A stretch of DNA of 64,000 nucleotides from Chloroflexus aggregans DSM 9485 (lineage in GTDB: Bacteria > Chloroflexota > Chloroflexia > Chloroflexales > Chloroflexaceae), in contig NC_011831.1 in the NCBI RefSeq assembly GCF_000021945.1, forward strand, positions 2,927,353-2,991,352, written 5' to 3'. The translations under genes and the position numbers were made by a program. Positions 1 to 64,000 of this stretch are shown here, one piece after another. The notes under the pieces are model-generated. The model ran no database searches. It saw only the letters and a program-made list of their open reading frames with translations, and was not told the origin of the DNA. Position 1 is the first letter of the stretch, and the number at the start of each line of letters is the position of its first letter.

Positions 1-4
1 AAAA

Positions 5-463
5 TCACGCAGCCTCCTTAACAAAGGCAAAAACGGCAGCCGGATCGAGTAAGGCTACAGGCTGCTCTTGATAACGAAAGACGGCGTGAATCACTCGTTG
101 GGCCGGGCCGGTGAGGTGGGCCGGTGGTGGTTCGAGGAGGGAGGGCTCGATTGCAATAAGATCATCGACGGCATCGGCCAGCAATGCGGCATCGATGTCA
201 TCCTGATGTACCCAGATGAGGCGTGTCGCCCGATCGGGTGCCGTCGCAGGCAAACCGAGTAAGAGTCGTAGATCGATCACCGGTAGAATCTGACCGCGTT
301 GGTTGAGTAAACCGGGCAGGAGCGGTGGTGCGCCCGGTATCGGTGTTGGTGTATGCCAACGCATTACCTCGCGCACCGCTTTTCCGGGGAGAGCGTACAG
401 TTCGTTGGTAAGGCGAAAAAGCAGATATTCTTTGTACGAAACGGTTTGCGTTGACGGTTGCAT
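5..463 (-). CDS. CheW-domain chemotaxis/signalling adaptor
   Basis: A 152-residue protein made almost entirely of one CheW-like domain. Visible family features are the N-terminal strand with YLLFRLTNELYALP, the loop VREVMRW, and the core PGLLNQRGQILPVIDLRLLLG (about residues 48-70). CheW proteins couple chemoreceptors to the CheA kinase in the cytoplasm; no transmembrane segment or second domain is present. The length matches a stand-alone CheW. The ATG at 461-463 has no strong ribosome binding site. It is divergent from rplS, and any chemotaxis partners would lie left of the window. Family assignment is confident; whether it serves chemotaxis, type IV pilus gliding or another CheA-type pathway cannot be told from here. 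Confidence 0.9.
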   Translation of the reverse strand: MQPSTQTVSYKEYLLFRLTNELYALPGKAVREVMRWHTPTPIPGAPPLLPGLLNQRGQILPVIDLRLLLGLPATAPDRATRLIWVHQDDIDAALLADAVDDLIAIEPSLLEPPPAHLTGPAQRVIHAVFRYQEQPVALLDPAAVFAFVKEAA

Positions 464-495
464 AAGACATCGGCCAAAATTCGTTATTGTCAGCG

Positions 496-525
496 ATTAT
501 AACGTGTTTCGGGTGAATCGATCAA
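496..525 (-). promoter_or_regulatory. Promoter for the cheW gene (minus strand)
   Basis: On the minus strand TTGATC (525-520) and TATAAT (501-496) are separated by 18 nt, about 33 nt upstream of the cheW start codon. It lies back to back with the rplS promoter. This is a consensus match, not an experimental start site. Confidence 0.5.
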
Positions 526-536
526 AGGTAGATAAC

Positions 537-565
537 TTGCCGCCTTTGTCCGCCTGTGTTATAAT
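537..565 (+). promoter_or_regulatory. Sigma70-type promoter for rplS
   Basis: TTGCCG (537-542) and a perfect TATAAT (560-565) are separated by 17 nt. Transcription would start near 572, giving a leader of about 120 nt before the rplS GTG. Confidence 0.7.
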
Positions 566-587
566 CGGGGACGGAATTGTTATCATC

Positions 588-658
588 TGGCAGGCAGGGA
601 CAACGCCGCCTGCCAAATTTGTGTGTCAGGACGCCGTGCAGTCCCGCTCCCATGCGGG
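588..658 (+). promoter_or_regulatory. Structured 5' leader of rplS (two hairpins)
   Basis: Two inverted repeats sit in the transcribed leader. TGGCAGGC (588-595) pairs perfectly with GCCTGCCA (608-615) around a 12-nt loop. CCCGC (643-647) pairs with GCGGG (654-658) around 6 nt. Ribosomal protein leaders often bind the protein product, so autoregulation by L19 is a reasonable inference. I cannot show that it matches a described L19 leader family. Confidence 0.45.
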
Positions 659-691
659 CGCCTGCCGGCATTAGGTGAAAGGAGCGACGCC

Positions 692-1042
692 GTGTCGCAG
701 CAACTACTTGAAGAGCTAGGCCGGCGCCAGTATCGCACCGATATCCCCGAATTCCGCGTTGGTGACACGGTGCGCGTCGGCGTAAAGGTGGTTGAAGGCA
801 ACCGCGAGCGAGTACAGGATTTTGAGGGTGTCGTCATTCGGCGTCGGGGTGAAGGGATTAACGAGAATTTTACCGTGCGCCGGATCGCATCCCACGGGAT
901 CGGGGTCGAACGTACCTTCTTGCTGCATGCACCGCGGATCGACTATATCAAGGTCATCCGGCAAGGTAAAGTTCGGCGGGCAAAGCTCTACTACCTCCGC
1001 GGGCGCACCGGCAAGGCTGCTCGGATCCGCGAGCGCCGCTAG
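692..1042 (+). CDS. rplS: 50S ribosomal protein L19
   Basis: The 116-residue product is a full-length bacterial L19, which sits at the 30S-50S interface of the large subunit. Typical segments are [16 protein letters not shown], the [20 protein letters not shown] core, [11 protein letters not shown] and the basic tail [20 protein letters not shown]. The GTG at 692 is chosen because an AAAGGAG ribosome binding site lies about 7 nt upstream and the family begins there; the open frame extends further upstream into leader RNA. It is a single-gene unit with its own promoter and terminator. The trmD/rimM neighbours common in other phyla are absent. Confidence 0.97.
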
Positions 1043-1104
1043 TCGTGTCAGGCAATATGAAACGATACCGATAGCACGGGTGATAATCAACCTCGCCGTC
1101 GCTG

Positions 1105-1146
1105 GTGTGGGGTAGCCATCGTGGTATACCCCACACTAGTTTTAAC
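1105..1146 (+). terminator. Rho-independent terminator of rplS
   Basis: GTGTGGGGTA (1105-1114) pairs perfectly with TACCCCACAC (1127-1136) around a 12-nt loop, followed by TAGTTTT. It lies 63 nt after the rplS stop and may also serve the convergent hydrolase gene. Confidence 0.8.
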
Positions 1147-1181
1147 GCTCTCTCCAACTCCCATCCCGTTGCATTACGACG

Positions 1182-1979
1182 CTAACGGCTACCGGCCTCT
1201 ACCCGCATCACCAGCTCGGCAAGGGCTAGGTTAAACTCGGCGGGTCGCTCAATAGCACTAAGATGACCTGCTCCGGGAATGACGACAAACCGGCTACCGG
1301 GAATCGCTTCGTGCATCGTGCGAGCTTCGCTGGGTGGTGTAAGCGTATCCTCTGCTCCCACGACAACGGTGACCGGAACACGAATCTGGCTGAGTAACGA
1401 GGTAGAGTCGGGTCGAGCAGCCATCGCATGGAGCGCGGCAGCAATACTTTCTGGCGGATTAGCCGCCGCTATTGCCTGCAATTCAGCCCGTAGTGATTCA
1501 GCGGCTGTCGGCGCCAGCAGATTCGGCAAGAGGCGTTCGGCCAACGCTGCACTGCCTTCGCGGAGCACAAGTTCGGCATTAGCGGCACGATTAGCGCGGG
1601 CTGTGTCTGTATCAGCCGTTGCGCGCGTGTCGGCCAGCAAGAGGCCGCCGATCCGTTCGGGGGCTTGGCGGAGGATGGCGAAGGCAATGTACCCACCCAT
1701 CGATAAGCCGGCCACTACTGCTCGTTCAATACCTAATGCGTCAAGGAGCGCAATCACATCGGCAGCGTAATCGTCGAGCGATTGGGGCAGTGGTATGGGT
1801 GGTGAGTTGCCGAATCCGCGCAGATCGGGTGCGATCATCCGAAACCGGTCGGTAAGGGTCGTCAGTTGGGCGCGCCACAAGGCTGAACTCAGCGGAAAAG
1901 CGTGCAGTAAAACTACCGGTAGACCGCTACCCACATCGGTGTAGTGGATTTGCGCACCGGTTGGAGAGCTGATGTTCAT
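1182..1979 (-). CDS. Alpha/beta-fold hydrolase (3-oxoadipate enol-lactonase-like)
   Basis: The 265-residue protein is a complete single-domain alpha/beta hydrolase. The oxyanion region is VVLLHAFPLSSALW, the nucleophile elbow is GLSMGG with Ser as nucleophile, the acid loop is VVVGAEDTLTPP, and the catalytic His lies in PGAGHLSAIERP. The closest recognisable style is the enol-lactonase/haloperoxidase branch, but the substrate cannot be read from sequence. The ATG at 1977-1979 is preceded by a very strong AGGAGGAGG site (1982-1990), so the 55-residue upstream extension of the frame is rejected. It appears monocistronic. Probably cytoplasmic, with no signal peptide. Confidence 0.88.
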   Translation of the reverse strand: MNISSPTGAQIHYTDVGSGLPVVLLHAFPLSSALWRAQLTTLTDRFRMIAPDLRGFGNSPPIPLPQSLDDYAADVIALLDALGIERAVVAGLSMGGYIAFAILRQAPERIGGLLLADTRATADTDTARANRAANAELVLREGSAALAERLLPNLLAPTAAESLRAELQAIAAANPPESIAAALHAMAARPDSTSLLSQIRVPVTVVVGAEDTLTPPSEARTMHEAIPGSRFVVIPGAGHLSAIERPAEFNLALAELVMRVEAGSR

Positions 1980-2326
1980 AGCCTCCTCCTGTTCACCATA
2001 AGTGATGATGTATCGTATTATGCCATAAAAACGAAAGGGGCGACCCATCCGTATCAGGGCACAACGCGAGTTTACAATCGCAACGAGGTCGGTATGAGAA
2101 ACGAAGGGCGTCAACCCCAAGTGCTTTAGCTTTAGGATATACACCCGTTTCTCGCTTAAACAGGATTAGACGTGACAGAAACACATGTTCTATGTTATAC
2201 TGTCGCTGCGCATATACCAGCGGTAACACGCGCCTCCCGACGTAGTGGACGCGCAGCAAGATGACGGCCTCGGTCGGCACGGTGACCCGCGACGTGGTGC
2301 AGTAGTACATTGAAAACCAGAAGGGT
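1980..2326. other. Intergenic stretch and probable left flank of decayed IS element
   Basis: This 347-bp stretch holds the hydrolase ribosome binding site at its left end and no convincing gene. From about 2180 onwards composition and codon-like pattern resemble the decayed tnpB that follows, so the left end of the mobile element probably lies here. I could not identify a left-end hairpin or a defined boundary. Confidence 0.4.
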
Positions 2327-3437
2327 AGCTGTTGTTGCAGTACCTACCAATTCCGGCTTGTGCCAGCGAACGCTCACAGATGCCTGTTGGCACAGGTGCT
2401 TGACGTATGTCGCTGGCCGGACAACGATACGCTGGCGTACCGCAAGGCCGTGTGGGACAACGAACCGTGCCCGGCGGATGGGGATGACACCAGGCGGCGC
2501 ATCCCCATCGTGAACGCCGAATGTTCGTCGCTGCACACGGTTCACGCCCCAGCGGTGCCGCATCTGACCGAACGGGTTGACCAAGCGTTCACGGCGTTCT
2601 GCCGGCGCGTCAAGGCGGGTGACACGCCTGGGTAGCTGCGGGTGCGCGGCAACGACTGACGACCGCTTCGCGTATCCGTAGGCGGATGCGGGCAAGAGGG
2701 ACGGGCAATGGCGTGACCGGTCGACGATGACCGTGCATCGTCCGATAGAAGGCAGGACACGACGCGCACGATCCGCCACGTCAGGACGGGCACGTGGGAC
2801 GCCTGGTTCAGCGAGGCAACCAGACCTGAACGGTTGCCCGAACGTCAACGTATCGTGGAGAGTGATGGTGGCGTGACGCACGTCGCTCCCTCGTCCACCG
2901 GCGAAACCGATTGCGAACCTGCGCTGCTGCCGCACGGACGAACCGGCGGGCGCTAATGCACCGTGTCACCGGTCGAACCCTGCAAAGGGAACGCCGGCCC
3001 GCGCCCCACGGTGGTGGCGCATCGTCACGAACGCATTGCGTACCGTCGCAACGACGTCGCGCATTCCCTCAGCCGCTGTCTCGTGCATGAGGTCGGGATG
3101 ATCGTCGTGGCAGAGCAGACCATCGCACGGCTGATCAACAAACACACGCCGGCGAACCGTAGGGCCGATGCCGCAAGGAACCACCTTGCCAGGTTGACGC
3201 GCTCCAAGGCTGCGCGTGGCGGTAGGCGGTAGCCGGAAGGTGATCCACGCGGGATGGCGCAACGCGGTCGTCAATGTCGCGCGGTGGTGAACAAGGATGT
3301 GTCCATTCGCGTGCATCGGTGACCCTCGTGCGGCGTGGCGATTGCCCGTGATCGCAACACCGCACGGAAGAGAGTGGCTGTGGGACTACACAGCCTGGGT
3401 GCAAATCCCTAGAAGCCCACGGTTCATACGTGGGAGT
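2327..3437 (+). pseudogene. Decayed tnpB (IS200/IS605-family accessory nuclease)
   Basis: Translated fragments in shifting frames match successive parts of a TnpB/OrfB protein. The N-terminus TYQFRLVPANAHRCLLAQVL (about 2340-2400) runs into DTLAYRKAVWDNE. RVDQAFTAFCRRVKAGDTPG follows (about 2575-2634) and ends in a premature TAG. Later come GVTHVAPSSTGE (RuvC-I region, key Asp not recognisable), HERIAYRRNDVAHSLSRCLV and VGMIVVAEQTIARLI near 3020-3140, and a C-terminal CGVAIARDRNTARK followed by a degraded tail. TnpB is an RNA-guided DNA nuclease that supports transposon maintenance. Several stops and frame changes make this copy non-functional. No tnpA transposase was seen. Confidence 0.8.
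3416..3434 (+). mobile_element. Right-end hairpin of the IS605-type element
   Basis: CCCACG (3416-3421) pairs with CGTGGG (3429-3434) around a 7-nt loop, directly after the tnpB tail. The motif AAGCCCACGGTT...CGTGGG is the usual right end of IS200/IS605 elements, where the transposase recognises the hairpin and where the guide (omega/reRNA) scaffold overlaps the tnpB 3' end. Because the hairpin is intact while tnpB is broken, it could still be a substrate for a tnpA acting in trans. Confidence 0.65.
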
Positions 3438-3439
3438 AG

Positions 3440-4069
3440 TCACGAACGAAGAATAGCTAATAGTCGATCAATAGACGACATCACCGACGGGGTCGGTCGG
3501 GGAGAAGAGGCCGGTGTGGGTTCACGATGTACAGGTTGCGCGTGCTCAAGCTGTACCAGCCGTTGCGTAATGAGTTGCACGACGCCCTCTACAACATCCA
3601 TTGCCGACCAGCGCAGCTCGGTGGCGAGGTCATTTAATCGCTTACGCCCGTCAATTGCCTCAATCAGCACATGCAACGCCACACTCGTTTGGCGTTTCGC
3701 TTCATCCTCAGAGACAACCAACACCGGTATCAGATTGAGTGAAGGTACGTGGTGCCAAAGTCGCCGCCAACGCAGGGCAGTGCGCTCGGCGTTGCGAATG
3801 ATACTCTCGTGATCGCCCCACACCGATTGATGCTCACTGCGAGCACCACTGGTAACGTTAAACGTCCCATCCTGTACATTTAACAAAAGACCAAGTGCTT
3901 CGCTGCCGATCTGCCCATCGCATTCGATGTGATAGATTTGGCCGTTTAAAAAATAGATACGACCGGATCGCTCGCCGGTAATATCGAGTGATCCGGTAAG
4001 TGAACTGTACACTGCAAGATCGATCAACTCTCGCAACGATGCTTGTTGCAACGTACCGTGTAGTGCCAT
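3440..4069 (-). CDS. DUF4388 (PATAN-type) domain protein
   Basis: The 209-residue product begins with a DUF4388 domain: GTLQQASLRELIDLAVYSSLTGSLDITGERSGRIYFLNGQIYHIE (about 5-50), repeated more weakly by ALGLLLNVQDGTFNVTSG. A helical second half contains a winged-helix-like DGRKRLNDLATELRWSAMDVVEGVVQLITQRLV. DUF4388 proteins are associated with gliding and signalling regulators, but no precise activity is known. The C-terminus (PTPSVMSSIDRLLAILRS) is low complexity. The stop codon lies about 3 bp from the IS right end, so the insertion may have altered the original 3' end. Cytoplasmic, no membrane segment. Confidence 0.8.
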   Translation of the reverse strand: MALHGTLQQASLRELIDLAVYSSLTGSLDITGERSGRIYFLNGQIYHIECDGQIGSEALGLLLNVQDGTFNVTSGARSEHQSVWGDHESIIRNAERTALRWRRLWHHVPSLNLIPVLVVSEDEAKRQTSVALHVLIEAIDGRKRLNDLATELRWSAMDVVEGVVQLITQRLVQLEHAQPVHREPTPASSPRPTPSVMSSIDRLLAILRS

Positions 4070-4207
4070 CGTGGGCCTCCCAGACTAGGTAGCATGGCAG
4101 AAGAGGAATGCCTTTTAAATTGACTGTACCATGACACTACATGTGGCAACAAGATGACCAGAGTACCGTCGTTGACTAGGACACCTGAACAATAGTTCGT
4201 CGCGAGG

Positions 4208-5173
4208 CTAGCGTGCCGGCGAACTGGAGATGACCGGTGATTGTGTGACCACGACGGTGCCAGGTCGGCCTAACAACGTTGCTCCCAGCAGCACCAGGGC
4301 CAACCATGCCAGATCGGCAAAGAGCAGATGCACCAACTGCATCCAAACCGGTGCTTTAAGGATTACGTTCAGCGCACCCAAGAAGATTTGGCCAACAAAG
4401 ATCGTTGCCGTTATCCATGCCAGTCGCCGCGTCGTTGGCGAGGGGTCATAGCGTATTGCTTGTTGGGCAAGTGAGATCATCGCCAACCCGACCAGTGTGC
4501 CAAGTACCGGGTGAATAATACGCATCAACACGAGCGGATGACTATCACGGTTGATCGGTTGGGAGACACCGCCGGGTAAAACCCCCAACTGTAACAGGGT
4601 GTCACCAAGGGCGGTCACTGCACCACTCGAACCGACGATTGCCGTGCCCACGAGGGCAGCTATCAGCATTGCCAACAGCCTCCCTTTACCGCGCAATTCA
4701 GGAGCCGGTTTACCACTCGCATACCATGCAGTCAGGGCAATCGACCCAATGAGCAAGAGCGTGTTCACCAAGTGAAGACCGAGGGAGAGTGCGCGTGTCA
4801 GCGAAGCGTTGTGAGCAACCAATTGGAACAGCACCAATGCCGCACCGATCAGCGATTCGATAATCATGAACACCATTGCAGCAATGGCAGCGCGTCGTGC
4901 CGGGTGGCCGGCAGCAAACAAACGTAAGGCCCAGACCAGTAGGGCGATCACTAAGAGAAGGGCAATACCACTCGTCACCCGATGCGAAAACTCGATCAGT
5001 TGGGCTGCATCAGGGGAACGTGGGATGACTTGACCATCGCATAACGGCCAGTGATCGCCGCAGCCGGCCCCTGAACCGGTGGCCCGCACAAACGCACCCC
5101 ACAGAATCACCAGCAAGTTGTAGCCGACATTCAGCCACGCAAAGTTGACAAATGCACGGTGTCGTGAATCCAT
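4208..5173 (-). CDS. ctaA: Heme A synthase (COX15/CtaA family)
   Basis: The 321-residue polytopic membrane protein resembles CtaA, which oxidises the C8 methyl of heme O to give heme A for cytochrome aa3-type oxidases. About eight transmembrane helices are visible. The first helix is followed by WGAFVRATGSGAGCGDHWPLCDGQVIP, which contains the conserved Gly-Ser/Cys loop, and then by the heme-ligand region EFSHRVTSG. The second half repeats this layout, with His in MRIIHPVLG and LVHLLFADLAWL. The ATG at 5171-5173 has a GGGAGG site just upstream, so the longer reading frame is not used. No heme O synthase or oxidase genes are adjacent. It implies an aerobic respiratory branch in the host. Confidence 0.92.
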   Translation of the reverse strand: MDSRHRAFVNFAWLNVGYNLLVILWGAFVRATGSGAGCGDHWPLCDGQVIPRSPDAAQLIEFSHRVTSGIALLLVIALLVWALRLFAAGHPARRAAIAAMVFMIIESLIGAALVLFQLVAHNASLTRALSLGLHLVNTLLLIGSIALTAWYASGKPAPELRGKGRLLAMLIAALVGTAIVGSSGAVTALGDTLLQLGVLPGGVSQPINRDSHPLVLMRIIHPVLGTLVGLAMISLAQQAIRYDPSPTTRRLAWITATIFVGQIFLGALNVILKAPVWMQLVHLLFADLAWLALVLLGATLLGRPGTVVVTQSPVISSSPAR

Positions 5174-5329
5174 GCTATAACCTCCCGCCGCGACCGTTGG
5201 CCGCGGGTTGCAAGAATAATGTGACAGTTCGCACTTTATTCTAGCATGGTCTTCACACAACGCGCAGTAAACGCCGTGTTATAATTCGTTCACCAAGCGG
5301 AATACGATGCTATTAAAGGGGCGATTCCG

Positions 5330-6661
5330 GTGACGATCCACGCACCGCCATCAACAGAACAGCTTGTCCGGGTGTTGCGCCATCTCTGTCGGCAGCCATC
5401 GACTACCGGCCAGCCCGATGAGTTGCGCACTGCTGCCGAACATATTGCGTTCCTTATCCGTTTGCTCGGCATGCAGGTGCGGATTGTTAGCTCGTCACCT
5501 GCACCGGTGATCATCGCTCATCGCGTCGGTTGTCGCCCACAAACCCTCTTGCTGTACCACTATTACGATACACCACCGACCGGTCCGTGGCGCTACTGGT
5601 CATCGGAACCATTTGAGTTGGCCGAGCGGGATGGACAAATGTTTGGACGAGGTGTAGCCGGTGGTAAAGGGGCACTGGCTGCGCATCTGGCTGCGTTGCA
5701 AGCTGTGGTGCAACGCGAAGGTGATTTGCCGTGTGGGGTGACCCTGGTGATAGAGGGTGCCGCCAACAGCGGTAGTCCGGGATTAGCCGAAGCGTTACGT
5801 TCGCACGCCGATCTCCTGCAATGTGACGCGGTGCTGGCCAGTATTGGCGATCGTGACGCGAATGGGATACCAATTTGTGTTAGTGGTAGTAAAGGATGGC
5901 TCCGGCTACGCCTTCTCGCCCGTGGTCCAGCGTACCCCTTACCGGCCGGGTTTGCTACTAGTGTTGCCAACCCACTCTGGCGCTTAATTTGGGCATTGGC
6001 TGCGCTGAAAGGCGACGATGAAGACGTGCGTATCGAAGGGTTCTACGATGCAGTTGAAGGTCCATCGCGTGCCGATAATGCGATGATTCGGCAGTTGCAA
6101 CTCGCTTCTGGCGCGCGTCGCCAGGCCTGGCAGATCGATCAATTTCTCTTTGGTATCGATGGTGCAGCCTTGAGCCGGTCGGAGGTGACGCTGCCAACGT
6201 GCAATGTGAGCGCACTGACGGTTGAGCCACACCATGATTTGCCGGGTATTCCATCGGCTGCAATAGCGTTGCTTGATCTGCAACTGGTGCCGCGCCAACA
6301 GCCCGATGCCGTCACCGAGCTGATACGGCAGTTTCTCCATGAGAAAGGTTTTGGCGATGTGACCATCGAACGTCTGCCTGGTGGCTATGCGCCATGGGTG
6401 ACGGCAACCGATAATCCCTTTGTTAGCCGGGTAGCCACTATTGGTGCGACAGTATTTGAACGTCCGCCGGCAGTTGTCCCTGCCGGCCCCTATCCCATCC
6501 CGTTTAGTGTGTTGACCGAGGTGCATCCGGTGCCTACGGTGAGTATCGGCTTTACCCCGGTAGAGAGTACCGTTTTTGCCCCGAATGAGCATATTGCCCT
6601 CGCCGACCTTAGTCGGCACAGTCAGCTGTTGATCGAGTTGCTCGACCGATTGTGGGTCTAA
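5330..6661 (+). CDS. M20-peptidase-fold protein lacking the metal ligands
   Basis: The 443-residue protein aligns over its whole length with M20 dipeptidases (LLLYHYYDTPP, FGRGVAGGKGALAAHLAALQA, IEGAANSGSPGL, VFAPNEHIALADL). However, the usual ligands are replaced. HxD of GHYDVQP reads Y-Y-D (residues 78-80), the bridging Asp of GRGASDDKG reads GRGVAGGKG (106-114), the Glu pair of EGEEE reads EGAAN (142-146), the SDT Asp is missing, and the last His before APNE is Phe. The dimer-lid HSG motif is also gone. The frame is intact and long, so it is probably a maintained non-catalytic or repurposed protein. The GTG at 5330 follows an AAAGGGG site. It is divergent from ctaA. Confidence 0.8.
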   Translation: MTIHAPPSTEQLVRVLRHLCRQPSTTGQPDELRTAAEHIAFLIRLLGMQVRIVSSSPAPVIIAHRVGCRPQTLLLYHYYDTPPTGPWRYWSSEPFELAERDGQMFGRGVAGGKGALAAHLAALQAVVQREGDLPCGVTLVIEGAANSGSPGLAEALRSHADLLQCDAVLASIGDRDANGIPICVSGSKGWLRLRLLARGPAYPLPAGFATSVANPLWRLIWALAALKGDDEDVRIEGFYDAVEGPSRADNAMIRQLQLASGARRQAWQIDQFLFGIDGAALSRSEVTLPTCNVSALTVEPHHDLPGIPSAAIALLDLQLVPRQQPDAVTELIRQFLHEKGFGDVTIERLPGGYAPWVTATDNPFVSRVATIGATVFERPPAVVPAGPYPIPFSVLTEVHPVPTVSIGFTPVESTVFAPNEHIALADLSRHSQLLIELLDRLWV

Positions 6662-6730
6662 CTTCACCCCTTGCACAGTCAATTCACAATCTTTTTCAAA
6701 ATATTTCAACCAAAATGTTTGTAAATTAGC

Positions 6731-6762
6731 TTGACTTTCACCAGACGTTAGCATATACTAAC
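6731..6762 (+). promoter_or_regulatory. Promoter with overlapping operator-like dyad for the iron-type ABC operon
   Basis: TTGACT (6731-6736) and TATACT (6754-6759) are spaced by 17 nt. The -10 is covered by an inverted repeat, GTTAG (6747-6751) and CTAAC (6758-6762) with a 6-bp centre. Half-sites of this form resemble DtxR/IdeR-type metal-repressor boxes; the regulator is an inference. Confidence 0.6.
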
Positions 6763-6827
6763 CCTCGACCTTGCGCAAGGTTGTGTCGATTCGTCACGAA
6801 GAACAACCAAGGTTGAGGAGCAATACC

Positions 6828-7877
6828 GTGAATCATGTGACTCGTATCGGCGTGTTGATCATCGCTGCGCTTATGATCGCAGCATGTGGTAATCAGACAG
6901 CATCTACTCCGACGCAAGCACCGGCAGCACCTACTCCGACGCAAACACTGGCGAAACTGGTCGTTTATTCTGGCCGCAGTGAGAGCCTCGTCGGCCCCTT
7001 CTTTACCCGATTCACCGAGGCTACCGGCATTCCGGTCGAAGTTCGTTATGGTGATACCGCCGAATTGGCGGCGACGATCCTTGAAGAGGGAGCCAATAGC
7101 CCGGCCGATCTCTTCTTTGCCCAAGATGCCGGCGCATTGGGTGCATTAGCCGCAGCCGATGTGTTGATCCCGCTCTCTACCGATATCCTCAATCAGGTTG
7201 AAGCACGTTTCCGCTCGTCGGATGGTCGGTGGGTTGGGATTAGTGGTCGCGCTCGTGTAGTCGTCTACAACACCAACAAGCTCACGGAGGCCGACCTGCC
7301 GCGTTCGATTACCGGTTTTGTCGATCCGCAATGGCGGGGGCGAGTTGGTTGGGCGCCGACCAACGGTTCATTCCAAGCCTTTATTACGGCAATGCGCGTA
7401 CAGTTGGGAGAAGAGGCGACGCGCAAATGGTTAGAGGGGATGATTGCCAATGAGGTAAAGACGTATGAACGTAATGCGGCAATCGTGCAGGCTGTAGCCG
7501 CCGGTGAGATTGATGTCGGGTTTGTGAATCACTACTACCTCTACCAATTGCAGCGTCAAGCGGGTGATACACTGCCTGCCGCTAATTACTATCCGGCTGA
7601 TGGTGATGTAGGCGCGCTGATCAATATTGCCGGTGTTGGCATTCTCAAGACGGCCAAGAACGTGGCTGGAGCACAGCGGCTGATCGAGTATATGCTGTCA
7701 ACCGACGGTCAACGTTATTTTGCCGAACAGACCTTCGAGTATCCGCTGGCCGGTAATGTACAACCCGATCCACGATTAAAGCCCTTGTCCGAGATCCAGA
7801 CGCCTAATATCGATTTGAATCAGTTGCGTGATTTGCAGGGTACGCTGCAATTACTCCGCGAGGTGGGCGCTTTGTAA
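6828..7877 (+). CDS. Fe(III)-type ABC transporter substrate-binding lipoprotein
   Basis: The 349-residue product is an extracytoplasmic binding protein of the FbpA/AfuA/FutA group. A lipoprotein signal (VLIIAALMIAAC, lipobox IAAC) is followed by a Thr/Pro linker made of a short duplicated unit (APAAPTPTQT). The mature protein starts with LVVYSGRSESLVGPFFTRFTEATGIPVEVRYG, typical of the family. The late NHYYLYQ segment carries the tyrosines that bind ferric iron in FbpA proteins. The GTG at 6828 is selected because GAGGAG lies 7 nt upstream and it gives a normal signal peptide. It heads a two-gene operon with the permease; no ATPase gene follows. Confidence 0.9.
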   Translation: MNHVTRIGVLIIAALMIAACGNQTASTPTQAPAAPTPTQTLAKLVVYSGRSESLVGPFFTRFTEATGIPVEVRYGDTAELAATILEEGANSPADLFFAQDAGALGALAAADVLIPLSTDILNQVEARFRSSDGRWVGISGRARVVVYNTNKLTEADLPRSITGFVDPQWRGRVGWAPTNGSFQAFITAMRVQLGEEATRKWLEGMIANEVKTYERNAAIVQAVAAGEIDVGFVNHYYLYQLQRQAGDTLPAANYYPADGDVGALINIAGVGILKTAKNVAGAQRLIEYMLSTDGQRYFAEQTFEYPLAGNVQPDPRLKPLSEIQTPNIDLNQLRDLQGTLQLLREVGAL

Positions 7878-7887
7878 TCGTGTTCAC

Positions 7888-7917
7888 GTGCCGCGATCCG
7901 CAATACGATCGCGGCAC
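7888..7917 (+). promoter_or_regulatory. Intercistronic hairpin between binding protein and permease genes
   Basis: GTGCCGCGATC (7888-7898) pairs perfectly with GATCGCGGCAC (7907-7917) around an 8-nt loop, with no T-run. It may partly terminate or protect the upstream mRNA, favouring more binding protein than permease. Confidence 0.6.
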
Positions 7918-7931
7918 CTTGTTGGATAGCT

Positions 7932-9542
7932 ATGATCCGCCGTACTACCCTTACTCCGGCTGCTCTATCCACAGCTTCGCTCCGTCGGCAACCGTGGTTG
8001 TTGATCGGCTTGAGCCTGGCTGTTGTGATGTTGGTATTGTTGCCGATTAGCTACTTGATAGTGCGCGCGTTAGAAGCCGGGCCTGATGCGTGGGCCGTGT
8101 TACTTCGTCCGCGAACGTTACGAGTGGTGTTCAACAGTCTGGGTGTGGCGATAGCTACGGCTCTGCTCAGTGTGGTTATCGCTGCTCCGTTGGCTTGGTT
8201 GACGGTATGTGTTGACATTCCGGGACGCAGGTTTTGGGCAATTGCCACTGCTTTGCCACTGGCCGTGCCGTCGTACATCAACGGTTTCGCGATTATTGTA
8301 GTATTAGGTCCGGTGGGTCTGTTGCAGCAGATGCTTGCCCCATTCGGTGTTGAGCGGTTGCCACCGATTTACGGGTTCGCCGGAGCAGTGTTAGCCCTCA
8401 CGTTGAGTAGTTACCCATACGTCTTGCTGAACATGCGCGCGGCCCTGCTGCGCTGCGATCCGGCGGTGGAAGATGCAGCCCGGAGTATGGGCGATAGTCC
8501 ATGGCGAGTGTTCTGGCGAATTTTACTGCCACAGGTGCGTCCGGCGATTGCGATCGGTGCTCTGCTCGCTGCCCTCTACAGCTTGAGCGATTTTGGTGCG
8601 GTCTCGTTGTTGCAATTTGAAACCTTCACGCGCTCCATCTATGTGCAGTATCGTGGTTCGTTCGATCGGAGCGGAGCAGCCCTGTTGGCACTGGTACTGA
8701 TCGGGTTGACCCTCAGCCTGATAGGGATTGAGCACCTGATCCGGGGACGACCAAGTATGAGTCGGACGACGTGTGCCGTGGCGCGGTTGCGGCGGTTGGC
8801 CGATATTGGATGGTGGCGTTGGCCGGCCGCACTCTATGCCGGACTAATCACGCTCTTGGGCGTTGGGATGCCGCTGATCGCACTTAGCTATTGGTTAATC
8901 CGTGGTCTCTTGAACGGCCAAACCCTCACTACTCTCTGGCGTCCACTGGGCAATTCGTTACTGGCTGCCGGTGGTGCAGCGCTCCTGACCGTCGTGATGG
9001 CCGTGCCGATTGCGCTCCTTGTGGCCCGCTTTCCGTCGCAATTGAGCCGTCTGCTCGATGCCGCAGCATATACCGGCTATGCCCTGCCCGGTATCGTGGT
9101 GGCGTTAGCACTCGTATTCTTCGGGGCAAATTTTATGCCATGGATTTATCAAACGTTACCAATGCTCCTGTCAGGGTTGGCAATTCGCTTTTTGCCACAG
9201 GCAGTAGGTGGGCTACGGACTACGTTGCAGCAGATGAATCCACGGGTAGAAGATGCGGCCCGTTCACTAGGACGTACCCCGCTTGCCGTCTTTATCGGGA
9301 TCACCTTACCACTGATCATGCCCGGTGTGTTGTCGGCAGCAGCGCTGGTTTTTCTCACCTCAATCAAAGAGTTACCAACAACGTTACTGCTTAGCCCAAC
9401 CGGTTTTCCCACTTTGGCGACAATGATCTGGAGTGCGACATCAGAAGCGATGTTCACGCAAGCTGCTGCGCCGGCGTTAGTATTACTCATGGTATCGGCG
9501 GGGGCAATGGCGCTGATGCTGATCAATGAGCGGACAGAGTAG
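7932..9542 (+). CDS. Fe(III)-type ABC transporter permease, fused double domain
   Basis: The 536-residue integral membrane protein contains two tandem binding-protein-dependent permease domains, as in FbpB/AfuB proteins, with about 12 transmembrane helices. Each half ends in an EAA-type cytoplasmic coupling loop: DAARSMGDSPWRVFWRILLP (about 180-199) and DAARSLGRTPLAVFIGITLP in the second half. It would form the membrane channel for the substrate delivered by the upstream lipoprotein. It is 54 bp downstream of that gene. The matching nucleotide-binding subunit is not in the window, so an ATPase encoded elsewhere must energise it. Confidence 0.9.
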   Translation: MIRRTTLTPAALSTASLRRQPWLLIGLSLAVVMLVLLPISYLIVRALEAGPDAWAVLLRPRTLRVVFNSLGVAIATALLSVVIAAPLAWLTVCVDIPGRRFWAIATALPLAVPSYINGFAIIVVLGPVGLLQQMLAPFGVERLPPIYGFAGAVLALTLSSYPYVLLNMRAALLRCDPAVEDAARSMGDSPWRVFWRILLPQVRPAIAIGALLAALYSLSDFGAVSLLQFETFTRSIYVQYRGSFDRSGAALLALVLIGLTLSLIGIEHLIRGRPSMSRTTCAVARLRRLADIGWWRWPAALYAGLITLLGVGMPLIALSYWLIRGLLNGQTLTTLWRPLGNSLLAAGGAALLTVVMAVPIALLVARFPSQLSRLLDAAAYTGYALPGIVVALALVFFGANFMPWIYQTLPMLLSGLAIRFLPQAVGGLRTTLQQMNPRVEDAARSLGRTPLAVFIGITLPLIMPGVLSAAALVFLTSIKELPTTLLLSPTGFPTLATMIWSATSEAMFTQAAAPALVLLMVSAGAMALMLINERTE

Positions 9543-9556
9543 TGGTCAACAGCTTA

Positions 9557-9582
9557 TGGGGCAGCCTGCCACGACTGCCCCA
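9557..9582. terminator. Hairpin between convergent permease and STAS genes
   Basis: TGGGGCAG (9557-9564) pairs with CTGCCCCA (9575-9582) around 10 nt. There is no clear T-run, so termination strength is uncertain. Confidence 0.5.
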
Positions 9583-9613
9583 CTACTGTCTGCTCTCGAT
9601 CATACACGGTGTG

Positions 9614-9949
9614 TTACCGATTACGATAGGCTGCCAGCGCTGTTTCGCGGTCGGGGTAGATTTTGAAGAGGGTATCGAACCGGCTTTTGCGAAAGATTTC
9701 GGCGATTTGCGGTTGTAAACCGTAAAGGCGCAAATCACCTCCGAGCGGTTGGATTGCGCGGAGGTTGCTCAGCAGCATACGCAGGGCCAAACTGGCGACA
9801 AAGTTGACGTTTGTCATATCGGCTAGAACCTTACCGCCGTGGCCGGTGATGGTTGATGCTAAATCCGACTCAATCGCTGCCACGCCCGCAGCGTCCAGTC
9901 GGGCGGGAAGCTGAATAATCAGCACATCGTCTACTTGCTCGGTGTTCAC
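9614..9949 (-). CDS. STAS-domain anti-sigma factor antagonist
   Basis: This 111-residue single-domain protein has the STAS fold of SpoIIAA/RsbV. Visible are ARLDAAGVAAIESDLASTI, the phosphorylation-site loop ADMTNVNFVASLALRMLL (about residues 44-61; Ser in the VASLALR position is the likely phosphoacceptor), and the final YGLQPQIAEIFRKSRFDTLFKIYPDRETALAAY. Such proteins bind and sequester RsbW-like kinases when unphosphorylated. It lies 90 bp downstream of the kinase/phosphatase gene on the same strand, which supports a complete partner switch. Cytoplasmic. Confidence 0.92.
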   Translation of the reverse strand: MNTEQVDDVLIIQLPARLDAAGVAAIESDLASTITGHGGKVLADMTNVNFVASLALRMLLSNLRAIQPLGGDLRLYGLQPQIAEIFRKSRFDTLFKIYPDRETALAAYRNR

Positions 9950-10039
9950 GCCGACAACTCCCTTTCTAGATGGTTTGTTCGTATGCTCCCACTTCGGAGA
10001 GTAGAGGGTACAAGCATTATAGCACGCTCGTTAGACGGG

Positions 10040-11731
10040 CTATGCTTGTTCTGTCGGCAATCGCTCAACAACCAAGAGAGTGATGTCATCGGCCTGAGGT
10101 GCTCCGGCGGCAAACGCATCGACGGCGGCTACCACCGTAATAACCAGATCGTTCGCCGTCTGAGTGGCATGTGCTTGCAATACGTGATGCAATCGCTCAT
10201 CACCGAATAACTCACCGGACGAATTCATCGCCTCGGTAATCCCATCGCTAAACGCAACCAGCTTTTCGCCATGGGCGATGTATAGCTCACGTACCTCGTA
10301 GGTTTGCCCGACGACAATCCCGATCGGTAAAACCCCTTCACTCAGCTCTTCGACAACGGTGCCGTCGTGATTGACCCGCAACGGTGGATTGTGACCGGCA
10401 TTCGCGTAGAGGAGGCGACCGGTGGTCGGATCGAGCAGGCCGTAGAAGAGGGTGACGAACATATTGGCTTCACCGTGCTCGCGACAAATGTAGTCGTTGG
10501 TGAGACCAATGGTGTGCTGCAACAGTGCAGCGCCGTTATCGGTGCTATGCGGGAGATTGGCAGCAGCCTGGGAAGTAGCGCGCAGGAGTGATCGGCTAAG
10601 TGCCACAAAGAGTGCGGCGGTAACACTTTTGCCGCACGCATCGGCGACAATCAATCCAATGCGGCCATCGGGGAGCGGGATGGTATCGAAGAAATCCCCA
10701 CCGACCGCCTGTGCGCCGCGGCTAAAAGCGGCGATACGCCAGCCGGGTGGTTGTGGTAAAACACGGGGCAGAAACGATTGCTGAATCCGACGGGCAACGT
10801 CAAGCTCTTCTTCGAGTCGGTTGTAGCGGATGAGTTCGGCTTGCGCCGCTTGCAACTGTTGATAGGCGGTGAGCAGCTCAGCATTCTTCCGTTCGAGATC
10901 GTGGATCATCCGTTGGTTCGTATTGCGCACCCGACTCACAATACTGCGCAGCATGTGCATTGCCAATGCGGGACTCGAACCGATCAACGTGGCAAAGACC
11001 TGTTCGTTAAGGGCGACCAGCCGACTCGGTTCAATTGCCCGCACCGTTGCCGAACGCGGACTGTGATCGATCAAACTCATCTCGCCGATAATTTGGCCGC
11101 TGTGAAACACCTCTAAGCGCAGTTCAGCCCCGTTGACGAACGTAATCACCTCAACGGCTCCGCTCAACACGACATAACATTCGTGACCGGTATCACCCTG
11201 ATGAAACAATACTTCGCCGGGGGCTAACCGGCACTCGGCGAGGCGAGGCGCGAGCGCGGACAGAACCGCTTCGGGAACTGCCTGAAAGAGGGGGAGGCTG
11301 CGCAGCCGGTCGAGCATCGTCATCGTTTTGGTGACGGTCAACTCATTCCAACCGCTATCGGGGTCGTGATGATAGGTGAGCGTATCGGCATATTCGCGCA
11401 CAAAGAAGATACCCAGCCCGCCAAGAGCGCGTTGATCGGCGGCGGCGTGGAGATCGGGCGGTGGTGCGGTGAGTGGATCGAACGGTTGGCCGCGATCGCG
11501 GATCGTGATGGTCAAGACGCCCTGATCATACGTACAGCTCAGATGGATCTGATCGCGGTTATGATCGTGGTACCCATACTTAACGATATTGGTTGCGACT
11601 TCTTCAATCACCATGCGCAACAGATACCCATAATCGGCGGGCATGCGCCAATCGGCCTCTAGCTCATCGCTAAAGGCCAGTAACGTCGGGATTGCATTCC
11701 AATCGGCGAAAACGCTGATGTGCCGCTGCAT
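10040..11731 (-). CDS. Fused RsbW-like kinase / cNMP-binding / PP2C (RsbU-like) phosphatase
   Basis: The 563-residue protein joins three modules. Residues 1-135 are an HATPase anti-sigma kinase domain with N-box EEVATNIVKYGY, G1 IRDRGQPFDP and G2 LGGLGIFFVREYAD. Residues about 140-265 form a cyclic-nucleotide-binding domain (LFHQGDTGHECYVVLSGAVEV ... GEMSLIDHSPRSATVRA). After a coiled coil comes a SpoIIE/PP2C phosphatase with metal sites GGDFFDTI, VADACGKSVTAAL, YANAGHNPPL, FSDGITEAMN and QADDITLLV, all acidic residues present. The opposing kinase and phosphatase in one chain, gated by a ligand domain, would set phosphorylation of a STAS partner such as the downstream gene. GAGGA precedes the ATG. 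No sigma factor is adjacent. Confidence 0.9.
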   Translation of the reverse strand: MQRHISVFADWNAIPTLLAFSDELEADWRMPADYGYLLRMVIEEVATNIVKYGYHDHNRDQIHLSCTYDQGVLTITIRDRGQPFDPLTAPPPDLHAAADQRALGGLGIFFVREYADTLTYHHDPDSGWNELTVTKTMTMLDRLRSLPLFQAVPEAVLSALAPRLAECRLAPGEVLFHQGDTGHECYVVLSGAVEVITFVNGAELRLEVFHSGQIIGEMSLIDHSPRSATVRAIEPSRLVALNEQVFATLIGSSPALAMHMLRSIVSRVRNTNQRMIHDLERKNAELLTAYQQLQAAQAELIRYNRLEEELDVARRIQQSFLPRVLPQPPGWRIAAFSRGAQAVGGDFFDTIPLPDGRIGLIVADACGKSVTAALFVALSRSLLRATSQAAANLPHSTDNGAALLQHTIGLTNDYICREHGEANMFVTLFYGLLDPTTGRLLYANAGHNPPLRVNHDGTVVEELSEGVLPIGIVVGQTYEVRELYIAHGEKLVAFSDGITEAMNSSGELFGDERLHHVLQAHATQTANDLVITVVAAVDAFAAGAPQADDITLLVVERLPTEQA

Positions 11732-11739
11732 GCCATCCT

Positions 11740-12831
11740 CTAGACTGCTAACGGCTCCGTGGGATGGCGGCTCTGCGTGAGTGGTAGGGTAGCGCGTAGC
11801 TTCCGCAGGCGAGCGATGGCATCAACTGCTGCCTCGTGGACATTAGGGTCAGCATCATCAACGGCCTGGGCAAGCGCATTCAGGACGGTAGAGGTCGCAG
11901 CAGCGACACCGAGACGACCGAGGGCGCGCGCGGCAGATTCACGAGCGTAGGCATCGACATCGTTGAGCATAACGAGGAGGTGGTCGATCACCGGGCCGGT
12001 ACCGGCCATCTCGCCCAACTGGCTCACCACCAAGGCTGCTGCCGAGCGAACGAAGCTATCGGGATCTTCCAGGCATTCAACCAGATAATCGATCAACTGC
12101 GGTGAAGCGATACGGTCACGCAGTTGACCGAGCGTGCGTGCGGCGGCGAAGCGGGTTTCCAGATCGCAATCGTGGATCGCAAGCCGGATTAACGTCTTGA
12201 CGAGGGGTTGGGGCGGTGTACCGGTGATGAGACCAAGGGTACGCGCTGCTGCTGCACGCACGTGTGAGGCACTATCACTCAGCCCATCGTGGAGCAAGAC
12301 CAGATCGGCAGCGGTAAAATTGCCTTCGCGCACACGCAGACGGCGAATGGCTTCATAGCGACTTTGCCAGCCGGGGTCGTGCAACTGGCGACGAAGCTGC
12401 TCGAAATCACCGGGCTCAAAGGTGTCAAGTTCGGCGAGCAGGGTTAGGCGTAGCCACTCGTCACGTGAGCTATTCAACCGTTGGCGGGCCAGATGGATCA
12501 CGTTTAAGGCCATCAGAATCTCTTCGACGGTGATCCGCAATTCAGGCCGTGAACGCAGCTCACGTTCGATCAGTTGTGCCAGTTGGTAGCGCCAGTGGAA
12601 AGCACGACGCACAAGATGGTTGGCGCCGGGACCACGGGAAATCTCGGCGAGGGTCAGCACGGCTGCTACCGGTTCGTCCTGAAATGCTTCGAGGAACGGT
12701 TCAAGCGCACGCACGGCTAAAAAGCCAAGCACAGTGTTCACACCGGTAACTTGGATCTCCTGCCGAGGGTTGCGGGCGAAGTTGTTAAAGCGTTCGGCGA
12801 TCCGCTGCCGCCACGTTTCGCGGTCGAACAT
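11740..12831 (-). CDS. HEAT-repeat protein
   Basis: A 363-residue all-helical protein whose second half is built of HEAT/PBS-lyase-type repeats, for example SASHVRAAAARTLGLI, DLETRFAAARTLGQL, PDSFVRSAAALVVSQLG, VDAYARESAARALGRLG and ADPNVHEAAVDAIARLR, about 32-38 residues apart. The first 120 residues are helical without recognised repeats. Such solenoids mediate protein-protein contact; no catalytic motif is visible. The ATG has an AAGGAG site upstream. It ends 8 bp before the kinase/phosphatase gene, so it is the first gene of the switch operon and may present a partner or substrate. Confidence 0.85.
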   Translation of the reverse strand: MFDRETWRQRIAERFNNFARNPRQEIQVTGVNTVLGFLAVRALEPFLEAFQDEPVAAVLTLAEISRGPGANHLVRRAFHWRYQLAQLIERELRSRPELRITVEEILMALNVIHLARQRLNSSRDEWLRLTLLAELDTFEPGDFEQLRRQLHDPGWQSRYEAIRRLRVREGNFTAADLVLLHDGLSDSASHVRAAAARTLGLITGTPPQPLVKTLIRLAIHDCDLETRFAAARTLGQLRDRIASPQLIDYLVECLEDPDSFVRSAAALVVSQLGEMAGTGPVIDHLLVMLNDVDAYARESAARALGRLGVAAATSTVLNALAQAVDDADPNVHEAAVDAIARLRKLRATLPLTQSRHPTEPLAV

Positions 12832-13021
12832 CGGCAGCTCCTTTCTCCGTGCGCCATTGCGACCTAAAGATGACCGCGCCTACTTATGTAGTATACCATA
12901 CTGCGAATAGATAACACAGTACTTTGGTACTAATCTCAGATTGCAAAACGATGACAGATCGTAAAGTGTGTGTGCTATGGTAAGATGGCGGAGAAGTGAT
13001 ACAAAATTAAAGGTAATGACC

Positions 13022-13222
13022 ATGAGACAACCTTCTGAAGACCCCGATGTTGCCGTCAGTGTACGGCGAGTGCGCCGTGGATGCATCATGATGGCAATTA
13101 TCGTTATGGCGATGACGATCTTTTTGATCAGTGCGACCGGTAATTTGGCGTTTTCGCTGTTACTCTTGGTAGCGATTGCATTGCTAGCGATTGCATTTGT
13201 GGTTGTACGCGAGGGAACATGA
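13022..13222 (+). CDS. Small membrane protein, two helices
   Basis: A 66-residue protein with a short charged N-terminus (RRVRRG) and two hydrophobic segments, MMAIIVMAMTIFLI and FSLLLLVAIALLAIAFVVV, separated by a short polar turn. No family recognised. The ATG at 13022 is preferred over 13016 because AAAGG at 13010-13013 gives normal spacing. The stop overlaps the start of the next small gene (ATGA), which supports both being translated. Confidence 0.6.
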   Translation: MRQPSEDPDVAVSVRRVRRGCIMMAIIVMAMTIFLISATGNLAFSLLLLVAIALLAIAFVVVREGT

Positions 13223-13377
13223 TGCCACCGGTCTATCGTCGTGCGCTGTTAGCTATGCTCGGTCTGATTTGTGTGGTGATCTCGGTTGTGATCGCTTTTC
13301 AGCAACCGTTTGGCTTGTGGCACTGGGTATGGTTGGCCATGGCCGGCGCGTTTCTCTACGCACTGCGGCGGAATTAG
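13219..13377 (+). CDS. Micro membrane protein overlapping the preceding gene
   Basis: A 52-residue reading frame starting ATGATG inside the stop of the previous gene. It encodes VYRRALLAMLGLICVVISV, then FQQPFGLWHWVWLAMAGAF, giving two membrane helices and a basic tail (LRRN). It is too short for most gene finders. Coupled translation through the ATGA overlap and the membrane-protein pattern support it; function unknown. Confidence 0.55.
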   Translation: MMPPVYRRALLAMLGLICVVISVVIAFQQPFGLWHWVWLAMAGAFLYALRRN

Positions 13378-13382
13378 ACAAT

Positions 13383-13418
13383 TTGCGCAATCGGTTATCT
13401 TCCATTATAATGGATAAC
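13383..13418 (+). promoter_or_regulatory. Promoter and palindromic operator region of the liv/CoA-ligase operon
   Basis: TTGCGC (13383-13388) and TATAAT (13406-13411) are spaced by 17 nt, about 120 nt before livG. The -10 lies within the perfect palindrome CCATTATAATGG (13402-13413), flanked by GTTATC (13394) and GATAAC (13413). The -35 overlaps the palindrome TTGCGCAA (13383-13390), which recurs at 13458-13465. Confidence 0.6.
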
Positions 13419-13531
13419 GATTACTCCCCATCAATACGTTGTTAGTCGGTCACAACGTTGCGCAAAGCATCATTACGATTGCGAGCTAAGCGGCGTACCG
13501 TTTGTGTGACCCATAGGTCAATGAGGATCGC

Positions 13532-14341
13532 ATGACGCATCGTGATTCGGCAGCGTTGCCTGCACCCCAAATGGAGATTGACCGTATTGGTCTGAGTTTT
13601 GGTGGGGTGCGCGCCTTACTTTCGGTGACCTTCAACATCTACCCCGGCACGATTCAGGCGATCATTGGCCCCAACGGAGCCGGCAAAACCAGTCTCCTCA
13701 ATTGCATCAGCGGTCTGTATCGCCCACAACAGGGACAAATTCGGTTTGAAGGGCGCAACATTATCGGTCTGCCCCCACACCAGATTGCCCGCCTGGGCAT
13801 TGCCCGTTCGTTTCAGAATATCGAACTCTTCCGCCACATGACGGTCGTTGATAACCTCATGCTCGGTCGTCACATCCACATGCGGAGTGGCATTTTTAGT
13901 GGCGGCTTCTATTGGGGACGCGCCCAACGGGAAGAGGTCGAGCATCGCGAATTTGTCGAGCAGGTGATCGATCTGCTCGAAATTCAGGCGATCCGCAAGA
14001 AGATGGTTGGATCGCTTTCGTATGGTCTGCAAAAGCGGGTTGAGGTAGGCCGGGCGTTAGCAATGAATCCGCGCCTCTTGCTGCTCGATGAGCCGATGGC
14101 CGGAATGAATAGCGAAGAAAAAGAGGATATGGCTCGTTTCATCCTCGATATTAACGAGGAGTACGGGACGACCATCGTGCTGATCGAGCATGATATGGGG
14201 GTGGTGATGGATATTAGCGATCGGGTTGCCGTGCTCGAGTTCGGTCAGTTGATCGCCTATGGTACACCGGACGAAGTGCGGAGCGATCCGAAAGTGATCG
14301 ATGCCTACCTTGGTCGTGAACACGCAATACCACTAGCGTAA
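13532..14341 (+). CDS. livG: Branched-chain-type ABC transporter ATPase (LivG-like)
   Basis: A 269-residue nucleotide-binding subunit of the HAAT (branched-chain amino acid) type. Walker A is GPNGAGKTS, the signature is LSYGLQKRVEVGRAL, Walker B is LLLLDEPMAGM, and the H-loop His is in VLIEHDMGVVMD. The AGMN segment after Walker B and the C-terminal YGTPDEVRSDPKVIDAYLG are typical of LivG rather than LivF. It opens a seven-gene operon running to 21715. The ATG has AATGAGGA upstream. In this context the substrate is more likely an organic acid than leucine, because CoA-ligase genes are interleaved. Confidence 0.93.
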   Translation: MTHRDSAALPAPQMEIDRIGLSFGGVRALLSVTFNIYPGTIQAIIGPNGAGKTSLLNCISGLYRPQQGQIRFEGRNIIGLPPHQIARLGIARSFQNIELFRHMTVVDNLMLGRHIHMRSGIFSGGFYWGRAQREEVEHREFVEQVIDLLEIQAIRKKMVGSLSYGLQKRVEVGRALAMNPRLLLLDEPMAGMNSEEKEDMARFILDINEEYGTTIVLIEHDMGVVMDISDRVAVLEFGQLIAYGTPDEVRSDPKVIDAYLGREHAIPLA

Positions 14342-14388
14342 TCGGCACTCGTCTACCGGTGGGTTACCATATACGGTTGGGTGAAGCG

Positions 14389-16338
14389 ATGATACAGATA
14401 CCTGAGACGACAATCCCGCGCTTGCTGTTTCAAAATGCAGAACGCTTTGGTGATAAGGTAGCCCTACGGGAAAAAGACTTCGGGATTTGGCAGACGGTGA
14501 CGTGGCGTCAGTTTGCCGAACACGTGCGTGCGTTTGCCATGGGGCTGCATGCGCTTGGGGTGCGACGCGGTGATGTCGTCGCGATTATCGGCGATAACCG
14601 ACCGGAATGGCTCTACGCCGAATTTGCCGCTCAAGCGATCGGTGCGATGTCGATTGGGGTGTACCAGGATTCGGTAGCCGAAGAGGTCTATTACGTCGTT
14701 TCGGCGGCTGAAGCGCGGGTCATCGTGGTCGAAGATCAGGAACAGGTTGATAAGGTCATTGAGATCTGGCCACGACTCAGCGGTGTCCTCAAAGTGATTT
14801 ACTACGAGTCGAAGGGTATGCGCAATTATCGCCAGCCCTATTTGGCGCACTTCCCCGACATCGAAGAGCTAGGGCGGGCCTACGACCGTGAGCACCCCGG
14901 TTTGTTTGACGCCGAACTTGCCGCCGGCAAACCCGATGATGTTGCGATCCTCTCGACCACTTCCGGCACGACCGGGAAGCCGAAACTGGCGATGCTGACC
15001 CACCGTAATCTGATCAGTCAGGGTGCCGGGTTGTTGTCAGTTGACCCGCTCGGTCCTGATGACGAATTTGTGAGCTTTTTGCCGTTGGCGTGGGTCGGTG
15101 AGCAGATGGTGACGGTAGCTGCCGGTATGCAGTGCGGTTTTACGATCAACTTCCCCGAATCGGCAAGTACTGTGCAAGAGAATATTCGCGAGATCGGGCC
15201 ACGGGTGATGTTTTCACCGCCACGGATCTGGGAGAACATGCTCTCGCAGGTACAAGTGAAGATTCAAGACTCGACACCGTTGAAGCGCGCAATCTTTGAG
15301 TGGGCAATGAAGCAAGGGTATGCGATGGCGGATGCCCGCTTCAGTGGCCAACGACCGAGTCTTGGTTTGCGGCTCCGGTATGGTTTGGCGCGGTTGTTGG
15401 TCTTCGAGATGCTGAAAGATCATCTCGGTTTGCGGTTTCTCAAACGGGCCTATACCGGTGGTGCTGCCCTTGGCCCTGATGTGTTCCGCTTTTACCACGC
15501 GATTGGGGTGAATCTCAAACAGGTCTACGGCCAGACCGAAAGTGCCGGTTTGAGCGTGATCCACCGCGACGGTCAGATTAAATTTCAGACCGTTGGGACG
15601 CCGTTGCCGAACACCGAGATTCGGATTGCCGAAAACGGTGAGATTTTGGTGAAGAGTCCGTCGGTCTTTGTCGGCTACTACAAGAACCCCGAGGCGACGG
15701 CTGAGGCACTGGAAGACGGCTGGCTGCACAGCGGCGATGCCGGTTATTTCGATGAAGATGGTCACTTGATCGTCATCGACCGGGCGAAAGATGTTATGAC
15801 TCTGCACGACGGAACCAAATTCTCGCCCCAATTTATCGAAAACAAGCTCAAGTTTAGCCCCTATATCAAAGAGGCAGTCGTCTTTGGTGGTGATTGGCCG
15901 TTTGTCACCGCAATGATCAATATTGATTTCGCAAATGTCGGTAAGTGGGCAGAAAATGCCCAGATATCGTACACCACCTACACCGACCTCGCCCAAAAGC
16001 CACAGGTCTATGCTCTGATCCGCAAAGATGTCGAGCGTGCCAATGCCGATCTACCGCCGGCGGCGCGTATTCGGCGTTTTCTGTTGCTTCACAAGGAGCT
16101 TGATGCCGATGACGGTGAGCTGACTCGGACCCGCAAAGTGCGTCGTCGTCTCATTGCACAACGCTACCAGGAGATCGTCGATGCTCTGTACGGTGATCAA
16201 AGTGAGTTTGAGATCGAAACGACGATTACCTATCAAGATGGGCGTACAGCCTTGATCAAGACGCGCTTGCGGATTGAGGAGTTAGCCGACCCATCGGCGC
16301 CGGCGCCAGCGCCGGCAGCGCGGGCGGTCGCTCGTTGA
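14389..16338 (+). CDS. Long-chain acyl-CoA synthetase-type AMP-forming ligase
   Basis: The 649-residue protein belongs to the ANL superfamily and would activate a carboxylic acid to its CoA thioester via an acyl-AMP. The P-loop is STTSGTTGKPKLAMLTHRN, with YGQTES, then GWLHSGDAGYFDEDGHLIVIDR and the hinge DRAKDVM. The length and split C-terminus resemble long-chain/FadD15-like enzymes. A short Pro/Ala tail (APAPAPAAR) ends it. The ATG at 14389 is preferred over the GTG 30 bp upstream because homologues begin with a similar IPETTIPRLL segment; the ribosome binding site is weak. Located between livG and livH, which suggests import coupled to activation. Confidence 0.9.
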   Translation: MIQIPETTIPRLLFQNAERFGDKVALREKDFGIWQTVTWRQFAEHVRAFAMGLHALGVRRGDVVAIIGDNRPEWLYAEFAAQAIGAMSIGVYQDSVAEEVYYVVSAAEARVIVVEDQEQVDKVIEIWPRLSGVLKVIYYESKGMRNYRQPYLAHFPDIEELGRAYDREHPGLFDAELAAGKPDDVAILSTTSGTTGKPKLAMLTHRNLISQGAGLLSVDPLGPDDEFVSFLPLAWVGEQMVTVAAGMQCGFTINFPESASTVQENIREIGPRVMFSPPRIWENMLSQVQVKIQDSTPLKRAIFEWAMKQGYAMADARFSGQRPSLGLRLRYGLARLLVFEMLKDHLGLRFLKRAYTGGAALGPDVFRFYHAIGVNLKQVYGQTESAGLSVIHRDGQIKFQTVGTPLPNTEIRIAENGEILVKSPSVFVGYYKNPEATAEALEDGWLHSGDAGYFDEDGHLIVIDRAKDVMTLHDGTKFSPQFIENKLKFSPYIKEAVVFGGDWPFVTAMINIDFANVGKWAENAQISYTTYTDLAQKPQVYALIRKDVERANADLPPAARIRRFLLLHKELDADDGELTRTRKVRRRLIAQRYQEIVDALYGDQSEFEIETTITYQDGRTALIKTRLRIEELADPSAPAPAPAARAVAR

Positions 16339-16382
16339 GGACAGGTATAGCGGCGACGGGCAATGTGAGAGCGGAGAAGCGC

Positions 16383-17264
16383 ATGGATCGGTTTATCCAA
16401 CTAGCTCTGAGCGGGATTGCTAACGGTGCGATCTTTGCCCTGGTGGCGCTGGGTTTCGTCCTGATTTACAAAAGTAGCGATGTGATCAATTTTGCCCAAG
16501 GGGAGCTACTGCTGATCGGCGCATATCTCACCTATGCGATGGTCGAGCAGTTTGGCTTGTGGTGGCCGATAGGTGTTGTGGTCGCAGTGGTGCTGGCGGC
16601 AGTGGTAGGGGTGTTGATCGAGCAATTGGTGCTGCGTCCGCTCATCGGCGAACCGGTGATCTCGGTCATTATGGTCACGATAGGCCTCTCATCACTGCTC
16701 AGAGCGATCGTCGGTGCGATCTGGGGCGTAACGCCGCGCCCGGCCCCGCAGTTTCTGCCAACCGATACGGTGACGATCCTTGGGGCCAATGTCGGCGTTG
16801 ACCGGCTCTGGGCCTTTGCATTGGCGATCATCTTCTTCGTGATACTCACGCTCTTCTTCCGCTTCAGCCGCGAAGGTATTGCGATGCGAGCAGTAGCCGA
16901 TGATCAGCAAGCGGCGCTCAGCATGGGTATTAGCGTGAAGAAGGTGTGGGCGGTCGCGTGGGCGATTGCAGCGATCACTGCTGCGGTTGGCGGTATTCTG
17001 CTGATGAGCATTTTCGGTGGCGTTTCGGGTACGATTGGTCGTGTTGGTTTGCTCGTGTTCCCGGTGGTGATTTTGGGTGGCCTCGACAGCATTCCCGGTG
17101 CAATCATCGGTGGTTTGATCATCGGATTGCTGCAATCGTTTGCCGGTGGTTTGCTTCCGCCGGAATGGGGATTGGGTGAGGTGGCACCGTTTGTGATTTT
17201 GTTGATCATTCTGCTGGTACGGCCATATGGTCTGTTTGGTCAGCGCATCATCGAGCGGGTGTAG
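16383..17264 (+). CDS. livH: Branched-chain-type ABC transporter permease (LivH-like)
   Basis: A 293-residue membrane protein with about eight helices. Family landmarks are LALSGIANGAIFALVALGFVLIYKSSDVINFAQGELL near the N-terminus and GGLDSIPGAIIGGLIIGLLQSF near the C-terminus. The coupling region contains MRAVADDQQAALSMGISVKKV. The ATG at 16383 is chosen over the upstream GTG because the family starts at FIQLALSGI and GGAGAAG precedes it. It pairs with LivM to make the translocation pore. Confidence 0.93.
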   Translation: MDRFIQLALSGIANGAIFALVALGFVLIYKSSDVINFAQGELLLIGAYLTYAMVEQFGLWWPIGVVVAVVLAAVVGVLIEQLVLRPLIGEPVISVIMVTIGLSSLLRAIVGAIWGVTPRPAPQFLPTDTVTILGANVGVDRLWAFALAIIFFVILTLFFRFSREGIAMRAVADDQQAALSMGISVKKVWAVAWAIAAITAAVGGILLMSIFGGVSGTIGRVGLLVFPVVILGGLDSIPGAIIGGLIIGLLQSFAGGLLPPEWGLGEVAPFVILLIILLVRPYGLFGQRIIERV

Positions 17265-17310
17265 CCGTTGGGCGAGAAGCACTTGCCCGTAGCGAGGAAC
17301 GGTCATCGCA

Positions 17311-18369
17311 ATGCAGAGTGGAACCTTTCATACCACCTATGCCAGTGATGTGAGTCTGCGTCCGTATTGGCCGCAGCGGATTCGGATTGTGCTGGTACTG
17401 GTGCTGGCCTTGATATTTCCTTGGTTTGCCGATCGGTATTGGCTCAATCTGGCGAATACGATAGCCATCGCTGCAATTGGCGCAATCGGGTTGAATATTC
17501 TGGTTGGGTATACTGGGCAGATCAGTATCGGTCATGGCGGATTTTTGGCCGTCGGTGCGTATATTGCCGGTCTGATGGCCGTCCATTTGGGTACACCGAT
17601 GTGGCTGACGATTCCGGTTGCCAGTTTTTTTACGGCAGCGGTTGGGGCTTTTTTTGGCTTGCCATCGCTGCGTCTGAAGGGGCTATATCTTGCGATTGCT
17701 ACCCTTGCCTCGCAAGAGATCATCATCTGGCTGCTCACCCACGGGAAGCTGCTGGGAATCGGTGAGTCGTTGACGTTGCCGCGGGCAAGTAATAATCTGT
17801 TCGGTTTACCGATGGAGTGGCTGGGCAACAATGACTTTGCCTTCTATTGGGTGTGTCTGATCTTGTTGATCGGGACCGTTATCTTCGTCAGTAATCTCTT
17901 TCGGACACGTGCCGGACGGGCGTTTGTGGCGATCCGTGACCAAGACATCGCTGCGCAGGTGATCGGGGTTGATCTGTTTCGGTATAAACTGTTGGCGTTT
18001 GCCACCTCGTCGTTTTTCGCCGGTTTGGCCGGTGCGCTCACTGCGCACTACCGTGGTGTTATCTCATGGGAGCGTTTCACTATCGACACCAGTATTCTGT
18101 ACCTCGCCATGATTATCATCGGCGGGCTAGGGAGCGTCTCTGGTTCGATCTACGGGGCAGCCTTTATGACGCTCCTGCCGGCGTTGCTCTCGAATCTGGC
18201 CCGTGCCCTCAGCGATGTCGTGCCAAATATTAATTCATACCTACCGTATATGCAGCAGGGTGCGTTTGGTCTTGCGATCATCCTCTTCCTCATCTTCGAG
18301 CCGGAAGGCATTGTGAAGATGTGGCGCAACGTCAAAGATTACTTCAGGCTGTGGCCGTTCAGTTATTGA
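17311..18369 (+). CDS. livM: Branched-chain-type ABC transporter permease (LivM-like)
   Basis: A 352-residue polytopic protein with LivM landmarks: NILVGYTGQISIGHGGFLAVGAYIAG (about 60-85), the coupling segment RAGRAFVAIRDQDIAAQVIGVDLFRYKLLAF, and SFFAGLAGALTAHY. The extended N-terminus with an extra helix is normal for LivM. It follows livH by 46 bp in the same operon. Confidence 0.93.
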   Translation: MQSGTFHTTYASDVSLRPYWPQRIRIVLVLVLALIFPWFADRYWLNLANTIAIAAIGAIGLNILVGYTGQISIGHGGFLAVGAYIAGLMAVHLGTPMWLTIPVASFFTAAVGAFFGLPSLRLKGLYLAIATLASQEIIIWLLTHGKLLGIGESLTLPRASNNLFGLPMEWLGNNDFAFYWVCLILLIGTVIFVSNLFRTRAGRAFVAIRDQDIAAQVIGVDLFRYKLLAFATSSFFAGLAGALTAHYRGVISWERFTIDTSILYLAMIIIGGLGSVSGSIYGAAFMTLLPALLSNLARALSDVVPNINSYLPYMQQGAFGLAIILFLIFEPEGIVKMWRNVKDYFRLWPFSY

Positions 18370-18391
18370 AGCGTCGAGTAAGGAGGATGGT

Positions 18392-19603
18392 ATGGTCAGA
18401 AGAAGACGGACGGTTGGTTGGTTGGTGGTGTTGGCCGTGTTCGCGACCTTGCTAGCTGCCTGTGGCGGTGGTGGCGGAGCTGGGACTGGTGGGGGTGCGA
18501 GCAGTGAGCCGATCCGGGTAGGTGCGATCTTCGATTTGACCGGTGCAACGGCAGACGTTGGTACGCCTTATGCGCGTGGACAGATTGCCTTTATTGACTG
18601 GAAGAATGAGCAGGGTGGTATCAACGGTCGGCGTTTGCAACTGTTCAGTGAAGACTATGCCTATCAGGTGCCGCGGGCGGAAGAGCTGTATACCAAGTTT
18701 GTAACTCAAGACAAAGTTTTGGTCTTCTCAGGTTGGGGAACCGGTGATACCGAGGCGCTGCGCCCCAAGATTACCGAAGACAAGATTCCATTCATCTCGG
18801 CTTCGTATTCGGCAACGCTCGCCAATCCGGCCGAAACGCCGTACAACTTCCTCGTGGCTCCCACCTATTCCGATCAATTGATTATCGCGATGAAGTGGGC
18901 AATTGAGGATTGGAAAGCGAAGGGGAACAGTGGCCTGCCGAAATTCGGCTACCTGATCAACGATAGCCCGTTTGGTCGCTCGCCACTGGCCGATGGGACG
19001 GCGTTTGCGACCTCGCAGGGGATCGATACGCCGCTTGAGGTGCCATCGCCGCGTGGTGCAACCGACCTCACACCGCAGTTGACCCAGCTTCGCGACTATG
19101 GCGCGAACTACATCTTCTTGCAAAATGTGTCAAGCCCGGCGGCGCTGGCGATCAAGAATGCCAAGAGCCTTGGCTATGACGTGCAGTTTGTCTGCCTGAA
19201 CTGGTGTGCTAACGAGATTTTGATCAAGTTGGCCGGAGCCGATGCTGAAGGTGTGGTCGGTGCGGTGCCGTTTAACCACGAGTCGGAGGGTGGCAAGATT
19301 GCGCTCGAATACGCGAAGGCGAAGAATATCGACTATGGTGGCGCCGATAGCACCTTTGTGCAGGGCTGGACGGCGATGTCGATTCTGATCGCCGGGATCG
19401 AGAAGGTTGTGGCTGATGGCAAAGAATTGACCGGTGAGAACATCAAGGCAGCGCTTGAGACGATGGGCCAGATCGATACCAAAGGTGTGACGCTGCCGGT
19501 GCAGTTTAGCTCTACCGATCATGCCGGCGTCAAGTCGCTCAAGATGTTCCGGGTTGAAAACGGTAAGTGGGTGCCGATCACCGACTTTATTAGCTCACGG
19601 TAG
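18392..19603 (+). CDS. ABC transporter substrate-binding lipoprotein (LivK/HAAT family)
   Basis: The 403-residue product is a type I periplasmic-binding-fold lipoprotein. The signal peptide VLAVFATLLAAC ends in a lipobox Cys followed by a Gly/Ser-rich linker. The mature part begins EPIRVGAIFDLTGATADVGTPYARG, typical of the LivJ/LivK family, and includes FVTQDKVLVFSGWGTGDTEALRP and TPQLTQLRDYGANYIFLQ. It captures the operon's substrate outside the membrane. The ligand pocket cannot be assigned by eye. GTAAGGAGG lies just upstream of the ATG, the strongest site in the operon, matching the higher amounts of binding protein usually needed. Confidence 0.93.
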   Translation: MVRRRRTVGWLVVLAVFATLLAACGGGGGAGTGGGASSEPIRVGAIFDLTGATADVGTPYARGQIAFIDWKNEQGGINGRRLQLFSEDYAYQVPRAEELYTKFVTQDKVLVFSGWGTGDTEALRPKITEDKIPFISASYSATLANPAETPYNFLVAPTYSDQLIIAMKWAIEDWKAKGNSGLPKFGYLINDSPFGRSPLADGTAFATSQGIDTPLEVPSPRGATDLTPQLTQLRDYGANYIFLQNVSSPAALAIKNAKSLGYDVQFVCLNWCANEILIKLAGADAEGVVGAVPFNHESEGGKIALEYAKAKNIDYGGADSTFVQGWTAMSILIAGIEKVVADGKELTGENIKAALETMGQIDTKGVTLPVQFSSTDHAGVKSLKMFRVENGKWVPITDFISSR

Positions 19604-19617
19604 GAAGAAGGTTGGGT

Positions 19618-19643
19618 AGGGGCCGAGATGCTAATCGGCCCCT
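19618..19643 (+). promoter_or_regulatory. Intercistronic hairpin after the binding-protein gene
   Basis: AGGGGCCGA (19618-19626) pairs perfectly with TCGGCCCCT (19635-19643) around 8 nt, without a long T-run. It probably attenuates transcription or stabilises the upstream mRNA, so that binding protein exceeds the ATPase and ligase. Confidence 0.6.
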
Positions 19644-19676
19644 TCCTCGGTTATTGCGCTACCGGATCAATCGCTT

Positions 19677-20468
19677 ATGCTCTCACTCAACAATATCGAA
19701 GTCATTTATAACGATGTCGTGCTGGTGCTCAAGGGGTTGTCGCTCGAGGTGCCGGAGGGTAAGATTGTAGCTTTGCTTGGCTCAAATGGCGCCGGTAAGA
19801 GTACCACGCTGAAAGCGATATCCGGCTTGCTCAAGCCGGAGAATGGTGAAGTAACCGATGGTGAGATTCTCTTTCAGGGCCAGCCGATCCACAAAAAAGA
19901 TGCCTCCGAGATTGTGCGGATGGGGATTTTTCAGGTTATGGAAGGGCGGCGGGTCTTTGAGCACTTGACGGTGGAAGAGAATCTGCGTGCGGGTGCATAT
20001 ACCCAATCGATCCGGCGGTTTGGCGAGGATCTGGCGTTGGTATACGACTATTTTCCGCGTTTGAAGGAACGACGCAATCAGGTGGCCGGGTTCCTTAGCG
20101 GTGGTGAGCAGCAGATGTTGGCGATTGGGCGCGCCCTGATGGCCCATCCCAAGTTGATTATGCTCGATGAGCCGTCGCTGGGGTTAGCCCCGTTATTGGT
20201 TGCCGAGATTTTTGAGATTATTCGTCGGATTAATCGCGAACAAGGCACGACGATTCTATTGGTCGAGCAAAATGCCCGTTTGGCGCTTGAATCGGCCCAT
20301 CACGCCTACATTATGGAAAACGGGCGGATTGTGTTAGACGGTTCACCGGCAGATTTGAAAGATAATGCCGATGTACGTGAGTTTTACCTTGGCCTCAACG
20401 AGATTGGTAGTCGCAAGAGTTATCGCGAAGTGAAGCATTACAAACGGCGCAAACGCTGGCTGTCGTAG
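19677..20468 (+). CDS. livF: Branched-chain-type ABC transporter ATPase (LivF-like)
   Basis: A 263-residue second nucleotide-binding subunit. Walker A is GSNGAGKST, the signature is LSGGEQQMLAIGRAL, Walker B is LIMLDEPSLGLAP and the switch His-equivalent lies in LLVEQNARLALE, as in LivF proteins. The C-terminus has an extra basic tail (SYREVKHYKRRKRW) beyond the usual ABC domain. It heterodimerises with LivG. Confidence 0.93.
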   Translation: MLSLNNIEVIYNDVVLVLKGLSLEVPEGKIVALLGSNGAGKSTTLKAISGLLKPENGEVTDGEILFQGQPIHKKDASEIVRMGIFQVMEGRRVFEHLTVEENLRAGAYTQSIRRFGEDLALVYDYFPRLKERRNQVAGFLSGGEQQMLAIGRALMAHPKLIMLDEPSLGLAPLLVAEIFEIIRRINREQGTTILLVEQNARLALESAHHAYIMENGRIVLDGSPADLKDNADVREFYLGLNEIGSRKSYREVKHYKRRKRWLS

Positions 20469-20494
20469 ATCATCGTTGCCGGTGAGGTAGGGAT

Positions 20495-21715
20495 ATGGAC
20501 ATTGCAACGTTCTATGCTGGGTTTGATCAGCGTGTGCGCGAGATTGTGGCGTTTGGCTACGAGCATTCACCGGCATTCCGACGCCGGATGGAGGAGGCCG
20601 GCCTGACTCCGGCTGATATTCAGACAACTGCCGATCTGAGTCGGCTACCGATCTTGCGCAAAGAGCAGTTGGTCGAGCTGCAACGGCAGGGGCCGCAATT
20701 AGGAGGGATGCTGACCGTGCCGCTTGCGCGGTTACGACGGATCTTCCAATCGCCCGGCCCGATCTACGATCCTGAACCCGATGAGCCAGATCCGTGGCGA
20801 TGGGCGCCGGCCTTTCGGGCAGCCGGTTTTGGCCCCGACGATGTGGTGATCAACTGTTTTGGTTATCATCTCACTCCTGCCGGTGTGATGTTTGAAGAGG
20901 GAGCACGGGCGGTAGGTTGTGCGGTGATCCCGGCAGGGATCGGTAATCAGGCCCAACAGATTGAGGTAATGGCTCATCTGGGGGTGACGGCGTATGCCGG
21001 TTTGCCCAGTTATCTGAAGGCCCTGCTTGAGCGCGCGGTGGAGCAAGGGCACGATCCCCGTTCGTGGCCGTTGAATAAAGCGTTCGTTGCTGCCGAGCCG
21101 CTGCCACCATCGTTGCGGGCCTTGTTTGAAGAACAGTATGGGATTTTGGTTTACGATGGCTATGGTACGGCAGAAACCGGCAATCTCGGCTACAATGGCC
21201 CCGAACGTCAAGGCTGGCACTTACCCGAAGATGCGCTCGTCCAGATTTGTGATCTGAACACGGGTGAGCCGGTACCACCCGGCCAAACCGGTGAGGTGGT
21301 AGTGACCCTCTTCCGCCGCGATTACATTCTCATTCGCTTTGCCGTCGGTGATCTGTCGGCGCTGATGGTATCGGATACGCCGACCGTGATCCAGACGCCT
21401 CGCCTGGTCGGATGGCTTGGGCGCAGCGGTGAAAGCGTGAAAGTGCGCGGTCTGTTTGTCCACCCGCGCCATGTCGCCGAGGCGATTCGCCGGGTAGAGG
21501 GAGTGCAGATGTATCAGGCCGTCGTGGTGCGCGAACATCATCGCGACGAGCTTATCTGTCGGCTGGTACCGACATCTGCTGCCGATCACGCGGTGCTCCG
21601 TGACGCTGCTGCCCATGCCTTGCACGAAGCGCTGAAATTGCACTGCAAGGTAGAGATCGTCGCTGAGTTACCGGCTGATGCGAAACCGTTTGTCGATCTG
21701 CGCACGTGGGATTAA
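20495..21715 (+). CDS. PaaK-like (phenylacetate-CoA ligase family) protein with divergent P-loop
   Basis: The 406-residue protein follows the layout of phenylacetate-CoA ligases: FGYEHSPAFRRRMEEAGLTP at the N-terminus, GFGPDDVVINCFGYHLTPAGVMFEEGARAVGCAVIPAG in the middle, AEPLPPSLRALFEEQYGILVYDGYGTAETGNLGYN for the adenylate site, and GRSGESVKVRGLFVHPRHVAEAI at the C-terminal hinge. The usual P-loop (SSGTTGKP) is missing; the same place reads QSPGPIYDPEPDEPD (residues 85-99). It may therefore be an atypical or inactive ligase. A GAGGTAGGG site precedes the ATG. It is the last gene of the liv operon, 26 bp after livF. Confidence 0.82.
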   Translation: MDIATFYAGFDQRVREIVAFGYEHSPAFRRRMEEAGLTPADIQTTADLSRLPILRKEQLVELQRQGPQLGGMLTVPLARLRRIFQSPGPIYDPEPDEPDPWRWAPAFRAAGFGPDDVVINCFGYHLTPAGVMFEEGARAVGCAVIPAGIGNQAQQIEVMAHLGVTAYAGLPSYLKALLERAVEQGHDPRSWPLNKAFVAAEPLPPSLRALFEEQYGILVYDGYGTAETGNLGYNGPERQGWHLPEDALVQICDLNTGEPVPPGQTGEVVVTLFRRDYILIRFAVGDLSALMVSDTPTVIQTPRLVGWLGRSGESVKVRGLFVHPRHVAEAIRRVEGVQMYQAVVVREHHRDELICRLVPTSAADHAVLRDAAAHALHEALKLHCKVEIVAELPADAKPFVDLRTWD

Positions 21716-21723
21716 GTCGAGAA

Positions 21724-21751
21724 GGGTGGGTTCGTCCACCCCATCTCTTTT
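21724..21751 (+). terminator. Terminator of the liv/CoA-ligase operon
   Basis: GGGTGG (21724-21729) pairs with CCACCC (21736-21741) around GTTCGT, followed by CATCTCTTTT. It is 9 bp after the last stop codon and abuts the convergent alcohol dehydrogenase stop. Confidence 0.75.
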
Positions 21752-22904
21752 ACCAGACCTCTTCCAGCATTGCCAACAACTGTTCAGGTGTGGCAGGCCG
21801 CGGGTTATTGAAGATTGCCGGTTCGACGGCGGCCAACTCGGCCAATTCGGGCAATGCTTCGCGCGGTACACCAACATCGCGGAGACGGGTGGGTAAACCA
21901 CAATCGGCGGTCAAGGTGTGAACTGCGGTGATCCCGTCGGCGATGACTTCAGCATTATTGCGACCACCGACATTCACCCCCATCGCGCGGGCAATTCGTA
22001 CATAGCGTTCGGGGGCAACCTCGCTGTTAAACCGCATGCCTGGCGGGAGGAAGATCGCGTTGGCCATGCCATGGTGTACCGGGAACTTGCCACCGACCGC
22101 ATGGGAAAGGGCATGCACCACACCGAACAGGCTGTTACCGCAGGCGATGCCGGCCATCGTGGCCGCGATAAGCAACTGGCTACGCGCCTCCATATTCGTA
22201 CCGTCGTGGACGGCGTCGCGCAGATAATTGGCGATTATATCAATAGCGGCCAGCGCCAGGCTATCACTGAACGGATTATTCTCGGTCGAAACATACGTCT
22301 CGATGGCGTGTGATAGCGCATCCATCCCGGTCGCAGCGGTGAGGTGCGGTGGTAGCGTGCGGGTCATCAGTGGGTCGAGAATGGCGAGATCGGGGGTAAG
22401 GTAGCGACTAACGATGCTAATCTTGCGCTGATCGGTCTCGTCGAGGATGACGGCAATAGGTGTCACCTCACTCCCGGTGCCGGCAGTGGTCGGGATCGCA
22501 ACGAGTGGTGTGAGCGGTGTATCGATCACATTGTAGCCTTCGTAATCGGGGATCGTACCGCCGAGGGTAAGCAAAATCCGAATACCCTTTGCGGTATCAA
22601 TAGGGCTACCACCACCAACCGCGATAATCAAGTCGGCACCGGCATCACGTGCAGCCGCAGCGCCCTCGGCCACTTTGGCGACCGAGGAGTTGGCCGGTAC
22701 ATCATCAAACAAACCAACAATCTCGACCGGGCTGATACCGGTTTTGATCGGTTCGAGAAGGCCGGCGTTGATCACACCTTTATCGGCCACAATAAAGGCA
22801 CGGCGTTGTGGCAAGGCATTGCTAATCACTTGCCCTAATTCGGCGGCCAACCCGATCTGGTACAACACCCGTGCACCGAGGCTAAACTCGAAGAAATGTT
22901 GCAT
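21750..22904 (-). CDS. Iron-containing alcohol dehydrogenase
   Basis: The 384-residue enzyme belongs to the group III, Fe-dependent alcohol dehydrogenases, which reduce aldehydes or oxidise alcohols with NAD(P). The nucleotide-binding loop is VGGGSPIDTAKGI (about 97-109), followed by AIPTTAGTGSEVTPIAV. Metal ligands are visible in ATGMDALSHAIETYVS and in VVHALSHAVGGKFPVHHGMANA. All of these are intact. It appears monocistronic, with the ATG at 22902-22904. The substrate is unknown; the family ranges from ethanol to 1,3-propanediol and lactaldehyde. Confidence 0.92.
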   Translation of the reverse strand: MQHFFEFSLGARVLYQIGLAAELGQVISNALPQRRAFIVADKGVINAGLLEPIKTGISPVEIVGLFDDVPANSSVAKVAEGAAAARDAGADLIIAVGGGSPIDTAKGIRILLTLGGTIPDYEGYNVIDTPLTPLVAIPTTAGTGSEVTPIAVILDETDQRKISIVSRYLTPDLAILDPLMTRTLPPHLTAATGMDALSHAIETYVSTENNPFSDSLALAAIDIIANYLRDAVHDGTNMEARSQLLIAATMAGIACGNSLFGVVHALSHAVGGKFPVHHGMANAIFLPPGMRFNSEVAPERYVRIARAMGVNVGGRNNAEVIADGITAVHTLTADCGLPTRLRDVGVPREALPELAELAAVEPAIFNNPRPATPEQLLAMLEEVW

Positions 22905-22985
22905 TGCCCCGTCCTTTACCCTTGCAAATGAGGACCGCTACCTTCTATTATACGACGAAGGGGAAGGGGGACATCGGAAATAAAC

Positions 22986-23013
22986 GCTCCCCATAGCCAT
23001 CGGTATGGGGAGC
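22986..23013 (-). terminator. Terminator of the DUF4097 operon (minus strand)
   Basis: GCTCCCCAT (22986-22994) pairs with ATGGGGAGC (23005-23013) around 10 nt. On the minus strand it is followed by GTTTATTT, the right order for a terminator 43 bp beyond the stop codon at 23056. Confidence 0.75.
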
Positions 23014-23055
23014 TTGGCCGGCGGCAGAAAGACACTCGACAGGAGCTGTACCGTG

Positions 23056-24858
23056 TTAATCGTCGAGGGCGGTGAGAAGCAGATCACCTTCGGCTGCCGA
23101 GATTCGGCCATCGGCAACCATCTGCAAAATCGCAGCACGTTGCCGTTCGCGATCTTCCTCGCTCGGTGGTGTGGGCGATGGGCGTAATTGGATCGTCTGA
23201 CCGGTCGCCGGCGCGTGGGGTGGTGGTGGTGGAGCCGGCGCGTGGGGTGGCGGTGGTGGAGCCGGCGCGTGGGGTGGTGGTGGTGGAGCCGGCGCGTGGG
23301 GTGGCGGTGGTGGAGCCGGCGCGTGGGGTGGTGGTGGTGCGTGATGCGATGGTGGTGGCGGTGGTGCCGGCGCGTGGGGCGGCGGTTGGAGGCGGCTCAA
23401 CGCCCGTTCGACAGCCTCAAGTGCATCGTTCAGACCGGCAGCGGCAGCCTGCCGAGCCTGCGCTTTGATTCGCTCGATCCGTTCGGGATCAAGCCGCCAT
23501 TCCCGTTCGTTGATACGGATGCGCATTCGTTCGGGGCCGGCCTCTTCCTTGAGGCGACGGGCCTGCGCGGCAAAACGGTCGGCAGCAGCGCGTGCGCGGT
23601 CGGCGGCGGCGGGGTCACCACTTGCCAGTGTGTTACGCAACTCAGCGGCCAATTCACGACCCAATTCGCTTAACTCACGCCCCAACTCGCGACCCAGCTT
23701 GCTCAGTTCGTGACCGAGTTGCGTGGCCAATCCGTTGAACGTATCCGGTTGGGTTGCACCTTTGACGATCACGTCACCACCGACGAGCAGATGGAGACTG
23801 GCGGCACCGTTACCGTAGCGCAGCTCTACTGTCTGACCGGGCGCTGAACGGTTCACACCGACACCACGGATTTCACCACCGGCAGTTGCCGTCAGTACCA
23901 GATCGGGATCTTTCGGCAACACAATCACTGCATCACCACCTACTTGAGCGCGAATCGTGCTGCCGGCAACGACCTCGGCGCGTAACGACAGATCGCTCCC
24001 AATCGCGTTGAGGGTCAGATTGCCGCCGGCGTGTTTGATGGTACAATCGCCACCCACATTACCGATCATCAGTTCGCCGGTAACCTGCATCAATTCAAGA
24101 TCACCACCGACCGTTCCGATCCGCCCACCGGTAAGCACACCCACCTCAACATCGCCGGCCACCGTCTCGATAGCTAGTTGGCCGATAGTAGCCTCTTCGG
24201 CGTCAACATCACCGCTCACTGCAACACATTCCAGCACCGACACCTGCCCATGGATGGTCAGATCGCCGTTCACCTGCTGGAGGCGGAGGAGAGCATTGTT
24301 GCCGGTAACTTCCACATCGCCGTTCACCACGGCAACACTCAACTGCTCGCGGAGGTCGGTAGCGACCAGATCGCCATCGAGTTGGGTCAATGATAGGCTC
24401 AGCACACCGCGCGTAGCGAGATCGCCGGCAACCGTGTGTAGGCGCGCAACCGGCGTCGCGAGTAAGGTGACATCACCGGAAAGCTGAGCGGTCACGTTCA
24501 ATTCAGCCACTTCCGTCGCGTGGAGATCACCGGAGAGCTGGCCGATGGTCGCTTGTTCGGTGATGTGGCGGATGACCAGGTCGCCGTGCTGATGTTCGAT
24601 GAGCAACCGACGCACCTGCATCACCCGTGTATCGCCATTGCAACCGGTGATCCGCACTTCAGCCATCGCCGGCACTGTCAGCCGGAGATCGCCGTGACAC
24701 GGCTCAAGCGTCAGACCGGCTTCATTCCTGGTGAGGTTCACTTGGTCATCACACTGCCATTCAACACTCGGTTCATCCCAACCGTGGATCGTCAGATCAC
24801 CGTCAACTGCGGGCAGGAAAATCGTGAACGGCAGATCGACCGGAATACGTTGTTTCAT
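23056..24858 (-). CDS. DUF4097-type beta-helix protein with His/Pro repeat array
   Basis: A 600-residue protein. The first 370 residues are a series of short strands repeating roughly every 20 residues (LNVTAQLSGDVTLL, LSLTQLDGDLVATDL, LRLQQVNGDLTIHG, LAIETVAGDVEVGVL), typical of DUF4097 (YvlB/LiaX-like) beta-solenoids. Residues about 385-490 are charged helices. Then comes a low-complexity segment with several copies of a nine-residue HAPAPPPPP unit, and a C-terminal SHOCT-like helix pair (AAILQMVADGRISAAEGDLLLTALDD). The ATG at 24856-24858 has AGGAG upstream. No signal peptide is visible, so it may be cytoplasmic or membrane-associated. It ends the minus-strand module with the two upstream genes. 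Confidence 0.82.
   Translation of the reverse strand: MKQRIPVDLPFTIFLPAVDGDLTIHGWDEPSVEWQCDDQVNLTRNEAGLTLEPCHGDLRLTVPAMAEVRITGCNGDTRVMQVRRLLIEHQHGDLVIRHITEQATIGQLSGDLHATEVAELNVTAQLSGDVTLLATPVARLHTVAGDLATRGVLSLSLTQLDGDLVATDLREQLSVAVVNGDVEVTGNNALLRLQQVNGDLTIHGQVSVLECVAVSGDVDAEEATIGQLAIETVAGDVEVGVLTGGRIGTVGGDLELMQVTGELMIGNVGGDCTIKHAGGNLTLNAIGSDLSLRAEVVAGSTIRAQVGGDAVIVLPKDPDLVLTATAGGEIRGVGVNRSAPGQTVELRYGNGAASLHLLVGGDVIVKGATQPDTFNGLATQLGHELSKLGRELGRELSELGRELAAELRNTLASGDPAAADRARAAADRFAAQARRLKEEAGPERMRIRINEREWRLDPERIERIKAQARQAAAAGLNDALEAVERALSRLQPPPHAPAPPPPPSHHAPPPPHAPAPPPPPHAPAPPPPPHAPAPPPPPHAPAPPPPPHAPATGQTIQLRPSPTPPSEEDRERQRAAILQMVADGRISAAEGDLLLTALDD
23208..23340. repeat. 27-bp tandem repeats encoding HAPAPPPPP
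   Basis: Within the DUF4097 gene a 27-bp unit (GAGCCGGCGCGTGGGGTGG plus 8 bp) is repeated in tandem, alternating two near-identical variants (GGTGGTGGT and GGCGGTGGT). Each unit encodes nine residues. The array is in frame, so copy number can change without disrupting the gene. Confidence 0.85.
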
Positions 24859-24906
24859 CTTCTGCTCCTTCGTGGACAATATTTAATACTTCTAAATACT
24901 GTCAAT

Positions 24907-25272
24907 TCATTCGACCACAATCTCGATCCGCTCACCTTCTTCCAAATCTTGCCATTCGAGGAGCAAACCGGTAGTGCCCCGTTCAACGCTCCGGATCAAC
25001 TCTTCGAGGGCGCTACCGCTCAGTTGTGGGGCAAGGCGAGCACCGAGACGTAAACCAACATTAATCAAACTCACCGGAATAGACACCGAGGCTTTCAGGC
25101 GTTGGGAAGACAGATCGGTCACACGGATCCGCACCAGGCGGGCCCGACTACGTTCGAGTGGGCGGGGGTCGGCGCTCAACACATCGAGCAAGCGGGCTGC
25201 TTCGGCAGCGGACAACTGGCCCTGCTCAACCATCTGCAAAATGCGATGGCGCTCTTCATTTACGCTGTTCAT
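24907..25272 (-). CDS. SHOCT/YvlB-like N-terminal domain protein
   Basis: A 121-residue protein. The first 35 residues (ERHRILQMVEQGQLSAAEAARLLDVL) form the short helical SHOCT-like motif that also ends the neighbouring DUF4097 protein. The rest (RARLVRIRVTDLSSQRLKASVSIPVSLINVGLRLGARLAP) matches the conserved domain found beside DUF4097 proteins, and it ends with acidic strands (GERIEIVVE). No membrane segment. It overlaps the DUF2089 gene upstream by 17 bp and precedes the DUF4097 gene by 48 bp, indicating an operon. Molecular function unknown. Confidence 0.8.
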   Translation of the reverse strand: MNSVNEERHRILQMVEQGQLSAAEAARLLDVLSADPRPLERSRARLVRIRVTDLSSQRLKASVSIPVSLINVGLRLGARLAPQLSGSALEELIRSVERGTTGLLLEWQDLEEGERIEIVVE

Positions 25273-25636
25273 AATCGGCCCCTTTCAGCAGGCGCAGGGC
25301 TTCTTCAACCGAAATCTCGCGGGCGGCCAACCGGTCGAGGATTTGGCGACGGTCGAGCCGTGGCTCGTGTTCAGGCGGACCGCCGAGGAGGGCGACGATT
25401 TCGTCGAGGCGAGCACGCGCGGTGTTATAGGCGATATCGAGTTCGGCGGCGAGGCGTTGAATATTGCCCCGATTCTTCACCAGCAGCTCGACAAAAGCCA
25501 GTTGTTCGGGGGTCAGACGACCGATCCAGCCAAGGCTAAACCGGCCCTCGATCACGATGCCGCTGCTCGGTGACTCGAGTCGGGTTACGATAAGCTCACC
25601 GCCGGTGATAGGATCACGAGTGAGAAGCGGGTTCAT
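25256..25636 (-). CDS. DUF2089-family predicted DNA-binding protein
   Basis: A 126-residue protein with the DUF2089 pattern. The N-terminal CPxCG-type half is reduced to DPITGGELIVTRLESPSSGIVIEGRF without Cys pairs. A sigma-like helix-turn-helix follows (LTPEQLAFVELLVKNRGNIQRLAAELDIAYNTARARLDEIVALLG), and then a short helical ISVEEALRLLKG. Probably a small regulator of this module. The ATG at 25634-25636 has GGAGT upstream. Its 3' end overlaps the next gene. Confidence 0.82.
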   Translation of the reverse strand: MNPLLTRDPITGGELIVTRLESPSSGIVIEGRFSLGWIGRLTPEQLAFVELLVKNRGNIQRLAAELDIAYNTARARLDEIVALLGGPPEHEPRLDRRQILDRLAAREISVEEALRLLKGADYEQRK

Positions 25637-25676
25637 AGGGATACTCCTTGGAAGCGACCAGCACGTGATCTTGCAG

Positions 25677-25882
25677 CTAACGGACATACGAAGGGCGACC
25701 GGCGTGACGCGCATGAGCGTAGCGCAGGAGACGCGCGCCGAGTCTGATCAGCAGAAGGTCGACCCAGCGTGCCATCCGGCGAATAGGGTGGAACGGGGGA
25801 GGAGCCGGTCGTTGGCGGCGGTCGTCAATCGTTCGTTGATCATTTCGGCAGATAACATTTCGAGGTGATAGAGATCGCGCAT
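25677..25882 (-). pseudogene. Small gene, possibly frameshifted
   Basis: A strong AGGAGG site (about 25892) precedes an ATG at 25880-25882 that reads MRDLYHLEMLSAEMINERLT and stops after about 44 codons. A second frame over the 3' half reads IRRMARWVDLLLIRLGARLL and continues to 25677, and looks more like a real basic amphipathic C-terminus. The two could be joined by a one-base change near the C-run around 25795. Either the gene is frameshifted or only the short form is made. No family recognised; it would be the first gene of the DUF2089/DUF4097 operon. Confidence 0.4.
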
Positions 25883-26055
25883 CACGGCTCGCCTCCTTTT
25901 TTTTTACTCGGTTGATAAGATTTACCATTCCAAGAGAGATATTATCACTCACAATGGCGTTTGTCAACAAAAATATGGAGAAAATTATCAAGATAATGAT
26001 TAAATTTGGTTTGGGCCGAACGTGTATTACGAAACAGACGAACGAGGAAAGGAAT

Positions 26056-26940
26056 GTGAGGCAGGCCGAGGGGGCTACCCGGTGGCACCTTACATCTGGT
26101 ATGATGATGGCTATGGCGATCCAAACCTCTCGTTACAACCGGTTGGCGAGGTGGGCCGGCGATATCGTACTGGCGCTCATCTGTCTGCTTGGTCTTACTG
26201 CATTTTTCTACCCATTCATGATGGGGCGAGCGGCAAGCGGATTTGAGCAGGCCCATGCCACGACAGCGCCGATCTTTTTTGCCATGCTCGGTCCGGCGAT
26301 GCTGGTCTTACTCATCACCGAACTGAGTGCCGGACGGCTGAATCCGCGTATCCTGGCCGTATTGGGGGTACTCACCGGTCTGGTCGCGGTGCTCCGACTA
26401 CCGGCGGGGCCGGGTGATTCACCGACCTTTTTCTTTCTGATCATCCTGGCCGGGTATGTGTATGGTGCGCGGTTTGGCTTTTTGCTCGGTGCATTGGCAT
26501 TACTTGTCTCGGCGTTGCTCACCGGTGGTGTCGGGCCGTGGTTACCGTTTCAGATGTTCGTGAGTGGGTGGATGGGGATGAGTGCCGGCTGGCTCGCTCC
26601 GCTGGGACAGCGTTTACGGCCGGGCGGGTGGGGTGAAATGATCCTACTGGTTGGGTTTGGTTACGGATGGGGATTTTTATTTGGAGCACTGATGAATCTC
26701 TGGTTTTGGCCGTTTGCACCGCCCAGCTCCTTGGGATGGGTTCCCGGTAGTGGGTTGGAGGCAACGATCCGCCAGTACCTCGTATTTTATATGGTGACCT
26801 CATTAGCGTGGGATGCAACGCGTGCGTTCGGCAATGCCGTTTTGATCGCCCTCTTAGGACGGCCGGTGTTGAAAGAGCTGCGCCGATTTCGCAACCGGTT
26901 TTGGTTCACGGTCGAAGTCGCAGGAGCGGCTCGCGAATAA
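26056..26940 (+). CDS. Membrane protein resembling an ECF transporter S component
   Basis: The 294-residue protein has about six to seven hydrophobic helices (DIVLALICLLGLTAFFYPF, IFFAMLGPAMLVLLI, ILAVLGVLTGLVAVL, FFFLIILAGYVYGARFGFLLGALALLVSALL). The pattern YGARFGFLLGALALLVSALLTGGVGPWLPFQM is typical of substrate-specific S components of energy-coupling factor vitamin transporters. No EcfA or EcfT genes are adjacent, so it would use a shared module. The GTG at 26056 has GAGGAAAGGA just upstream; the alternative ATGs at 26101-26107 lack a good site. The substrate cannot be read. Confidence 0.7.
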   Translation: MRQAEGATRWHLTSGMMMAMAIQTSRYNRLARWAGDIVLALICLLGLTAFFYPFMMGRAASGFEQAHATTAPIFFAMLGPAMLVLLITELSAGRLNPRILAVLGVLTGLVAVLRLPAGPGDSPTFFFLIILAGYVYGARFGFLLGALALLVSALLTGGVGPWLPFQMFVSGWMGMSAGWLAPLGQRLRPGGWGEMILLVGFGYGWGFLFGALMNLWFWPFAPPSSLGWVPGSGLEATIRQYLVFYMVTSLAWDATRAFGNAVLIALLGRPVLKELRRFRNRFWFTVEVAGAARE

Positions 26941-26941
26941 A

Positions 26942-26969
26942 CCCCTCCTCGTCGGGCAACGAGGAGGGG
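26942..26969. terminator. Bidirectional hairpin between S-component and amt genes
   Basis: CCCCTCCTCGT (26942-26952) pairs perfectly with ACGAGGAGGGG (26959-26969) around 6 nt, between two convergent stop codons. A T-run is weak on both strands. Confidence 0.7.
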
Positions 26970-26994
26970 GCAAGGAGGAGGGGAATATTTCCGG

Positions 26995-28410
26995 TTAATT
27001 CGCCGGTGCGCCACTTACGGTGCTGCCGGTCGGTAGTGGAGCGAGGTCAGGATAAGCGACCATACCGTGCTCGCCGATATCAAGACCGGCCTCTTCTTCA
27101 GCCTTGCTCACACGTAACCCAATCGTCGCCTTAAGCGCGAAGAACATCAGCGCCGCTGTTGCTACCGTCCACAGACCAATTGCCACCACACCGACCACTT
27201 GCGAGATAAGGAGGGTCAGACCACCACCGTAGAACAGGCCGGTTGTACCGGTATTGCCGGGAATTGAGGCAAAGAGACCAACCGCCAACGTACCCCAGAT
27301 ACCGTTAACCAAGTGAACCGGCACTGCACCAACCGGATCGTCGATCTTGAGCTTCTCGAGCAATTCGGCCGAGAAGACTACCACCGGGCCGGCAATAAAC
27401 CCAATGATAATGGCAGCGAGAGGATCAACGTAAGCACAACCGGCGGTAATTGCCACCAAGCCACCCAGCACGCCGTTGAGGGTTTGCCCCAGATCGGGCT
27501 TACCGTAGCGCAACCACGCGGTGAAGAGTGCGCCCAATGCACCGGCTGCTGCGGCCAGATTGGTGGTAACGGCGACCATTGCGACGGCATCGGCATCGGC
27601 TTGGGAGGCAATCGCCAACTGCGAGCCGGGGTTGAACCCAAACCAGCCGAGCCAGAGGATGAAGGTACCGAGGGCTGCCAACGACATATTGTGGCCGGGG
27701 ATAGCGCGTGGCTTACCATCAGGGCCGAAACGGCCGAGGCGTGGACCGAGGATCATTGCGCCGACGAGCGAAGCCCATCCGCCCACACTATGCACAACGG
27801 TGCTACCGGCAAAATCGGTAAAGCCCCAATTACCCTCGGTGCTACCACTATACGTATTCAGCCAGCCGGCGCCGCTCCACACCCAATGCACTACTACCGG
27901 ATAGATAAAGAGCGAGATAATGAAGCTATAGATCAGGTAGGCAACAAACTTCGTGCGCTCGGCCATCGCACCGGCGACAATTGTAGCGGCAGTCCCGGCA
28001 AAGACAACTTGGAAGAACCAACTTGCCAATACCGGCACCTCACCTTCAGCAGTGATATGCGAAAGGAAAAACTGGTCGGTACCGATAAAGCCACCGGCCG
28101 ACGTACCGTAAGCGAGGCCCCAACCGACTGCCCAAAACGCTAGCGAACACATTACGAAATCCATCAAATTCTTAAACAGAATATTGGTTGTGTTCTTGGC
28201 GCGGGTCAGGCCGGCAGTCAGCATCGCGAATCCGGCCTGCATAAAAAAGACCAAAGCTGCCGCCACAAGCAAAAAGAAGGTATTCATCGCTACGGCCAAC
28301 TCTGCGGTGGTTGGGCCTTCTTGGGCGAAAGCACGTCCGCTACTTACCAACCAGAGACCGAGGCCAAAACCGAGAGCGAGACCGATTTTTGTGCGCCATG
28401 CAAGCTTCAT
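26995..28410 (-). CDS. amt: Ammonium transporter (Amt family)
   Basis: A 471-residue Amt channel that conducts ammonium across the membrane. An N-terminal cleavable-looking signal (KIGLALGFGLGLWLVSSGRAFA) precedes eleven helices. Landmarks are AALVFFMQAGFAMLTAGLTRAKNTTNILFKNLMD, DFAGSTVVHSVGGWASLVGAMILGPRLGRF (first pore His region) and VPVHLVNGIWGTLAVGLF (second His region). It has a regulatory-looking C-terminal tail (GLDIGEHGMVAYPDLAPL) similar to tails contacted by GlnK. No glnK gene is adjacent. Confidence 0.95.
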   Translation of the reverse strand: MKLAWRTKIGLALGFGLGLWLVSSGRAFAQEGPTTAELAVAMNTFFLLVAAALVFFMQAGFAMLTAGLTRAKNTTNILFKNLMDFVMCSLAFWAVGWGLAYGTSAGGFIGTDQFFLSHITAEGEVPVLASWFFQVVFAGTAATIVAGAMAERTKFVAYLIYSFIISLFIYPVVVHWVWSGAGWLNTYSGSTEGNWGFTDFAGSTVVHSVGGWASLVGAMILGPRLGRFGPDGKPRAIPGHNMSLAALGTFILWLGWFGFNPGSQLAIASQADADAVAMVAVTTNLAAAAGALGALFTAWLRYGKPDLGQTLNGVLGGLVAITAGCAYVDPLAAIIIGFIAGPVVVFSAELLEKLKIDDPVGAVPVHLVNGIWGTLAVGLFASIPGNTGTTGLFYGGGLTLLISQVVGVVAIGLWTVATAALMFFALKATIGLRVSKAEEEAGLDIGEHGMVAYPDLAPLPTGSTVSGAPAN

Positions 28411-28456
28411 GAGGGTAACTCCTTAACCATACTACGCATCCGGCGATTGCATGTAG

Positions 28457-28479
28457 TGCATGGATATAGCATCCATGCA
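28457..28479 (-). promoter_or_regulatory. Operator-like dyad upstream of amt
   Basis: TGCATGGAT (28457-28465) and ATCCATGCA (28471-28479) form a perfect 9-bp inverted repeat with a 5-bp centre (ATAGC), 47 bp upstream of the amt start. It is a candidate site for a nitrogen regulator; the protein is unknown. The rest of the 28411-28800 interval contains no gene I can support. Confidence 0.55.
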
Positions 28480-28823
28480 TTTGGATAAAATGCACAAACC
28501 ATCTGCCTCTGCCTCGTCGCAGGCCTAACCGGCATCATCGCGATTGCAAACGGTAACTACCGTTGCTATGAACTTGTGAACCACAAACGAGAGATGTCTA
28601 CGCTACGAAACCTCACAAAAAGCTTATCTGCACGGCTCGTGGCTGCGACATCGCAGGTGATGCCCGCGCATTGCGTTCACCCCCTTCCACTTATCACTTC
28701 GTGGTGTACACCAATTTGTACAATCATTGACGCTGGTATGATAACAGTCCGCTTAGAGCCTGCCAATAGATAGGATTGCCAATCTTGATGTGGAGAGGAT
28801 TAGACTGTTTGTACAAACCTTTC

Positions 28824-28881
28824 TTGCGCAAAAGCGGCTATCCTGCATACATTTTGCGCAATGGTAAAAATTTGGTATAAT
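28824..28881 (+). promoter_or_regulatory. Promoter of the zinc-ribbon gene with two TTGCGCAA palindromes
   Basis: TATAAT lies at 28876-28881, with TTGCGC (28854-28859) 16 nt upstream. TTGCGCAA occurs at 28824-28831 and again at 28854-28861, 30 bp apart, so both would face the same side of the helix. A perfect GTTTGTACAAAC palindrome sits at 28807-28818. The transcript would have a GC-rich leader of about 130 nt. Confidence 0.55.
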
Positions 28882-29020
28882 CAACATTCAAAGATGGTAC
28901 GGATCTGGTACGCGCGAGCGCTCCCCCGCTGAGCATCCCCTCGGTTGAGTTTGGACGCAACGCAGCCCCATGGCACCGGCCACATGACCCTTCGTTGTTC
29001 TGCTAGAGGAGTAGCGAGCC

Positions 29021-29359
29021 ATGAGCTTCGCAGACAAGACCCTGACCTGTCGGGATTGTGGGATGGATTTCGTCTTTACAGCGGGAGAGCAGCAATTCTA
29101 CGCTGCCAAAGGTTTTGTTAATGAGCCGGTGCGTTGTCCATCATGCCGTAAAGCACGCAAAACCCAGAAGAGTAACGTATCCGAGCGTCACCGTACCGTT
29201 AGCACGGCAGCATCGGAGCGTGAACGGGTGAATTATCGCGTTTCCTGTGCTCACTGTGGCCAAGAGACGACCGTTCCGTTCGTTCCGCGTGGTACCAAAC
29301 CGGTCTACTGTAGCTCGTGTTATAACCGGATGCGTGGTGATGCTCGCGTGATGTTTTAG
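29021..29359 (+). CDS. Zinc-ribbon protein with two CxxC modules
   Basis: A 112-residue protein. The first ribbon is LTCRDCGMDFVFTAGEQQFYAAKGFVNEPVRCPSCR, the zinc-ribbon type common in small bacterial proteins of unknown role. The second is YRVSCAHCGQETTVPFVPRGTKPVYCSSCYNRM. Eight cysteines can bind two zinc ions, and the linker is basic and polar (TQKSNVSERHR), consistent with RNA or DNA binding. A GAGGAG site precedes the ATG. The gene is monocistronic with its own promoter and terminator. Confidence 0.88.
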   Translation: MSFADKTLTCRDCGMDFVFTAGEQQFYAAKGFVNEPVRCPSCRKARKTQKSNVSERHRTVSTAASERERVNYRVSCAHCGQETTVPFVPRGTKPVYCSSCYNRMRGDARVMF

Positions 29360-29420
29360 TTGGTATTCCCACCTCCGCTGCTTTTCCCATTAGGGGGCAG
29401 GGTGTGAACCCCTCGCTTGT

Positions 29421-29455
29421 GTCCTCCCCACCTCAAGGGGAGGACTGTTTTATTT
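29421..29455 (+). terminator. Rho-independent terminator of the zinc-ribbon gene
   Basis: GTCCTCCCC (29421-29429) pairs with GGGGAGGAC (29437-29445) around 7 nt, followed by TGTTTTATTT. The next 185 bp up to the tetR promoter hold nothing I recognise. Confidence 0.85.
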
Positions 29456-29640
29456 GGACGTTGTACCGCTGTCTGTGCTCCTGATGAGATGTGCCTGCCC
29501 GTCCCCTGTGTGGTTGGGTGTGGGTAGTTTGACAGCGGGTTGCCCCGCGTCTCCTTCGCCACGGTGCGAAATGTCCCCGCTCCGTTGCCCTCTTGTGGTG
29601 GAGAGAGGGTTGCAATTCTGGGTAAAATCTTTGCAAGCTA

Positions 29641-29687
29641 TTGACAAAACATTTGCTTCTGTGGTATATTACTTACCGGTCGGTAAG
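29641..29687 (+). promoter_or_regulatory. Promoter and TetR-type operator of the export operon
   Basis: TTGACA (29641-29646) and TATATT (29665-29670) are 18 nt apart. Immediately after, CTTACCGGTCGGTAAG (29672-29687) has TTACCG and CGGTAA half-sites around GT, a form typical of AcrR/TetR operators. It covers the expected transcription start, so binding would block initiation. Confidence 0.75.
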
Positions 29688-29711
29688 AATTAGAAAGATT
29701 GGTTTTGTGAA

Positions 29712-30362
29712 ATGACCGAAGTACCCTTGATGCCCGACCCGCGAGTGATTGAAAGTCCGACGGCGCTCCGCATTCTCGATGTAGCGACACAACTTTTTAT
29801 GCAGCGCGGCTATCGGGCCGTATCGATTAGCGACATCATTCATACTGCCGGTGTGACAAAACCGACCCTTTACTACTACTTTAGCGACAAAGAAGACCTG
29901 TTTGTGCAGATGGGGCTAAAGGTGTTGTGGACGATGAGTCGGCCACTGGCCGAGCTAGCTGCGTCCGAGCGGGCGTTGGTTGAGCGATTGCGCGCAATGG
30001 CCGACTTGCTGATCTCCGGCTATGAAGGTGATATGCGCATTATGCGCCACGAGATGACGGAGCACCTCAGCGCGGCCGCACGTAGTCGTTTGAGTGCTGC
30101 GTTCTATCAACACCTCTTCGCGCCGTTAACCAAGATCATGCGTGAAGCGCTCACTGCCGGGGTAGTACGGGCCGATATGTCACCGGCAATGTTAGCAACG
30201 TTATTTCTCAGTCTGTGCGAGACGTTTCACGAGCTGACTTCAACCAACGCGATGATGGGGTGGTCGGGTAGCGTCTCGGCGGAGTTATTGGTCGATATCT
30301 TTTTGTATGGGGCCGGCACCCGGTCGGCAGATAATCGTTCAGTAGGAATGGCAGAAGTATGA
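29712..30362 (+). CDS. TetR/AcrR-family transcriptional repressor
   Basis: The 216-residue protein has the N-terminal TetR helix-turn-helix: ILDVATQLFMQRGYRAVSISDIIHTAGVTKPTLYYYFSDKEDLF (about 21-64). The C-terminal half is a helical ligand domain typical of the family. It starts 24 bp after the operator-like palindrome and overlaps the adaptor gene by ATGA, so it probably represses its own operon. The inducer is presumably a substrate of the exporter; its identity is unknown. Confidence 0.92.
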   Translation: MTEVPLMPDPRVIESPTALRILDVATQLFMQRGYRAVSISDIIHTAGVTKPTLYYYFSDKEDLFVQMGLKVLWTMSRPLAELAASERALVERLRAMADLLISGYEGDMRIMRHEMTEHLSAAARSRLSAAFYQHLFAPLTKIMREALTAGVVRADMSPAMLATLFLSLCETFHELTSTNAMMGWSGSVSAELLVDIFLYGAGTRSADNRSVGMAEV

Positions 30363-32119
30363 GCACTCTTCCCCAATCACGTTCCCGTTTACGAATCCCT
30401 CGTCTATCGTTACCGATGTGGATCGCCGCCGGCTTGTTGCTGGCGGTAGTTGTGACCTTGATCGTGCGGTTGACAACAGCTTCCAGTACCGATCCATTGG
30501 CCAATCTGACCTTTGCTACGGTAACTCGTGGTGATCTGCGTTTGACCGTAAATGCTACCGGTTCGGTTGAGCCAAACCAGACGGCCACGTTAAGCGTTTC
30601 CATTCCCGGTCGGGTACAGGAGGTGCTGGTGACGGTCGGGCAGACGGTTGCCGCCGGTGATCCGTTGCTACGACTCGATGATCGTCAGTTACGGGCCGAT
30701 GTAGCTGCGGCGGAGGCGGCAGTTGCGCTGGCCCAAGCCGATGTCCAGGCTTTGCGTGAGCGGGCTACACCCGAACAGCGGGCTGAAGCCGAGGCGCTGG
30801 TGGTGGCGGCGCAGGCTACGTTAGCCCAGACGCAGACGAATGTGACGCCGGCCGACATCGCGGCAGCACGTGCGGCGGTGGTAGAGGCACAAGAACGGCT
30901 ACAGAAGTTGTTGGCCGGGCCGACGAACGAACAGCGGGTGCGGGCGGAGACGGCGCTGACGCAGGCGAAGGCCGAACTTGAACGCCAACGCGAGCTGTTG
31001 TCCGCAGCGAAGGCTGAGGCACAGGCGCGGGTTGAAGCACAGGCTAATGTGGTGCGCAACGCGCAAAGCGCCTACAGCGATGCGTATTGGAATTGGGAAC
31101 ATGTGAAGGCGAACGGCACCGATCCGCGTACCGGTCGTTCACTCAACGACATCGAGCAACGTGAGTATCAGCGTGCGTTTGAGCGGGCTGAGCGAGCGTT
31201 GGCCGACGCTGAGGCAGCACTGGCCCAGTCCCAGATCGCTTACCAGACCGCAGTCCAGAACGAGATGAGCGGATTAGCGGCTGCCGAGGCACGAGTTGCC
31301 AGTGCGCAAGCCGATCTTGATGCGTTGCTGAGTGGCCCGACCACCGATGCTGTTGCGTCGGCCCGTGCTCAGTTGGCACGTGCCGAAGCCGAATTAGCCC
31401 GTTTGACCGGGGCTGCCCGTCAGAACACCATTGCTGCGCAGCAGGCGCAGCTCGAAGCGGCGCAAGCACGTCTGGCCCAACTCTCTGCCGATCCGCGTGC
31501 CAGCGATGTTGCCCGCGCTGAAGCACGCTTAGCTCAGGCGCAGGCGCAGCTTGAAGCGGCGCGGATTCGGCTCGATGAAGCGACGTTGCGGGCACCGTTT
31601 GCCGGGGTGATCGCGGCCGTTAATGTTACGCCTGGTGAAACAGTGGGCAGTCAAGCGCCAATCGTGTTGATCGACGTGAGTCGCTATCTGGTCAAGGTGA
31701 CGGTTGATGAGGTTGATATTGCGCGGGTAGCCATCGGTCAGCCGGTTGAGATTACGGTTGATGCACTCAATGCGCCACCGTTTACCGGTGAAGTGGTGAA
31801 TGTCGAACCGTTGCCCACCGGTACGAATGGTGTGACGGCGTATCGGGTCACCCTCGCCTTTAACCCGTCGGGTCAACCGGTACGGCCCGGCATGACTACA
31901 ACGGCGGCGATTATCGCGGCCACGCGCAGTAATGTGTTGCAAATCCCGGTCGCTGCGGTGAAGAATGTTGGCGCGAAGACGACCGTTGAGGTGGTCACTG
32001 TTGACGAAAACGGCCAACGTCAGCTCAGTGAGCGAGCCGTGTTGGTTGGCTTGCGGGCCAACGGGATGGTCGAAATTCAGAGCGGTTTGGCCGAGGGTGA
32101 GCAGGTTGTCGTGCGATAA
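30359..32119 (+). CDS. HlyD/MacA-type efflux adaptor
   Basis: The 586-residue membrane-fusion protein has one N-terminal membrane helix (MWIAAGLLLAVVVTLIV), then a biotinyl-lipoyl half (GRVQEVLVTVGQTVAAGDPLLRLDDRQL). A very long alpha-hairpin of Ala/Gln/Glu-rich coiled coil with internally similar segments follows (about residues 115-400). The lipoyl closure is LRAPFAGVIAAVNVTPGETVGSQ, and a beta-barrel and membrane-proximal domain end at EGEQVVVR. Such adaptors work with MacB-like ABC permeases. The host group is thought to lack a classical outer membrane, so no TolC partner is expected and none is present. Confidence 0.9.
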   Translation: MSTLPQSRSRLRIPRLSLPMWIAAGLLLAVVVTLIVRLTTASSTDPLANLTFATVTRGDLRLTVNATGSVEPNQTATLSVSIPGRVQEVLVTVGQTVAAGDPLLRLDDRQLRADVAAAEAAVALAQADVQALRERATPEQRAEAEALVVAAQATLAQTQTNVTPADIAAARAAVVEAQERLQKLLAGPTNEQRVRAETALTQAKAELERQRELLSAAKAEAQARVEAQANVVRNAQSAYSDAYWNWEHVKANGTDPRTGRSLNDIEQREYQRAFERAERALADAEAALAQSQIAYQTAVQNEMSGLAAAEARVASAQADLDALLSGPTTDAVASARAQLARAEAELARLTGAARQNTIAAQQAQLEAAQARLAQLSADPRASDVARAEARLAQAQAQLEAARIRLDEATLRAPFAGVIAAVNVTPGETVGSQAPIVLIDVSRYLVKVTVDEVDIARVAIGQPVEITVDALNAPPFTGEVVNVEPLPTGTNGVTAYRVTLAFNPSGQPVRPGMTTTAAIIAATRSNVLQIPVAAVKNVGAKTTVEVVTVDENGQRQLSERAVLVGLRANGMVEIQSGLAEGEQVVVR

Positions 32120-32140
32120 GCCATCGCATAGGTAATGGCA

Positions 32141-32163
32141 GGAGCGGGTGATGAACCCGCTCC
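32141..32163 (+). promoter_or_regulatory. Intercistronic hairpin in the export operon
   Basis: GGAGCGGGT (32141-32149) pairs with ACCCGCTCC (32155-32163), 5-nt loop, no T-run. It lies just upstream of the ATPase ribosome binding site and could tune the adaptor-to-ATPase ratio. Confidence 0.5.
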
Positions 32164-32183
32164 CCTCTAGAAGGAGTTTTTCC

Positions 32184-32993
32184 GTGACGACAGAGTATCT
32201 TGGCCGTCTGATGGTTGAACTGCGTCAGATCCGCAAGACGTTCCCTACCGGTGATGGTGAATTGATTGCACTTGACGATATTAGCCTGACGATAGAAGAG
32301 GGTGAGATGGTTGCCATCATGGGGCCGTCGGGTAGCGGGAAAAGCACCCTCATGACCTTACTCGGCTTGCTCGACACTCCTACGTCTGGTGAATACATTC
32401 TCGATGGGATCGATGTCTCGCGGCTGAATCGGCAGGAACAGGCGCGTATTCGCAATCGCAAGCTGGGGTTCGTCTTCCAGAACTTCAACCTCTTGCCACG
32501 CCTGACTGCGCAAAAGAACGTTGAGTTACCGCTTGTCTATGGGCGGGTCGGTGCGCGTGAGCGGGCCGAACGAGCACGGGCCGCGCTCGAGGCGGTCGGT
32601 CTTGGCCACAAACTCAACAGTCTGCCGAATACGTTGTCGGGTGGGCAGAAGCAACGGGTCGCAATTGCCCGCGCGCTCGTTCACGATCCGGCGATTATTC
32701 TGGCCGACGAACCAACCGGTGCTCTCGACACGCGCACCGGAGCCGAGATTCTGGCGCTGTTCCGGGAATTGAACCGCGATCAGGGACGCACCATCGTGAT
32801 TGTCACCCACGATCCCGAAATTGGTCGGCATATGGATCGGGTGATCGGCTTGCGCGACGGGCGGCTGGTTGACAACATCCTGAGCGAGTACTACGGCGTT
32901 GAGGTGTTGGAAGAGGTCGAGCGTACCCGCGGTCTTGAGCCGGTGCCGGTGCCGGTTGTGTGCCGTCCGCCGACCGATACCACCACGCCATAA
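32184..32993 (+). CDS. MacB/LolD-type ABC transporter ATPase
   Basis: A 269-residue ATPase of the lipoprotein/macrolide export type. Walker A is GPSGSGKST, the Q-loop is FVFQNFNLLPRLTA, the signature is LSGGQKQRVAIARAL, Walker B is IILADEPTGALD and the H-loop is VIVTHDPEIGRHMDRVIGLRDGRLV. The C-terminus carries an extra 40-residue tail. The GTG at 32184 is preferred to the ATG 36 bp earlier because AAGGAG lies 8 nt before it; an internal ATG at 32211 is also possible. Confidence 0.92.
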   Translation: MTTEYLGRLMVELRQIRKTFPTGDGELIALDDISLTIEEGEMVAIMGPSGSGKSTLMTLLGLLDTPTSGEYILDGIDVSRLNRQEQARIRNRKLGFVFQNFNLLPRLTAQKNVELPLVYGRVGARERAERARAALEAVGLGHKLNSLPNTLSGGQKQRVAIARALVHDPAIILADEPTGALDTRTGAEILALFRELNRDQGRTIVIVTHDPEIGRHMDRVIGLRDGRLVDNILSEYYGVEVLEEVERTRGLEPVPVPVVCRPPTDTTTP

Positions 32994-33002
32994 CGGTGTG
33001 AG

Positions 33003-33079
33003 GTAGGGGCATAGCAGCGCTATGGTTATGTTGCACAATAGTTGTCGGTACCCGAAGCATAGCAGCGTGATGCCCCTAC
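33003..33079. repeat. MITE-like element with terminal inverted repeats
   Basis: GTAGGGGCAT (33003-33012) and ATGCCCCTAC (33070-33079) bound a 77-bp segment between the ATPase and permease genes. Inside, GCATAGCAGCG is directly repeated (33009-33019, 33057-33067). Similar GTAGGGGCA-starting segments occur near 39298 and 48615. Confidence 0.6.
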
Positions 33080-33116
33080 GTTGAAAAAACTGTTGCCAAT
33101 ACACGAGGAAACCCCT

Positions 33117-34367
33117 ATGTTCTCTGAATTGATCGCTATGGCCTTTGATAGCCTACGCGCCAATAAATTTCGCTCTCTCCTCACAATGCTTGGCGTGATC
33201 ATCGGGGCAGGCACGCTCGTCGCAGTGCTCTCGCTCGGTAACGCCTTACAAGGCCAAGTCTTCGAGCAGTTCGTCGATCTCGGCACTCGCCGGATTGCAA
33301 TCACGCCGGGCGATCCGCGGGCCAAAGGCGCACGTGATGTGCCCGGATACGGTCTGCTCTCGGTGCAGGATTATCAGGTATTAGCAGAAATGGCAACCAG
33401 TCGGCCTGATCTCTTTCGTGCTATTGCGCCGGAAATTACGGTCAGCACGCAAGCCCGGGCCGGTACGGTGGCGATCCAAACGTTGCTGGTCGGCACGACC
33501 GAAAATTATCCGCAAGTCCAGCGCACGCCGATGCTCTACGGGCGATTTTTGACCCCTGAAGATGAGGCAGAAGGGGCGCGGGTTGGGGTGTTGGGCTGGC
33601 TTGTGGCCCGTGATCTGTTTGGCTCTGATAAGGCTGCGCTGCGGAATGTGATCGGGCAGACGATAGAGGTTAACGGTCAACCGATTGAGATTGTCGGCAT
33701 CATTAACGAAAACGGTGGGCCTTTCTCGACCGATGGCCGCATCTTTACGCCGGTCAGTACGATGCGCTTACGGCTGATCGGTGATCTTGATCTACCGGGA
33801 CGTGGTTTGCGGATGAGCAGTATTCTGCTCGGCTTGCAAAGCGAACAGCAGGTCAATGAGGCGGTAGCCTTGATTGAACGGACGCTGCGTGCCGCGCGGA
33901 ATGTGCCTGATGGCGTGATCAACGATTTCAACCTACAGACGCCGACGCAAGCATTGAACGTATTGGCGGCGATCAGCACGGCGATCACCGGCTTTATTGC
34001 GGTGGTTGCCGGGATTAGTCTGGTGGTTGGTGGGATTGGGATTATGAACATTATGCTGGTGGCGGTCACCGAGCGGACCCGTGAGATCGGGGTGCGCAAA
34101 GCGTTGGGGGCCAGCGATGGCGATGTGTTGGGCCAATTTGTGATGGAGGCGGTGGCCCTGAGCCTGGTTGGTAGTCTGATCGGCGTGATCGGGGCGATTG
34201 GTCTGGTCTGGTTGATCAGTGCTGTTGGCGGGATCAACACGGGCATCTCGTGGATCGGCATTGTGCTGGCGTTGGGGTTTGCATCGGCGATTGGGATTGG
34301 GTTTGGGTATTACCCGGCCCGACGGGCAGCGCTGCTGCCGCCGATTGAGGCGTTGCGGTACGAATAG
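33117..34367 (+). CDS. MacB-type ABC transporter permease
   Basis: The 416-residue permease has the MacB/FtsX layout: one N-terminal helix after FDSLRANKFRSLLTMLGVIIGAGTLVAVLSLG, a large extracytoplasmic domain (about 60-290), and three C-terminal helices (AITGFIAVVAGISLVVGGIGIMNIMLV, MEAVALSLVGSLIGVIGAIGLVWLI, IVLALGFASAIGIGFGYYPA). The conserved VTERTREIGVRKALGA coupling loop is present. The fused ATPase of proteobacterial MacB is here a separate upstream gene. The ATG at 33117 has GAGGA upstream. Confidence 0.92.
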   Translation: MFSELIAMAFDSLRANKFRSLLTMLGVIIGAGTLVAVLSLGNALQGQVFEQFVDLGTRRIAITPGDPRAKGARDVPGYGLLSVQDYQVLAEMATSRPDLFRAIAPEITVSTQARAGTVAIQTLLVGTTENYPQVQRTPMLYGRFLTPEDEAEGARVGVLGWLVARDLFGSDKAALRNVIGQTIEVNGQPIEIVGIINENGGPFSTDGRIFTPVSTMRLRLIGDLDLPGRGLRMSSILLGLQSEQQVNEAVALIERTLRAARNVPDGVINDFNLQTPTQALNVLAAISTAITGFIAVVAGISLVVGGIGIMNIMLVAVTERTREIGVRKALGASDGDVLGQFVMEAVALSLVGSLIGVIGAIGLVWLISAVGGINTGISWIGIVLALGFASAIGIGFGYYPARRAALLPPIEALRYE

Positions 34368-34373
34368 GCAGAT

Positions 34374-34417
34374 GCACGGCTGTAGAGCTGCACGGCCGTG
34401 CGGCTCTACAGCCGTGC
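34374..34417. terminator. 44-bp near-perfect palindrome between convergent genes
   Basis: GCACGGCTGTAGAGC (34374-34388) and GCTCTACAGCCGTGC (34403-34417) are perfect inverted arms. The centre contains a second, concentric palindrome GCACGGCCGTGC (34390-34401), leaving one T/G mismatch. It lies 6 bp after the permease stop and 17 bp from the convergent gene stop. Probably a bidirectional terminator, though without a T-run. Confidence 0.65.
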
Positions 34418-34434
34418 GGCACCACAGGGGGTTG

Positions 34435-35055
34435 TTATGAGGGTGTGGTAACCAATTCGGTGCCGGCGACCCATCCTTCCCGGCCGTCATTGGTGCGGAC
34501 GTGCCACCACGGATACCCGTCTTTTTCGTGGGGGCCGGCCAGGAGAGTCAGTTGGGTGCCGGGAGGTAGACCGTCGAGGACGGTTGAATCGAGGCCAGGT
34601 GCGTTGCGAAGACGAAGGTTTTTGCCGCCTGCTTGTTGGACGTAGGCTACGCCACCTACGTGGAGGTCACCGGGGGTTGGTGTAGCTACGGGAGCCGGTG
34701 TGCTCGGCCCGATTTTGACAACACCACTGCCGCCGAGCGCGCCGGAGATGGCGCCGGAGACGCTGCTGCTTTCAGCGGTGGCGCTGACGCTTTTACCACC
34801 AGCGGTTGGCGTGGCGGTGGTTTCCTTCAATTTCTTAAGCTCAGCTTCCATCTGAGCGAGCCGTGCTTCAGCTTCGGCGAGTGCTTTACGTGCTTTCTCG
34901 GCGGCGGCAGCATCTTGCTGGGCCGTTTCTAACTCCTCTTGTAGGCGTTTGATCTCTTGAGCTTGTCGCCCTATCTGATCACTCATCGCGCGCATCGCCT
35001 GGCTGATGCCTTCGTTCTGTCCTCCCTCGTCCTTCTTGCCGCCGAAGTTAATCAT
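34435..35055 (-). CDS. Coiled-coil protein with C-terminal bacterial SH3 domain
   Basis: A 206-residue protein. Residues about 15-85 form a strongly charged coiled coil (MRAMSDQIGRQAQEIKRLQE ... RLAQMEAELKKLKE). A Ser/Thr/Pro linker follows, then a bacterial SH3 (SH3b) domain: NLRLRNAPGLDSTVLDGLPPGTQLTLLAGP and WWHVRTNDGREGWVAGTELV. SH3b domains often bind peptidoglycan or proteins, but no signal peptide is present, so location is uncertain. The ATG at 35053-35055 has AAGGAGT upstream; the longer frame is not used. Confidence 0.85.
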   Translation of the reverse strand: MINFGGKKDEGGQNEGISQAMRAMSDQIGRQAQEIKRLQEELETAQQDAAAAEKARKALAEAEARLAQMEAELKKLKETTATPTAGGKSVSATAESSSVSGAISGALGGSGVVKIGPSTPAPVATPTPGDLHVGGVAYVQQAGGKNLRLRNAPGLDSTVLDGLPPGTQLTLLAGPHEKDGYPWWHVRTNDGREGWVAGTELVTTPS

Positions 35056-35195
35056 ACGTTTGACTCCTTCCCATGATGCGGCAACCGTAGCCTCGGTTGT
35101 ATACACCATTATATAACCAGGGTAGTAGGTTTGGTGAAGTGTGAATGCACCCAACGACCGTTGACACGTGACGGTTGCCCGACGTATGCGGTGTG

Positions 35196-36479
35196 TTATC
35201 GTGCTACATCCTGCAGAATCGCTTCGGCACATCGCTCACCGCTAAGCATTGCTGCGTTAATGCTACTCGCTTCGGTGAGTTCGCCGGCCAGATACAGGCC
35301 GCGCCGGGTGGTGCGATTGTCGGGTAAGTTAGGGTGTAAACCGGGTGGTTGCGGGAATTGAGCAAATGGAATGCGGTCTACCCGCAAGATGCGCGCATTG
35401 GCGAGCGCAGTCGTGGCTGCGGCTTCGTTGGCGAAGATGCGATGGAGGTCAACCATTACGCGCGCGATCAGGGTGCTATCATCAAGCTCAGGCACACCGA
35501 GGATAGCTGCCGCGTAGAGATGCCATCCCGGCGGTGCGTACCCTGGTGCAACCGCACTCATTGGGGCGAGGGTGTTGACAAAAGCGTTCTCCTCGGCGTT
35601 GAGTAACAGCTTTGTGCCGCGATACAGCGGTTGACGGGTTGCCAGCCACACACACGATGAACCGAGGCTTCCTTCCGGCACCGGCAATTCGCTGAGACGA
35701 GCCGTTTCGGGGGCCGGGGTTGCTAACACTACGGCATCGCTCTGCAGTTCACTCCCATCGGCAAGCCGCACACCGCTTACCCCGCCATCGCGATTGATCA
35801 GGGCGACGGCCCTGGTCTGCAAGCGTACCTTGCCGGCAGCAATCAACTCGGCAGCGAGTTGGTCGGCGATTGCGCCCATCCCACTATTGGGAACGACCGT
35901 CTGACCGTCGCTCATCATCTTAAAATTGAAACGGAAGCACTTCGCGCTTGTCTGCAATGAGCGGTCGAGAAAGATACCGCCGAAGAAAGGCCGGAAGAAG
36001 CGGTCGATCATCTGCTGACTGAAGCCAAGCGCTTGTAGTTCGGCCAAGGTTGTGCGGTCGGGACCGGTGAGTAGCTCGTCAATCGTCTGCCGGCGCATCT
36101 GCACGGCGAGTTGGAGGGTGCGCAGTTTGTCGCCAATCGAGACTACCGGTGCGAGGACGGCCCCGATCAGTGCCGATGGATCGCGATCGCGGAGGGGATC
36201 GGTCAGAATATCACGTCGTCCACGCCAGGCGACGATCGCGCCGGGATCGAAGGCGCGCAGGTCGAGTGCGGCCAGTTTCAGTTGGCGTTGTACCGCCGGA
36301 TATGCGGTAAACAGCACCTGAAAGCCACGATCAAGTACAAACCCGTCAACTCGATCCGACCGTACTCGTCCGCCCAACCCATCGCTCGCTTCGATGAGTG
36401 TAACCTGATGCCCGGCGCGGTGCAGGGTACGGGCACAAACCAGCCCGGCTACGCCGCCGCCGACAACAGTGATCTGCAT
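35196..36479 (-). CDS. FAD-dependent amine oxidase / phytoene-desaturase-like oxidoreductase
   Basis: A 427-residue flavoprotein. The N-terminal dinucleotide fold is TVVGGGVAGLVCARTLHRAGHQVTLIEASDGLGGRVRSD, the exact signature of the NAD(P)-binding-8/amine-oxidase group. The C-terminal FAD motif is TTRRGLYLAGELTEASSINAAMLSGERCAEAIL. Related proteins include carotenoid desaturases and protoporphyrinogen oxidases; the substrate is not determinable here. The ATG at 36477-36479 is chosen because it begins directly at the flavin fold. It is divergent from serC. Confidence 0.88.
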   Translation of the reverse strand: MQITVVGGGVAGLVCARTLHRAGHQVTLIEASDGLGGRVRSDRVDGFVLDRGFQVLFTAYPAVQRQLKLAALDLRAFDPGAIVAWRGRRDILTDPLRDRDPSALIGAVLAPVVSIGDKLRTLQLAVQMRRQTIDELLTGPDRTTLAELQALGFSQQMIDRFFRPFFGGIFLDRSLQTSAKCFRFNFKMMSDGQTVVPNSGMGAIADQLAAELIAAGKVRLQTRAVALINRDGGVSGVRLADGSELQSDAVVLATPAPETARLSELPVPEGSLGSSCVWLATRQPLYRGTKLLLNAEENAFVNTLAPMSAVAPGYAPPGWHLYAAAILGVPELDDSTLIARVMVDLHRIFANEAAATTALANARILRVDRIPFAQFPQPPGLHPNLPDNRTTRRGLYLAGELTEASSINAAMLSGERCAEAILQDVAR

Positions 36480-36605
36480 ACCACGTATCCTTTCTGCCAC
36501 ATTGCTGAGGTAGGATGGTCTAGCAATAGCGCACCGCTGACGTTACCATATCGAGTATACTATGTTCTACAAGAAAGCCTGTCACAAGGAAGAGGGGGCA
36601 AACCG

Positions 36606-37688
36606 ATGATTCACAACTTCAACCCCGGACCGGCAGCGCTGCCGCCAGAGGTTATCGCGCGTGTGCAAGCCGAATTGCCCGATTATCGCGGTACGGGCAT
36701 GTCGATTCTCGAAATGAGCCATCGCAGTAAGGAATACGAAGCGATTAACGCTGCTGCAGAAGCTCAGCTTAAAGCATTACTGGGGTTGGGTGACGAGTAT
36801 CGTGTGCTCTTTATGCAGGGCGGCGCCTCGATGCAGTTTGCGCTCATCCCGCTCAATTTCTTACCTGCCGGCGGGGTTGCCGAATATATTGTCACCGGTT
36901 CGTGGGGTGAAAAAGCTTACGAAGAGGCGCAGCGCGTTGGTTCGGTTCATCTGCGGGCCAGTACTGCTGCCGATGGCTATCGGGGTCTACCGAATGTGGA
37001 GGACTGCACTCCTGATGCGAACGCGGCGTATCTCCATATCACCACTAATGAGACGATCCAGGGTGTGCAGTGGCCGGCTGAGCTGCCACTATTCGGTGAT
37101 GTGCCGTTGATCGCCGATATGAGTAGCGATTTTCTCTCGCGTCCCTTCCCGGCGACGCGCTTTGCCCTGATGTATGCCGGTGCGCAAAAGAATCTCGGCC
37201 CGGCAGGGGTAACGGTCGTTGTGATCCGGCAAGATCTGATCGAACGCAGTCGGAAGGATTTGCCGGTGATTATGCGCTACGCAACCTTTGCCAAGAACAA
37301 CTCACTCTACAACACACCGCCGGTGTTCGCAGTTTATATGGTCCATCTGGTATTGGAATGGATCAAGGATCAAGGCGGTTTAGCAGCGATGGCCGAGCGG
37401 AATGCGCGTAAGGCAGCGCTGGTGTATGCAGCAATCGATGCGAGCGAAGGTTTTTACTCCGGTCACGCCGTTCCTTCAGCGCGATCGTTGATGAATGTGA
37501 CCTTCCGCCTCTTGTCGCCGGACCTGGAAAAGCAGTTTTTGGCCGAAGCGAAAGAGGCCGGGATGGTGGGGTTGGCCGGACATCGCTCGGTCGGTGGTAT
37601 CCGTGCTTCGCTGTATAACGCAGTCTCACCTGAGTCGGCGGCAGCGCTGGCGCACTTTATGCAGGATTTTGCCAAACGTTATGGATGA
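36606..37688 (+). CDS. serC: Phosphoserine aminotransferase
   Basis: The 360-residue PLP enzyme transfers the amino group of glutamate to 3-phosphohydroxypyruvate, the second step of serine biosynthesis. The start HNFNPGPAALP, the GTGMSILEMSHRSKEY segment, LFMQGGASMQFALIPLN and the PLP-lysine site GAQKNLGPAG (Lys195) are all characteristic, as is the C-terminal VGGIRASLYNAV. The ATG at 36606 is chosen because the longer frame upstream only adds an antisense-derived extension. The stop overlaps the start of the next gene by 8 bp, so the two are translationally coupled. Confidence 0.96.
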   Translation: MIHNFNPGPAALPPEVIARVQAELPDYRGTGMSILEMSHRSKEYEAINAAAEAQLKALLGLGDEYRVLFMQGGASMQFALIPLNFLPAGGVAEYIVTGSWGEKAYEEAQRVGSVHLRASTAADGYRGLPNVEDCTPDANAAYLHITTNETIQGVQWPAELPLFGDVPLIADMSSDFLSRPFPATRFALMYAGAQKNLGPAGVTVVVIRQDLIERSRKDLPVIMRYATFAKNNSLYNTPPVFAVYMVHLVLEWIKDQGGLAAMAERNARKAALVYAAIDASEGFYSGHAVPSARSLMNVTFRLLSPDLEKQFLAEAKEAGMVGLAGHRSVGGIRASLYNAVSPESAAALAHFMQDFAKRYG

Positions 37689-38076
37689 ACAGCCTTACGC
37701 CGCCGCGATCACCTTTGTGCCGGTTGCCGATCTGCACGCGAGCGCAGTCTGTTATGGGGCTGCGCTTGGCTTGCCGCTCGTCCTCGATCAAGGCGGTATT
37801 CATATCTATCGCGTGGCGCGTGGCGGTTACCTCGGTTTGTGCCAACAAGCTGCGCCTCCCATTGCCGATGATCGGCTGATCTTGACCATCGTTACCGCCG
37901 ATGTTGATGCGGTTTATCAACGGCTCGTCGCTGCCGGTATCACTACCGACGGCCCGCCACGCGAGAATCCGCGTTACCGGATTTATCACTTCTTTGCCCG
38001 TGATCCTGATGGTTACCGACTGGAGGTGCAGCGGTTTCTGCATCCGTTTGATGGCGATGAACGCCAGACTCGCTAA
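37681..38076 (+). CDS. VOC-family (glyoxalase-fold) protein
   Basis: A 131-residue protein with the vicinal-oxygen-chelate fold: AAITFVPVADLHASAVCYGAALGLPLVLDQGGIHIYRV at the N-terminus and RIYHFFARDPDGYRLEVQRFLHP at the C-terminus. The final Glu in RLEVQRF is the usual metal ligand; a His ligand in the expected first strand is not obvious, so metal binding is uncertain. It begins within the last codons of serC and ends 3 bp before the next gene. Substrate unknown. Confidence 0.85.
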   Translation: MDEQPYAAAITFVPVADLHASAVCYGAALGLPLVLDQGGIHIYRVARGGYLGLCQQAAPPIADDRLILTIVTADVDAVYQRLVAAGITTDGPPRENPRYRIYHFFARDPDGYRLEVQRFLHPFDGDERQTR

Positions 38077-38079
38077 CCT

Positions 38080-39207
38080 ATGCGCGTGGTTATGCTTTCC
38101 AAGGCCGTGGTTGCCGGTGCGTACCAGCGTAAGCTGGAGGAGATCGCGCGTCTCGGCGTTGAGTTGACCGTCGTTGCGCCACCGGCATGGCACGAGCCAC
38201 GGGTCGGTCGCATCCCGCTCGAGCGCCGGTTTACCGCCGGTTATACGCTCATCACGTTGCCGATTGTCTTCAACGGCCATCATCACATTCATTTTTACCG
38301 AGGCTTGCAGCCGCTTCTACAACGGCTACGCCCACAGGTCTTTCACATCGATGAGGAGAGCTTTAATCTAGCGACGTTTCTCGCCATGCGAGCCGGGTTG
38401 GCGGTTGGTGCGCGCTGTTGTTTCTACAATTGGGCCAATATTGACCGTCGCTATCCACCGCCGTTTAGCTGGTTTGAGCGGTACAATTTGCGACACGCTA
38501 CGCATGCGATTGCCGGTAATCAAGAGGCAGCAGCGATTATTCGCCGTCACGGCTATCGCGGACCGATCAGTGTTATTCCCCAGTTCGGCGTCGATCCCGA
38601 TCTCTTTGCGCCGGCGGAGGAGCCACGTCACCGTGATACGTTGATCGTCGGTTATGTGGGCCGGTTGGTGCCGGAAAAAGGGGTGTCCGATCTGGTGGAT
38701 GCACTGGTCGGTTTGCCGTCGTATGTCCGGTTGCGGTTAATCGGCGACGGCATTGAGCGCTCGCGTTTGGTACGGCAAGCTGCGGCCCTTGGGCTGCGTG
38801 ATCGGGTTGAAGTTTTGCCGACACTCAGCAGCACCGCTGTCCCGGCTGCGATGCGCGAATTGGATGTGCTGGTCTTGCCCTCGCGTACCCAACCGAATTG
38901 GAAAGAGCAGTTTGGTCGGGTATTGATCGAAGCCATGAGCTGTGGCGTCCCGGTGATCGGCTCAAGTTGTGGCGAAATCCCACAGGTGATCGGTGATGCA
39001 GGGCTGGTCTTCCCCGAAGGTGATGTGAGCGCGTTGCGAGCAGCGTTGCAGCGTTTGATCGATCATCCTGAGCTGCGCATTGAACTCGCTCAACGTGGTC
39101 GTGAGCGGGTGCTGGCTGTATTTACGCAAGCAGCTATTGCCCGTCGGCACGTGGAGGTCTACCGGATAATGCTCACGCAAAGACCGCAGAGGGGGCAAAG
39201 CGGTTAA
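38080..39207 (+). CDS. GT4-family glycosyltransferase
   Basis: A 375-residue GT-B fold enzyme. The C-terminal donor domain carries VGYVGRLVPEKGVSDLVDAL, RDRVEVLPTL, and the conserved EX7E region EQFGRVLIEAMSCGVPVIGSSCGEIPQVIGDAGLVF. Donor and acceptor sugars cannot be predicted. The last 11 or so codons (LTQRPQRGQSG) are formed by a dispersed intergenic repeat unit, so the natural C-terminus has probably been replaced. It starts 3 bp after the VOC gene. Confidence 0.9.
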   Translation: MRVVMLSKAVVAGAYQRKLEEIARLGVELTVVAPPAWHEPRVGRIPLERRFTAGYTLITLPIVFNGHHHIHFYRGLQPLLQRLRPQVFHIDEESFNLATFLAMRAGLAVGARCCFYNWANIDRRYPPPFSWFERYNLRHATHAIAGNQEAAAIIRRHGYRGPISVIPQFGVDPDLFAPAEEPRHRDTLIVGYVGRLVPEKGVSDLVDALVGLPSYVRLRLIGDGIERSRLVRQAAALGLRDRVEVLPTLSSTAVPAAMRELDVLVLPSRTQPNWKEQFGRVLIEAMSCGVPVIGSSCGEIPQVIGDAGLVFPEGDVSALRAALQRLIDHPELRIELAQRGRERVLAVFTQAAIARRHVEVYRIMLTQRPQRGQSG

Positions 39208-39376
39208 CGCAAAGGCGCAAAGAGCGCAAAGGCCGTTAACGCAAAGACCGCAGAGGGCGCAAAGGGCGCAAAGAGGTGAACGCACAGCACGCCACCCGTA
39301 GGGGCACGGCGGTGCCGTGCCCTCACGAAGGGCTAACGCAAAGGCGCAAAGCGGTTAACGCAAAGACCGCAGAGGG
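39175..39376. repeat. Cluster of ACGCAAAGACCGCAGAGGG repeats
   Basis: Exact 19-bp copies lie at 39175-39193, 39239-39257 and 39358-39376, with shorter related units (AACGCAAAGGCGCAAAG) between. A GGGCACGG/CCGTGCCC hairpin (39302-39322) is embedded. The first copy lies inside the glycosyltransferase reading frame. The rest fills the gap before dcd; no gene is seen in it. Confidence 0.85.
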
Positions 39377-39485
39377 GGTAAAGTGAACTTACGATGTGAT
39401 GTGGTGGAAAAATGCAGACGCGAGCGTTTGGTTATGAAAGAAAACGTATACAACGTATACATTGCACCACTGGAGGGACATTACC

Positions 39486-40046
39486 ATGCCGGTGAAATCG
39501 GATCGTTGGATTCGGCGGATGGCGCTTGAACATGGTATGATCGAGCCGTTCGTTGATCATCAGGTACGGAAGGGCGTCATCTCGTATGGACTGACCTCAT
39601 ACGGGTACGACATGCGGGTGACCAATCATTTCAAAGTCTTTACGAACGTCTACAACGCGCTGGTCGATCCGAAGAAGTTCGATCCGCGCTCATTTGTGGA
39701 TATTGAAGCCGATTACGTTGACATTCCACCCAACTCGTTTGCGCTTGCCCAATCGCTCGAATACTTTCGCATTCCGCGCACGGTCAGCTGTATTGTGATC
39801 GGAAAATCATCGTATGCGCGCTGTGGAATTATCATCAACGTCACGCCGCTTGAACCTGAATGGGAAGGGCACGTGACCATCGAGATTAGCAATACCACAC
39901 CGCTGCCGGCGCGGATTTATGCGCATGAAGGGATAGGGCAGGTGTTATTTCTCGAAAGTGATGAGCCGTGTGAGGTCTCTTACGCCGACAAAAAGGGGAA
40001 GTATCAAGGCCAGACCGGGATTGTGTTGCCGCGCATCGATCCGTAA
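39486..40046 (+). CDS. dcd: dCTP deaminase
   Basis: A 186-residue enzyme of the Dcd/Dut fold that converts dCTP to dUTP for thymidylate synthesis. Conserved segments are [39 protein letters not shown], and the active-site block [50 protein letters not shown], including the catalytic Glu in TPLEPEWEG. The ATG at 39486 has GGAGGGA upstream. A doubled GTATAC motif (39445 and 39454) lies in the short upstream region. Trimeric and cytoplasmic by family. Confidence 0.95.
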
Positions 40047-40057
40047 CATACCACGAC

Positions 40058-40089
40058 AATGCCCGTACCATTCGTTCGGTACGGGCATT
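40058..40089. terminator. Bidirectional terminator between dcd and rnj
   Basis: AATGCCCGTACC (40058-40069) pairs perfectly with GGTACGGGCATT (40078-40089) around 8 nt, between convergent stop codons. Confidence 0.75.
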
Positions 40090-40102
40090 GCCGGTCGCAG
40101 GC

Positions 40103-41776
40103 CTATACTTCCATCACCATCGGCAAGACCATCGGTCGTCGGCGCGTTTCGCGGTAGAGGAATTCACTCACTACATCGCGGATCTTACGGCTGATGTATG
40201 TCACATCAACCGGTGAATTGCTCCCGTTTTTGGTCGCTAACGCCGCGCGTACCGTTTCTTTCGTTGCCTCGATCAGGTCTTGGCTCTGGCGCATATAGAT
40301 AAAGCCACGTGAGACGACGTCTGGTCCGGCAACTAATTCGCCGGTGGCGCTGTCGATGCTTACTACCACGATCAGCATGCCGTCTTTCGCCAGTAACTGA
40401 CGGTCGCGCACAACCACGTTCCCGATATCACCGACCGTCGTACCGTCAACGTAGATATAGCCGACCGGCGCCTTGCCGACGATTTTGCCGAAGCCGGGCG
40501 AGAACTCCATAATCGAGCCACCTTCCGCCAACAGCACGCGCTCGCTATCGGGAACCGCACCCACCGTCATTGCCAACTTGCGGTACAGCATAAGGTGGCG
40601 ATAATCACCGTGGAACGGCACAATGTAGCTTGGGCGGAGCAGTGCTAAGATCAGCTTCAACTCCTCTTGAGCGGCGTGGCCGGACACATGTACCCGTGCT
40701 TCCGGGCCGTAGATCACATCGGCGCCGAGCTTGAACAAGTTATTGATGACCTTGTTCACACTGACTTCGTTGCCGGGAATTGGGGTGGCCGAGAGCACGA
40801 CGGTATCACCGGGCTTGATTTTGACGTTAGGATAATCGCGGTTGGCCATGCGGTTGAGGGCAGCCATTGGCTCACCCTGACTACCGGTACAGACGATGGC
40901 GATCTCATCGTCGGGGTAAGCCGACATCTCGTGGGGACGGATGATCGTGCGCTCGTCGGCGCGGAGATACCCTAGATCGAAGGCGATCCGGGCGTTGGTC
41001 TCCATACTGCGCCCGGCCAGCATGACCTTCCGCCCGTAGGCCTCTGCCGAATCGATCACCTGCTGCACGCGGCTAATGTTTGAGGCAAAGGTAGCGACAA
41101 TAATCCGACCGGGTGCAGTGGCAAAGATATTATCGAACGCTTCGCCAACGGTTGCCTCGCTTGGCGTATAGCCTTTCGACTCCACCCGTACACAATCGGT
41201 AATCAGCACCAGTGGTTTGCGGTTCCCCAACTCGGCAATCTTCTCCAGATCGGTCGGTCGGCCATCGACCGGGGTATGATCGAGCTTCCAATCGGTGAGA
41301 TAGATCAGTAAGCCGGCGGGTGTGGTGATAGCGAAGCCAACCGCGTCAGGGATGGAGTGCGCGATGTGAAACGCTTCGACGGTAAAGATGCCGACTTGGA
41401 ATGGTTCACGCTCGGTAATTTGTACCGTCTTGACCTTATCGTGCAGTCGGTGTTCTTTCAAGCGATTGCCGAGCAACCCGAGGGTCAGCTTCGTCCCATA
41501 GACGGGGGGAAAGCCGAGATCGGCAATCAAGTGTGGTACAGCGCCGATGTGGTCTTCGTGACCGTGGGTGATGAGGATGCCCTTGATATGATCAGTCTTC
41601 TCGCGCAAATAGGTAATGTCGGGCAAGACGAGATCAACACCGAGCATATCGGCATCGGGAAACATGACACCGCAGTCGAGGATGACGATGTCGTCGCCAT
41701 ACTCAACCACCCACATGTTCCGGCCGACTTCCCCGGCGCCACCGAGTGGAATCACACGGAGACGTTGTTTGGCCAT
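40103..41776 (-). CDS. rnj: Ribonuclease J
   Basis: The 557-residue metallo-beta-lactamase/beta-CASP nuclease degrades and processes RNA. The N-terminus is LGGAGEVGRNMWVVEYGDDIVILDCG and the metal motif is HGHEDH (residues 71-76). Later motifs include LYLTDWKLDH, VATFASNISRVQQ, SGHAAQEELKLILALLRPSYIVPFHGDYRHL and the C-terminal ISRKIRDVVSEFLYRETRRRPMVLPMVMEV. The length matches standard RNase J. A hairpin (GGGTGC/GCACCC, 41850-41871) occurs upstream in the leader. Flanking genes are unrelated. Confidence 0.95.
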   Translation of the reverse strand: MAKQRLRVIPLGGAGEVGRNMWVVEYGDDIVILDCGVMFPDADMLGVDLVLPDITYLREKTDHIKGILITHGHEDHIGAVPHLIADLGFPPVYGTKLTLGLLGNRLKEHRLHDKVKTVQITEREPFQVGIFTVEAFHIAHSIPDAVGFAITTPAGLLIYLTDWKLDHTPVDGRPTDLEKIAELGNRKPLVLITDCVRVESKGYTPSEATVGEAFDNIFATAPGRIIVATFASNISRVQQVIDSAEAYGRKVMLAGRSMETNARIAFDLGYLRADERTIIRPHEMSAYPDDEIAIVCTGSQGEPMAALNRMANRDYPNVKIKPGDTVVLSATPIPGNEVSVNKVINNLFKLGADVIYGPEARVHVSGHAAQEELKLILALLRPSYIVPFHGDYRHLMLYRKLAMTVGAVPDSERVLLAEGGSIMEFSPGFGKIVGKAPVGYIYVDGTTVGDIGNVVVRDRQLLAKDGMLIVVVSIDSATGELVAGPDVVSRGFIYMRQSQDLIEATKETVRAALATKNGSNSPVDVTYISRKIRDVVSEFLYRETRRRPMVLPMVMEV

Positions 41777-41888
41777 ACGTTCCTGTTAGGGCCGATATAT
41801 GAGCGACCCTTGCTCCTTTCTGATACCTATCATCTTCTGTACGACTTGCGGGTGCATTGCGGTAGGCACCCAAACACCTTTATAACGA

Positions 41889-41909
41889 CAGGGCAATGAC
41901 ACTGCCCTG
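41889..41909 (-). terminator. Hairpin downstream of the membrane-protein gene
   Basis: CAGGGCA (41889-41895) pairs with TGCCCTG (41903-41909) around 7 nt. On the minus strand it follows the stop at 41930 by 20 bp, without a strong T-run. Confidence 0.5.
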
Positions 41910-41929
41910 ATCAGTCCAACATGGTGACG

Positions 41930-42502
41930 CTATGCAGCAGTCGTTGCGAACGATGAACGAGTTGCCGCCAGCGCCTGCTCGATCAATGCCACCAATTCAG
42001 CCCGTCGTTCGATGCCGACGCCGATCACCAACCGGTTTGGGCCGTGATATTGCCGATGAAGCCAGCGTCGTAGCGGATGGGTGATCGTGCTCGCCGGATC
42101 ATATCGCAACCAGAGCACAACATCTTCTTCGGCGCTTACCGGGGTCGGTTGGATGTTCACAATATCGTTCCATTGGCAACACAACCGAATCCCCATGGTG
42201 GTATAGCATAAACCATCTGTGGTGGGCACGAACGTAGCGTCCCATTCAGCTATCACGTTCCAGATAACCAGTGGTGTAGCGACGATCACCACCAGGAGGA
42301 TCAATGCCGGCACAGCTTGTTCGATAGCAGGTGGTTGGGCGAACAGCCGTTGCACGTCGGCCCAGATACCGGCCGGATGCAGCCGCACCTGTAGCGTGTT
42401 CGCCAGACTCCAGATGGCGAAAAGCCACAGCATCATCGCCACGGCGATGAGTACTAAATTATCGCGCCGGCCAGCCGGCGAGAGGCGATACGCACGAGAC
42501 AT
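41930..42502 (-). CDS. Membrane protein with two N-terminal helices, unknown function
   Basis: A 190-residue protein with two predicted helices, NLVLIAVAMMLWLFAIWSLA and AVPALILLVVIVATPLVIW, followed by a soluble domain (FVPTTDGLCYTTMGIRLCCQWNDIVNIQPTPVSAEEDVVLWLRY) resembling a small PH-like barrel with a C-terminal helix (ELVALIEQALAATR). The PH-like reading is by pattern only. The ATG at 42500-42502 falls just beyond the end of the uracil-glycosylase gene on the same strand; an upstream ATG (42571) overlapping that gene is possible. Confidence 0.65.
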   Translation of the reverse strand: MSRAYRLSPAGRRDNLVLIAVAMMLWLFAIWSLANTLQVRLHPAGIWADVQRLFAQPPAIEQAVPALILLVVIVATPLVIWNVIAEWDATFVPTTDGLCYTTMGIRLCCQWNDIVNIQPTPVSAEEDVVLWLRYDPASTITHPLRRWLHRQYHGPNRLVIGVGIERRAELVALIEQALAATRSSFATTAA

Positions 42503-42539
42503 TGATTTGGTTACACCACCGGCGATATGCGGCCAACGG

Positions 42540-43172
42540 TCAGAAGAGACGGAGCTGCTCGGGCGGCTCATCGGCTGGCGGCGTTGCCGGGGAGGCTGCG
42601 CTACGTTGGCGTTCGGCATCGGCAATGATGGCAGGCAGGCGGCGAAAATCCTCTTCCAGTAACGGCCGGTTTTGGGGCTGGTGCAATGCAGCGGCGGGGT
42701 GGATCATCGGCACAATCAACCGTCCGTTGACGGAGCGCGGTTGGCCGTGGATGCGTGAAATCCGCTCGCCGGGCAGAAACAGGCCCATCGAGAAGCGGCC
42801 CAGCGTCACAATAACTATCGGATCAATGGCCGCAATCTGGCGCATTAAGAATAGCCTGGTACACGTCGCTATTTCATCAGGCTCCGGATCGCGATTCTGG
42901 GGCGGCCGGCACTTGACGACGTTAGCAATATAAACTTCATCCCGACGTAGCCCGGCTAAGGCGAGCAAATCGTTCAGGAATTGCCCTGATGGACCGACAA
43001 AGGGTCGGCCTTGGCGATCTTCGTGGTAGCCGGGACCCTCTCCGATAAACATGACGCGCGCGTTTGCCGGCCCTTCACCGGGAACAGCCCGTGTGCGCCC
43101 ACGATGGAGGTTGCATGCGGTACAGCGCTGCACCTCTTCGGCAATTGTAAACAGAATGTCACTCGCTGTCAC
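42540..43172 (-). CDS. Family-4 uracil-DNA glycosylase (4Fe-4S)
   Basis: The 210-residue enzyme excises uracil from DNA. The family-4 motif is FIGEGPGYHEDRQGRPFVGPSG. Four cysteines (RCTACN near residues 17-20, and VVKCRPP with ATCTRLF) fit the iron-sulfur cluster of this family. The C-terminal catalytic loop region reads VPMIHPAAALHQP. The GTG at 43170-43172 is chosen because CAAGG lies about 9 nt upstream and the extra 33 residues of the longer frame are not family-like. A Pro/Ala tail ends the protein. Confidence 0.92.
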   Translation of the reverse strand: MTASDILFTIAEEVQRCTACNLHRGRTRAVPGEGPANARVMFIGEGPGYHEDRQGRPFVGPSGQFLNDLLALAGLRRDEVYIANVVKCRPPQNRDPEPDEIATCTRLFLMRQIAAIDPIVIVTLGRFSMGLFLPGERISRIHGQPRSVNGRLIVPMIHPAAALHQPQNRPLLEEDFRRLPAIIADAERQRSAASPATPPADEPPEQLRLF

Positions 43173-43325
43173 ATGCTGATCCTTGAATGGTTCAGCTTTA
43201 CCCACTGTTATTATAACATACCGCGTGCATCTTTCTTGCTTGGAGTGGTACCATGTTCGGATCATAGGCAAGTATCTTGTGTTACACTAACCGCAATAGA
43301 TCGATTTCCAGCGGGAAAGTAACCG

Positions 43326-44432
43326 ATGACCGGACGTTCGTCTTTGGCCCAGTTGCCGTCCAACGCCGAGTCGCCGCAGTGGCAGCTCAATCGTGATATG
43401 TTGGCTGCAACCCTCGATACGTTGCTGGCGATCCCCAATCTTGCTGAGTTGCGCACCGCATTGGCAACATTGCAGCAACGGCTGCATGATTCCGGCGATC
43501 CGATCCACCGCCCCGATGGATCGGTGGTGCTGTTCACACCCGTCGTGTTGATCGCCGATCTCGAACAAATCGCGGCGGCGCGCACCCTTGAGCGGGCGCG
43601 CTATTACCTGACTCGGCTGCGCCGTTCGCTCGACAAACCGCGGTTTGCCCCTGCGAGCGACATTGATCTGCGACGATGGAAGGAGTATGATGATATTCTG
43701 ACCGATAGTCTCTGGCTCATCGAGCGGCGTGATACGTCGGGTGTCCATCGGGCCGATTACTGGGGCAATTTTGTTCCCCAGATTCCCCGCCAATTTATTC
43801 GACGGTATACACGGCCCGGCGAGTGGGTCCTCGATCCGTTTGCCGGTTCGGGGACGACCCTGATCGAAGCACGTCGCCTTGGCCGCCATGCGGTTGGGCT
43901 TGAGTTGCAGGCGACGATGGTTGAACACACCCGTGCGCTCCTGGCCGCCGAACAGCCTGCGCAGGAAACGGTGGCGGCGATTGAGCAGGGAGACAGTCTG
44001 ACGACCGATTTTGCTGCGCTCCTTGCGCGCTACGGTGCGCAGAGTGTACAATTAGTGTTACTCCACCCACCGTACCACGATATTATCCGGTTTAGCGATG
44101 ATCCGCGTGATCTGTCGAATGCCCCGACCATGGCGGAGTTTCTCACCCGTTTGACGAGCGTGACCGAGCGGGTGGCCGCCGTGCTCGACCGTGGTCGGTA
44201 TCTGGCCTTAGTGATCGGCGATATGTATCGGCAGGGCGAGTGGCATCCGCTCGGTTTTTACGCAATGGAAGCGGTACGAGCGTGTGGATTTAGCTTGAAG
44301 AGTATTATTGTCAAAAATGTCAGTGGTACGCTGGGCAAGCGGGGCAATAATGAACTGTGGCGGTATCGTGCGTTGGCCGGCGGATTTTACGTCTTCAAGC
44401 ACGAGTATATCTTTGTATTGCGCCGACAGTAA
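43326..44432 (+). CDS. DNA/RNA methyltransferase-like protein (N6/N4 type) with permuted motifs
   Basis: The 368-residue protein contains WGNFVPQIPRQFIRRYTRPGEWVLDPFAGSGTTLIEARRLG, the SAM-binding motif I (residues 170-178) of N4/N6 methylases, and HPPYHDIIRFSDD (247-259) in place of the catalytic (D/N/S)PPY. Here motif I precedes the PPY motif, opposite to the usual pfam01555 beta-class order, and Asp is replaced by His. The first 140 residues are an unrecognised helical domain. No restriction endonuclease gene is adjacent, so it could be an orphan DNA methylase or an RNA methylase. Confidence 0.75.
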   Translation: MTGRSSLAQLPSNAESPQWQLNRDMLAATLDTLLAIPNLAELRTALATLQQRLHDSGDPIHRPDGSVVLFTPVVLIADLEQIAAARTLERARYYLTRLRRSLDKPRFAPASDIDLRRWKEYDDILTDSLWLIERRDTSGVHRADYWGNFVPQIPRQFIRRYTRPGEWVLDPFAGSGTTLIEARRLGRHAVGLELQATMVEHTRALLAAEQPAQETVAAIEQGDSLTTDFAALLARYGAQSVQLVLLHPPYHDIIRFSDDPRDLSNAPTMAEFLTRLTSVTERVAAVLDRGRYLALVIGDMYRQGEWHPLGFYAMEAVRACGFSLKSIIVKNVSGTLGKRGNNELWRYRALAGGFYVFKHEYIFVLRRQ

Positions 44433-44568
44433 GGCGATGGTCGTCTCAGTCCAACCGGTATACGGAACAGGCCGATGTGCTGATGTTCCCGTGCCGTCAC
44501 GAGCCGGTACGTGCTCGGCGTCGAACGAGCTACCGTCGCGAAGGTTATGATGCCAAGGAGAAACCACA

Positions 44569-45240
44569 GTGATGACAACGTTCAGCGTGATCATTCCGGC
44601 TCTGAATGAAGCAGCCAACATAACGACCTGCGTCCGAGCGGTGCGACAGTGCGACCCGACGGTCGAGGTCATTGTTGCCGATGGCGGCAGCCGCGATGAG
44701 ACGCCGGCACTGGCCCGCGCTGCCGGTGCGCGGGTGGTGCTGGCTCCGCGCGGTCGCGGCCCCCAACTCAACGCCGGCGCTGCCGTTGCCACCGGTGATG
44801 TCTTTGTCTTTCTCCATGCCGACACACGCCTGCCGGACAACGCCTTCGCATTGTTGCGGGCGATGTTCGCCGATCCGCAGGTACACATCGCCAAGTTCCG
44901 GCTCTCATTCGACGATCCGAACTGGATGTTGGCTCTGGCAGCGCGTCTGATGTGGTTCGATTCGCTGCTCACCAGCTACGGTGATCAGGGCATGGTCATC
45001 CGGCGTGACTTCTTCACCGCACTTGGTGGCTTCCCGGATTGGCCGCTGTTTGAGGATGTCGAACTCTTTCGCCGCGCCCGTGCCCGGACGCGCGTGCATG
45101 TCGTGCCAGCGCAGGTGGTCACATCGGCGCGTCGCTTTCGGGCTAACGGGATCATTCGCCAACTGCTCCACGATTTCTGGCTCTGGCTGCAATACCTCGG
45201 TGGCGTATCGCCTTACGACATTGCCCGTCAGTATCGGTAG
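44569..45240 (+). CDS. GT2-family glycosyltransferase (TIGR04283-like)
   Basis: A 223-residue GT-A enzyme. FSVIIPALNEAANITTCVRAV begins the fold; VIVADGGSRDETPALARAAGARVV, GRGPQLNAGAAVATGDVFVFLHADTRLP (metal site HAD) and GDQGMVIRRDFFTALGGFPDWPLFEDVELFRRAR match the small glycosyltransferases sometimes linked to arsenosugar or polyprenyl-sugar synthesis. No membrane helix is present. CAAGGAG precedes GTG 44569; ATG 44572 is an equally possible start. Confidence 0.88.
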   Translation: MMTTFSVIIPALNEAANITTCVRAVRQCDPTVEVIVADGGSRDETPALARAAGARVVLAPRGRGPQLNAGAAVATGDVFVFLHADTRLPDNAFALLRAMFADPQVHIAKFRLSFDDPNWMLALAARLMWFDSLLTSYGDQGMVIRRDFFTALGGFPDWPLFEDVELFRRARARTRVHVVPAQVVTSARRFRANGIIRQLLHDFWLWLQYLGGVSPYDIARQYR

Positions 45241-45372
45241 GGCAATGGTGGAGCGAGTAACGGGATGGATGTGCTCACCGCCATCTTGCCATCTCATCAG
45301 TTCATCAACACACATTTTCGCGAGTCGGTGTACAATAAGTTGAAGATACGTTACGCCGTGGAGCGCTATAGT

Positions 45373-46281
45373 ATGCCATACACGTCCTTTGCATCGATCG
45401 ACGAATTGCAGGCTGTCCTGGCTGAACACGCCTACATCGCCGATCGTGCTCTAACCACCGCTATTTTTCTGGCCCTCAAGCTCAACAAGCCGCTATTGCT
45501 CGAAGGAGAGGCCGGTGTCGGCAAGACCGAGATCGCCAAGACGCTGGCCCGTATGCAGGGGCGGGAGTTAATCCGGCTGCAATGTTATGAAGGGCTTGAT
45601 GTCAATACGACGATCTACGAGTGGAACTATGCCCGCCAGATGTTGCAGATTCGCCTGCTGGAGGCGCAGGGTGCAGCACAAAACACCGCTGCGCAGCAGA
45701 GCATCTTCGGCCCGGAGTTTTTGATCAAGCGCCCGCTGTTGCAAGCGATTGAAGCCCGTGGCGATCAACCCCCCATCTTACTGATCGATGAGCTTGATCG
45801 GGCCGATGAGGCGTTTGAAGCGTTCCTGCTTGAGTTGCTCGCTGACTGGCAGATTTCAATCCCAGAGATCGGCACCATTCGCGCCGAGACACCGCCGACC
45901 GTTATCATTACCTCGAACCGTACCCGCGAAGTCCATGATGCGCTCAAGCGGCGCTGTCTGTTTTATTGGGTTGATTATCCAACGCTTGATAAAGAGATTC
46001 AGATCGTTAAGGCACGTGTGCCCGGTGCAAGCGAGCGGCTGGCCCGACAAGTGGTGTTGGTGGTGCAAGAGTTGCGGCGTATGGATCTGTACAAGCTGCC
46101 CGGCGTGGCCGAGACTCTCGATTGGGTGACAGCACTGGTTGCGCTTGATCAGACAGAGTTGACGCCGCAGGCGGTCGAGGATACACTAGGCGCGATTTTG
46201 AAGTATCAAGACGACATCGCGCAGGTGCGTGGTCAACGACTGAACGAGCTGCTGAAACGGGCGAGTGTGGGGGTATCATGA
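45373..46281 (+). CDS. MoxR-family AAA+ ATPase
   Basis: The 302-residue ATPase has Walker A GEAGVGKT (45-52), Walker B ILLIDELDRADEAFEAFLLELL, and FVIITSNRTREVHDALKRRC-type sensor I (TVIITSNRTREVHDALKRRC). The segment CYEGLDVNTTIYEWNYARQML is typical of the CoxD-like MoxR branch. MoxR proteins act as metal-insertion or assembly chaperones, usually with a VWA-domain partner gene directly downstream; here a coiled-coil and a glycosyltransferase gene follow instead. The ATG at 45373 is selected by family length. The stop overlaps the next start (ATGA). Confidence 0.92.
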   Translation: MPYTSFASIDELQAVLAEHAYIADRALTTAIFLALKLNKPLLLEGEAGVGKTEIAKTLARMQGRELIRLQCYEGLDVNTTIYEWNYARQMLQIRLLEAQGAAQNTAAQQSIFGPEFLIKRPLLQAIEARGDQPPILLIDELDRADEAFEAFLLELLADWQISIPEIGTIRAETPPTVIITSNRTREVHDALKRRCLFYWVDYPTLDKEIQIVKARVPGASERLARQVVLVVQELRRMDLYKLPGVAETLDWVTALVALDQTELTPQAVEDTLGAILKYQDDIAQVRGQRLNELLKRASVGVS

Positions 46282-46661
46282 GCGACGAGATTGATGTTGC
46301 GGCGACGTTGGCAGCGTTGCGGGCCGAGGTGCGGGCACAGCGCGCACGACTGCCAAACCTCGAGCCAACCCCTGCCGAACGAGAGTTGCAGCGGGTGGTG
46401 GAAGAGTTGGAGTACACCCGGGTTGTGAGCGCCCATTGGCCACTCGAGGGCCGCACTCCTCTTGAGAAGATCATCGCGTTCATCAACAAAGTGGTGCGTC
46501 GCTATCTGCGTTGGTACATCAATCCTATCGTCGAGCAGCAAAATGCCTTTAACGATACTGCTGCCCGCGCCATTCGTTTGCTGGTCGCCGAGAATGCTGC
46601 CCTACGCGCCGAGTTGGCCGCTCTCCACGCCCAATTACAGCAATCACAACCTTTGTCATGA
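46278..46661 (+). CDS. Small coiled-coil protein
   Basis: A 127-residue helical protein starting inside the MoxR stop codon and ending inside the next start. Helical segments flank a conserved-looking centre (PLEKIIAFINKVVRRYLRWYINPIVEQQNAFN, about residues 60-92), a pattern seen in short proteins that accompany glycosyltransferase and methyltransferase genes. The end is a heptad-like coiled coil (AAARAIRLLVAENAALRAELAALHAQLQQ). No enzyme motif; it may scaffold or anchor the adjacent GT4 enzyme. Confidence 0.78.
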   Translation: MSDEIDVAATLAALRAEVRAQRARLPNLEPTPAERELQRVVEELEYTRVVSAHWPLEGRTPLEKIIAFINKVVRRYLRWYINPIVEQQNAFNDTAARAIRLLVAENAALRAELAALHAQLQQSQPLS

Positions 46662-47701
46662 GCCGCATTCTGATCTGTGCCACGCAGGTACCCTTTGTTC
46701 GCGGTGGCGCTGAGTATCTGGTCGAAAGTTTACGTGACGAACTGCGCCGTCGTGGTCATACCGTTGATGTCGTCGCCCTTCCCTTTCAGTGGCATCCGGT
46801 TGAGCGGATCGTTGATAGCGCACTGGCGTGGCGACTGCTGGATATTAGCCACGTCAACGGCGAAGCGGTCGATCTTGTGATCGCGACCAAGTTCCCGTCG
46901 TACCTCATCCGCCACCCACGCAAGGTGCTATGGCTCGTCCATCAGCACCGCCAAGCCTACGATTGGTACGGCACACCGCTCAGCGATTTTGATGGCTCAC
47001 CCGCCCATCGTGCCGTGCGCGAACAGATTTTTCGCATTGATAGGCGCGCGCTGAGCGAATGCCAAGCCCGCTATACCATTTCGCGCAACGTCAGCCGCCG
47101 GCTAGAACGGTTTAATGGGCTGAGTAGCACGCCACTGTACCCACCGAGCCGTTACGCCGAACGGTTGTGGGCCGGTCCGTATGGTGACTACATCCTCTCA
47201 CCCGCCCGCCTCGACCGTGCCAAGCGGATCGATCTGCTGTTAGCGGCGTTGGCGCGTACCACTACACCGGTGCGGGCCATTATCGCCGGTACCGGCCCTG
47301 ATCGTGACCGTCTGCAACGGCTGGCCGCCGAACTGGGGCTGGGCGAGCGGGTCAGTTTTCGCGGATTCGTCCCCGACGACGAACTGATCGATCTCTACGC
47401 TCACGCCCGTGCCGTATATTACGCACCGGTTGATGAAGACTATGGCTTTGCGACGGTGGAAGCGTTCGGTGCCAGCCGACCCGTCATCACTACCGATGAT
47501 GCCGGTGGCGTGCTTGAGTTCGTGCGCAACGGCGAGAACGGTCTCATCGCACCACCCGATCCGGCGGCGATAGCCGTTCATCTCGACCGCTTGGCCAACG
47601 ACGCTACCGAAGCGGCCCGCTTAGGCTGCGCCGGACGCCCACTGGTGACTACGATCACATGGGATCGGGTAATCGCAGCGTTGGTCGGCGCTGGCGAGTA
47701 A
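46658..47701 (+). CDS. GT4-family glycosyltransferase
   Basis: A 347-residue GT-B enzyme. The N-terminus ILICATQVPFVRGGAEYLVESLRDELRRRGHTVDVVALPF is the acceptor domain; ARLDRAKRIDLLLAAL, AELGLGERVSFRGFVPDDELIDLYAHARAVYYAPVDEDYGFATVEAFGASRPVITTDDAGGVLEFV carries the EX7E donor-site motif. Overlap with the coiled-coil gene (ATGA) shows tight coupling, so MoxR, the coiled-coil protein and this enzyme form a three-gene unit. Sugars unknown. Confidence 0.92.
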   Translation: MSRILICATQVPFVRGGAEYLVESLRDELRRRGHTVDVVALPFQWHPVERIVDSALAWRLLDISHVNGEAVDLVIATKFPSYLIRHPRKVLWLVHQHRQAYDWYGTPLSDFDGSPAHRAVREQIFRIDRRALSECQARYTISRNVSRRLERFNGLSSTPLYPPSRYAERLWAGPYGDYILSPARLDRAKRIDLLLAALARTTTPVRAIIAGTGPDRDRLQRLAAELGLGERVSFRGFVPDDELIDLYAHARAVYYAPVDEDYGFATVEAFGASRPVITTDDAGGVLEFVRNGENGLIAPPDPAAIAVHLDRLANDATEAARLGCAGRPLVTTITWDRVIAALVGAGE

Positions 47702-47714
47702 CAGTATGCCACTC

Positions 47715-47743
47715 TTGCGTTGCTTATCGCCTTATGGTAATAT
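47715..47743 (+). promoter_or_regulatory. Promoter of tRNA-Ser
   Basis: TTGCGT (47715-47720) and TAATAT (47738-47743) are 17 nt apart, ending 40 bp before the tRNA. Consensus match only. Confidence 0.55.
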
Positions 47744-47783
47744 CATGCCGCCAACAAGGCATGCGATAAGGACAGAGCGCCAC

Positions 47784-47874
47784 GGGCAGGTCGCATAGTT
47801 GGTCTAGTGCGCGGCACTGGAAATGCCGTACAGCGGTAACGCTGTCGTGGGTTCGAATCCCACCCTGCCCGCCA
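47784..47874 (+). tRNA. tRNA-Ser (anticodon GGA)
   Basis: Acceptor GGGCAGG (47784-47790) pairs with CCTGCCC (47864-47870), followed by G and an encoded CCA (47872-47874). The anticodon loop CTGGAAA gives GGA, reading UCC/UCU serine codons. A long variable arm (ACAGCGGTAACGCTGT) and the T-arm GTGGGTTCGAATCCCAC confirm a class II serine tRNA. Confidence 0.97.
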
Positions 47875-47880
47875 CATACC

Positions 47881-48495
47881 TCACCACGTTACCAACCCCA
47901 TTCGCACCACCATATATCCGACCAGACCGAGCAGGTGCAGAACCACAATCAACCAAAATGTGAACATGTACGAACTTTTCTTGACCTTGTGGCGCGCTAG
48001 CTCTTGCGCGATCAACGCCCCCGGCCAACCGCCGAGCAATTCCCACCGGTGCAGTGTCTTTTCGCGGATGCGCCGCATCCCGCGTCGCGCACGCCACTTG
48101 TCTTCGATATAGAGCGTCAACGTCACTAAGCTGGTTGCCAGATACCAGCCGATAATCCATACCGGCAATTCCACGGTGATTGTCGCTAATCCGAGCAGGG
48201 TGATGAACGCCGCGCACACCAACAGCGCCAGCATTGTGTCAGCCAGATTAACTCGCGGCGGCGCAATCTGTGGCGTCGGCGACTGCGACTCGACGTTGAT
48301 TGCTCGCAGACGCCCCTGCGCATCTTGGCTAACCTCGAAGCTGACCGGTTCACCAATCTGCGGCAGCCAATCGTTGTGATAGCTTTGATTGATGTGAAAG
48401 AAGATGTCGTTGGGGTGGCTTGGTGATTGGATGAAACCGTACTTTTCTTGCGCTTTCCATGTGACGATGCGGCCAATGTAGCGTTGGTTCTTCAT
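47881..48495 (-). CDS. Cold-shock domain plus DUF1294 membrane protein
   Basis: The 204-residue fusion has an N-terminal cold-shock OB fold (GRIVTWKAQEKYGFIQSPSHPNDIFFHI, about 7-35, with the RNP-like YGFIQ), a short linker, then a DUF1294 membrane domain of about four helices containing YIEDKWRARRGMRRIREKTLHRWELLGGWPGALIAQELARHK. This fusion occurs in many bacteria; its role is not established. The ATG at 48493-48495 is chosen because the cold-shock domain begins there. Its 3' end is 7 bp from the tRNA-Ser gene, on the opposite strand. Confidence 0.9.
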   Translation of the reverse strand: MKNQRYIGRIVTWKAQEKYGFIQSPSHPNDIFFHINQSYHNDWLPQIGEPVSFEVSQDAQGRLRAINVESQSPTPQIAPPRVNLADTMLALLVCAAFITLLGLATITVELPVWIIGWYLATSLVTLTLYIEDKWRARRGMRRIREKTLHRWELLGGWPGALIAQELARHKVKKSSYMFTFWLIVVLHLLGLVGYMVVRMGLVTW

Positions 48496-48549
48496 AGCAG
48501 TGATGGTAGCTAAAACACGAAAACCGTTACAGTAAGAATACCATACCAA

Positions 48550-49040
48550 ACACTGTCAATCAATTAGGAGTGATGGCATGGTGCGGGGCGTGCCCGGCTG
48601 TCATTGTGAGGGGGCGTAGGGGCAGCGCGTCGCACTGCCCGTGCGCCCGCAGCAATCCCCCGCGAGCACGGGACGCATCCGCTCACGGGGATCGATAAAC
48701 CGTGCCTCTTCGCCGTGAAAATCCGTGACCTGTTGCGCCTGCCGCACGGCAGCCATCCCGCTAAAGCGGGGGATTGCTTCGCCGCCTGGGGCGGCTCGCA
48801 AGGACAAACGGGGCACGGGTGGTCAGAAACATCTCCCTCGCTCCCGCCGTCAGTTGGGAGCGGGGTCCGGGGGTGAGGGCAGCCCGCGCCGCGGGCTGCG
48901 CAACGATTTCCTGCTCTCAACGAGCTTAGCGCCAGTATGGAGTGCGGCAGTTGGACTGTCGTACTCCACAGCAGCTTGTTCGCTTTCCCAATGGGATCGT
49001 GAAACCTTCATCAATCGTAGTGTATAATCAGGCAGCGCCG
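48550..49040. repeat. Gene-free stretch with inverted repeat remnants
   Basis: No coding region is supported. AGCAATCCCCCGC (48651-48663) and GCGGGGGATTGCT (48766-48778) are perfect inverted arms of a larger segment. The outer parts TCATTGTGAG (48601) and GGCTCGCAAGGAC (48791) resemble the widespread dispersed repeat built on CATTGCGAG...GAAGCAATC. A GTAGGGGCAG unit (48616) similar to the 33003 element is also present. Confidence 0.6.
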
Positions 49041-49087
49041 TGTGGGGCGCGCTAGTTTGCTCCATGCCAAAGGAGTCTGAGACGAAG

Positions 49088-52000
49088 ATGCCAAAGCGCA
49101 CCGATCTCCATACCATTCTGATTATCGGCTCCGGCCCAATCGTGATCGGCCAAGCCTGTGAATTCGACTATTCCGGCACCCAAGCGTGCAAGGCGTTGCG
49201 TGAAGAGGGCTATCGGGTCGTGCTCGTCAATTCAAACCCGGCCACCATCATGACCGATCCCGGCCTCGCCGACGCCACCTACATCGAACCACTGACCGTC
49301 CCCAGTCTCGAACGCATTATTGCCCGTGAGCGCCCTGACGCGCTTTTACCGACCGTCGGCGGCCAGACTGCGCTCAATTTGGCGGTAGCGCTCCACGAGG
49401 CCGGTATCCTCGACAAGTACGGTGTCGAGTTGATCGGCGCATCGGTTGAGGCGGTGCGGATCGCCGAGGATCGCCAACGCTTTAAAGATAAGATGATCGA
49501 GATTGGGTTGCAGGTACCTCGCTCCGGCACCGCAACTACCCTCGATGAAGCGTTGGCAGTCGTTGCCCAGACCGGCTTCCCGGCGATTATTCGACCATCG
49601 TTTACCCTTGGTGGTGAAGGTGGCGGTATTGCGTACAACATGGAAGAGTTCCGCGCGATTGTTGAACGCGGTCTCGATGCGTCGCCGGTCTCGCAGGTGC
49701 TAATCGAAGAGAGTGTCCTCGGTTGGAAAGAGTTTGAGCTTGAGGTGATGCGCGACCGGAACGACAACGGCGTCATCATCTGCTCAATCGAGAATATTGA
49801 CCCGATGGGGGTGCATACCGGCGATAGCATTACCGTCGCCCCGGCGATGACGCTCACCGACCGCGAGTACGAGCGGATGCGCGATATGGGCTTGGCCGTC
49901 CTTCGCGCCGTTGGTGTTGAAACCGGTGGCTCAAACGTGCAGTTTGCCGTCTCGCCGACTGATGGTCGCATCTACGTGATCGAGATGAACCCACGGGTGT
50001 CGCGGTCGTCGGCGTTGGCCTCTAAAGCGACCGGCTTCCCCATCGCCAAAATTGCCGCCAAGCTGGCCGTCGGCTATACCCTCGACGAGTTGCCCAACGA
50101 TATTACCCGCGAGACGCCGGCCTCATTCGAGCCGACCCTCGACTATGTGGTGGTGAAGATTCCACGCTTTACCTTCGAGAAGTTTCCCCAAGCTGATCAG
50201 ACGCTCACCACCTCGATGAAGTCGGTGGGTGAAGTGATGGCGATTGGACGCACCTTCCCCGAAGCTTTCCAAAAGGCGTGGCGTTCGCTTGAGCAGGGCC
50301 GGGCCGGTTGGGGGGCCGATGGCCACGACGCGATCGAGCCGGAGCGGCTGCGCGAGCGATTGATTACGCCGCATCCCGACCGTATGTTTTATGTGCGCTA
50401 CGCGCTGCAAAGCGGGATGTCAGTCGAGCAGATTAGCGCGCTGACCAAGATCGATCCGTGGTTTATTCGCCAGCTCGAACAGCTCGTCAATCTCGAAGGG
50501 CGGTTACGGGCATTTGATCTCAACACCATTCCGCCCGACCTGTTGCGCCAGGCCAAGCGGATGGGCTTCAGCGATGCCCAATTGGCCCATCTCCTGCGCG
50601 TGCCACCCGGCCCGCAACGCTGGTCGGCGGAATTGGCCGTGCGCAAGCGTCGCCTCGAACTCGGTATTCGCCCCACCTTCCACCGGGTTGATACCTGTGC
50701 CGCCGAGTTCCCGGCTTTTACGCCCTACCTCTACTCGTCGTATGAGAGCGAAGATGAGTCTGAGCCGACCGATCGTAAAAAGGTGGTGATCCTTGGTTCT
50801 GGTCCCAACCGGATCGGGCAGGGTATTGAGTTTGATTACTGCTGTAGCCATGCCGTGTTCGGGTTGCGTGCGCTTGGCTATGAGACCATTATGGTCAACT
50901 GCAACCCAGAGACGGTCTCGACCGACTACGACACCGCCGACCGGCTCTATTTCGAGCCGCTTACCCTTGAGGACGTGCTCAACGTCGTTGAAGAGGAGCG
51001 GCCCGATGGGGTGATTATCCAGTTTGGCGGTCAGACGCCGCTCAAGTTGGCGCGGGCGCTCGAAGCGGTTGGGGTGCCGATCTGGGGCACTATGCCTGAA
51101 GCCATCGATCTGGCCGAGGATCGCGACCGATTTGGGGCGTTGTTGAAAGAGTTGAACATTCCCGCGCCTGAACATGGCAGTGCTACGTCGTGGGAAGAGG
51201 CGCTGAGCGTGGCCCGGCGGATCGGCTATCCGGTGGTGGTGCGCCCTAGCTATGTGCTGGGTGGGCGGGCAATGGCGATTGTTTACGATGATGCGTCGCT
51301 GGAACGCTATATGCGAGAAGCGGTTGCTGCGTCGCCCGAGCATCCAGTGCTGATTGACCGCTTCCTCGAAGATGCGTTTGAGATGGATGTCGATGCGGTC
51401 TGTGATGGCGAGACGGTCGTGATCGCCGGGATCATGGAGCAGATTGAGCTGGCTGGCGTTCACTCCGGCGATAGCGCCTGCGTCATCCCGACCTATATGG
51501 TGGCTGAAGAGCACGTCGCGACGATGCGCCGCTATACCGAGCAATTGGCTCGCGCGTTGGGTGTGGTCGGCCTGATGAATATCCAGTACGCGATGAAAGA
51601 CGGCGTCGTCTACGTGCTTGAAGTCAACCCGCGCGCCTCGCGCACCGTGCCTTTCGTTGCTAAGGCGACCGGTGTGCCGTGGGCGCAATTGGCGGTGCAG
51701 TGCGCTGCCGGCGCTCGGCTGCGGTACGAGCATGGCCGCATTCAGATGGTGCATCCGGCCTTGGTGAATTCGCCTCGCTACCGACTGGATGTCACCAGCG
51801 AGCAGCGCTACCACGTCAAGGAAGTGGTGCTGCCGTGGTCGCGCTTCAGCGGGGTTGATACGCTGCTTGGCCCAGAGATGAAGTCAACCGGCGAAGGCAT
51901 GGGCAGCGGCGCGACCTTTGGCGAGGCGTTCGCCAAGGCACAGATGGCGTGCAACAGCCACCTGCCCACCAGCGGCAATGCCTTTCTCAGCGTCAACGAC

Positions 52001-52378
52001 CGCGACAAGGCCAATTTGTTGCCGATTGCCCGTGATTTAGCTGCGCTCGGTTTCAAGCTGCTGGCCACCAGCGGCACGGCTGCCTTCCTCCAGCAGCACG
52101 GCCTTGACGTGAAGCCAATCTATAAGGTGAACGAAGGTCGGCCCAACGCGGTTGACTACATCAAGAACGGCGAGATCGCGCTGATCGTGAATACACCTCT
52201 CGGCAAGGCCAGCTTCTTCGATGAAGGGGCCATTCGCCGGGCCGCGATTGTGTATGGTGTGCCGACGTTGACGACGCTGTCGGGGGCGGCGGCGGCAGTG
52301 CAGGCGATCCAAGCGATACGTGCCGGACGGTGGACGTTGCAATCGTTGCAGGAACGGTCGGCGTTGGAAAAGGCGTAG
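49088..52378 (+). CDS. carB: Carbamoyl-phosphate synthase large subunit
   Basis: The 1096-residue enzyme makes carbamoyl phosphate for pyrimidines and arginine. Both ATP-grasp halves are present: the first starts [33 protein letters not shown], the second starts [50 protein letters not shown]. An oligomerisation domain lies between them, and the C-terminal MGS-like allosteric domain includes [16 protein letters not shown] and [12 protein letters not shown]. The ATG at 49088 matches the family start; AAGGAG is 12 nt upstream and the ATG at 49064 is an alternative. carA is not adjacent. Confidence 0.96.
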
Positions 52379-52402
52379 AACCGGACGGCTGGCCGGCTCC
52401 AC

Positions 52403-52580
52403 AGCCGCAGGGTTGCAAAGACGCCAAGGCGTTATACGCAAAGACACCAAGACCGCAAAGCGGCGCAGAGGCTTGGTCATGTACCGTCCTCCGCGCCGTT
52501 CCCTTCAGAATCTTTGCGCCCTCTGCCTCCTTCGCGTCTTTGCGTTACGAATCTCTGCGTCTGTGCCTGCTTTGTGCCTT
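52403..52580. repeat. Inverted pair of CGCAAAGAC-type repeats
   Basis: Units such as TACGCAAAGACACCAAGACC (about 52435-52454) face reverse-oriented units such as TTCGCGTCTTTGCGTTA (about 52531-52547). The family is the same as the cluster at 39175. It fills the gap between carB and the ABC-exporter gene. A small hairpin GGCTG/CAGCC lies at its left end (52387-52407). Confidence 0.65.
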
Positions 52581-54389
52581 TTATCTCCGGCCCACCGCCT
52601 CGATGTATTCAAGGCTCTGGTGACGGAAATAGGTGTTGTACAACTCGGCATAGTGCCCACCGGTAGCCGGTAATTGGTCGTGTGTCCCCTGTTCGAGAAT
52701 CTCGCCCCGACGCAGCACGATAATCCGGTCAACTTCGCGCACCGTGCTCAATCGGTGGGCAATGATGATCGCCGTCCGATCTCGCATCGCCTCATCTAAA
52801 CCCTCTTGAGTCAAGGTCTCGGTGAGCGGATCGATACTGACCGTTGCTTCATCCAGAATGAGAATAGCTGGGTTTTGCAGTAAGACCCGTGCCAGCGCTA
52901 CCAATTGGCGTTGGCCCATGCTCAGATTACTGCCACGCTCGCCGACCGGCGTGTCGAGACCCGCCGGCAAGGTCGCCAGCCAGTCGCCGTGCCCTACCCG
53001 TCGCGCCGCCGCTAGTACCTCCTCGTCGCTCGCGTCTGGGTTCCCGTAGCGAATGTTCTCACGCACCGTACCGTCGAACAAAAACGGCGTCTGCGTCACC
53101 ATACCGAGTTGACTGCGGTAAGCGCTCAGATCAAGCCGCCGAATATCGTGACCGTCAATCTTGATGCACCCACCCTGAAACTCGTAGAAACGGGCGATCA
53201 GCTTGGCAATACTGCTCTTGCCGGAACCGGTATGACCAACCAGTGCCACCCGCTCCCCCGGTTTGATGTGCAGGTTGAACTGGCGCAACACCGGTTCGTC
53301 CGGTTTGTACGCAAAATCGACCTGCTCGAACACAATCTCGCCGCGCAGCCGACCCGGATTGAGTTGATCAAGCTGCGTCACCCGCGGTTCGGCGTCGATG
53401 AGGGCAAAGACACGCTCGCCGGCGGCCAAACCGAGTTGGAACTGACTCCAAAACGAGGCGATGCTGGTCAGCGGGAACCAGAAGCTCTGCAAGCCTTGGA
53501 TGAACAGAAACCACGTGCCGGTAGTGAGTTCACCGGCATAGACCTTCTGCCCACCGAGATAGATCAAGAGCGCAGTGCCGATGGCGGCCAACAGATTAAG
53601 CAGCGGAAAGATGCTGCTGAAAGTGTAGCGCGTGTACAGATTCACCCGCCGGCTCTTTTGATTGACATCGAGAAAGTCGGCGTAAACGGCCTGCTCTTGG
53701 CGGAAAGTTTTGGCGACACCAATCCCACTAACCGTCTCCTGAATATGATTGCTCACTTCAGCATTCACCCGTCGCGAGGCGGTAATGACCTTACGCGCAA
53801 TCGAGCGAAATGCCAGGGCCGCACCGATGATCAACGGCGCTAAGCCCAGCAGCACCAGCGTCAGCGACCAACTGACGGTGGCGAGATAGCCGACCAGCAC
53901 CACCACCAGCAACAACCGGCTCAGCAGATCCATCGTCAGTGTCATTACCTGCGCAAAGGCGGCGGTGTCGGAATTGACCCGACTAACAATCTTGCCGGAT
54001 GGAAACTCGTCGTAGAAACTGAGATCGCGGGCCAGTACCGCATCGGCGGCGTCGCGACGGAGGGCCAACACCACCTCACCAATCGCCCGCATCGACATTG
54101 TTTGTCGGATCAGGTTAAATACCCACGACAGACAGGCAATCAATGCGAGAGCACCGGCTAATACTGCCGCCTGATTGAGCGAAGTCGCGGTCTGAATCTC
54201 GTCAATGCTGTACGAGATAAAGATCGGGATGAGCGCTTCGATTAATGCGGTGGCGCTAATCATCAATGCGGCGGTGATGATCTTGGCGGCTTGTGGGCGA
54301 AAATAGCTCAGAATACGCCGCACCAATTGACCGTCACTGTATTTGCGATCGTAGCCTTCCGCATCGAGGCCATCAAACAGAAAACCCAT
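52581..54389 (-). CDS. ABC exporter half-transporter (MdlB-like), intact
   Basis: The 602-residue protein has a six-helix ABC transmembrane domain (about 25-320) and a nucleotide-binding domain with Walker A GHTGSGKSS, Q-loop MVTQTPFLFDGTVRENI, signature LSMGQRQLVALAR, Walker B AILILDEATVSID with catalytic Glu, and H-loop IIIAHRLSTVREVDRI. Signature Gly-Gly is replaced by Met-Gly, as in asymmetric heterodimers. Its expected partner is the interrupted upstream gene. The last residues (RHQSLEYIEAVGRR) run up to the repeat region. Confidence 0.93.
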   Translation of the reverse strand: MGFLFDGLDAEGYDRKYSDGQLVRRILSYFRPQAAKIITAALMISATALIEALIPIFISYSIDEIQTATSLNQAAVLAGALALIACLSWVFNLIRQTMSMRAIGEVVLALRRDAADAVLARDLSFYDEFPSGKIVSRVNSDTAAFAQVMTLTMDLLSRLLLVVVLVGYLATVSWSLTLVLLGLAPLIIGAALAFRSIARKVITASRRVNAEVSNHIQETVSGIGVAKTFRQEQAVYADFLDVNQKSRRVNLYTRYTFSSIFPLLNLLAAIGTALLIYLGGQKVYAGELTTGTWFLFIQGLQSFWFPLTSIASFWSQFQLGLAAGERVFALIDAEPRVTQLDQLNPGRLRGEIVFEQVDFAYKPDEPVLRQFNLHIKPGERVALVGHTGSGKSSIAKLIARFYEFQGGCIKIDGHDIRRLDLSAYRSQLGMVTQTPFLFDGTVRENIRYGNPDASDEEVLAAARRVGHGDWLATLPAGLDTPVGERGSNLSMGQRQLVALARVLLQNPAILILDEATVSIDPLTETLTQEGLDEAMRDRTAIIIAHRLSTVREVDRIIVLRRGEILEQGTHDQLPATGGHYAELYNTYFRHQSLEYIEAVGRR

Positions 54390-54427
54390 GGCCGTCCTTT
54401 CTGCCCATCAGAGTAATCATCACACCA

Positions 54428-56237
54428 TCAACTTGCCGCCGGCGCTGACGTCGGGCGCGCCGCCGGATGCTCGTAACGAGCGAAGATTCGCCGGTAGTGC
54501 GGTGATGTACGCAGCAGCTCCTCGTGGGTGCCGGCGGCGACGAGCCTCCCGCCATCGAGCACCAGGATCTGGTCGGCCCAGCGGATCTGCGCCAGCCGGT
54601 GGGTGATCGGCAACACCGTGCGCCCTTGCTGTGCCTGCCGGATCGCGCGCTGAATCTCGTCTTCGGTGGCGCTATCGATCGCGCCGGTGCTATCGTCGAG
54701 AATGAGAATGCGCGGGTTGGCGAGAAACGCGCGGGCCAGTGCAATCCGCTGCCGCTGCCCACCCGAAAGGGTCACGCCGCGTTCGCCAATGACCGTCTGA
54801 TAACCGTTTGGCATACGACTGATGAACTCGTGGGCTTGGGCGGCGCGCGCCGCCGCCTCGATCTGTTCGTGGGTGGCACCGGGAGCGCCGAAGGCTATAT
54901 TCTCACCGATCGTGCGAGAGAAGAGGAAAATATCCTGCTCGATCTTGCCGATTTGTGAACGGAGCGCATCGAGATTCCGGTCACGCACATCCACCCCATC
55001 GATCAACACCCGCCCGCTGGTCGTGTCGTAGGTGCGGTTGACGAGCTGGGTCAACGCGCTCTTGCCGCTGCCCGTCTGACCAACGATTGCCACAGTCTGT
55101 CCGGCGGCAATGCGGAACGAAATGTCACGTAGCACCTGATGCGGTTCTTCACCGGGATTCGCGGTGAAATCGAAGCTCACGTTCTCGAACACAATCTCAC
55201 CTCGCATCGGTGCGCGGTAGCCATTCGGGTTCTCGTCGAGGTCAGTCTCGGCATTGATGATCGAGAGAATACGGCGCGCACCGGCCAAGCCGGCCTGAAA
55301 GACCGAGAAGGCGAAGAGCGAGATGAAGGTTGGGAAGCGCAAAGCATTCATTAAGCCGATCACTGCCACGACCTGCCCTATCCCAACTTCACCAATGCTA
55401 TAGAGCCAGAGCGCATGAAAGAATTCGGCTCCCAACGCAATCCCAAACAGTAACAGCGGCAAGTAGCGGGCCTCGATGTCGCCTTGTGCCACAAACAGAT
55501 CGCGGAACCGTTGCGCGTTACGCAGATACTTCGAGCGTTCGAGCGCCTCGCGCGCGCTGGCCTTCACCACCTCGATCCCGCTGATCGTCTCTTCCAAGCC
55601 GGCATTCATCACCCCATACTGCTCGCGCTGACGCTGAATAACCGGCATCAACCGACGCAGATACCAATGCGTCGTCAGGATATAACCCGCTACAAAGATC
55701 AGTGGCACGATGATTAAGCGCGGTTCGGTAAAAAAAGATGAAGGTCAGCGGTACGACGATCCCCAACACCGTCTCAGAGATCAAGGTAGCGCCGGGTACG
55801 ATCATATTCGCCACTAGATTGGTGTCGTCGGTGGCACGGGCCATCAAGTCACCTGCGCGCTGGCGATCGTGAAAAGCCTTGCTCTTGGCTAGCAAGCTCT
55901 TGTAAAACTCTTACCGCACATCAGCTTCGACCCGCGCCGCCACGTTCTCAGCCGACAAGCTGCCGATCAACGCCGTCACGCTATCCGTCACCATCATGGC
56001 TAGCACCGCCAGCGCCAATCCGGTCAAGGCGGCGTAATCAGGCGGGCCGCTCAGCACGTCGGCGACGCGCCCGATCAACACTTGCGCCCCTGAATACACC
56101 GCCCATGAGGTGAGGAAACACAGATGGAATCCCAACACAAACGGCCAGTAGCGCGCCACATGCGAGAGCAGCCAACGCGCCACGCTTCGTCGGTCATAGG
56201 TGTGGGCTGAAGCAACTGTAAATTCACTGCGTTGCAC
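54428..56237 (-). pseudogene. ABC exporter half-transporter (MdlA-like), interrupted
   Basis: Three reading-frame pieces make one exporter. The N-terminal part starts at GTG 56235-56237 (GGGAGGAG upstream) and reads to ENVAARVEADVR, where an in-frame TAA (55911-55913) falls. Homologues have Asp there, and the frame continues EFYKSLLAKSKAFHDRQRAGDLMARATDD. A second lesion is an extra base in a seven-A run (55730-55736), after FIFF; the original frame resumes TEPRLIIVPLIFVAGYIL. The ATP-binding domain is intact in sequence (GQTGSGKS, LSGGQRQR, ILILDDSTGAID), with catalytic Glu replaced by Asp, normal for the degenerate half of a heterodimer. Sequencing error is an alternative explanation. Confidence 0.85.
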
Positions 56238-56502
56238 GATTATGTCTCCTCCCGTTTCATCGTAGCGCTGAGGTAGCAGCGGTTGGGGAATGATACGGCG
56301 CTCCGTCCATACCTGGCTAGCCGTGAACATCGCCATCTGGAGCGACACAACACCACCTTGCAGATGTAGAACATTGTTGCGAGTATAGCTAATCGGTTGT
56401 GGCTTGAGATCGGTCGTAAGGTGTAACCTTTTTCCTATGTTCACCGTATAGATGACGTGCTACAATGCGACTGTATTCACGGAGTTGGGGAGATACTGAG
56501 TA

Positions 56503-59500
56503 ATGACTGCGCGGTTGATCGCTGTCAGTGGCCCACGAGCCGGACACTTATTTCAACTTAGTGATACACCGATTACAATCGGTCGGTCGCCTGATAATAG
56601 CATCGTGATCGCGAGCCAGCTTGCTTCACGCCGGCATGCCGAAATTCGGCGTGAGGGTGGAGTGTATGTGCTGGTTGATCTGGGCAGCTCGAACGGGACG
56701 TTGCTGAACGGCAAACCGGTGCAGCGGCAGATTCTCCGAAGCGGTGATACCTTTGTGATTGGCGATGAGGTCTTTCGGTTTGAAGAACTGCCCGCGGCAA
56801 CGCTTGAACCGACGATTTCGCTTGCCGCAACATCACCCCCGCCGGAAAGTTGGAGTACACCGTCTCCACCTGCGGCAGGTTGGGGAACCCCACCGGCGCC
56901 GACCGGCGGTAACGTTCGTATCCCCGCCCCTCTTCCTTCTGCTGCCCCACCGGTTTCACCGCAAGCACGCCGTTTCCCCGTCTGGCTTATACTCACCGGT
57001 CTGTTTACCTGCATCATCCTGGCTGCTGCCGTAGCCGGTGGCGTGTGGTTTGTGAATCGCATCGGTACTGATGGTGGGGGTGTGGTTAGCTCCGGTGGCG
57101 GTGCGAATACTACCGGTGGTGGAAATGTGAACGAATCTGGTTCACCTGTACCGATACCGGAGATTACCCCAACCCGTGAACTACCGCCCAATGCGGCCGA
57201 TTGGACGGTGTTGGTGTATCTCGATGGTGATAACAATCTGGAGTCGGATGCCATTGCGGATTTTCTCGAAATGGCCCGAGTTGGATCGACCGAGCGTGTA
57301 CATATCGTCGTTGAATTCGACCGCATCCGCTCGCCAGAGTTTTGGGACGACAAACGGTATGACAATTGGGAAGGAACGCTACGCTTTCGGGTCGAAAAGG
57401 GGATGGAACCAACCCGTGCCAATGCGCTCGCCGATCTTGGTGAGCGCAACATGGGCGACCCGGCGACCCTCACCGACTTTCTAGTTTGGGGAATTGAGAC
57501 GTACCCGGCCCAACGGTATGCCATCATCTTGTGGGATCACGGTGCCTCGTGGCTAGGTATTGCCAGTGATGATACCGATGGCGATGCGCTCAATCTGCCG
57601 GAGATCGGCTCGGCGTTTGAGACTGCGCTCAGGCGAACGCGGATCGGTGGCTTTGAATTGATCGGGTTTGATGCCTGTCTGATGGCACAGATCGATGTCT
57701 TGCATACGGTTGCACCTTACGGGCGGGTAGCCGTTGCCTCCGCCGAACTGGAACCGAACACCGGTTGGGCGTGGGATGCGTGGCTAGCGCAGTTGATCAA
57801 TAATCCGGCCCAGGACGGCTATGTGATAGCGCCGGTCATTGTCCAGACGTATATGGATTCGTTTGGCACCGGCAGCGCTGATGAAGTCACCCTATCGGCT
57901 TTTGATCTGAGCCGGACCGATGAGCTGATCAACCGTCTTGACGCCTTCGCGCAGACATTGCAACGTGACGTGCAACAGAGCTATACCGCCATCGGGCAAG
58001 CGCGTTCGTTTGTGAATGTCTATGCACCCTCTTACGCCGAAGAGTTTAACGCTATCGATCTCCCGCACTTTTTAGCATTGTTACCGCAGCAAGGGGCGAG
58101 CGGGGCGGTGCGTGAGCGGGCCAATGAATTATTGCAGTTGATCGAGGAGGCGCGACTTGCCAACGGTGTCGGTGCGTATCATCGCCAGAGTGGTGGCTTG
58201 TCGATCTACTTCCCCCAGCTTGCCGAGCTGTACGCGGAAGCCTATGAACGTATTTCGCCGATACCACGGGCAACAGCGTGGGATGACTTCTTGGCTGCGT
58301 ACTATCAGGCGGGGAATACGGCTGTTCGGCGCCCCACCATTCGCGATCTCCTGCTCAACCGTGAGGTAGTCAGTGTCAATGCACCGGCCAGTCTCACCGG
58401 TACGGTAGCCGGCAGCGATATTGCGTATGTCTTCCAGTTTATCGGTATTCCCAACGAACGCCGAGATACGGTCGATTTAATCTTGGTTGATTTCGTCTAT
58501 CCACCCGGCACAACCCCCGGCAATCCAATACCGGACTGGAGCGATGGCGAGTTTAGTCTGCGTTTAAATTGGGACGCAACCAATTGGTATTTGAGCAACG
58601 GCACCGATTCGATTGAGGTTTTGCTTGGCCCGATCAAGTACGGTGTCGAGTTCTACGGCGTCGAAGGAGTATATACATCGGCGACGACCGGTGAACAGAT
58701 CAACGCCGGTCTTATTTTTTCAATCCAAGGCAATGAAGCGCAATTGGTGCGGATTTGGGGTTTCCCCCGTCTTGCCGGTAAGCAGGAACCGCAGCCCTTC
58801 GAGCTAACGCCACGGGCCGGCGATACGTTCACCGCGTACTACCGTTCATATACCGATACCGGTAGTGGGTTAGAAGCCAAGCGCTTTGAAGGGCAAACGA
58901 TAACCTTTGGTAATGCGCCGCTGAAAGCCGTTCTTGGCCCAACACCGAGCGGTGATTATGTGATGGGCTTTCTCGTGCGCGATATTGCCGGAAATTATCA
59001 CTACGACTACGTTGAGATAACAGTAGATAATACCAACGTCCCAACCACACCGACCGGCGCCGTCTTACCATCGTCAAGCACGACACCGCCCGGCTTTCAA
59101 CGCTACGAAAGCTCACTCGGTTTTGCTATCGACCATCCCGAAACGTGGCGCGCATTTGATACCGGTAATGATCGTGTAATCTTTTCCGATCGAGCTATTG
59201 ACGATGGCGTGTATGTGGTTGTCGATGTGTATAAGTCGGTTGCCGATGATCCAACGGTGGCAACCCGCCTCTTGATGGAAGAGTTAAAGCAGTTGGTAAG
59301 GCAGAATGGTGAACTGCGTGATGACGTAAGCAATGTTACGGTCGCCGGCTTTGATGGCTTAAAGATCGAATATGCCTACCAGACGAGTCAAGGGAGCACG
59401 AGCTATGTAGTGGCAATTGTCGTCACAAGCCCAAATACGCAGTGGTCGTATCTACTCCTCTTTGAAGCGCCGGAAAAGAGCTTCGATAGTCAGTTAACCT

Positions 59501-59538
59501 TGTTTAATACGATGCTGAGCAGCCTCGTGATCGGGTAG
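56503..59538 (+). CDS. Membrane FHA-clostripain (C11) protease with C-terminal DUF1795-like domain
   Basis: The 1011-residue protein begins with a cytoplasmic FHA domain (GRSPDN 27-32, SRRH 42-45, GSSNGT 61-66), which binds phosphothreonine. A Pro-rich linker leads to one transmembrane helix (about 159-183), then a Gly/Thr linker. Residues about 232-560 form a clostripain-type C11 cysteine protease domain: DWTVLVYLDGDNNLE, catalytic His346 in ILWDHGASW, catalytic Cys392 in GFDACLMAQID. A beta-rich region follows, and a C-terminal domain like PsbP/DUF1795 (YESSLGFAIDHPETWRAF ... LLLFEAPEKSFDSQ). The protease would lie outside the membrane. A histidine kinase gene follows. Confidence 0.88.
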   Translation: MTARLIAVSGPRAGHLFQLSDTPITIGRSPDNSIVIASQLASRRHAEIRREGGVYVLVDLGSSNGTLLNGKPVQRQILRSGDTFVIGDEVFRFEELPAATLEPTISLAATSPPPESWSTPSPPAAGWGTPPAPTGGNVRIPAPLPSAAPPVSPQARRFPVWLILTGLFTCIILAAAVAGGVWFVNRIGTDGGGVVSSGGGANTTGGGNVNESGSPVPIPEITPTRELPPNAADWTVLVYLDGDNNLESDAIADFLEMARVGSTERVHIVVEFDRIRSPEFWDDKRYDNWEGTLRFRVEKGMEPTRANALADLGERNMGDPATLTDFLVWGIETYPAQRYAIILWDHGASWLGIASDDTDGDALNLPEIGSAFETALRRTRIGGFELIGFDACLMAQIDVLHTVAPYGRVAVASAELEPNTGWAWDAWLAQLINNPAQDGYVIAPVIVQTYMDSFGTGSADEVTLSAFDLSRTDELINRLDAFAQTLQRDVQQSYTAIGQARSFVNVYAPSYAEEFNAIDLPHFLALLPQQGASGAVRERANELLQLIEEARLANGVGAYHRQSGGLSIYFPQLAELYAEAYERISPIPRATAWDDFLAAYYQAGNTAVRRPTIRDLLLNREVVSVNAPASLTGTVAGSDIAYVFQFIGIPNERRDTVDLILVDFVYPPGTTPGNPIPDWSDGEFSLRLNWDATNWYLSNGTDSIEVLLGPIKYGVEFYGVEGVYTSATTGEQINAGLIFSIQGNEAQLVRIWGFPRLAGKQEPQPFELTPRAGDTFTAYYRSYTDTGSGLEAKRFEGQTITFGNAPLKAVLGPTPSGDYVMGFLVRDIAGNYHYDYVEITVDNTNVPTTPTGAVLPSSSTTPPGFQRYESSLGFAIDHPETWRAFDTGNDRVIFSDRAIDDGVYVVVDVYKSVADDPTVATRLLMEELKQLVRQNGELRDDVSNVTVAGFDGLKIEYAYQTSQGSTSYVVAIVVTSPNTQWSYLLLFEAPEKSFDSQLTLFNTMLSSLVIG

Positions 59539-59571
59539 TGCTTGCGCTACGCAACGAGGAGGGGTTGAGCC

Positions 59572-60819
59572 GTGGGGGGGCATCGTCAACGTGAAGTAGG
59601 AAAGCGGTATACCGCGAGCGCAATACCGGATATTGCGACTCTCAAGACCTGTTTACGAATGGGGGTGGCCGGTGGGTATACCCCGTCTGCCCTGATCCAG
59701 TTGGCACATACGTTAAGTTATGCGACCCTCGCTGAAGGGGGATCGGTATTGGTTGCCGGTGCTGCCGGTGGTCATTGGGCCGATTTAGCGCTCCAAGCGA
59801 TTGAACTGCCGATCCAACGTCACAATCTTACCGTCCAAGGCAATGGCGTGGCGTTAATCGGCGTAGGGGCACGCCACGGTTATGCACTGGTTGCCGTTCC
59901 CATCGAGCCGTTGGAGCGCAATCCCGATCTGCAATTACACGATGCGCATTGGAGTTATGCACCGGAAGATCTCTTGACCATTGGTGAGGTGTTTAACGGG
60001 GCAATCCCGATGTTGCAGCGGGTAGCCCTCTTGCGATTGCAACCGCTACCTACCAATGTGTTGTTGCAAATTGCTCAGCAAGCTCTTAATTTTGCGGCGC
60101 GCCAGCACGTCACGCTTGCATTGGCGAATCGCGTCCTACAAGAGCGACTGCGTAATCATGAGGAACAGACGCGCATGATCGTGCATGATATGCGTGCGCC
60201 GTTGCATACGCTGCTGATCAGCTTGAAGGCGTTGCAGCGTCAGACCTTCGATGCCAATATGCACAATGAATTGTTGGACGTGGCCCGTCATTATGTACTT
60301 AGTCTCACCGAGACGTTGCTCGATTCGGCCCGTTTGGAAACAAGCAGTTGGGCGTTACAGTTACATCCGACCAATCTGGTAACGTTGATCAAGACGGTGT
60401 GTGAACCGTTCTGTCATGTGAGCCATCCTGACCAACCGCAGGTGAAGGTAGAACTGCCGGCAGAGTTGCCGCTGGTCATGGTCGATCATCACCTGATCGA
60501 GCGCGTGATTACGAATCTAGTCTCGAACGCGATCAAGTTTACTCCATCTGGTGGTCAAGTTACTGTGACCGCCGGTCTCACAAACGATGGGCATAGCGTG
60601 GAGATTCGCGTAAGTGATACCGGCCAGGGTATTCCACCGGAGGCACGCGATCGCATCTTCGATCGGTTCTACCAGGTGAATGCTAACGATCGGCGACGTG
60701 GCACCGGTTTGGGCCTCTATTTCTGCCGGTTGGCCGTCGAGGCGCACGGTGGTAGTATTGCGCTGGAGAGCGAAGTGGGGCGTGGTTCGACCTTTAGCGT
60801 ACAGTTGCCGATGCAGTAA
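59572..60819 (+). CDS. Soluble sensor histidine kinase
   Basis: A 415-residue kinase without membrane helices. The first 180 residues form an unrecognised sensory domain (SYATLAEGGSVLVAGAAGG, VALIGVGARHGYALVAVPI) resembling a DICT/GAF-like fold only by pattern. The dimerisation helix carries phospho-His205 in RMIVHDMRAPLHTL. N-box VITNLVSNAIKFTPSGG, G1 VSDTGQGIPPEARDRIFDRFYQVNA and G2 GTGLGLYFCRLAVEAHGG are complete. The GTG at 59572 has GAGGAGGGG upstream. No response regulator is adjacent. It follows the FHA-protease gene by 33 bp, suggesting co-expression. Confidence 0.9.
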   Translation: MGGHRQREVGKRYTASAIPDIATLKTCLRMGVAGGYTPSALIQLAHTLSYATLAEGGSVLVAGAAGGHWADLALQAIELPIQRHNLTVQGNGVALIGVGARHGYALVAVPIEPLERNPDLQLHDAHWSYAPEDLLTIGEVFNGAIPMLQRVALLRLQPLPTNVLLQIAQQALNFAARQHVTLALANRVLQERLRNHEEQTRMIVHDMRAPLHTLLISLKALQRQTFDANMHNELLDVARHYVLSLTETLLDSARLETSSWALQLHPTNLVTLIKTVCEPFCHVSHPDQPQVKVELPAELPLVMVDHHLIERVITNLVSNAIKFTPSGGQVTVTAGLTNDGHSVEIRVSDTGQGIPPEARDRIFDRFYQVNANDRRRGTGLGLYFCRLAVEAHGGSIALESEVGRGSTFSVQLPMQ

Positions 60820-60849
60820 ACAGCCGTATGCCGGCTCGGATCGTATAAG

Positions 60850-61794
60850 TTACGCAGCATCTACCGTAGCAGCGATGGTCGTTATAAAGGTTTGCACCGC
60901 ACCGGCAGTGCGCAGCGCAGCGGCAATTGTCGTCGCCTGATCGGGAGTGGTCAATGCCACCATAACGCCACCCCAACCGGCACCGGCCAGTTTGGCGCCT
61001 AATGCGCCCGCTGCCCGCGCTGCGTCGGTTAGGCGATTGAGTTCGGCTGAAGAGACACCGATCTCGCATAAGAGAGCGTGGTTGGCATCGAGTAATGGCC
61101 CTAATGCTGCGACATCGCCTTGCGCGAGCACCGTGCGTGCGGCTGTCACTATTTCGCCTACGTGATCGAACAGTGCTTCATAACGCTCTGGCTCGGCTTG
61201 CCAACGTTCACGCACGGCACCAACCGGTAATCGCGTCGGACTACGCACACCACTGTCGCCGATCACCAGCGTCAACGGTGTACCAATAGTCACCGGTTCG
61301 ATCAGGGGTGGCAAAGATGGCCGGCGTTGAAACCAGATCGGCTGCTCAAAAGCGACCACAGTATTATCGATCCCACTCGGCGTCCCGTGGTAACCACGTT
61401 CGCTCTCGTACACCAGCTCGGCAATGGTCGCGGTGGGTACCGTTTGTCCGCCAACCGCAAGCAGCTCACGCACAATAGCCGTCGCAATCGCAGCTCCGCT
61501 TCCCATCCCACTGGCAATCGGGATCGCCGAATGGATGGTAATTTCAATGTCCGTTGGGATGTGAAACTGCTCAACGATCTTCAGTACTAACGCACTGAGG
61601 GGTTCGTTGGGACATTCGGTGACCCGCCATTGTCCACCTAAGTCGGGCGCTCTGATGAGCGGGCCACTCCCCGCCGGCGCCGGCGTCACCGTTGCCGTTG
61701 CGCGCAGATCGGTCAATGGCAAGGCGATCGCCGGTCTCCCGTAGACAACCGCGTGTTCGCCACAGAGGATCAGTTTTGCCGGTGCCGTTGCCAT
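60850..61794 (-). CDS. mvk: Mevalonate kinase
   Basis: The 314-residue GHMP kinase phosphorylates mevalonate in isoprenoid synthesis. Motif 1 is PAKLILCGEHAVVYGRPAIALPL, the ATP-binding loop is PIASGMGSGAAIATAIV, and motif 3 is KLAGAGWGGVMVAL. GTPSGIDNTVV is the typical substrate region of mevalonate kinases. Its presence shows use of at least part of the mevalonate route, which members of this group use in place of the common bacterial MEP pathway. The start is 3 bp after the pheT stop, so the two genes form an operon. Confidence 0.93.
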   Translation of the reverse strand: MATAPAKLILCGEHAVVYGRPAIALPLTDLRATATVTPAPAGSGPLIRAPDLGGQWRVTECPNEPLSALVLKIVEQFHIPTDIEITIHSAIPIASGMGSGAAIATAIVRELLAVGGQTVPTATIAELVYESERGYHGTPSGIDNTVVAFEQPIWFQRRPSLPPLIEPVTIGTPLTLVIGDSGVRSPTRLPVGAVRERWQAEPERYEALFDHVGEIVTAARTVLAQGDVAALGPLLDANHALLCEIGVSSAELNRLTDAARAAGALGAKLAGAGWGGVMVALTTPDQATTIAAALRTAGAVQTFITTIAATVDAA

Positions 61795-61797
61795 AGC

Positions 61798-64000
61798 CTA
61801 ACTGCGGATGGTTGCGCCTAATTCGCGTTCAAGATTGCCGATAATCTTCTTGCGTATCTTGGCTAACGTCTCGTCGAGGAGGGTGCGGTCAGATGCGCGG
61901 AAGACGAGGTGATACGTCAGGCTACGCTTACCCTCTTCTACCTGTGACCCACTATAGCGGTCGAACAGGGTCAAGCTCTCAAGATACTCACCGGCGCTGC
62001 GTTGGATGACGGCGCGGATCTGAGCTTCGCTCACCGTTTCATCGGCGACAATCGACAAATCCTGCACGCTGGCCGGGAAGCGTGAAATGGCCCGGTAGGT
62101 CGCTTGTCCGGCGTGGGCGATGAGTGTTTCGAGATCGATCTCGGCGAGCAGCACACGTGGTACGTTCACTTCGAGGCGGGCGCGTACCTGCGGATGCGCT
62201 TCACCGAGTACGCCAACCGGCTGCTGATCGACCGGGCGCCCCCGGCTATCGCGTTTATGCACCAACATGAGCACCGCCGATCGTCCGGGATGGAAACGTT
62301 CATCATCGGTCAGTGGTGCAAAGGTCAGTTGATCACTCAATCCCAGCCGTTCGCCGAGCAGTTCGACGATACCCTTCAAATCGTAGAAATCGAGCCAGTC
62401 GCGGTCGGTGCTCAACCAACTTTCGGGCTGACGTGGTCCGGCGAGGGCTATTGCCAGACGGCGCGGTTCATCGGGGAGCCACCGTTCATCCTTGCCCGGT
62501 TCGGCTGGGGGCAGGTAGACGCGCCCAATCTCAAAGACCAGCGATCGCTCGCGTTCACGTAAGTTGAGCGCTAACGCTGCTGCGAGCGACGGGAGGAGCG
62601 AGCGTCGCATATATACGTGTTCTGGAGTACCGGGATTGCTGATCTTGAGATACCGTTCGGGCACGGCTTCAGAGGGTTGGACGCGGGCAACCAGTGCCAT
62701 GTCGATCAAGGAGTAGGTGATCAACTCGGTCAGTCCGGCCCCAACCATCAAGTCACGCACCTGATCTTCCAGTTCAATGGCTTTCACCGTCATCGGTGGG
62801 GGTAATTCGTCGGCCAGGCGCGTTGAGGGAATGCGATCATAGCCATAGACACGCGCTAATTCTTCGCACAGATCGGCGACCATGGTGACATCTTGGCGGA
62901 AAGAGGGCACTTCTACCCGCACCACCGGTTCGGCAGCTAAGATCGCAAAATCGCCGACCGTCGACCCACCTTGGATCGAGCAGGTAAAACCAAGCCGACC
63001 CAAAATCTCAGCAATTGAGTGAGCATCGAGATGAATACCGAGCAACCGGCGAACCTCCGATGGCGGCAGTTCGATCGTTACCGGCTGCCACGGACGAGAA
63101 TAAACATCGATGAAATCGGCAGCAATCGTCGCTCCGGCATACAGTCGCATCAACTCCAAACAGCGGCGCAGAGCAATCGGTGGCAGTGCGTAATCAACCC
63201 CGCGCTCAAACCGGCGCGACGCCTCGCTCGGCAATTTCAGGCTGCGTGCCGTGCGCCGAATCTGCACCGGTTCCCAAATGGCCGCCTCGAGCAACACATT
63301 TGTCGTCGCATTGCTGACTTCTGAACTGGCCCCTCCCATCACACCGGCTATCGCCAACGGCCCGGTTGCATCGCATACCAACAGTGGCGGATGCGACAAG
63401 CCGCTTTCAGGGCTAGGGGTCAAATCCCGATCACGGTCATCGAGGGTCGTGAGCCGTTCACCCGGTTGGGCCAGTCGCACGATCAGATGGCGGTCGGCGA
63501 CACGGTCGGCATCGAAGGCATGGGTCGGCTGTCCCCACTCAAGCATCACATAGTTGGAAATATCAACGATATTGTTAATCGGGCGCATCCCGGCGTTGAT
63601 CAGCCGGCGTTGCATCCAGAACGGTGATGGACCGATCTTTACCCCTTCGGCCAGCCCCACCATAAAGCGTGGGCAGAGGTCAGGCTCGTGGACTGTCACC
63701 TTGGCGCGTCCGATGATCGACGGTCCCTCGGCAACGACTTGTGGATCGGGCAGCTTGAGCGGCGCACCGGTCAGGGCAGCAACTTCGCGGGCTATACCGA
63801 CAATCGAGAGGCAGCGGGCAAAATTCGGGGTGAGATCGATCTCAAGGATCACCTCACCCAAATAATCACGTAACGGCATCCCTACCGGCGCATCGTCAGG
63901 CAAGATCAAAATGCCTTCGTGATCCTCACTAAGCCCTAGCTCCTTCTCAGAACAGAGCATCGCATCGCTCATCACGCCCCGCACCGGGCGGCCCTTCAGT
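61798..64000 (-). CDS. pheT: Phenylalanyl-tRNA synthetase beta subunit (N-terminus beyond window)
   Basis: About 734 residues are visible; the reading frame is still open at the right edge and the tRNA-binding domain lies beyond it. Visible segments are GVMSDAMLCSEKELGLSEDHEGI, the B3/B4 editing domain (FMVGLAEGVKIGPSPFWMQRRLINAGMRPINNIVDISNYVMLEWGQPTHAFD), AGVMGGASSEVS, the B5 region (RLLGIHLDAHSIAEILGRLGF), and the C-terminal anticodon-binding domain (RAISRFPASVQDLSIVADETVSEAQIRAVI ... ERELGATIRS). The enzyme charges tRNA-Phe with the alpha subunit PheS. Confidence 0.95.
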   Translation of the reverse strand, partial: LKGRPVRGVMSDAMLCSEKELGLSEDHEGILILPDDAPVGMPLRDYLGEVILEIDLTPNFARCLSIVGIAREVAALTGAPLKLPDPQVVAEGPSIIGRAKVTVHEPDLCPRFMVGLAEGVKIGPSPFWMQRRLINAGMRPINNIVDISNYVMLEWGQPTHAFDADRVADRHLIVRLAQPGERLTTLDDRDRDLTPSPESGLSHPPLLVCDATGPLAIAGVMGGASSEVSNATTNVLLEAAIWEPVQIRRTARSLKLPSEASRRFERGVDYALPPIALRRCLELMRLYAGATIAADFIDVYSRPWQPVTIELPPSEVRRLLGIHLDAHSIAEILGRLGFTCSIQGGSTVGDFAILAAEPVVRVEVPSFRQDVTMVADLCEELARVYGYDRIPSTRLADELPPPMTVKAIELEDQVRDLMVGAGLTELITYSLIDMALVARVQPSEAVPERYLKISNPGTPEHVYMRRSLLPSLAAALALNLRERERSLVFEIGRVYLPPAEPGKDERWLPDEPRRLAIALAGPRQPESWLSTDRDWLDFYDLKGIVELLGERLGLSDQLTFAPLTDDERFHPGRSAVLMLVHKRDSRGRPVDQQPVGVLGEAHPQVRARLEVNVPRVLLAEIDLETLIAHAGQATYRAISRFPASVQDLSIVADETVSEAQIRAVIQRSAGEYLESLTLFDRYSGSQVEEGKRSLTYHLVFRASDRTLLDETLAKIRKKIIGNLERELGATIRS

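What the first reader, a model, noticed from the sequence alone, without database searches (positions are those of the whole stretch)
56503..60819. Transmembrane FHA-clostripain protease with a neighbouring soluble kinase
A phosphothreonine-reading domain inside the cell is linked through one helix to an external cysteine protease with intact His346/Cys392 and a C-terminal PsbP-like domain, and a histidine kinase follows 33 bp later. This would be inside-out control of a surface protease, a signalling layout I do not recognise as described.
Basis: partly seen in the sequence, partly recalled or inferred. Interest (0 to 1): 0.62.

Follow-up and report, generated by a model that had tools for sequence, protein, structure and literature searches.

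The report
Membrane protease with internal phosphothreonine reader
A filamentous photosynthetic bacterium carries a protein-cutting enzyme, probably outside the cell, joined through the membrane to an internal domain that reads phosphorylated threonine, with a conserved threonine beside that domain, so phosphorylation inside the cell may control protein cutting outside it.

Summary
The 1011-aa protein has an FHA domain, a Pro-rich linker, one transmembrane helix, a clostripain (C11) protease, a beta domain and a PsbP-like domain. Orthologues occur in 29 of 158 Chloroflexia genomes searched. In all 27 distinct proteins that include the FHA, G27/R28/S42/H45/N64 and H346/D390/C392 are invariant.

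The histidine kinase follows directly in 8 of 8 Chloroflexus and one relative. In 8 loci a permease lies between, in 12 it was not seen, and in five of those (Roseiflexus type) the next gene is a transmembrane Ser/Thr kinase, the kind whose mark an FHA reads.

New: a threonine (T104) in a [D/E]-x(0-2)-T-[L/V/I] motif follows the FHA in 26 of 27 proteins, inside an otherwise variable, disordered linker (shuffled expectation 0.21). Five FHA-linker-TM relatives with other ectodomains carry it too.

Best reading: a GarA/OdhI/DgcB-like FHA-tail phospho-switch coupled through the membrane to a surface protease. Anatomy is shown; topology, switch and coupling are inferred. My literature listings showed no report of this combination. 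New variant of a known kind.

The parts
56503..56790 (+). FHA domain, residues 1-96 (G27, R28, S42, H45, N64)
   Evidence: Pfam E 1.2e-20; model strands 2-96; nearest solved FHA: OdhI 4qcj, Z 14.6, 1.9 A, 41% identity
56812..56814 (+). Thr104, proposed phospho-acceptor of the FHA tail (E-P-T-I context)
   Evidence: Thr in 26 of 27 distinct orthologues, L/V/I at +1 in 26 of 26; shuffled-linker expectation 0.21 of 27
56791..56982 (+). variable Pro-rich linker, presumed cytoplasmic, residues 97-160
   Evidence: pLDDT below 50 at 99-121 and 123-159; length 32-123 aa among 27 orthologues
56977..57057 (+). single transmembrane helix, about residues 159-185
   Evidence: hydropathy 158-186, helix 161-178 in model, hydrophobic in the aligned orthologues
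57058..57186 (+). disordered Gly/Ser/Thr-rich linker, presumed extracellular, residues 186-228
   Evidence: pLDDT below 50 at 178-217
57214..58293 (+). C11 (clostripain) protease domain, residues 238-597; H346, D390, C392
   Evidence: Pfam 2e-43; VIA-align Z 40.6 to clostripain 9cip; invariant residues
58336..59052 (+). beta-rich domain, residues 612-850, shared with FHA-less C11 proteins
   Evidence: found with C11 but without FHA in 31 of 79 genome-contig loci, including Herpetosiphon and Anaerolineae
59092..59526 (+). PsbP-like domain, residues 864-1008 (present in 16 of 27 FHA-bearing orthologues)
   Evidence: Pfam 1.4e-5; Z 15.0 to cyanobacterial PsbP 2xb3; distribution
59572..60819 (+). 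histidine kinase without a clear TM segment, N-terminal alpha/beta domain, H205
   Evidence: Pfam HATPase_c 2.5e-31; model; PDB matches to HK853 and others; hydropathy; neighbour in Chloroflexus

Best explanation
The protein is a bitopic surface protease under internal phosphothreonine control. A Ser/Thr kinase phosphorylates Thr104 in the tail beside the FHA. The FHA then binds that phosphothreonine, in its own chain or in a neighbouring copy, and the change in pairing or clustering at the membrane controls when and where the external C11 domain cuts surface or matrix proteins after basic residues. Shown: domain order, conserved FHA and catalytic residues, conserved tail Thr, and a Ser/Thr kinase as next gene in five Roseiflexus-type genomes. 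Inferred: topology, phosphorylation of Thr104, FHA binding to it, substrate, and coupling to the protease. The histidine kinase is probably co-expressed with it in Chloroflexus and is not the writer of the mark.
For: FHA residues G27, R28, S42, H45, N64 invariant in 27 of 27. T104 motif in 26 of 27 against 0.21 expected from shuffled linkers, in a disordered linker. QDAT[LV] follows the FHA in five FHA-linker-TM proteins with other ectodomains (L150, L151 twice, L152, L153) out of eight FHA-then-TM proteins in that sample. Closest solved FHAs are OdhI/GarA, and DgcB is also matched; in DgcB the FHA ligand derives from its own N-terminal region (PMC6733907 abstract). Next gene in five Roseiflexus-type loci is a Ser/Thr kinase with HRDIKPQN loop, DFG and a TM segment, 52-85% identical among the five. 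In an Anaerolineae genome a kinase-FHA fusion lies about 1.3 kb upstream of an FHA-less C11-beta-PsbP gene. Net charge favours FHA inside. The host has 14 Ser/Thr-kinase and 13 FHA matches.
Against: Nothing here shows phosphorylation, binding or proteolysis. T104 is missing in L051, whose FHA and catalytic residues are intact; in fragment L157 the Thr lacks the acidic and hydrophobic neighbours; of eight FHA-then-TM proteins sampled, L156 and L158 have a Thr-Val without the full motif and L064 has none. Disordered linkers on both sides of the helix make a rigid signal through the membrane unlikely, so coupling would go by clustering or localisation. No Ser/Thr kinase is linked in Chloroflexus, and the best host match to the Roseiflexus kinase covers only its kinase domain (51%).
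Confidence: 0.5

Rival explanations
1. Tether only: the FHA and its tail dock the protease onto phosphorylated partners (a kinase, a scaffold, the cell pole or septum), and the protease itself is constitutively active.
For: No Lys/Arg within 22 residues after the catalytic His in 23 of 27 proteins, so the self-cleavage site seen in PmC11 (Lys147; PMC4850288 passages) is mostly missing and a latent zymogen of that type is not indicated. Both membrane-flanking linkers are disordered.
Against: It does not by itself explain a conserved acceptor-like Thr in the same chain beside the FHA.
Confidence: 0.3
2. Outside-in or two-component wiring: the protease and the neighbouring histidine kinase form one pathway, the FHA part being secondary.
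For: The pair is adjacent in 8 of 8 Chloroflexus and one other genome, and C11-permease-kinase order occurs in 8 more loci.
Against: In 12 of 29 loci the kinase was not seen: 5 have a Ser/Thr kinase next, 4 have the permease only, 3 have neither (two of these cut by a contig end). General knowledge: histidine kinases do not make pThr.
Confidence: 0.1
3. An ordinary membrane-anchored exoprotease in which the FHA is a leftover without function.
For: FHA-less C11-beta proteins, mostly with a hydrophobic segment before C11, occur in 31 of 79 genome-contig loci.
Against: Invariance of the FHA residues in 27 of 27 proteins; the 17 others in alignment A1 are 45-78% identical to the window protein. 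Conservation of T104.
Confidence: 0.06
4. Reversed topology, with the C11 domain in the cytoplasm.
For: There is no experimental topology.
Against: Positive charge on the FHA side of the helix; FHA-less relatives mostly have a hydrophobic segment near the N-terminus with C11 following, as in anchored exported proteins.
Confidence: 0.04

Closest known systems
GarA/OdhI FHA tail switch (Mycobacterium, Corynebacterium)
   Same: closest solved FHA by fold (Z 14.6, 39-41% identity); a Thr motif in a flexible tail beside the FHA; Ser/Thr-kinase control proposed
   Different: GarA/OdhI act on metabolic enzymes and their phosphorylated tail is N-terminal (PMC8546545 passages); here the tail is C-terminal to the FHA and leads into a TM helix and protease
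Bdellovibrio DgcB
   Same: FHA that senses a phosphopeptide from its own chain to switch an output enzyme (PMC6733907 abstract); FHA fold match Z 13.3
   Different: the output is a GGDEF cyclase; no transmembrane helix between sensor and enzyme (recalled)
LapD/LapG inside-out signalling
   Same: a cytoplasmic signal controls a periplasmic cysteine protease (PMC3032545 abstract and section titles)
   Different: the signal is c-di-GMP and LapD and LapG are separate proteins; LapG is not a C11 peptidase (recalled); here sensor and protease share one chain
FHA-PrsW fusions
   Same: FHA domains fused to the peptidase PrsW are mentioned as signalling versions (PMC3482391 passage), so FHA plus membrane protease is not unheard of
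   Different: PrsW is a different peptidase family within the membrane (recalled); no external clostripain domain
Clostripain / PmC11 (peptidase family C11)
   Same: fold, His-Cys dyad, S1 Asp
   Different: the solved C11 structures align only to the protease part; activation-loop Lys/Arg missing in 23 of 27 here
Kinase-linked FHA proteins such as MupFHA-PknQ
   Same: an FHA protein encoded near a Ser/Thr kinase and phosphorylated by it (PMC4238996 abstract and passages)
   Different: no protease output in the passages seen

Membership tests
Peptidase family C11 | Pfam Peptidase_C11 above cut-off and clostripain fold | tested here: met
   149.7 bits against 25.8; Z 40.6 to 9cip
Peptidase family C11 | catalytic His and Cys, S1 Asp two residues before Cys | tested here: met
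   H346, D390, C392 invariant in 27 of 27; PmC11 His133/Asp177/Cys179
Peptidase family C11 | self-processing at Lys/Arg in the loop after the catalytic His | tested here: inconclusive
   no Lys/Arg in the 22 residues after His in 23 of 27; other processing sites are not excluded, and I do not know that all C11 enzymes need it
Peptidase family C11 | proteolysis after Arg/Lys | not testable with these tools
   needs an enzyme assay
FHA domain | five conserved residues Gly, Arg, Ser, His, Asn (as listed in PMC4238996) and the beta fold | tested here: met
   G27 R28 S42 H45 N64 in 27 of 27; Z 14.6 to OdhI
FHA domain | phosphothreonine peptide binding | not testable with these tools
   needs a binding assay
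GarA/OdhI/DgcB-type FHA-tail switch | conserved Thr motif in a flexible tail next to the FHA | tested here: met
   26 of 27; disordered in model
GarA/OdhI/DgcB-type FHA-tail switch | phosphorylation of the tail and binding by the FHA | not testable with these tools
   needs phosphoproteomics and a binding assay
LapD/LapG-type inside-out protease control | cytoplasmic input changes activity of the external protease | not testable with these tools
   anatomy only
LapD/LapG | homology to LapD or LapG | not tested
   no direct comparison was made; Pfam at E up to 1 lists FHA, Yop-YscD_cpl, C11 and PsbP only
Two-component pair with the histidine kinase | conserved adjacency across orthologues | tested here: not met
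   directly next in 9 of 29 loci, one gene away in 8, not seen in 12, some of them cut by contig ends

The most novel reading that the evidence does not exclude
Phototrophic Chloroflexales have a modular class of transmembrane devices, FHA plus acceptor Thr plus flexible linker plus one helix plus interchangeable ectodomain, in which a phosphothreonine switch inside the cell controls an extracellular output. The C11 protease is one output and ZU5-bearing ectodomains are others. This would be phosphothreonine-driven inside-out signalling to a surface protease, with the Roseiflexus Ser/Thr kinase as a membrane partner that may sense the envelope through its ectodomain.
Probability: 0.35. Interest if true: 0.75.

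Novelty: new variant of a known kind. Interest (0 to 1): 0.58.

Why it matters
As far as I recall, bacterial FHA signalling is known mainly for cytoplasmic outputs. A protein in which the FHA, its likely acceptor Thr and an external protease are one chain offers a compact test of whether a Ser/Thr kinase can control a surface enzyme directly. In Chloroflexus aggregans a secreted protease is reported to promote cell aggregation (title of Morohoshi 2015, seen only in the reference lists of PMC11434263 and PMC8004040), and the gliding machinery is described as not yet identified (PMC11434263 passage), so a regulated surface protease would be of physiological interest there. A link between this gene and aggregation or gliding is speculation.

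Tried and rejected
Histidine kinase as writer of the FHA mark: set aside on known chemistry and because the neighbour changes between genera. PsbP-like domain as a sign of a photosynthetic role: missing in 11 of 27 FHA-bearing orthologues, and its fold also matches mycobacterial envelope proteins such as LpqN (Z 13.5). Link with phototrophy: in the 61-genome set all 26 genomes with the FHA-C11 protein have a reaction-centre match and none of the 16 without one has it, but 19 with a reaction centre lack it; confounded by ancestry, not used as evidence. Permease as a lost Chloroflexus partner: no orthologue in the host genome, best match 40% over 150 residues. Host orthologue of the Roseiflexus kinase: only the kinase domain matches (51%, residues 10-304); its ectodomain matches a 739-aa host protein (35%) whose kinase-like part has HGD and no DFG. 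Activation by loop self-cleavage as in PmC11: basic residue absent in 23 of 27.

Wider FHA-C11 fusions: of 504 relatives in genome contigs only the best 80 were kept (79 loci); FHA and C11 share an ORF in 22 of these 79, all Chloroflexales-type records. The other 424 were not seen. One further genome, G072, gave an FHA match only, in a 304-aa frame, not followed. The HK N-terminal domain was not identified: no Pfam match in residues 1-148 at E up to 1, and no named sensor domain stood out in the 50 PDB rows shown. The beta domain was not folded alone, so its fold family is open. The third protein was a meaningless 33-aa placeholder and is dropped.

Literature, open-licence library only: (forkhead-associated with clostripain) returned 0 papers. 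Searches (12 of 12 listed; 12 of 177 listed; 2 of 2; 10 of 14 listed) showed no title or abstract start on such a protein; passages of three papers were read and none describes it. PMC7727763 lists a C. aurantiacus hypothetical protein, A9WCD7, as a C11 peptidase (passage); whether it is the orthologue was not established.
Full report
WHAT IS THERE. The window lies in a single-contig genome of 4,684,931 bases; the size fits Chloroflexus aggregans DSM 9485 from memory, and three of the closest records are titled Chloroflexus. The ORF at 56503-59538 codes for 1011 aa and is followed 33 bp later by a 415-aa ORF at 59572-60819. Pfam gives FHA (24-87), Peptidase_C11 (238-597) and PsbP (864-1008); the second ORF has HATPase_c and a HisKA match below its cut-off. 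An AlphaFold2 model built on 42 sequences (mean pLDDT 81.4) shows a folded FHA at 2-96, a disordered stretch to about 160, a helix at 161-178, another disordered stretch to about 217, then the C11 domain, a beta domain (612-841) and the PsbP-like domain (865-1006). Structure comparison gives clostripain at Z 40.6, cyanobacterial PsbP at Z 15.0 and OdhI/GarA FHA domains at Z 14.6.

CONSERVATION. Orthologues are present in 29 of 158 genomes of the class (my count of the rows: 23 in family f1, 6 in family f4). In two of these (L044, L050) the ORF begins at a contig edge and lacks the FHA part; for the first, an FHA fragment ends another contig of the same genome (L157). The other 27 proteins, the window included, are distinct and were aligned: G27, R28, S42, H45, N64 of the FHA and H346, D390, C392 of the protease are invariant in 27 of 27. 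D390 corresponds to Asp177 of PmC11, described as the likely primary S1 residue for basic specificity (PMC4850288 passages). PsbP is present in 16 of 27. The C11-plus-beta part is wider: 31 of 79 genome-contig loci have it without an FHA match, including Herpetosiphon and Anaerolineae; two of the 31 (L080, L087) are the contig-edge fragments just named. FHA and C11 share an ORF in 22 of 79.

NEIGHBOURS. In 29 loci (window, L033-L057, L076, L079, L082) the histidine kinase follows directly in 9 (8 of 8 Chloroflexus plus L079). An FtsX/MacB-type permease and then the kinase follow in 8 (L040, L042, L043, L044, L045, L047, L050, L082; the kinase is cut by the contig end in L042 and L050). The permease without a detected kinase occurs in 4 (L046, L048, L051, L076; little sequence is left in L051). 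A Ser/Thr kinase follows in 5 (L052, L053, L055, L056, L057). Three show none of these, two cut by a contig end (L041, L054) and one with an opposite-strand neighbour (L049). The five Ser/Thr kinases are 52-85% identical to each other, have an HRDIKPQN loop and DFG, and a TM segment near 393-453 (L056 has a second); the one scanned, L055, has a carboxypeptidase-regulatory-like match just above its cut-off and an SH3 match below its cut-off beyond the helix. The ORFs on the other side of the protease gene differ among these loci while this adjacency stays. An Ig-like (FlgD_ig) surface-type gene lies just upstream of the protease gene in L042, L054, L076 and the L157 fragment, and within about 2 kb in L040, L043 and L082; its host relative (L068:47-1399) sits instead beside a small FHA gene. 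I note it as a possible substrate without further evidence.

THE TAIL THREONINE. After the FHA the linker varies in length (32-123 aa) and sequence, except for a Thr: 26 of 27 proteins have it, with L, V or I next and D or E one to three residues before. Shuffling each linker 2000 times gives an expected 0.21 of 27 with the motif in the first 22 residues. This control ignores relatedness, so it shows that composition does not explain the motif and is not a significance test. The only other columns at 90% or more in residues 97-157 are prolines P112 and P141, 25 of 27 each. The exception is L051, whose FHA and catalytic residues are intact. The fragment L157 has a Thr there without the acidic and hydrophobic neighbours. 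Among eight proteins with an FHA followed by a TM segment and no C11 or transporter part, five from Roseiflexus-type genomes (L150, L151 twice, L152, L153) carry QDAT[LV] right after the FHA, two (L156, L158) have Thr-Val without the full motif, and one from the host (L064) has neither. ZU5 was matched above its cut-off in L152 and L156 and weakly in three others. Acidic residues before and a hydrophobic residue after Thr fit the preference of bacterial Ser/Thr kinases as I recall it.

HOW IT MAY WORK. The nearest FHA structures, GarA/OdhI, belong to proteins with a kinase-phosphorylated tail (PMC8546545 passages), and DgcB's FHA takes its activating phosphopeptide from its own N-terminal region (PMC6733907 abstract). 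By analogy a Ser/Thr kinase would phosphorylate T104 and the FHA would bind it, within the chain or between chains. Because both sides of the helix are predicted disordered, I favour control by clustering or localisation over a rigid push through the helix. The usual C11 activation loop lacks a Lys/Arg within 22 residues of the catalytic His in 23 of 27 proteins, so regulation by self-cleavage there is not indicated. Topology rests on charge bias (mean net +2.6 before, +0.4 after the helix) and on analogy.

AGAINST MY READING. No phosphorylation, binding or activity was shown. The linked Ser/Thr kinase is limited to five related genomes, and Chloroflexus has none at the locus, although the host has 14 Ser/Thr-kinase matches elsewhere. 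One orthologue lacks the Thr. The FHA could be only a tether.

VERDICT ON NOVELTY. The parts are known and so are both principles (FHA-tail switch; inside-out control of an external protease by LapD/LapG, PMC3032545 abstract). FHA fusions to another membrane peptidase, PrsW, are mentioned in print (PMC3482391 passage). The union with an external clostripain in one chain did not appear in the listings, which cover open-licence papers only and were partly capped. I rate it a new variant of a known kind.

Noticed in passing
window 54428-56444 (-): The ABC-transporter gene upstream is split into three ORFs (177, 125, 426 aa) where Chloroflexus relatives have one of 605-617 aa (L034, L036-L039); it looks broken, or the assembly has errors there.
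   Followed up: partly
L102:2474-5464 (+): An Anaerolineae protein fusing a Ser/Thr kinase, an FHA and a sortilin/BNR-type region, about 1.3 kb upstream of an FHA-less C11-beta-PsbP gene.
   Followed up: partly
L150, L151, L152, L153, L156: FHA-linker-TM proteins with ZU5-like or unidentified ectodomains, five of the six with the QDAT[LV] tail motif; possibly a wider family of phospho-controlled membrane proteins.
   Followed up: partly
L171:4238-6454 (-): A 739-aa host protein with an atypical kinase-like part (HGD, no DFG), one TM segment and an ectodomain like that of the Roseiflexus Ser/Thr kinase.
   Followed up: partly
L068:47-1399 (+) and 1474-1803 (-): Host relative of the Ig-like gene that lies near the FHA-C11 gene in other genera; here it sits next to a 110-aa FHA protein.
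   Followed up: no
L161:3212-5962 (-): The only other C11 match in the host genome, 917 aa, about 3.7 kb from a Ser/Thr-kinase match.
   Followed up: no
L120:6164-9028 (+): A Chloroflexota C11 protein with no FHA match but a short tail containing DEPTVRV before its TM segment, similar in style to the T104 motif.
   Followed up: no
L095, L096, L097, L098: Short TM-C11 paralogues (442-471 aa) without FHA, beta or PsbP domain, in genomes that also carry the FHA-C11 protein or a contig-edge fragment of it.
   Followed up: no
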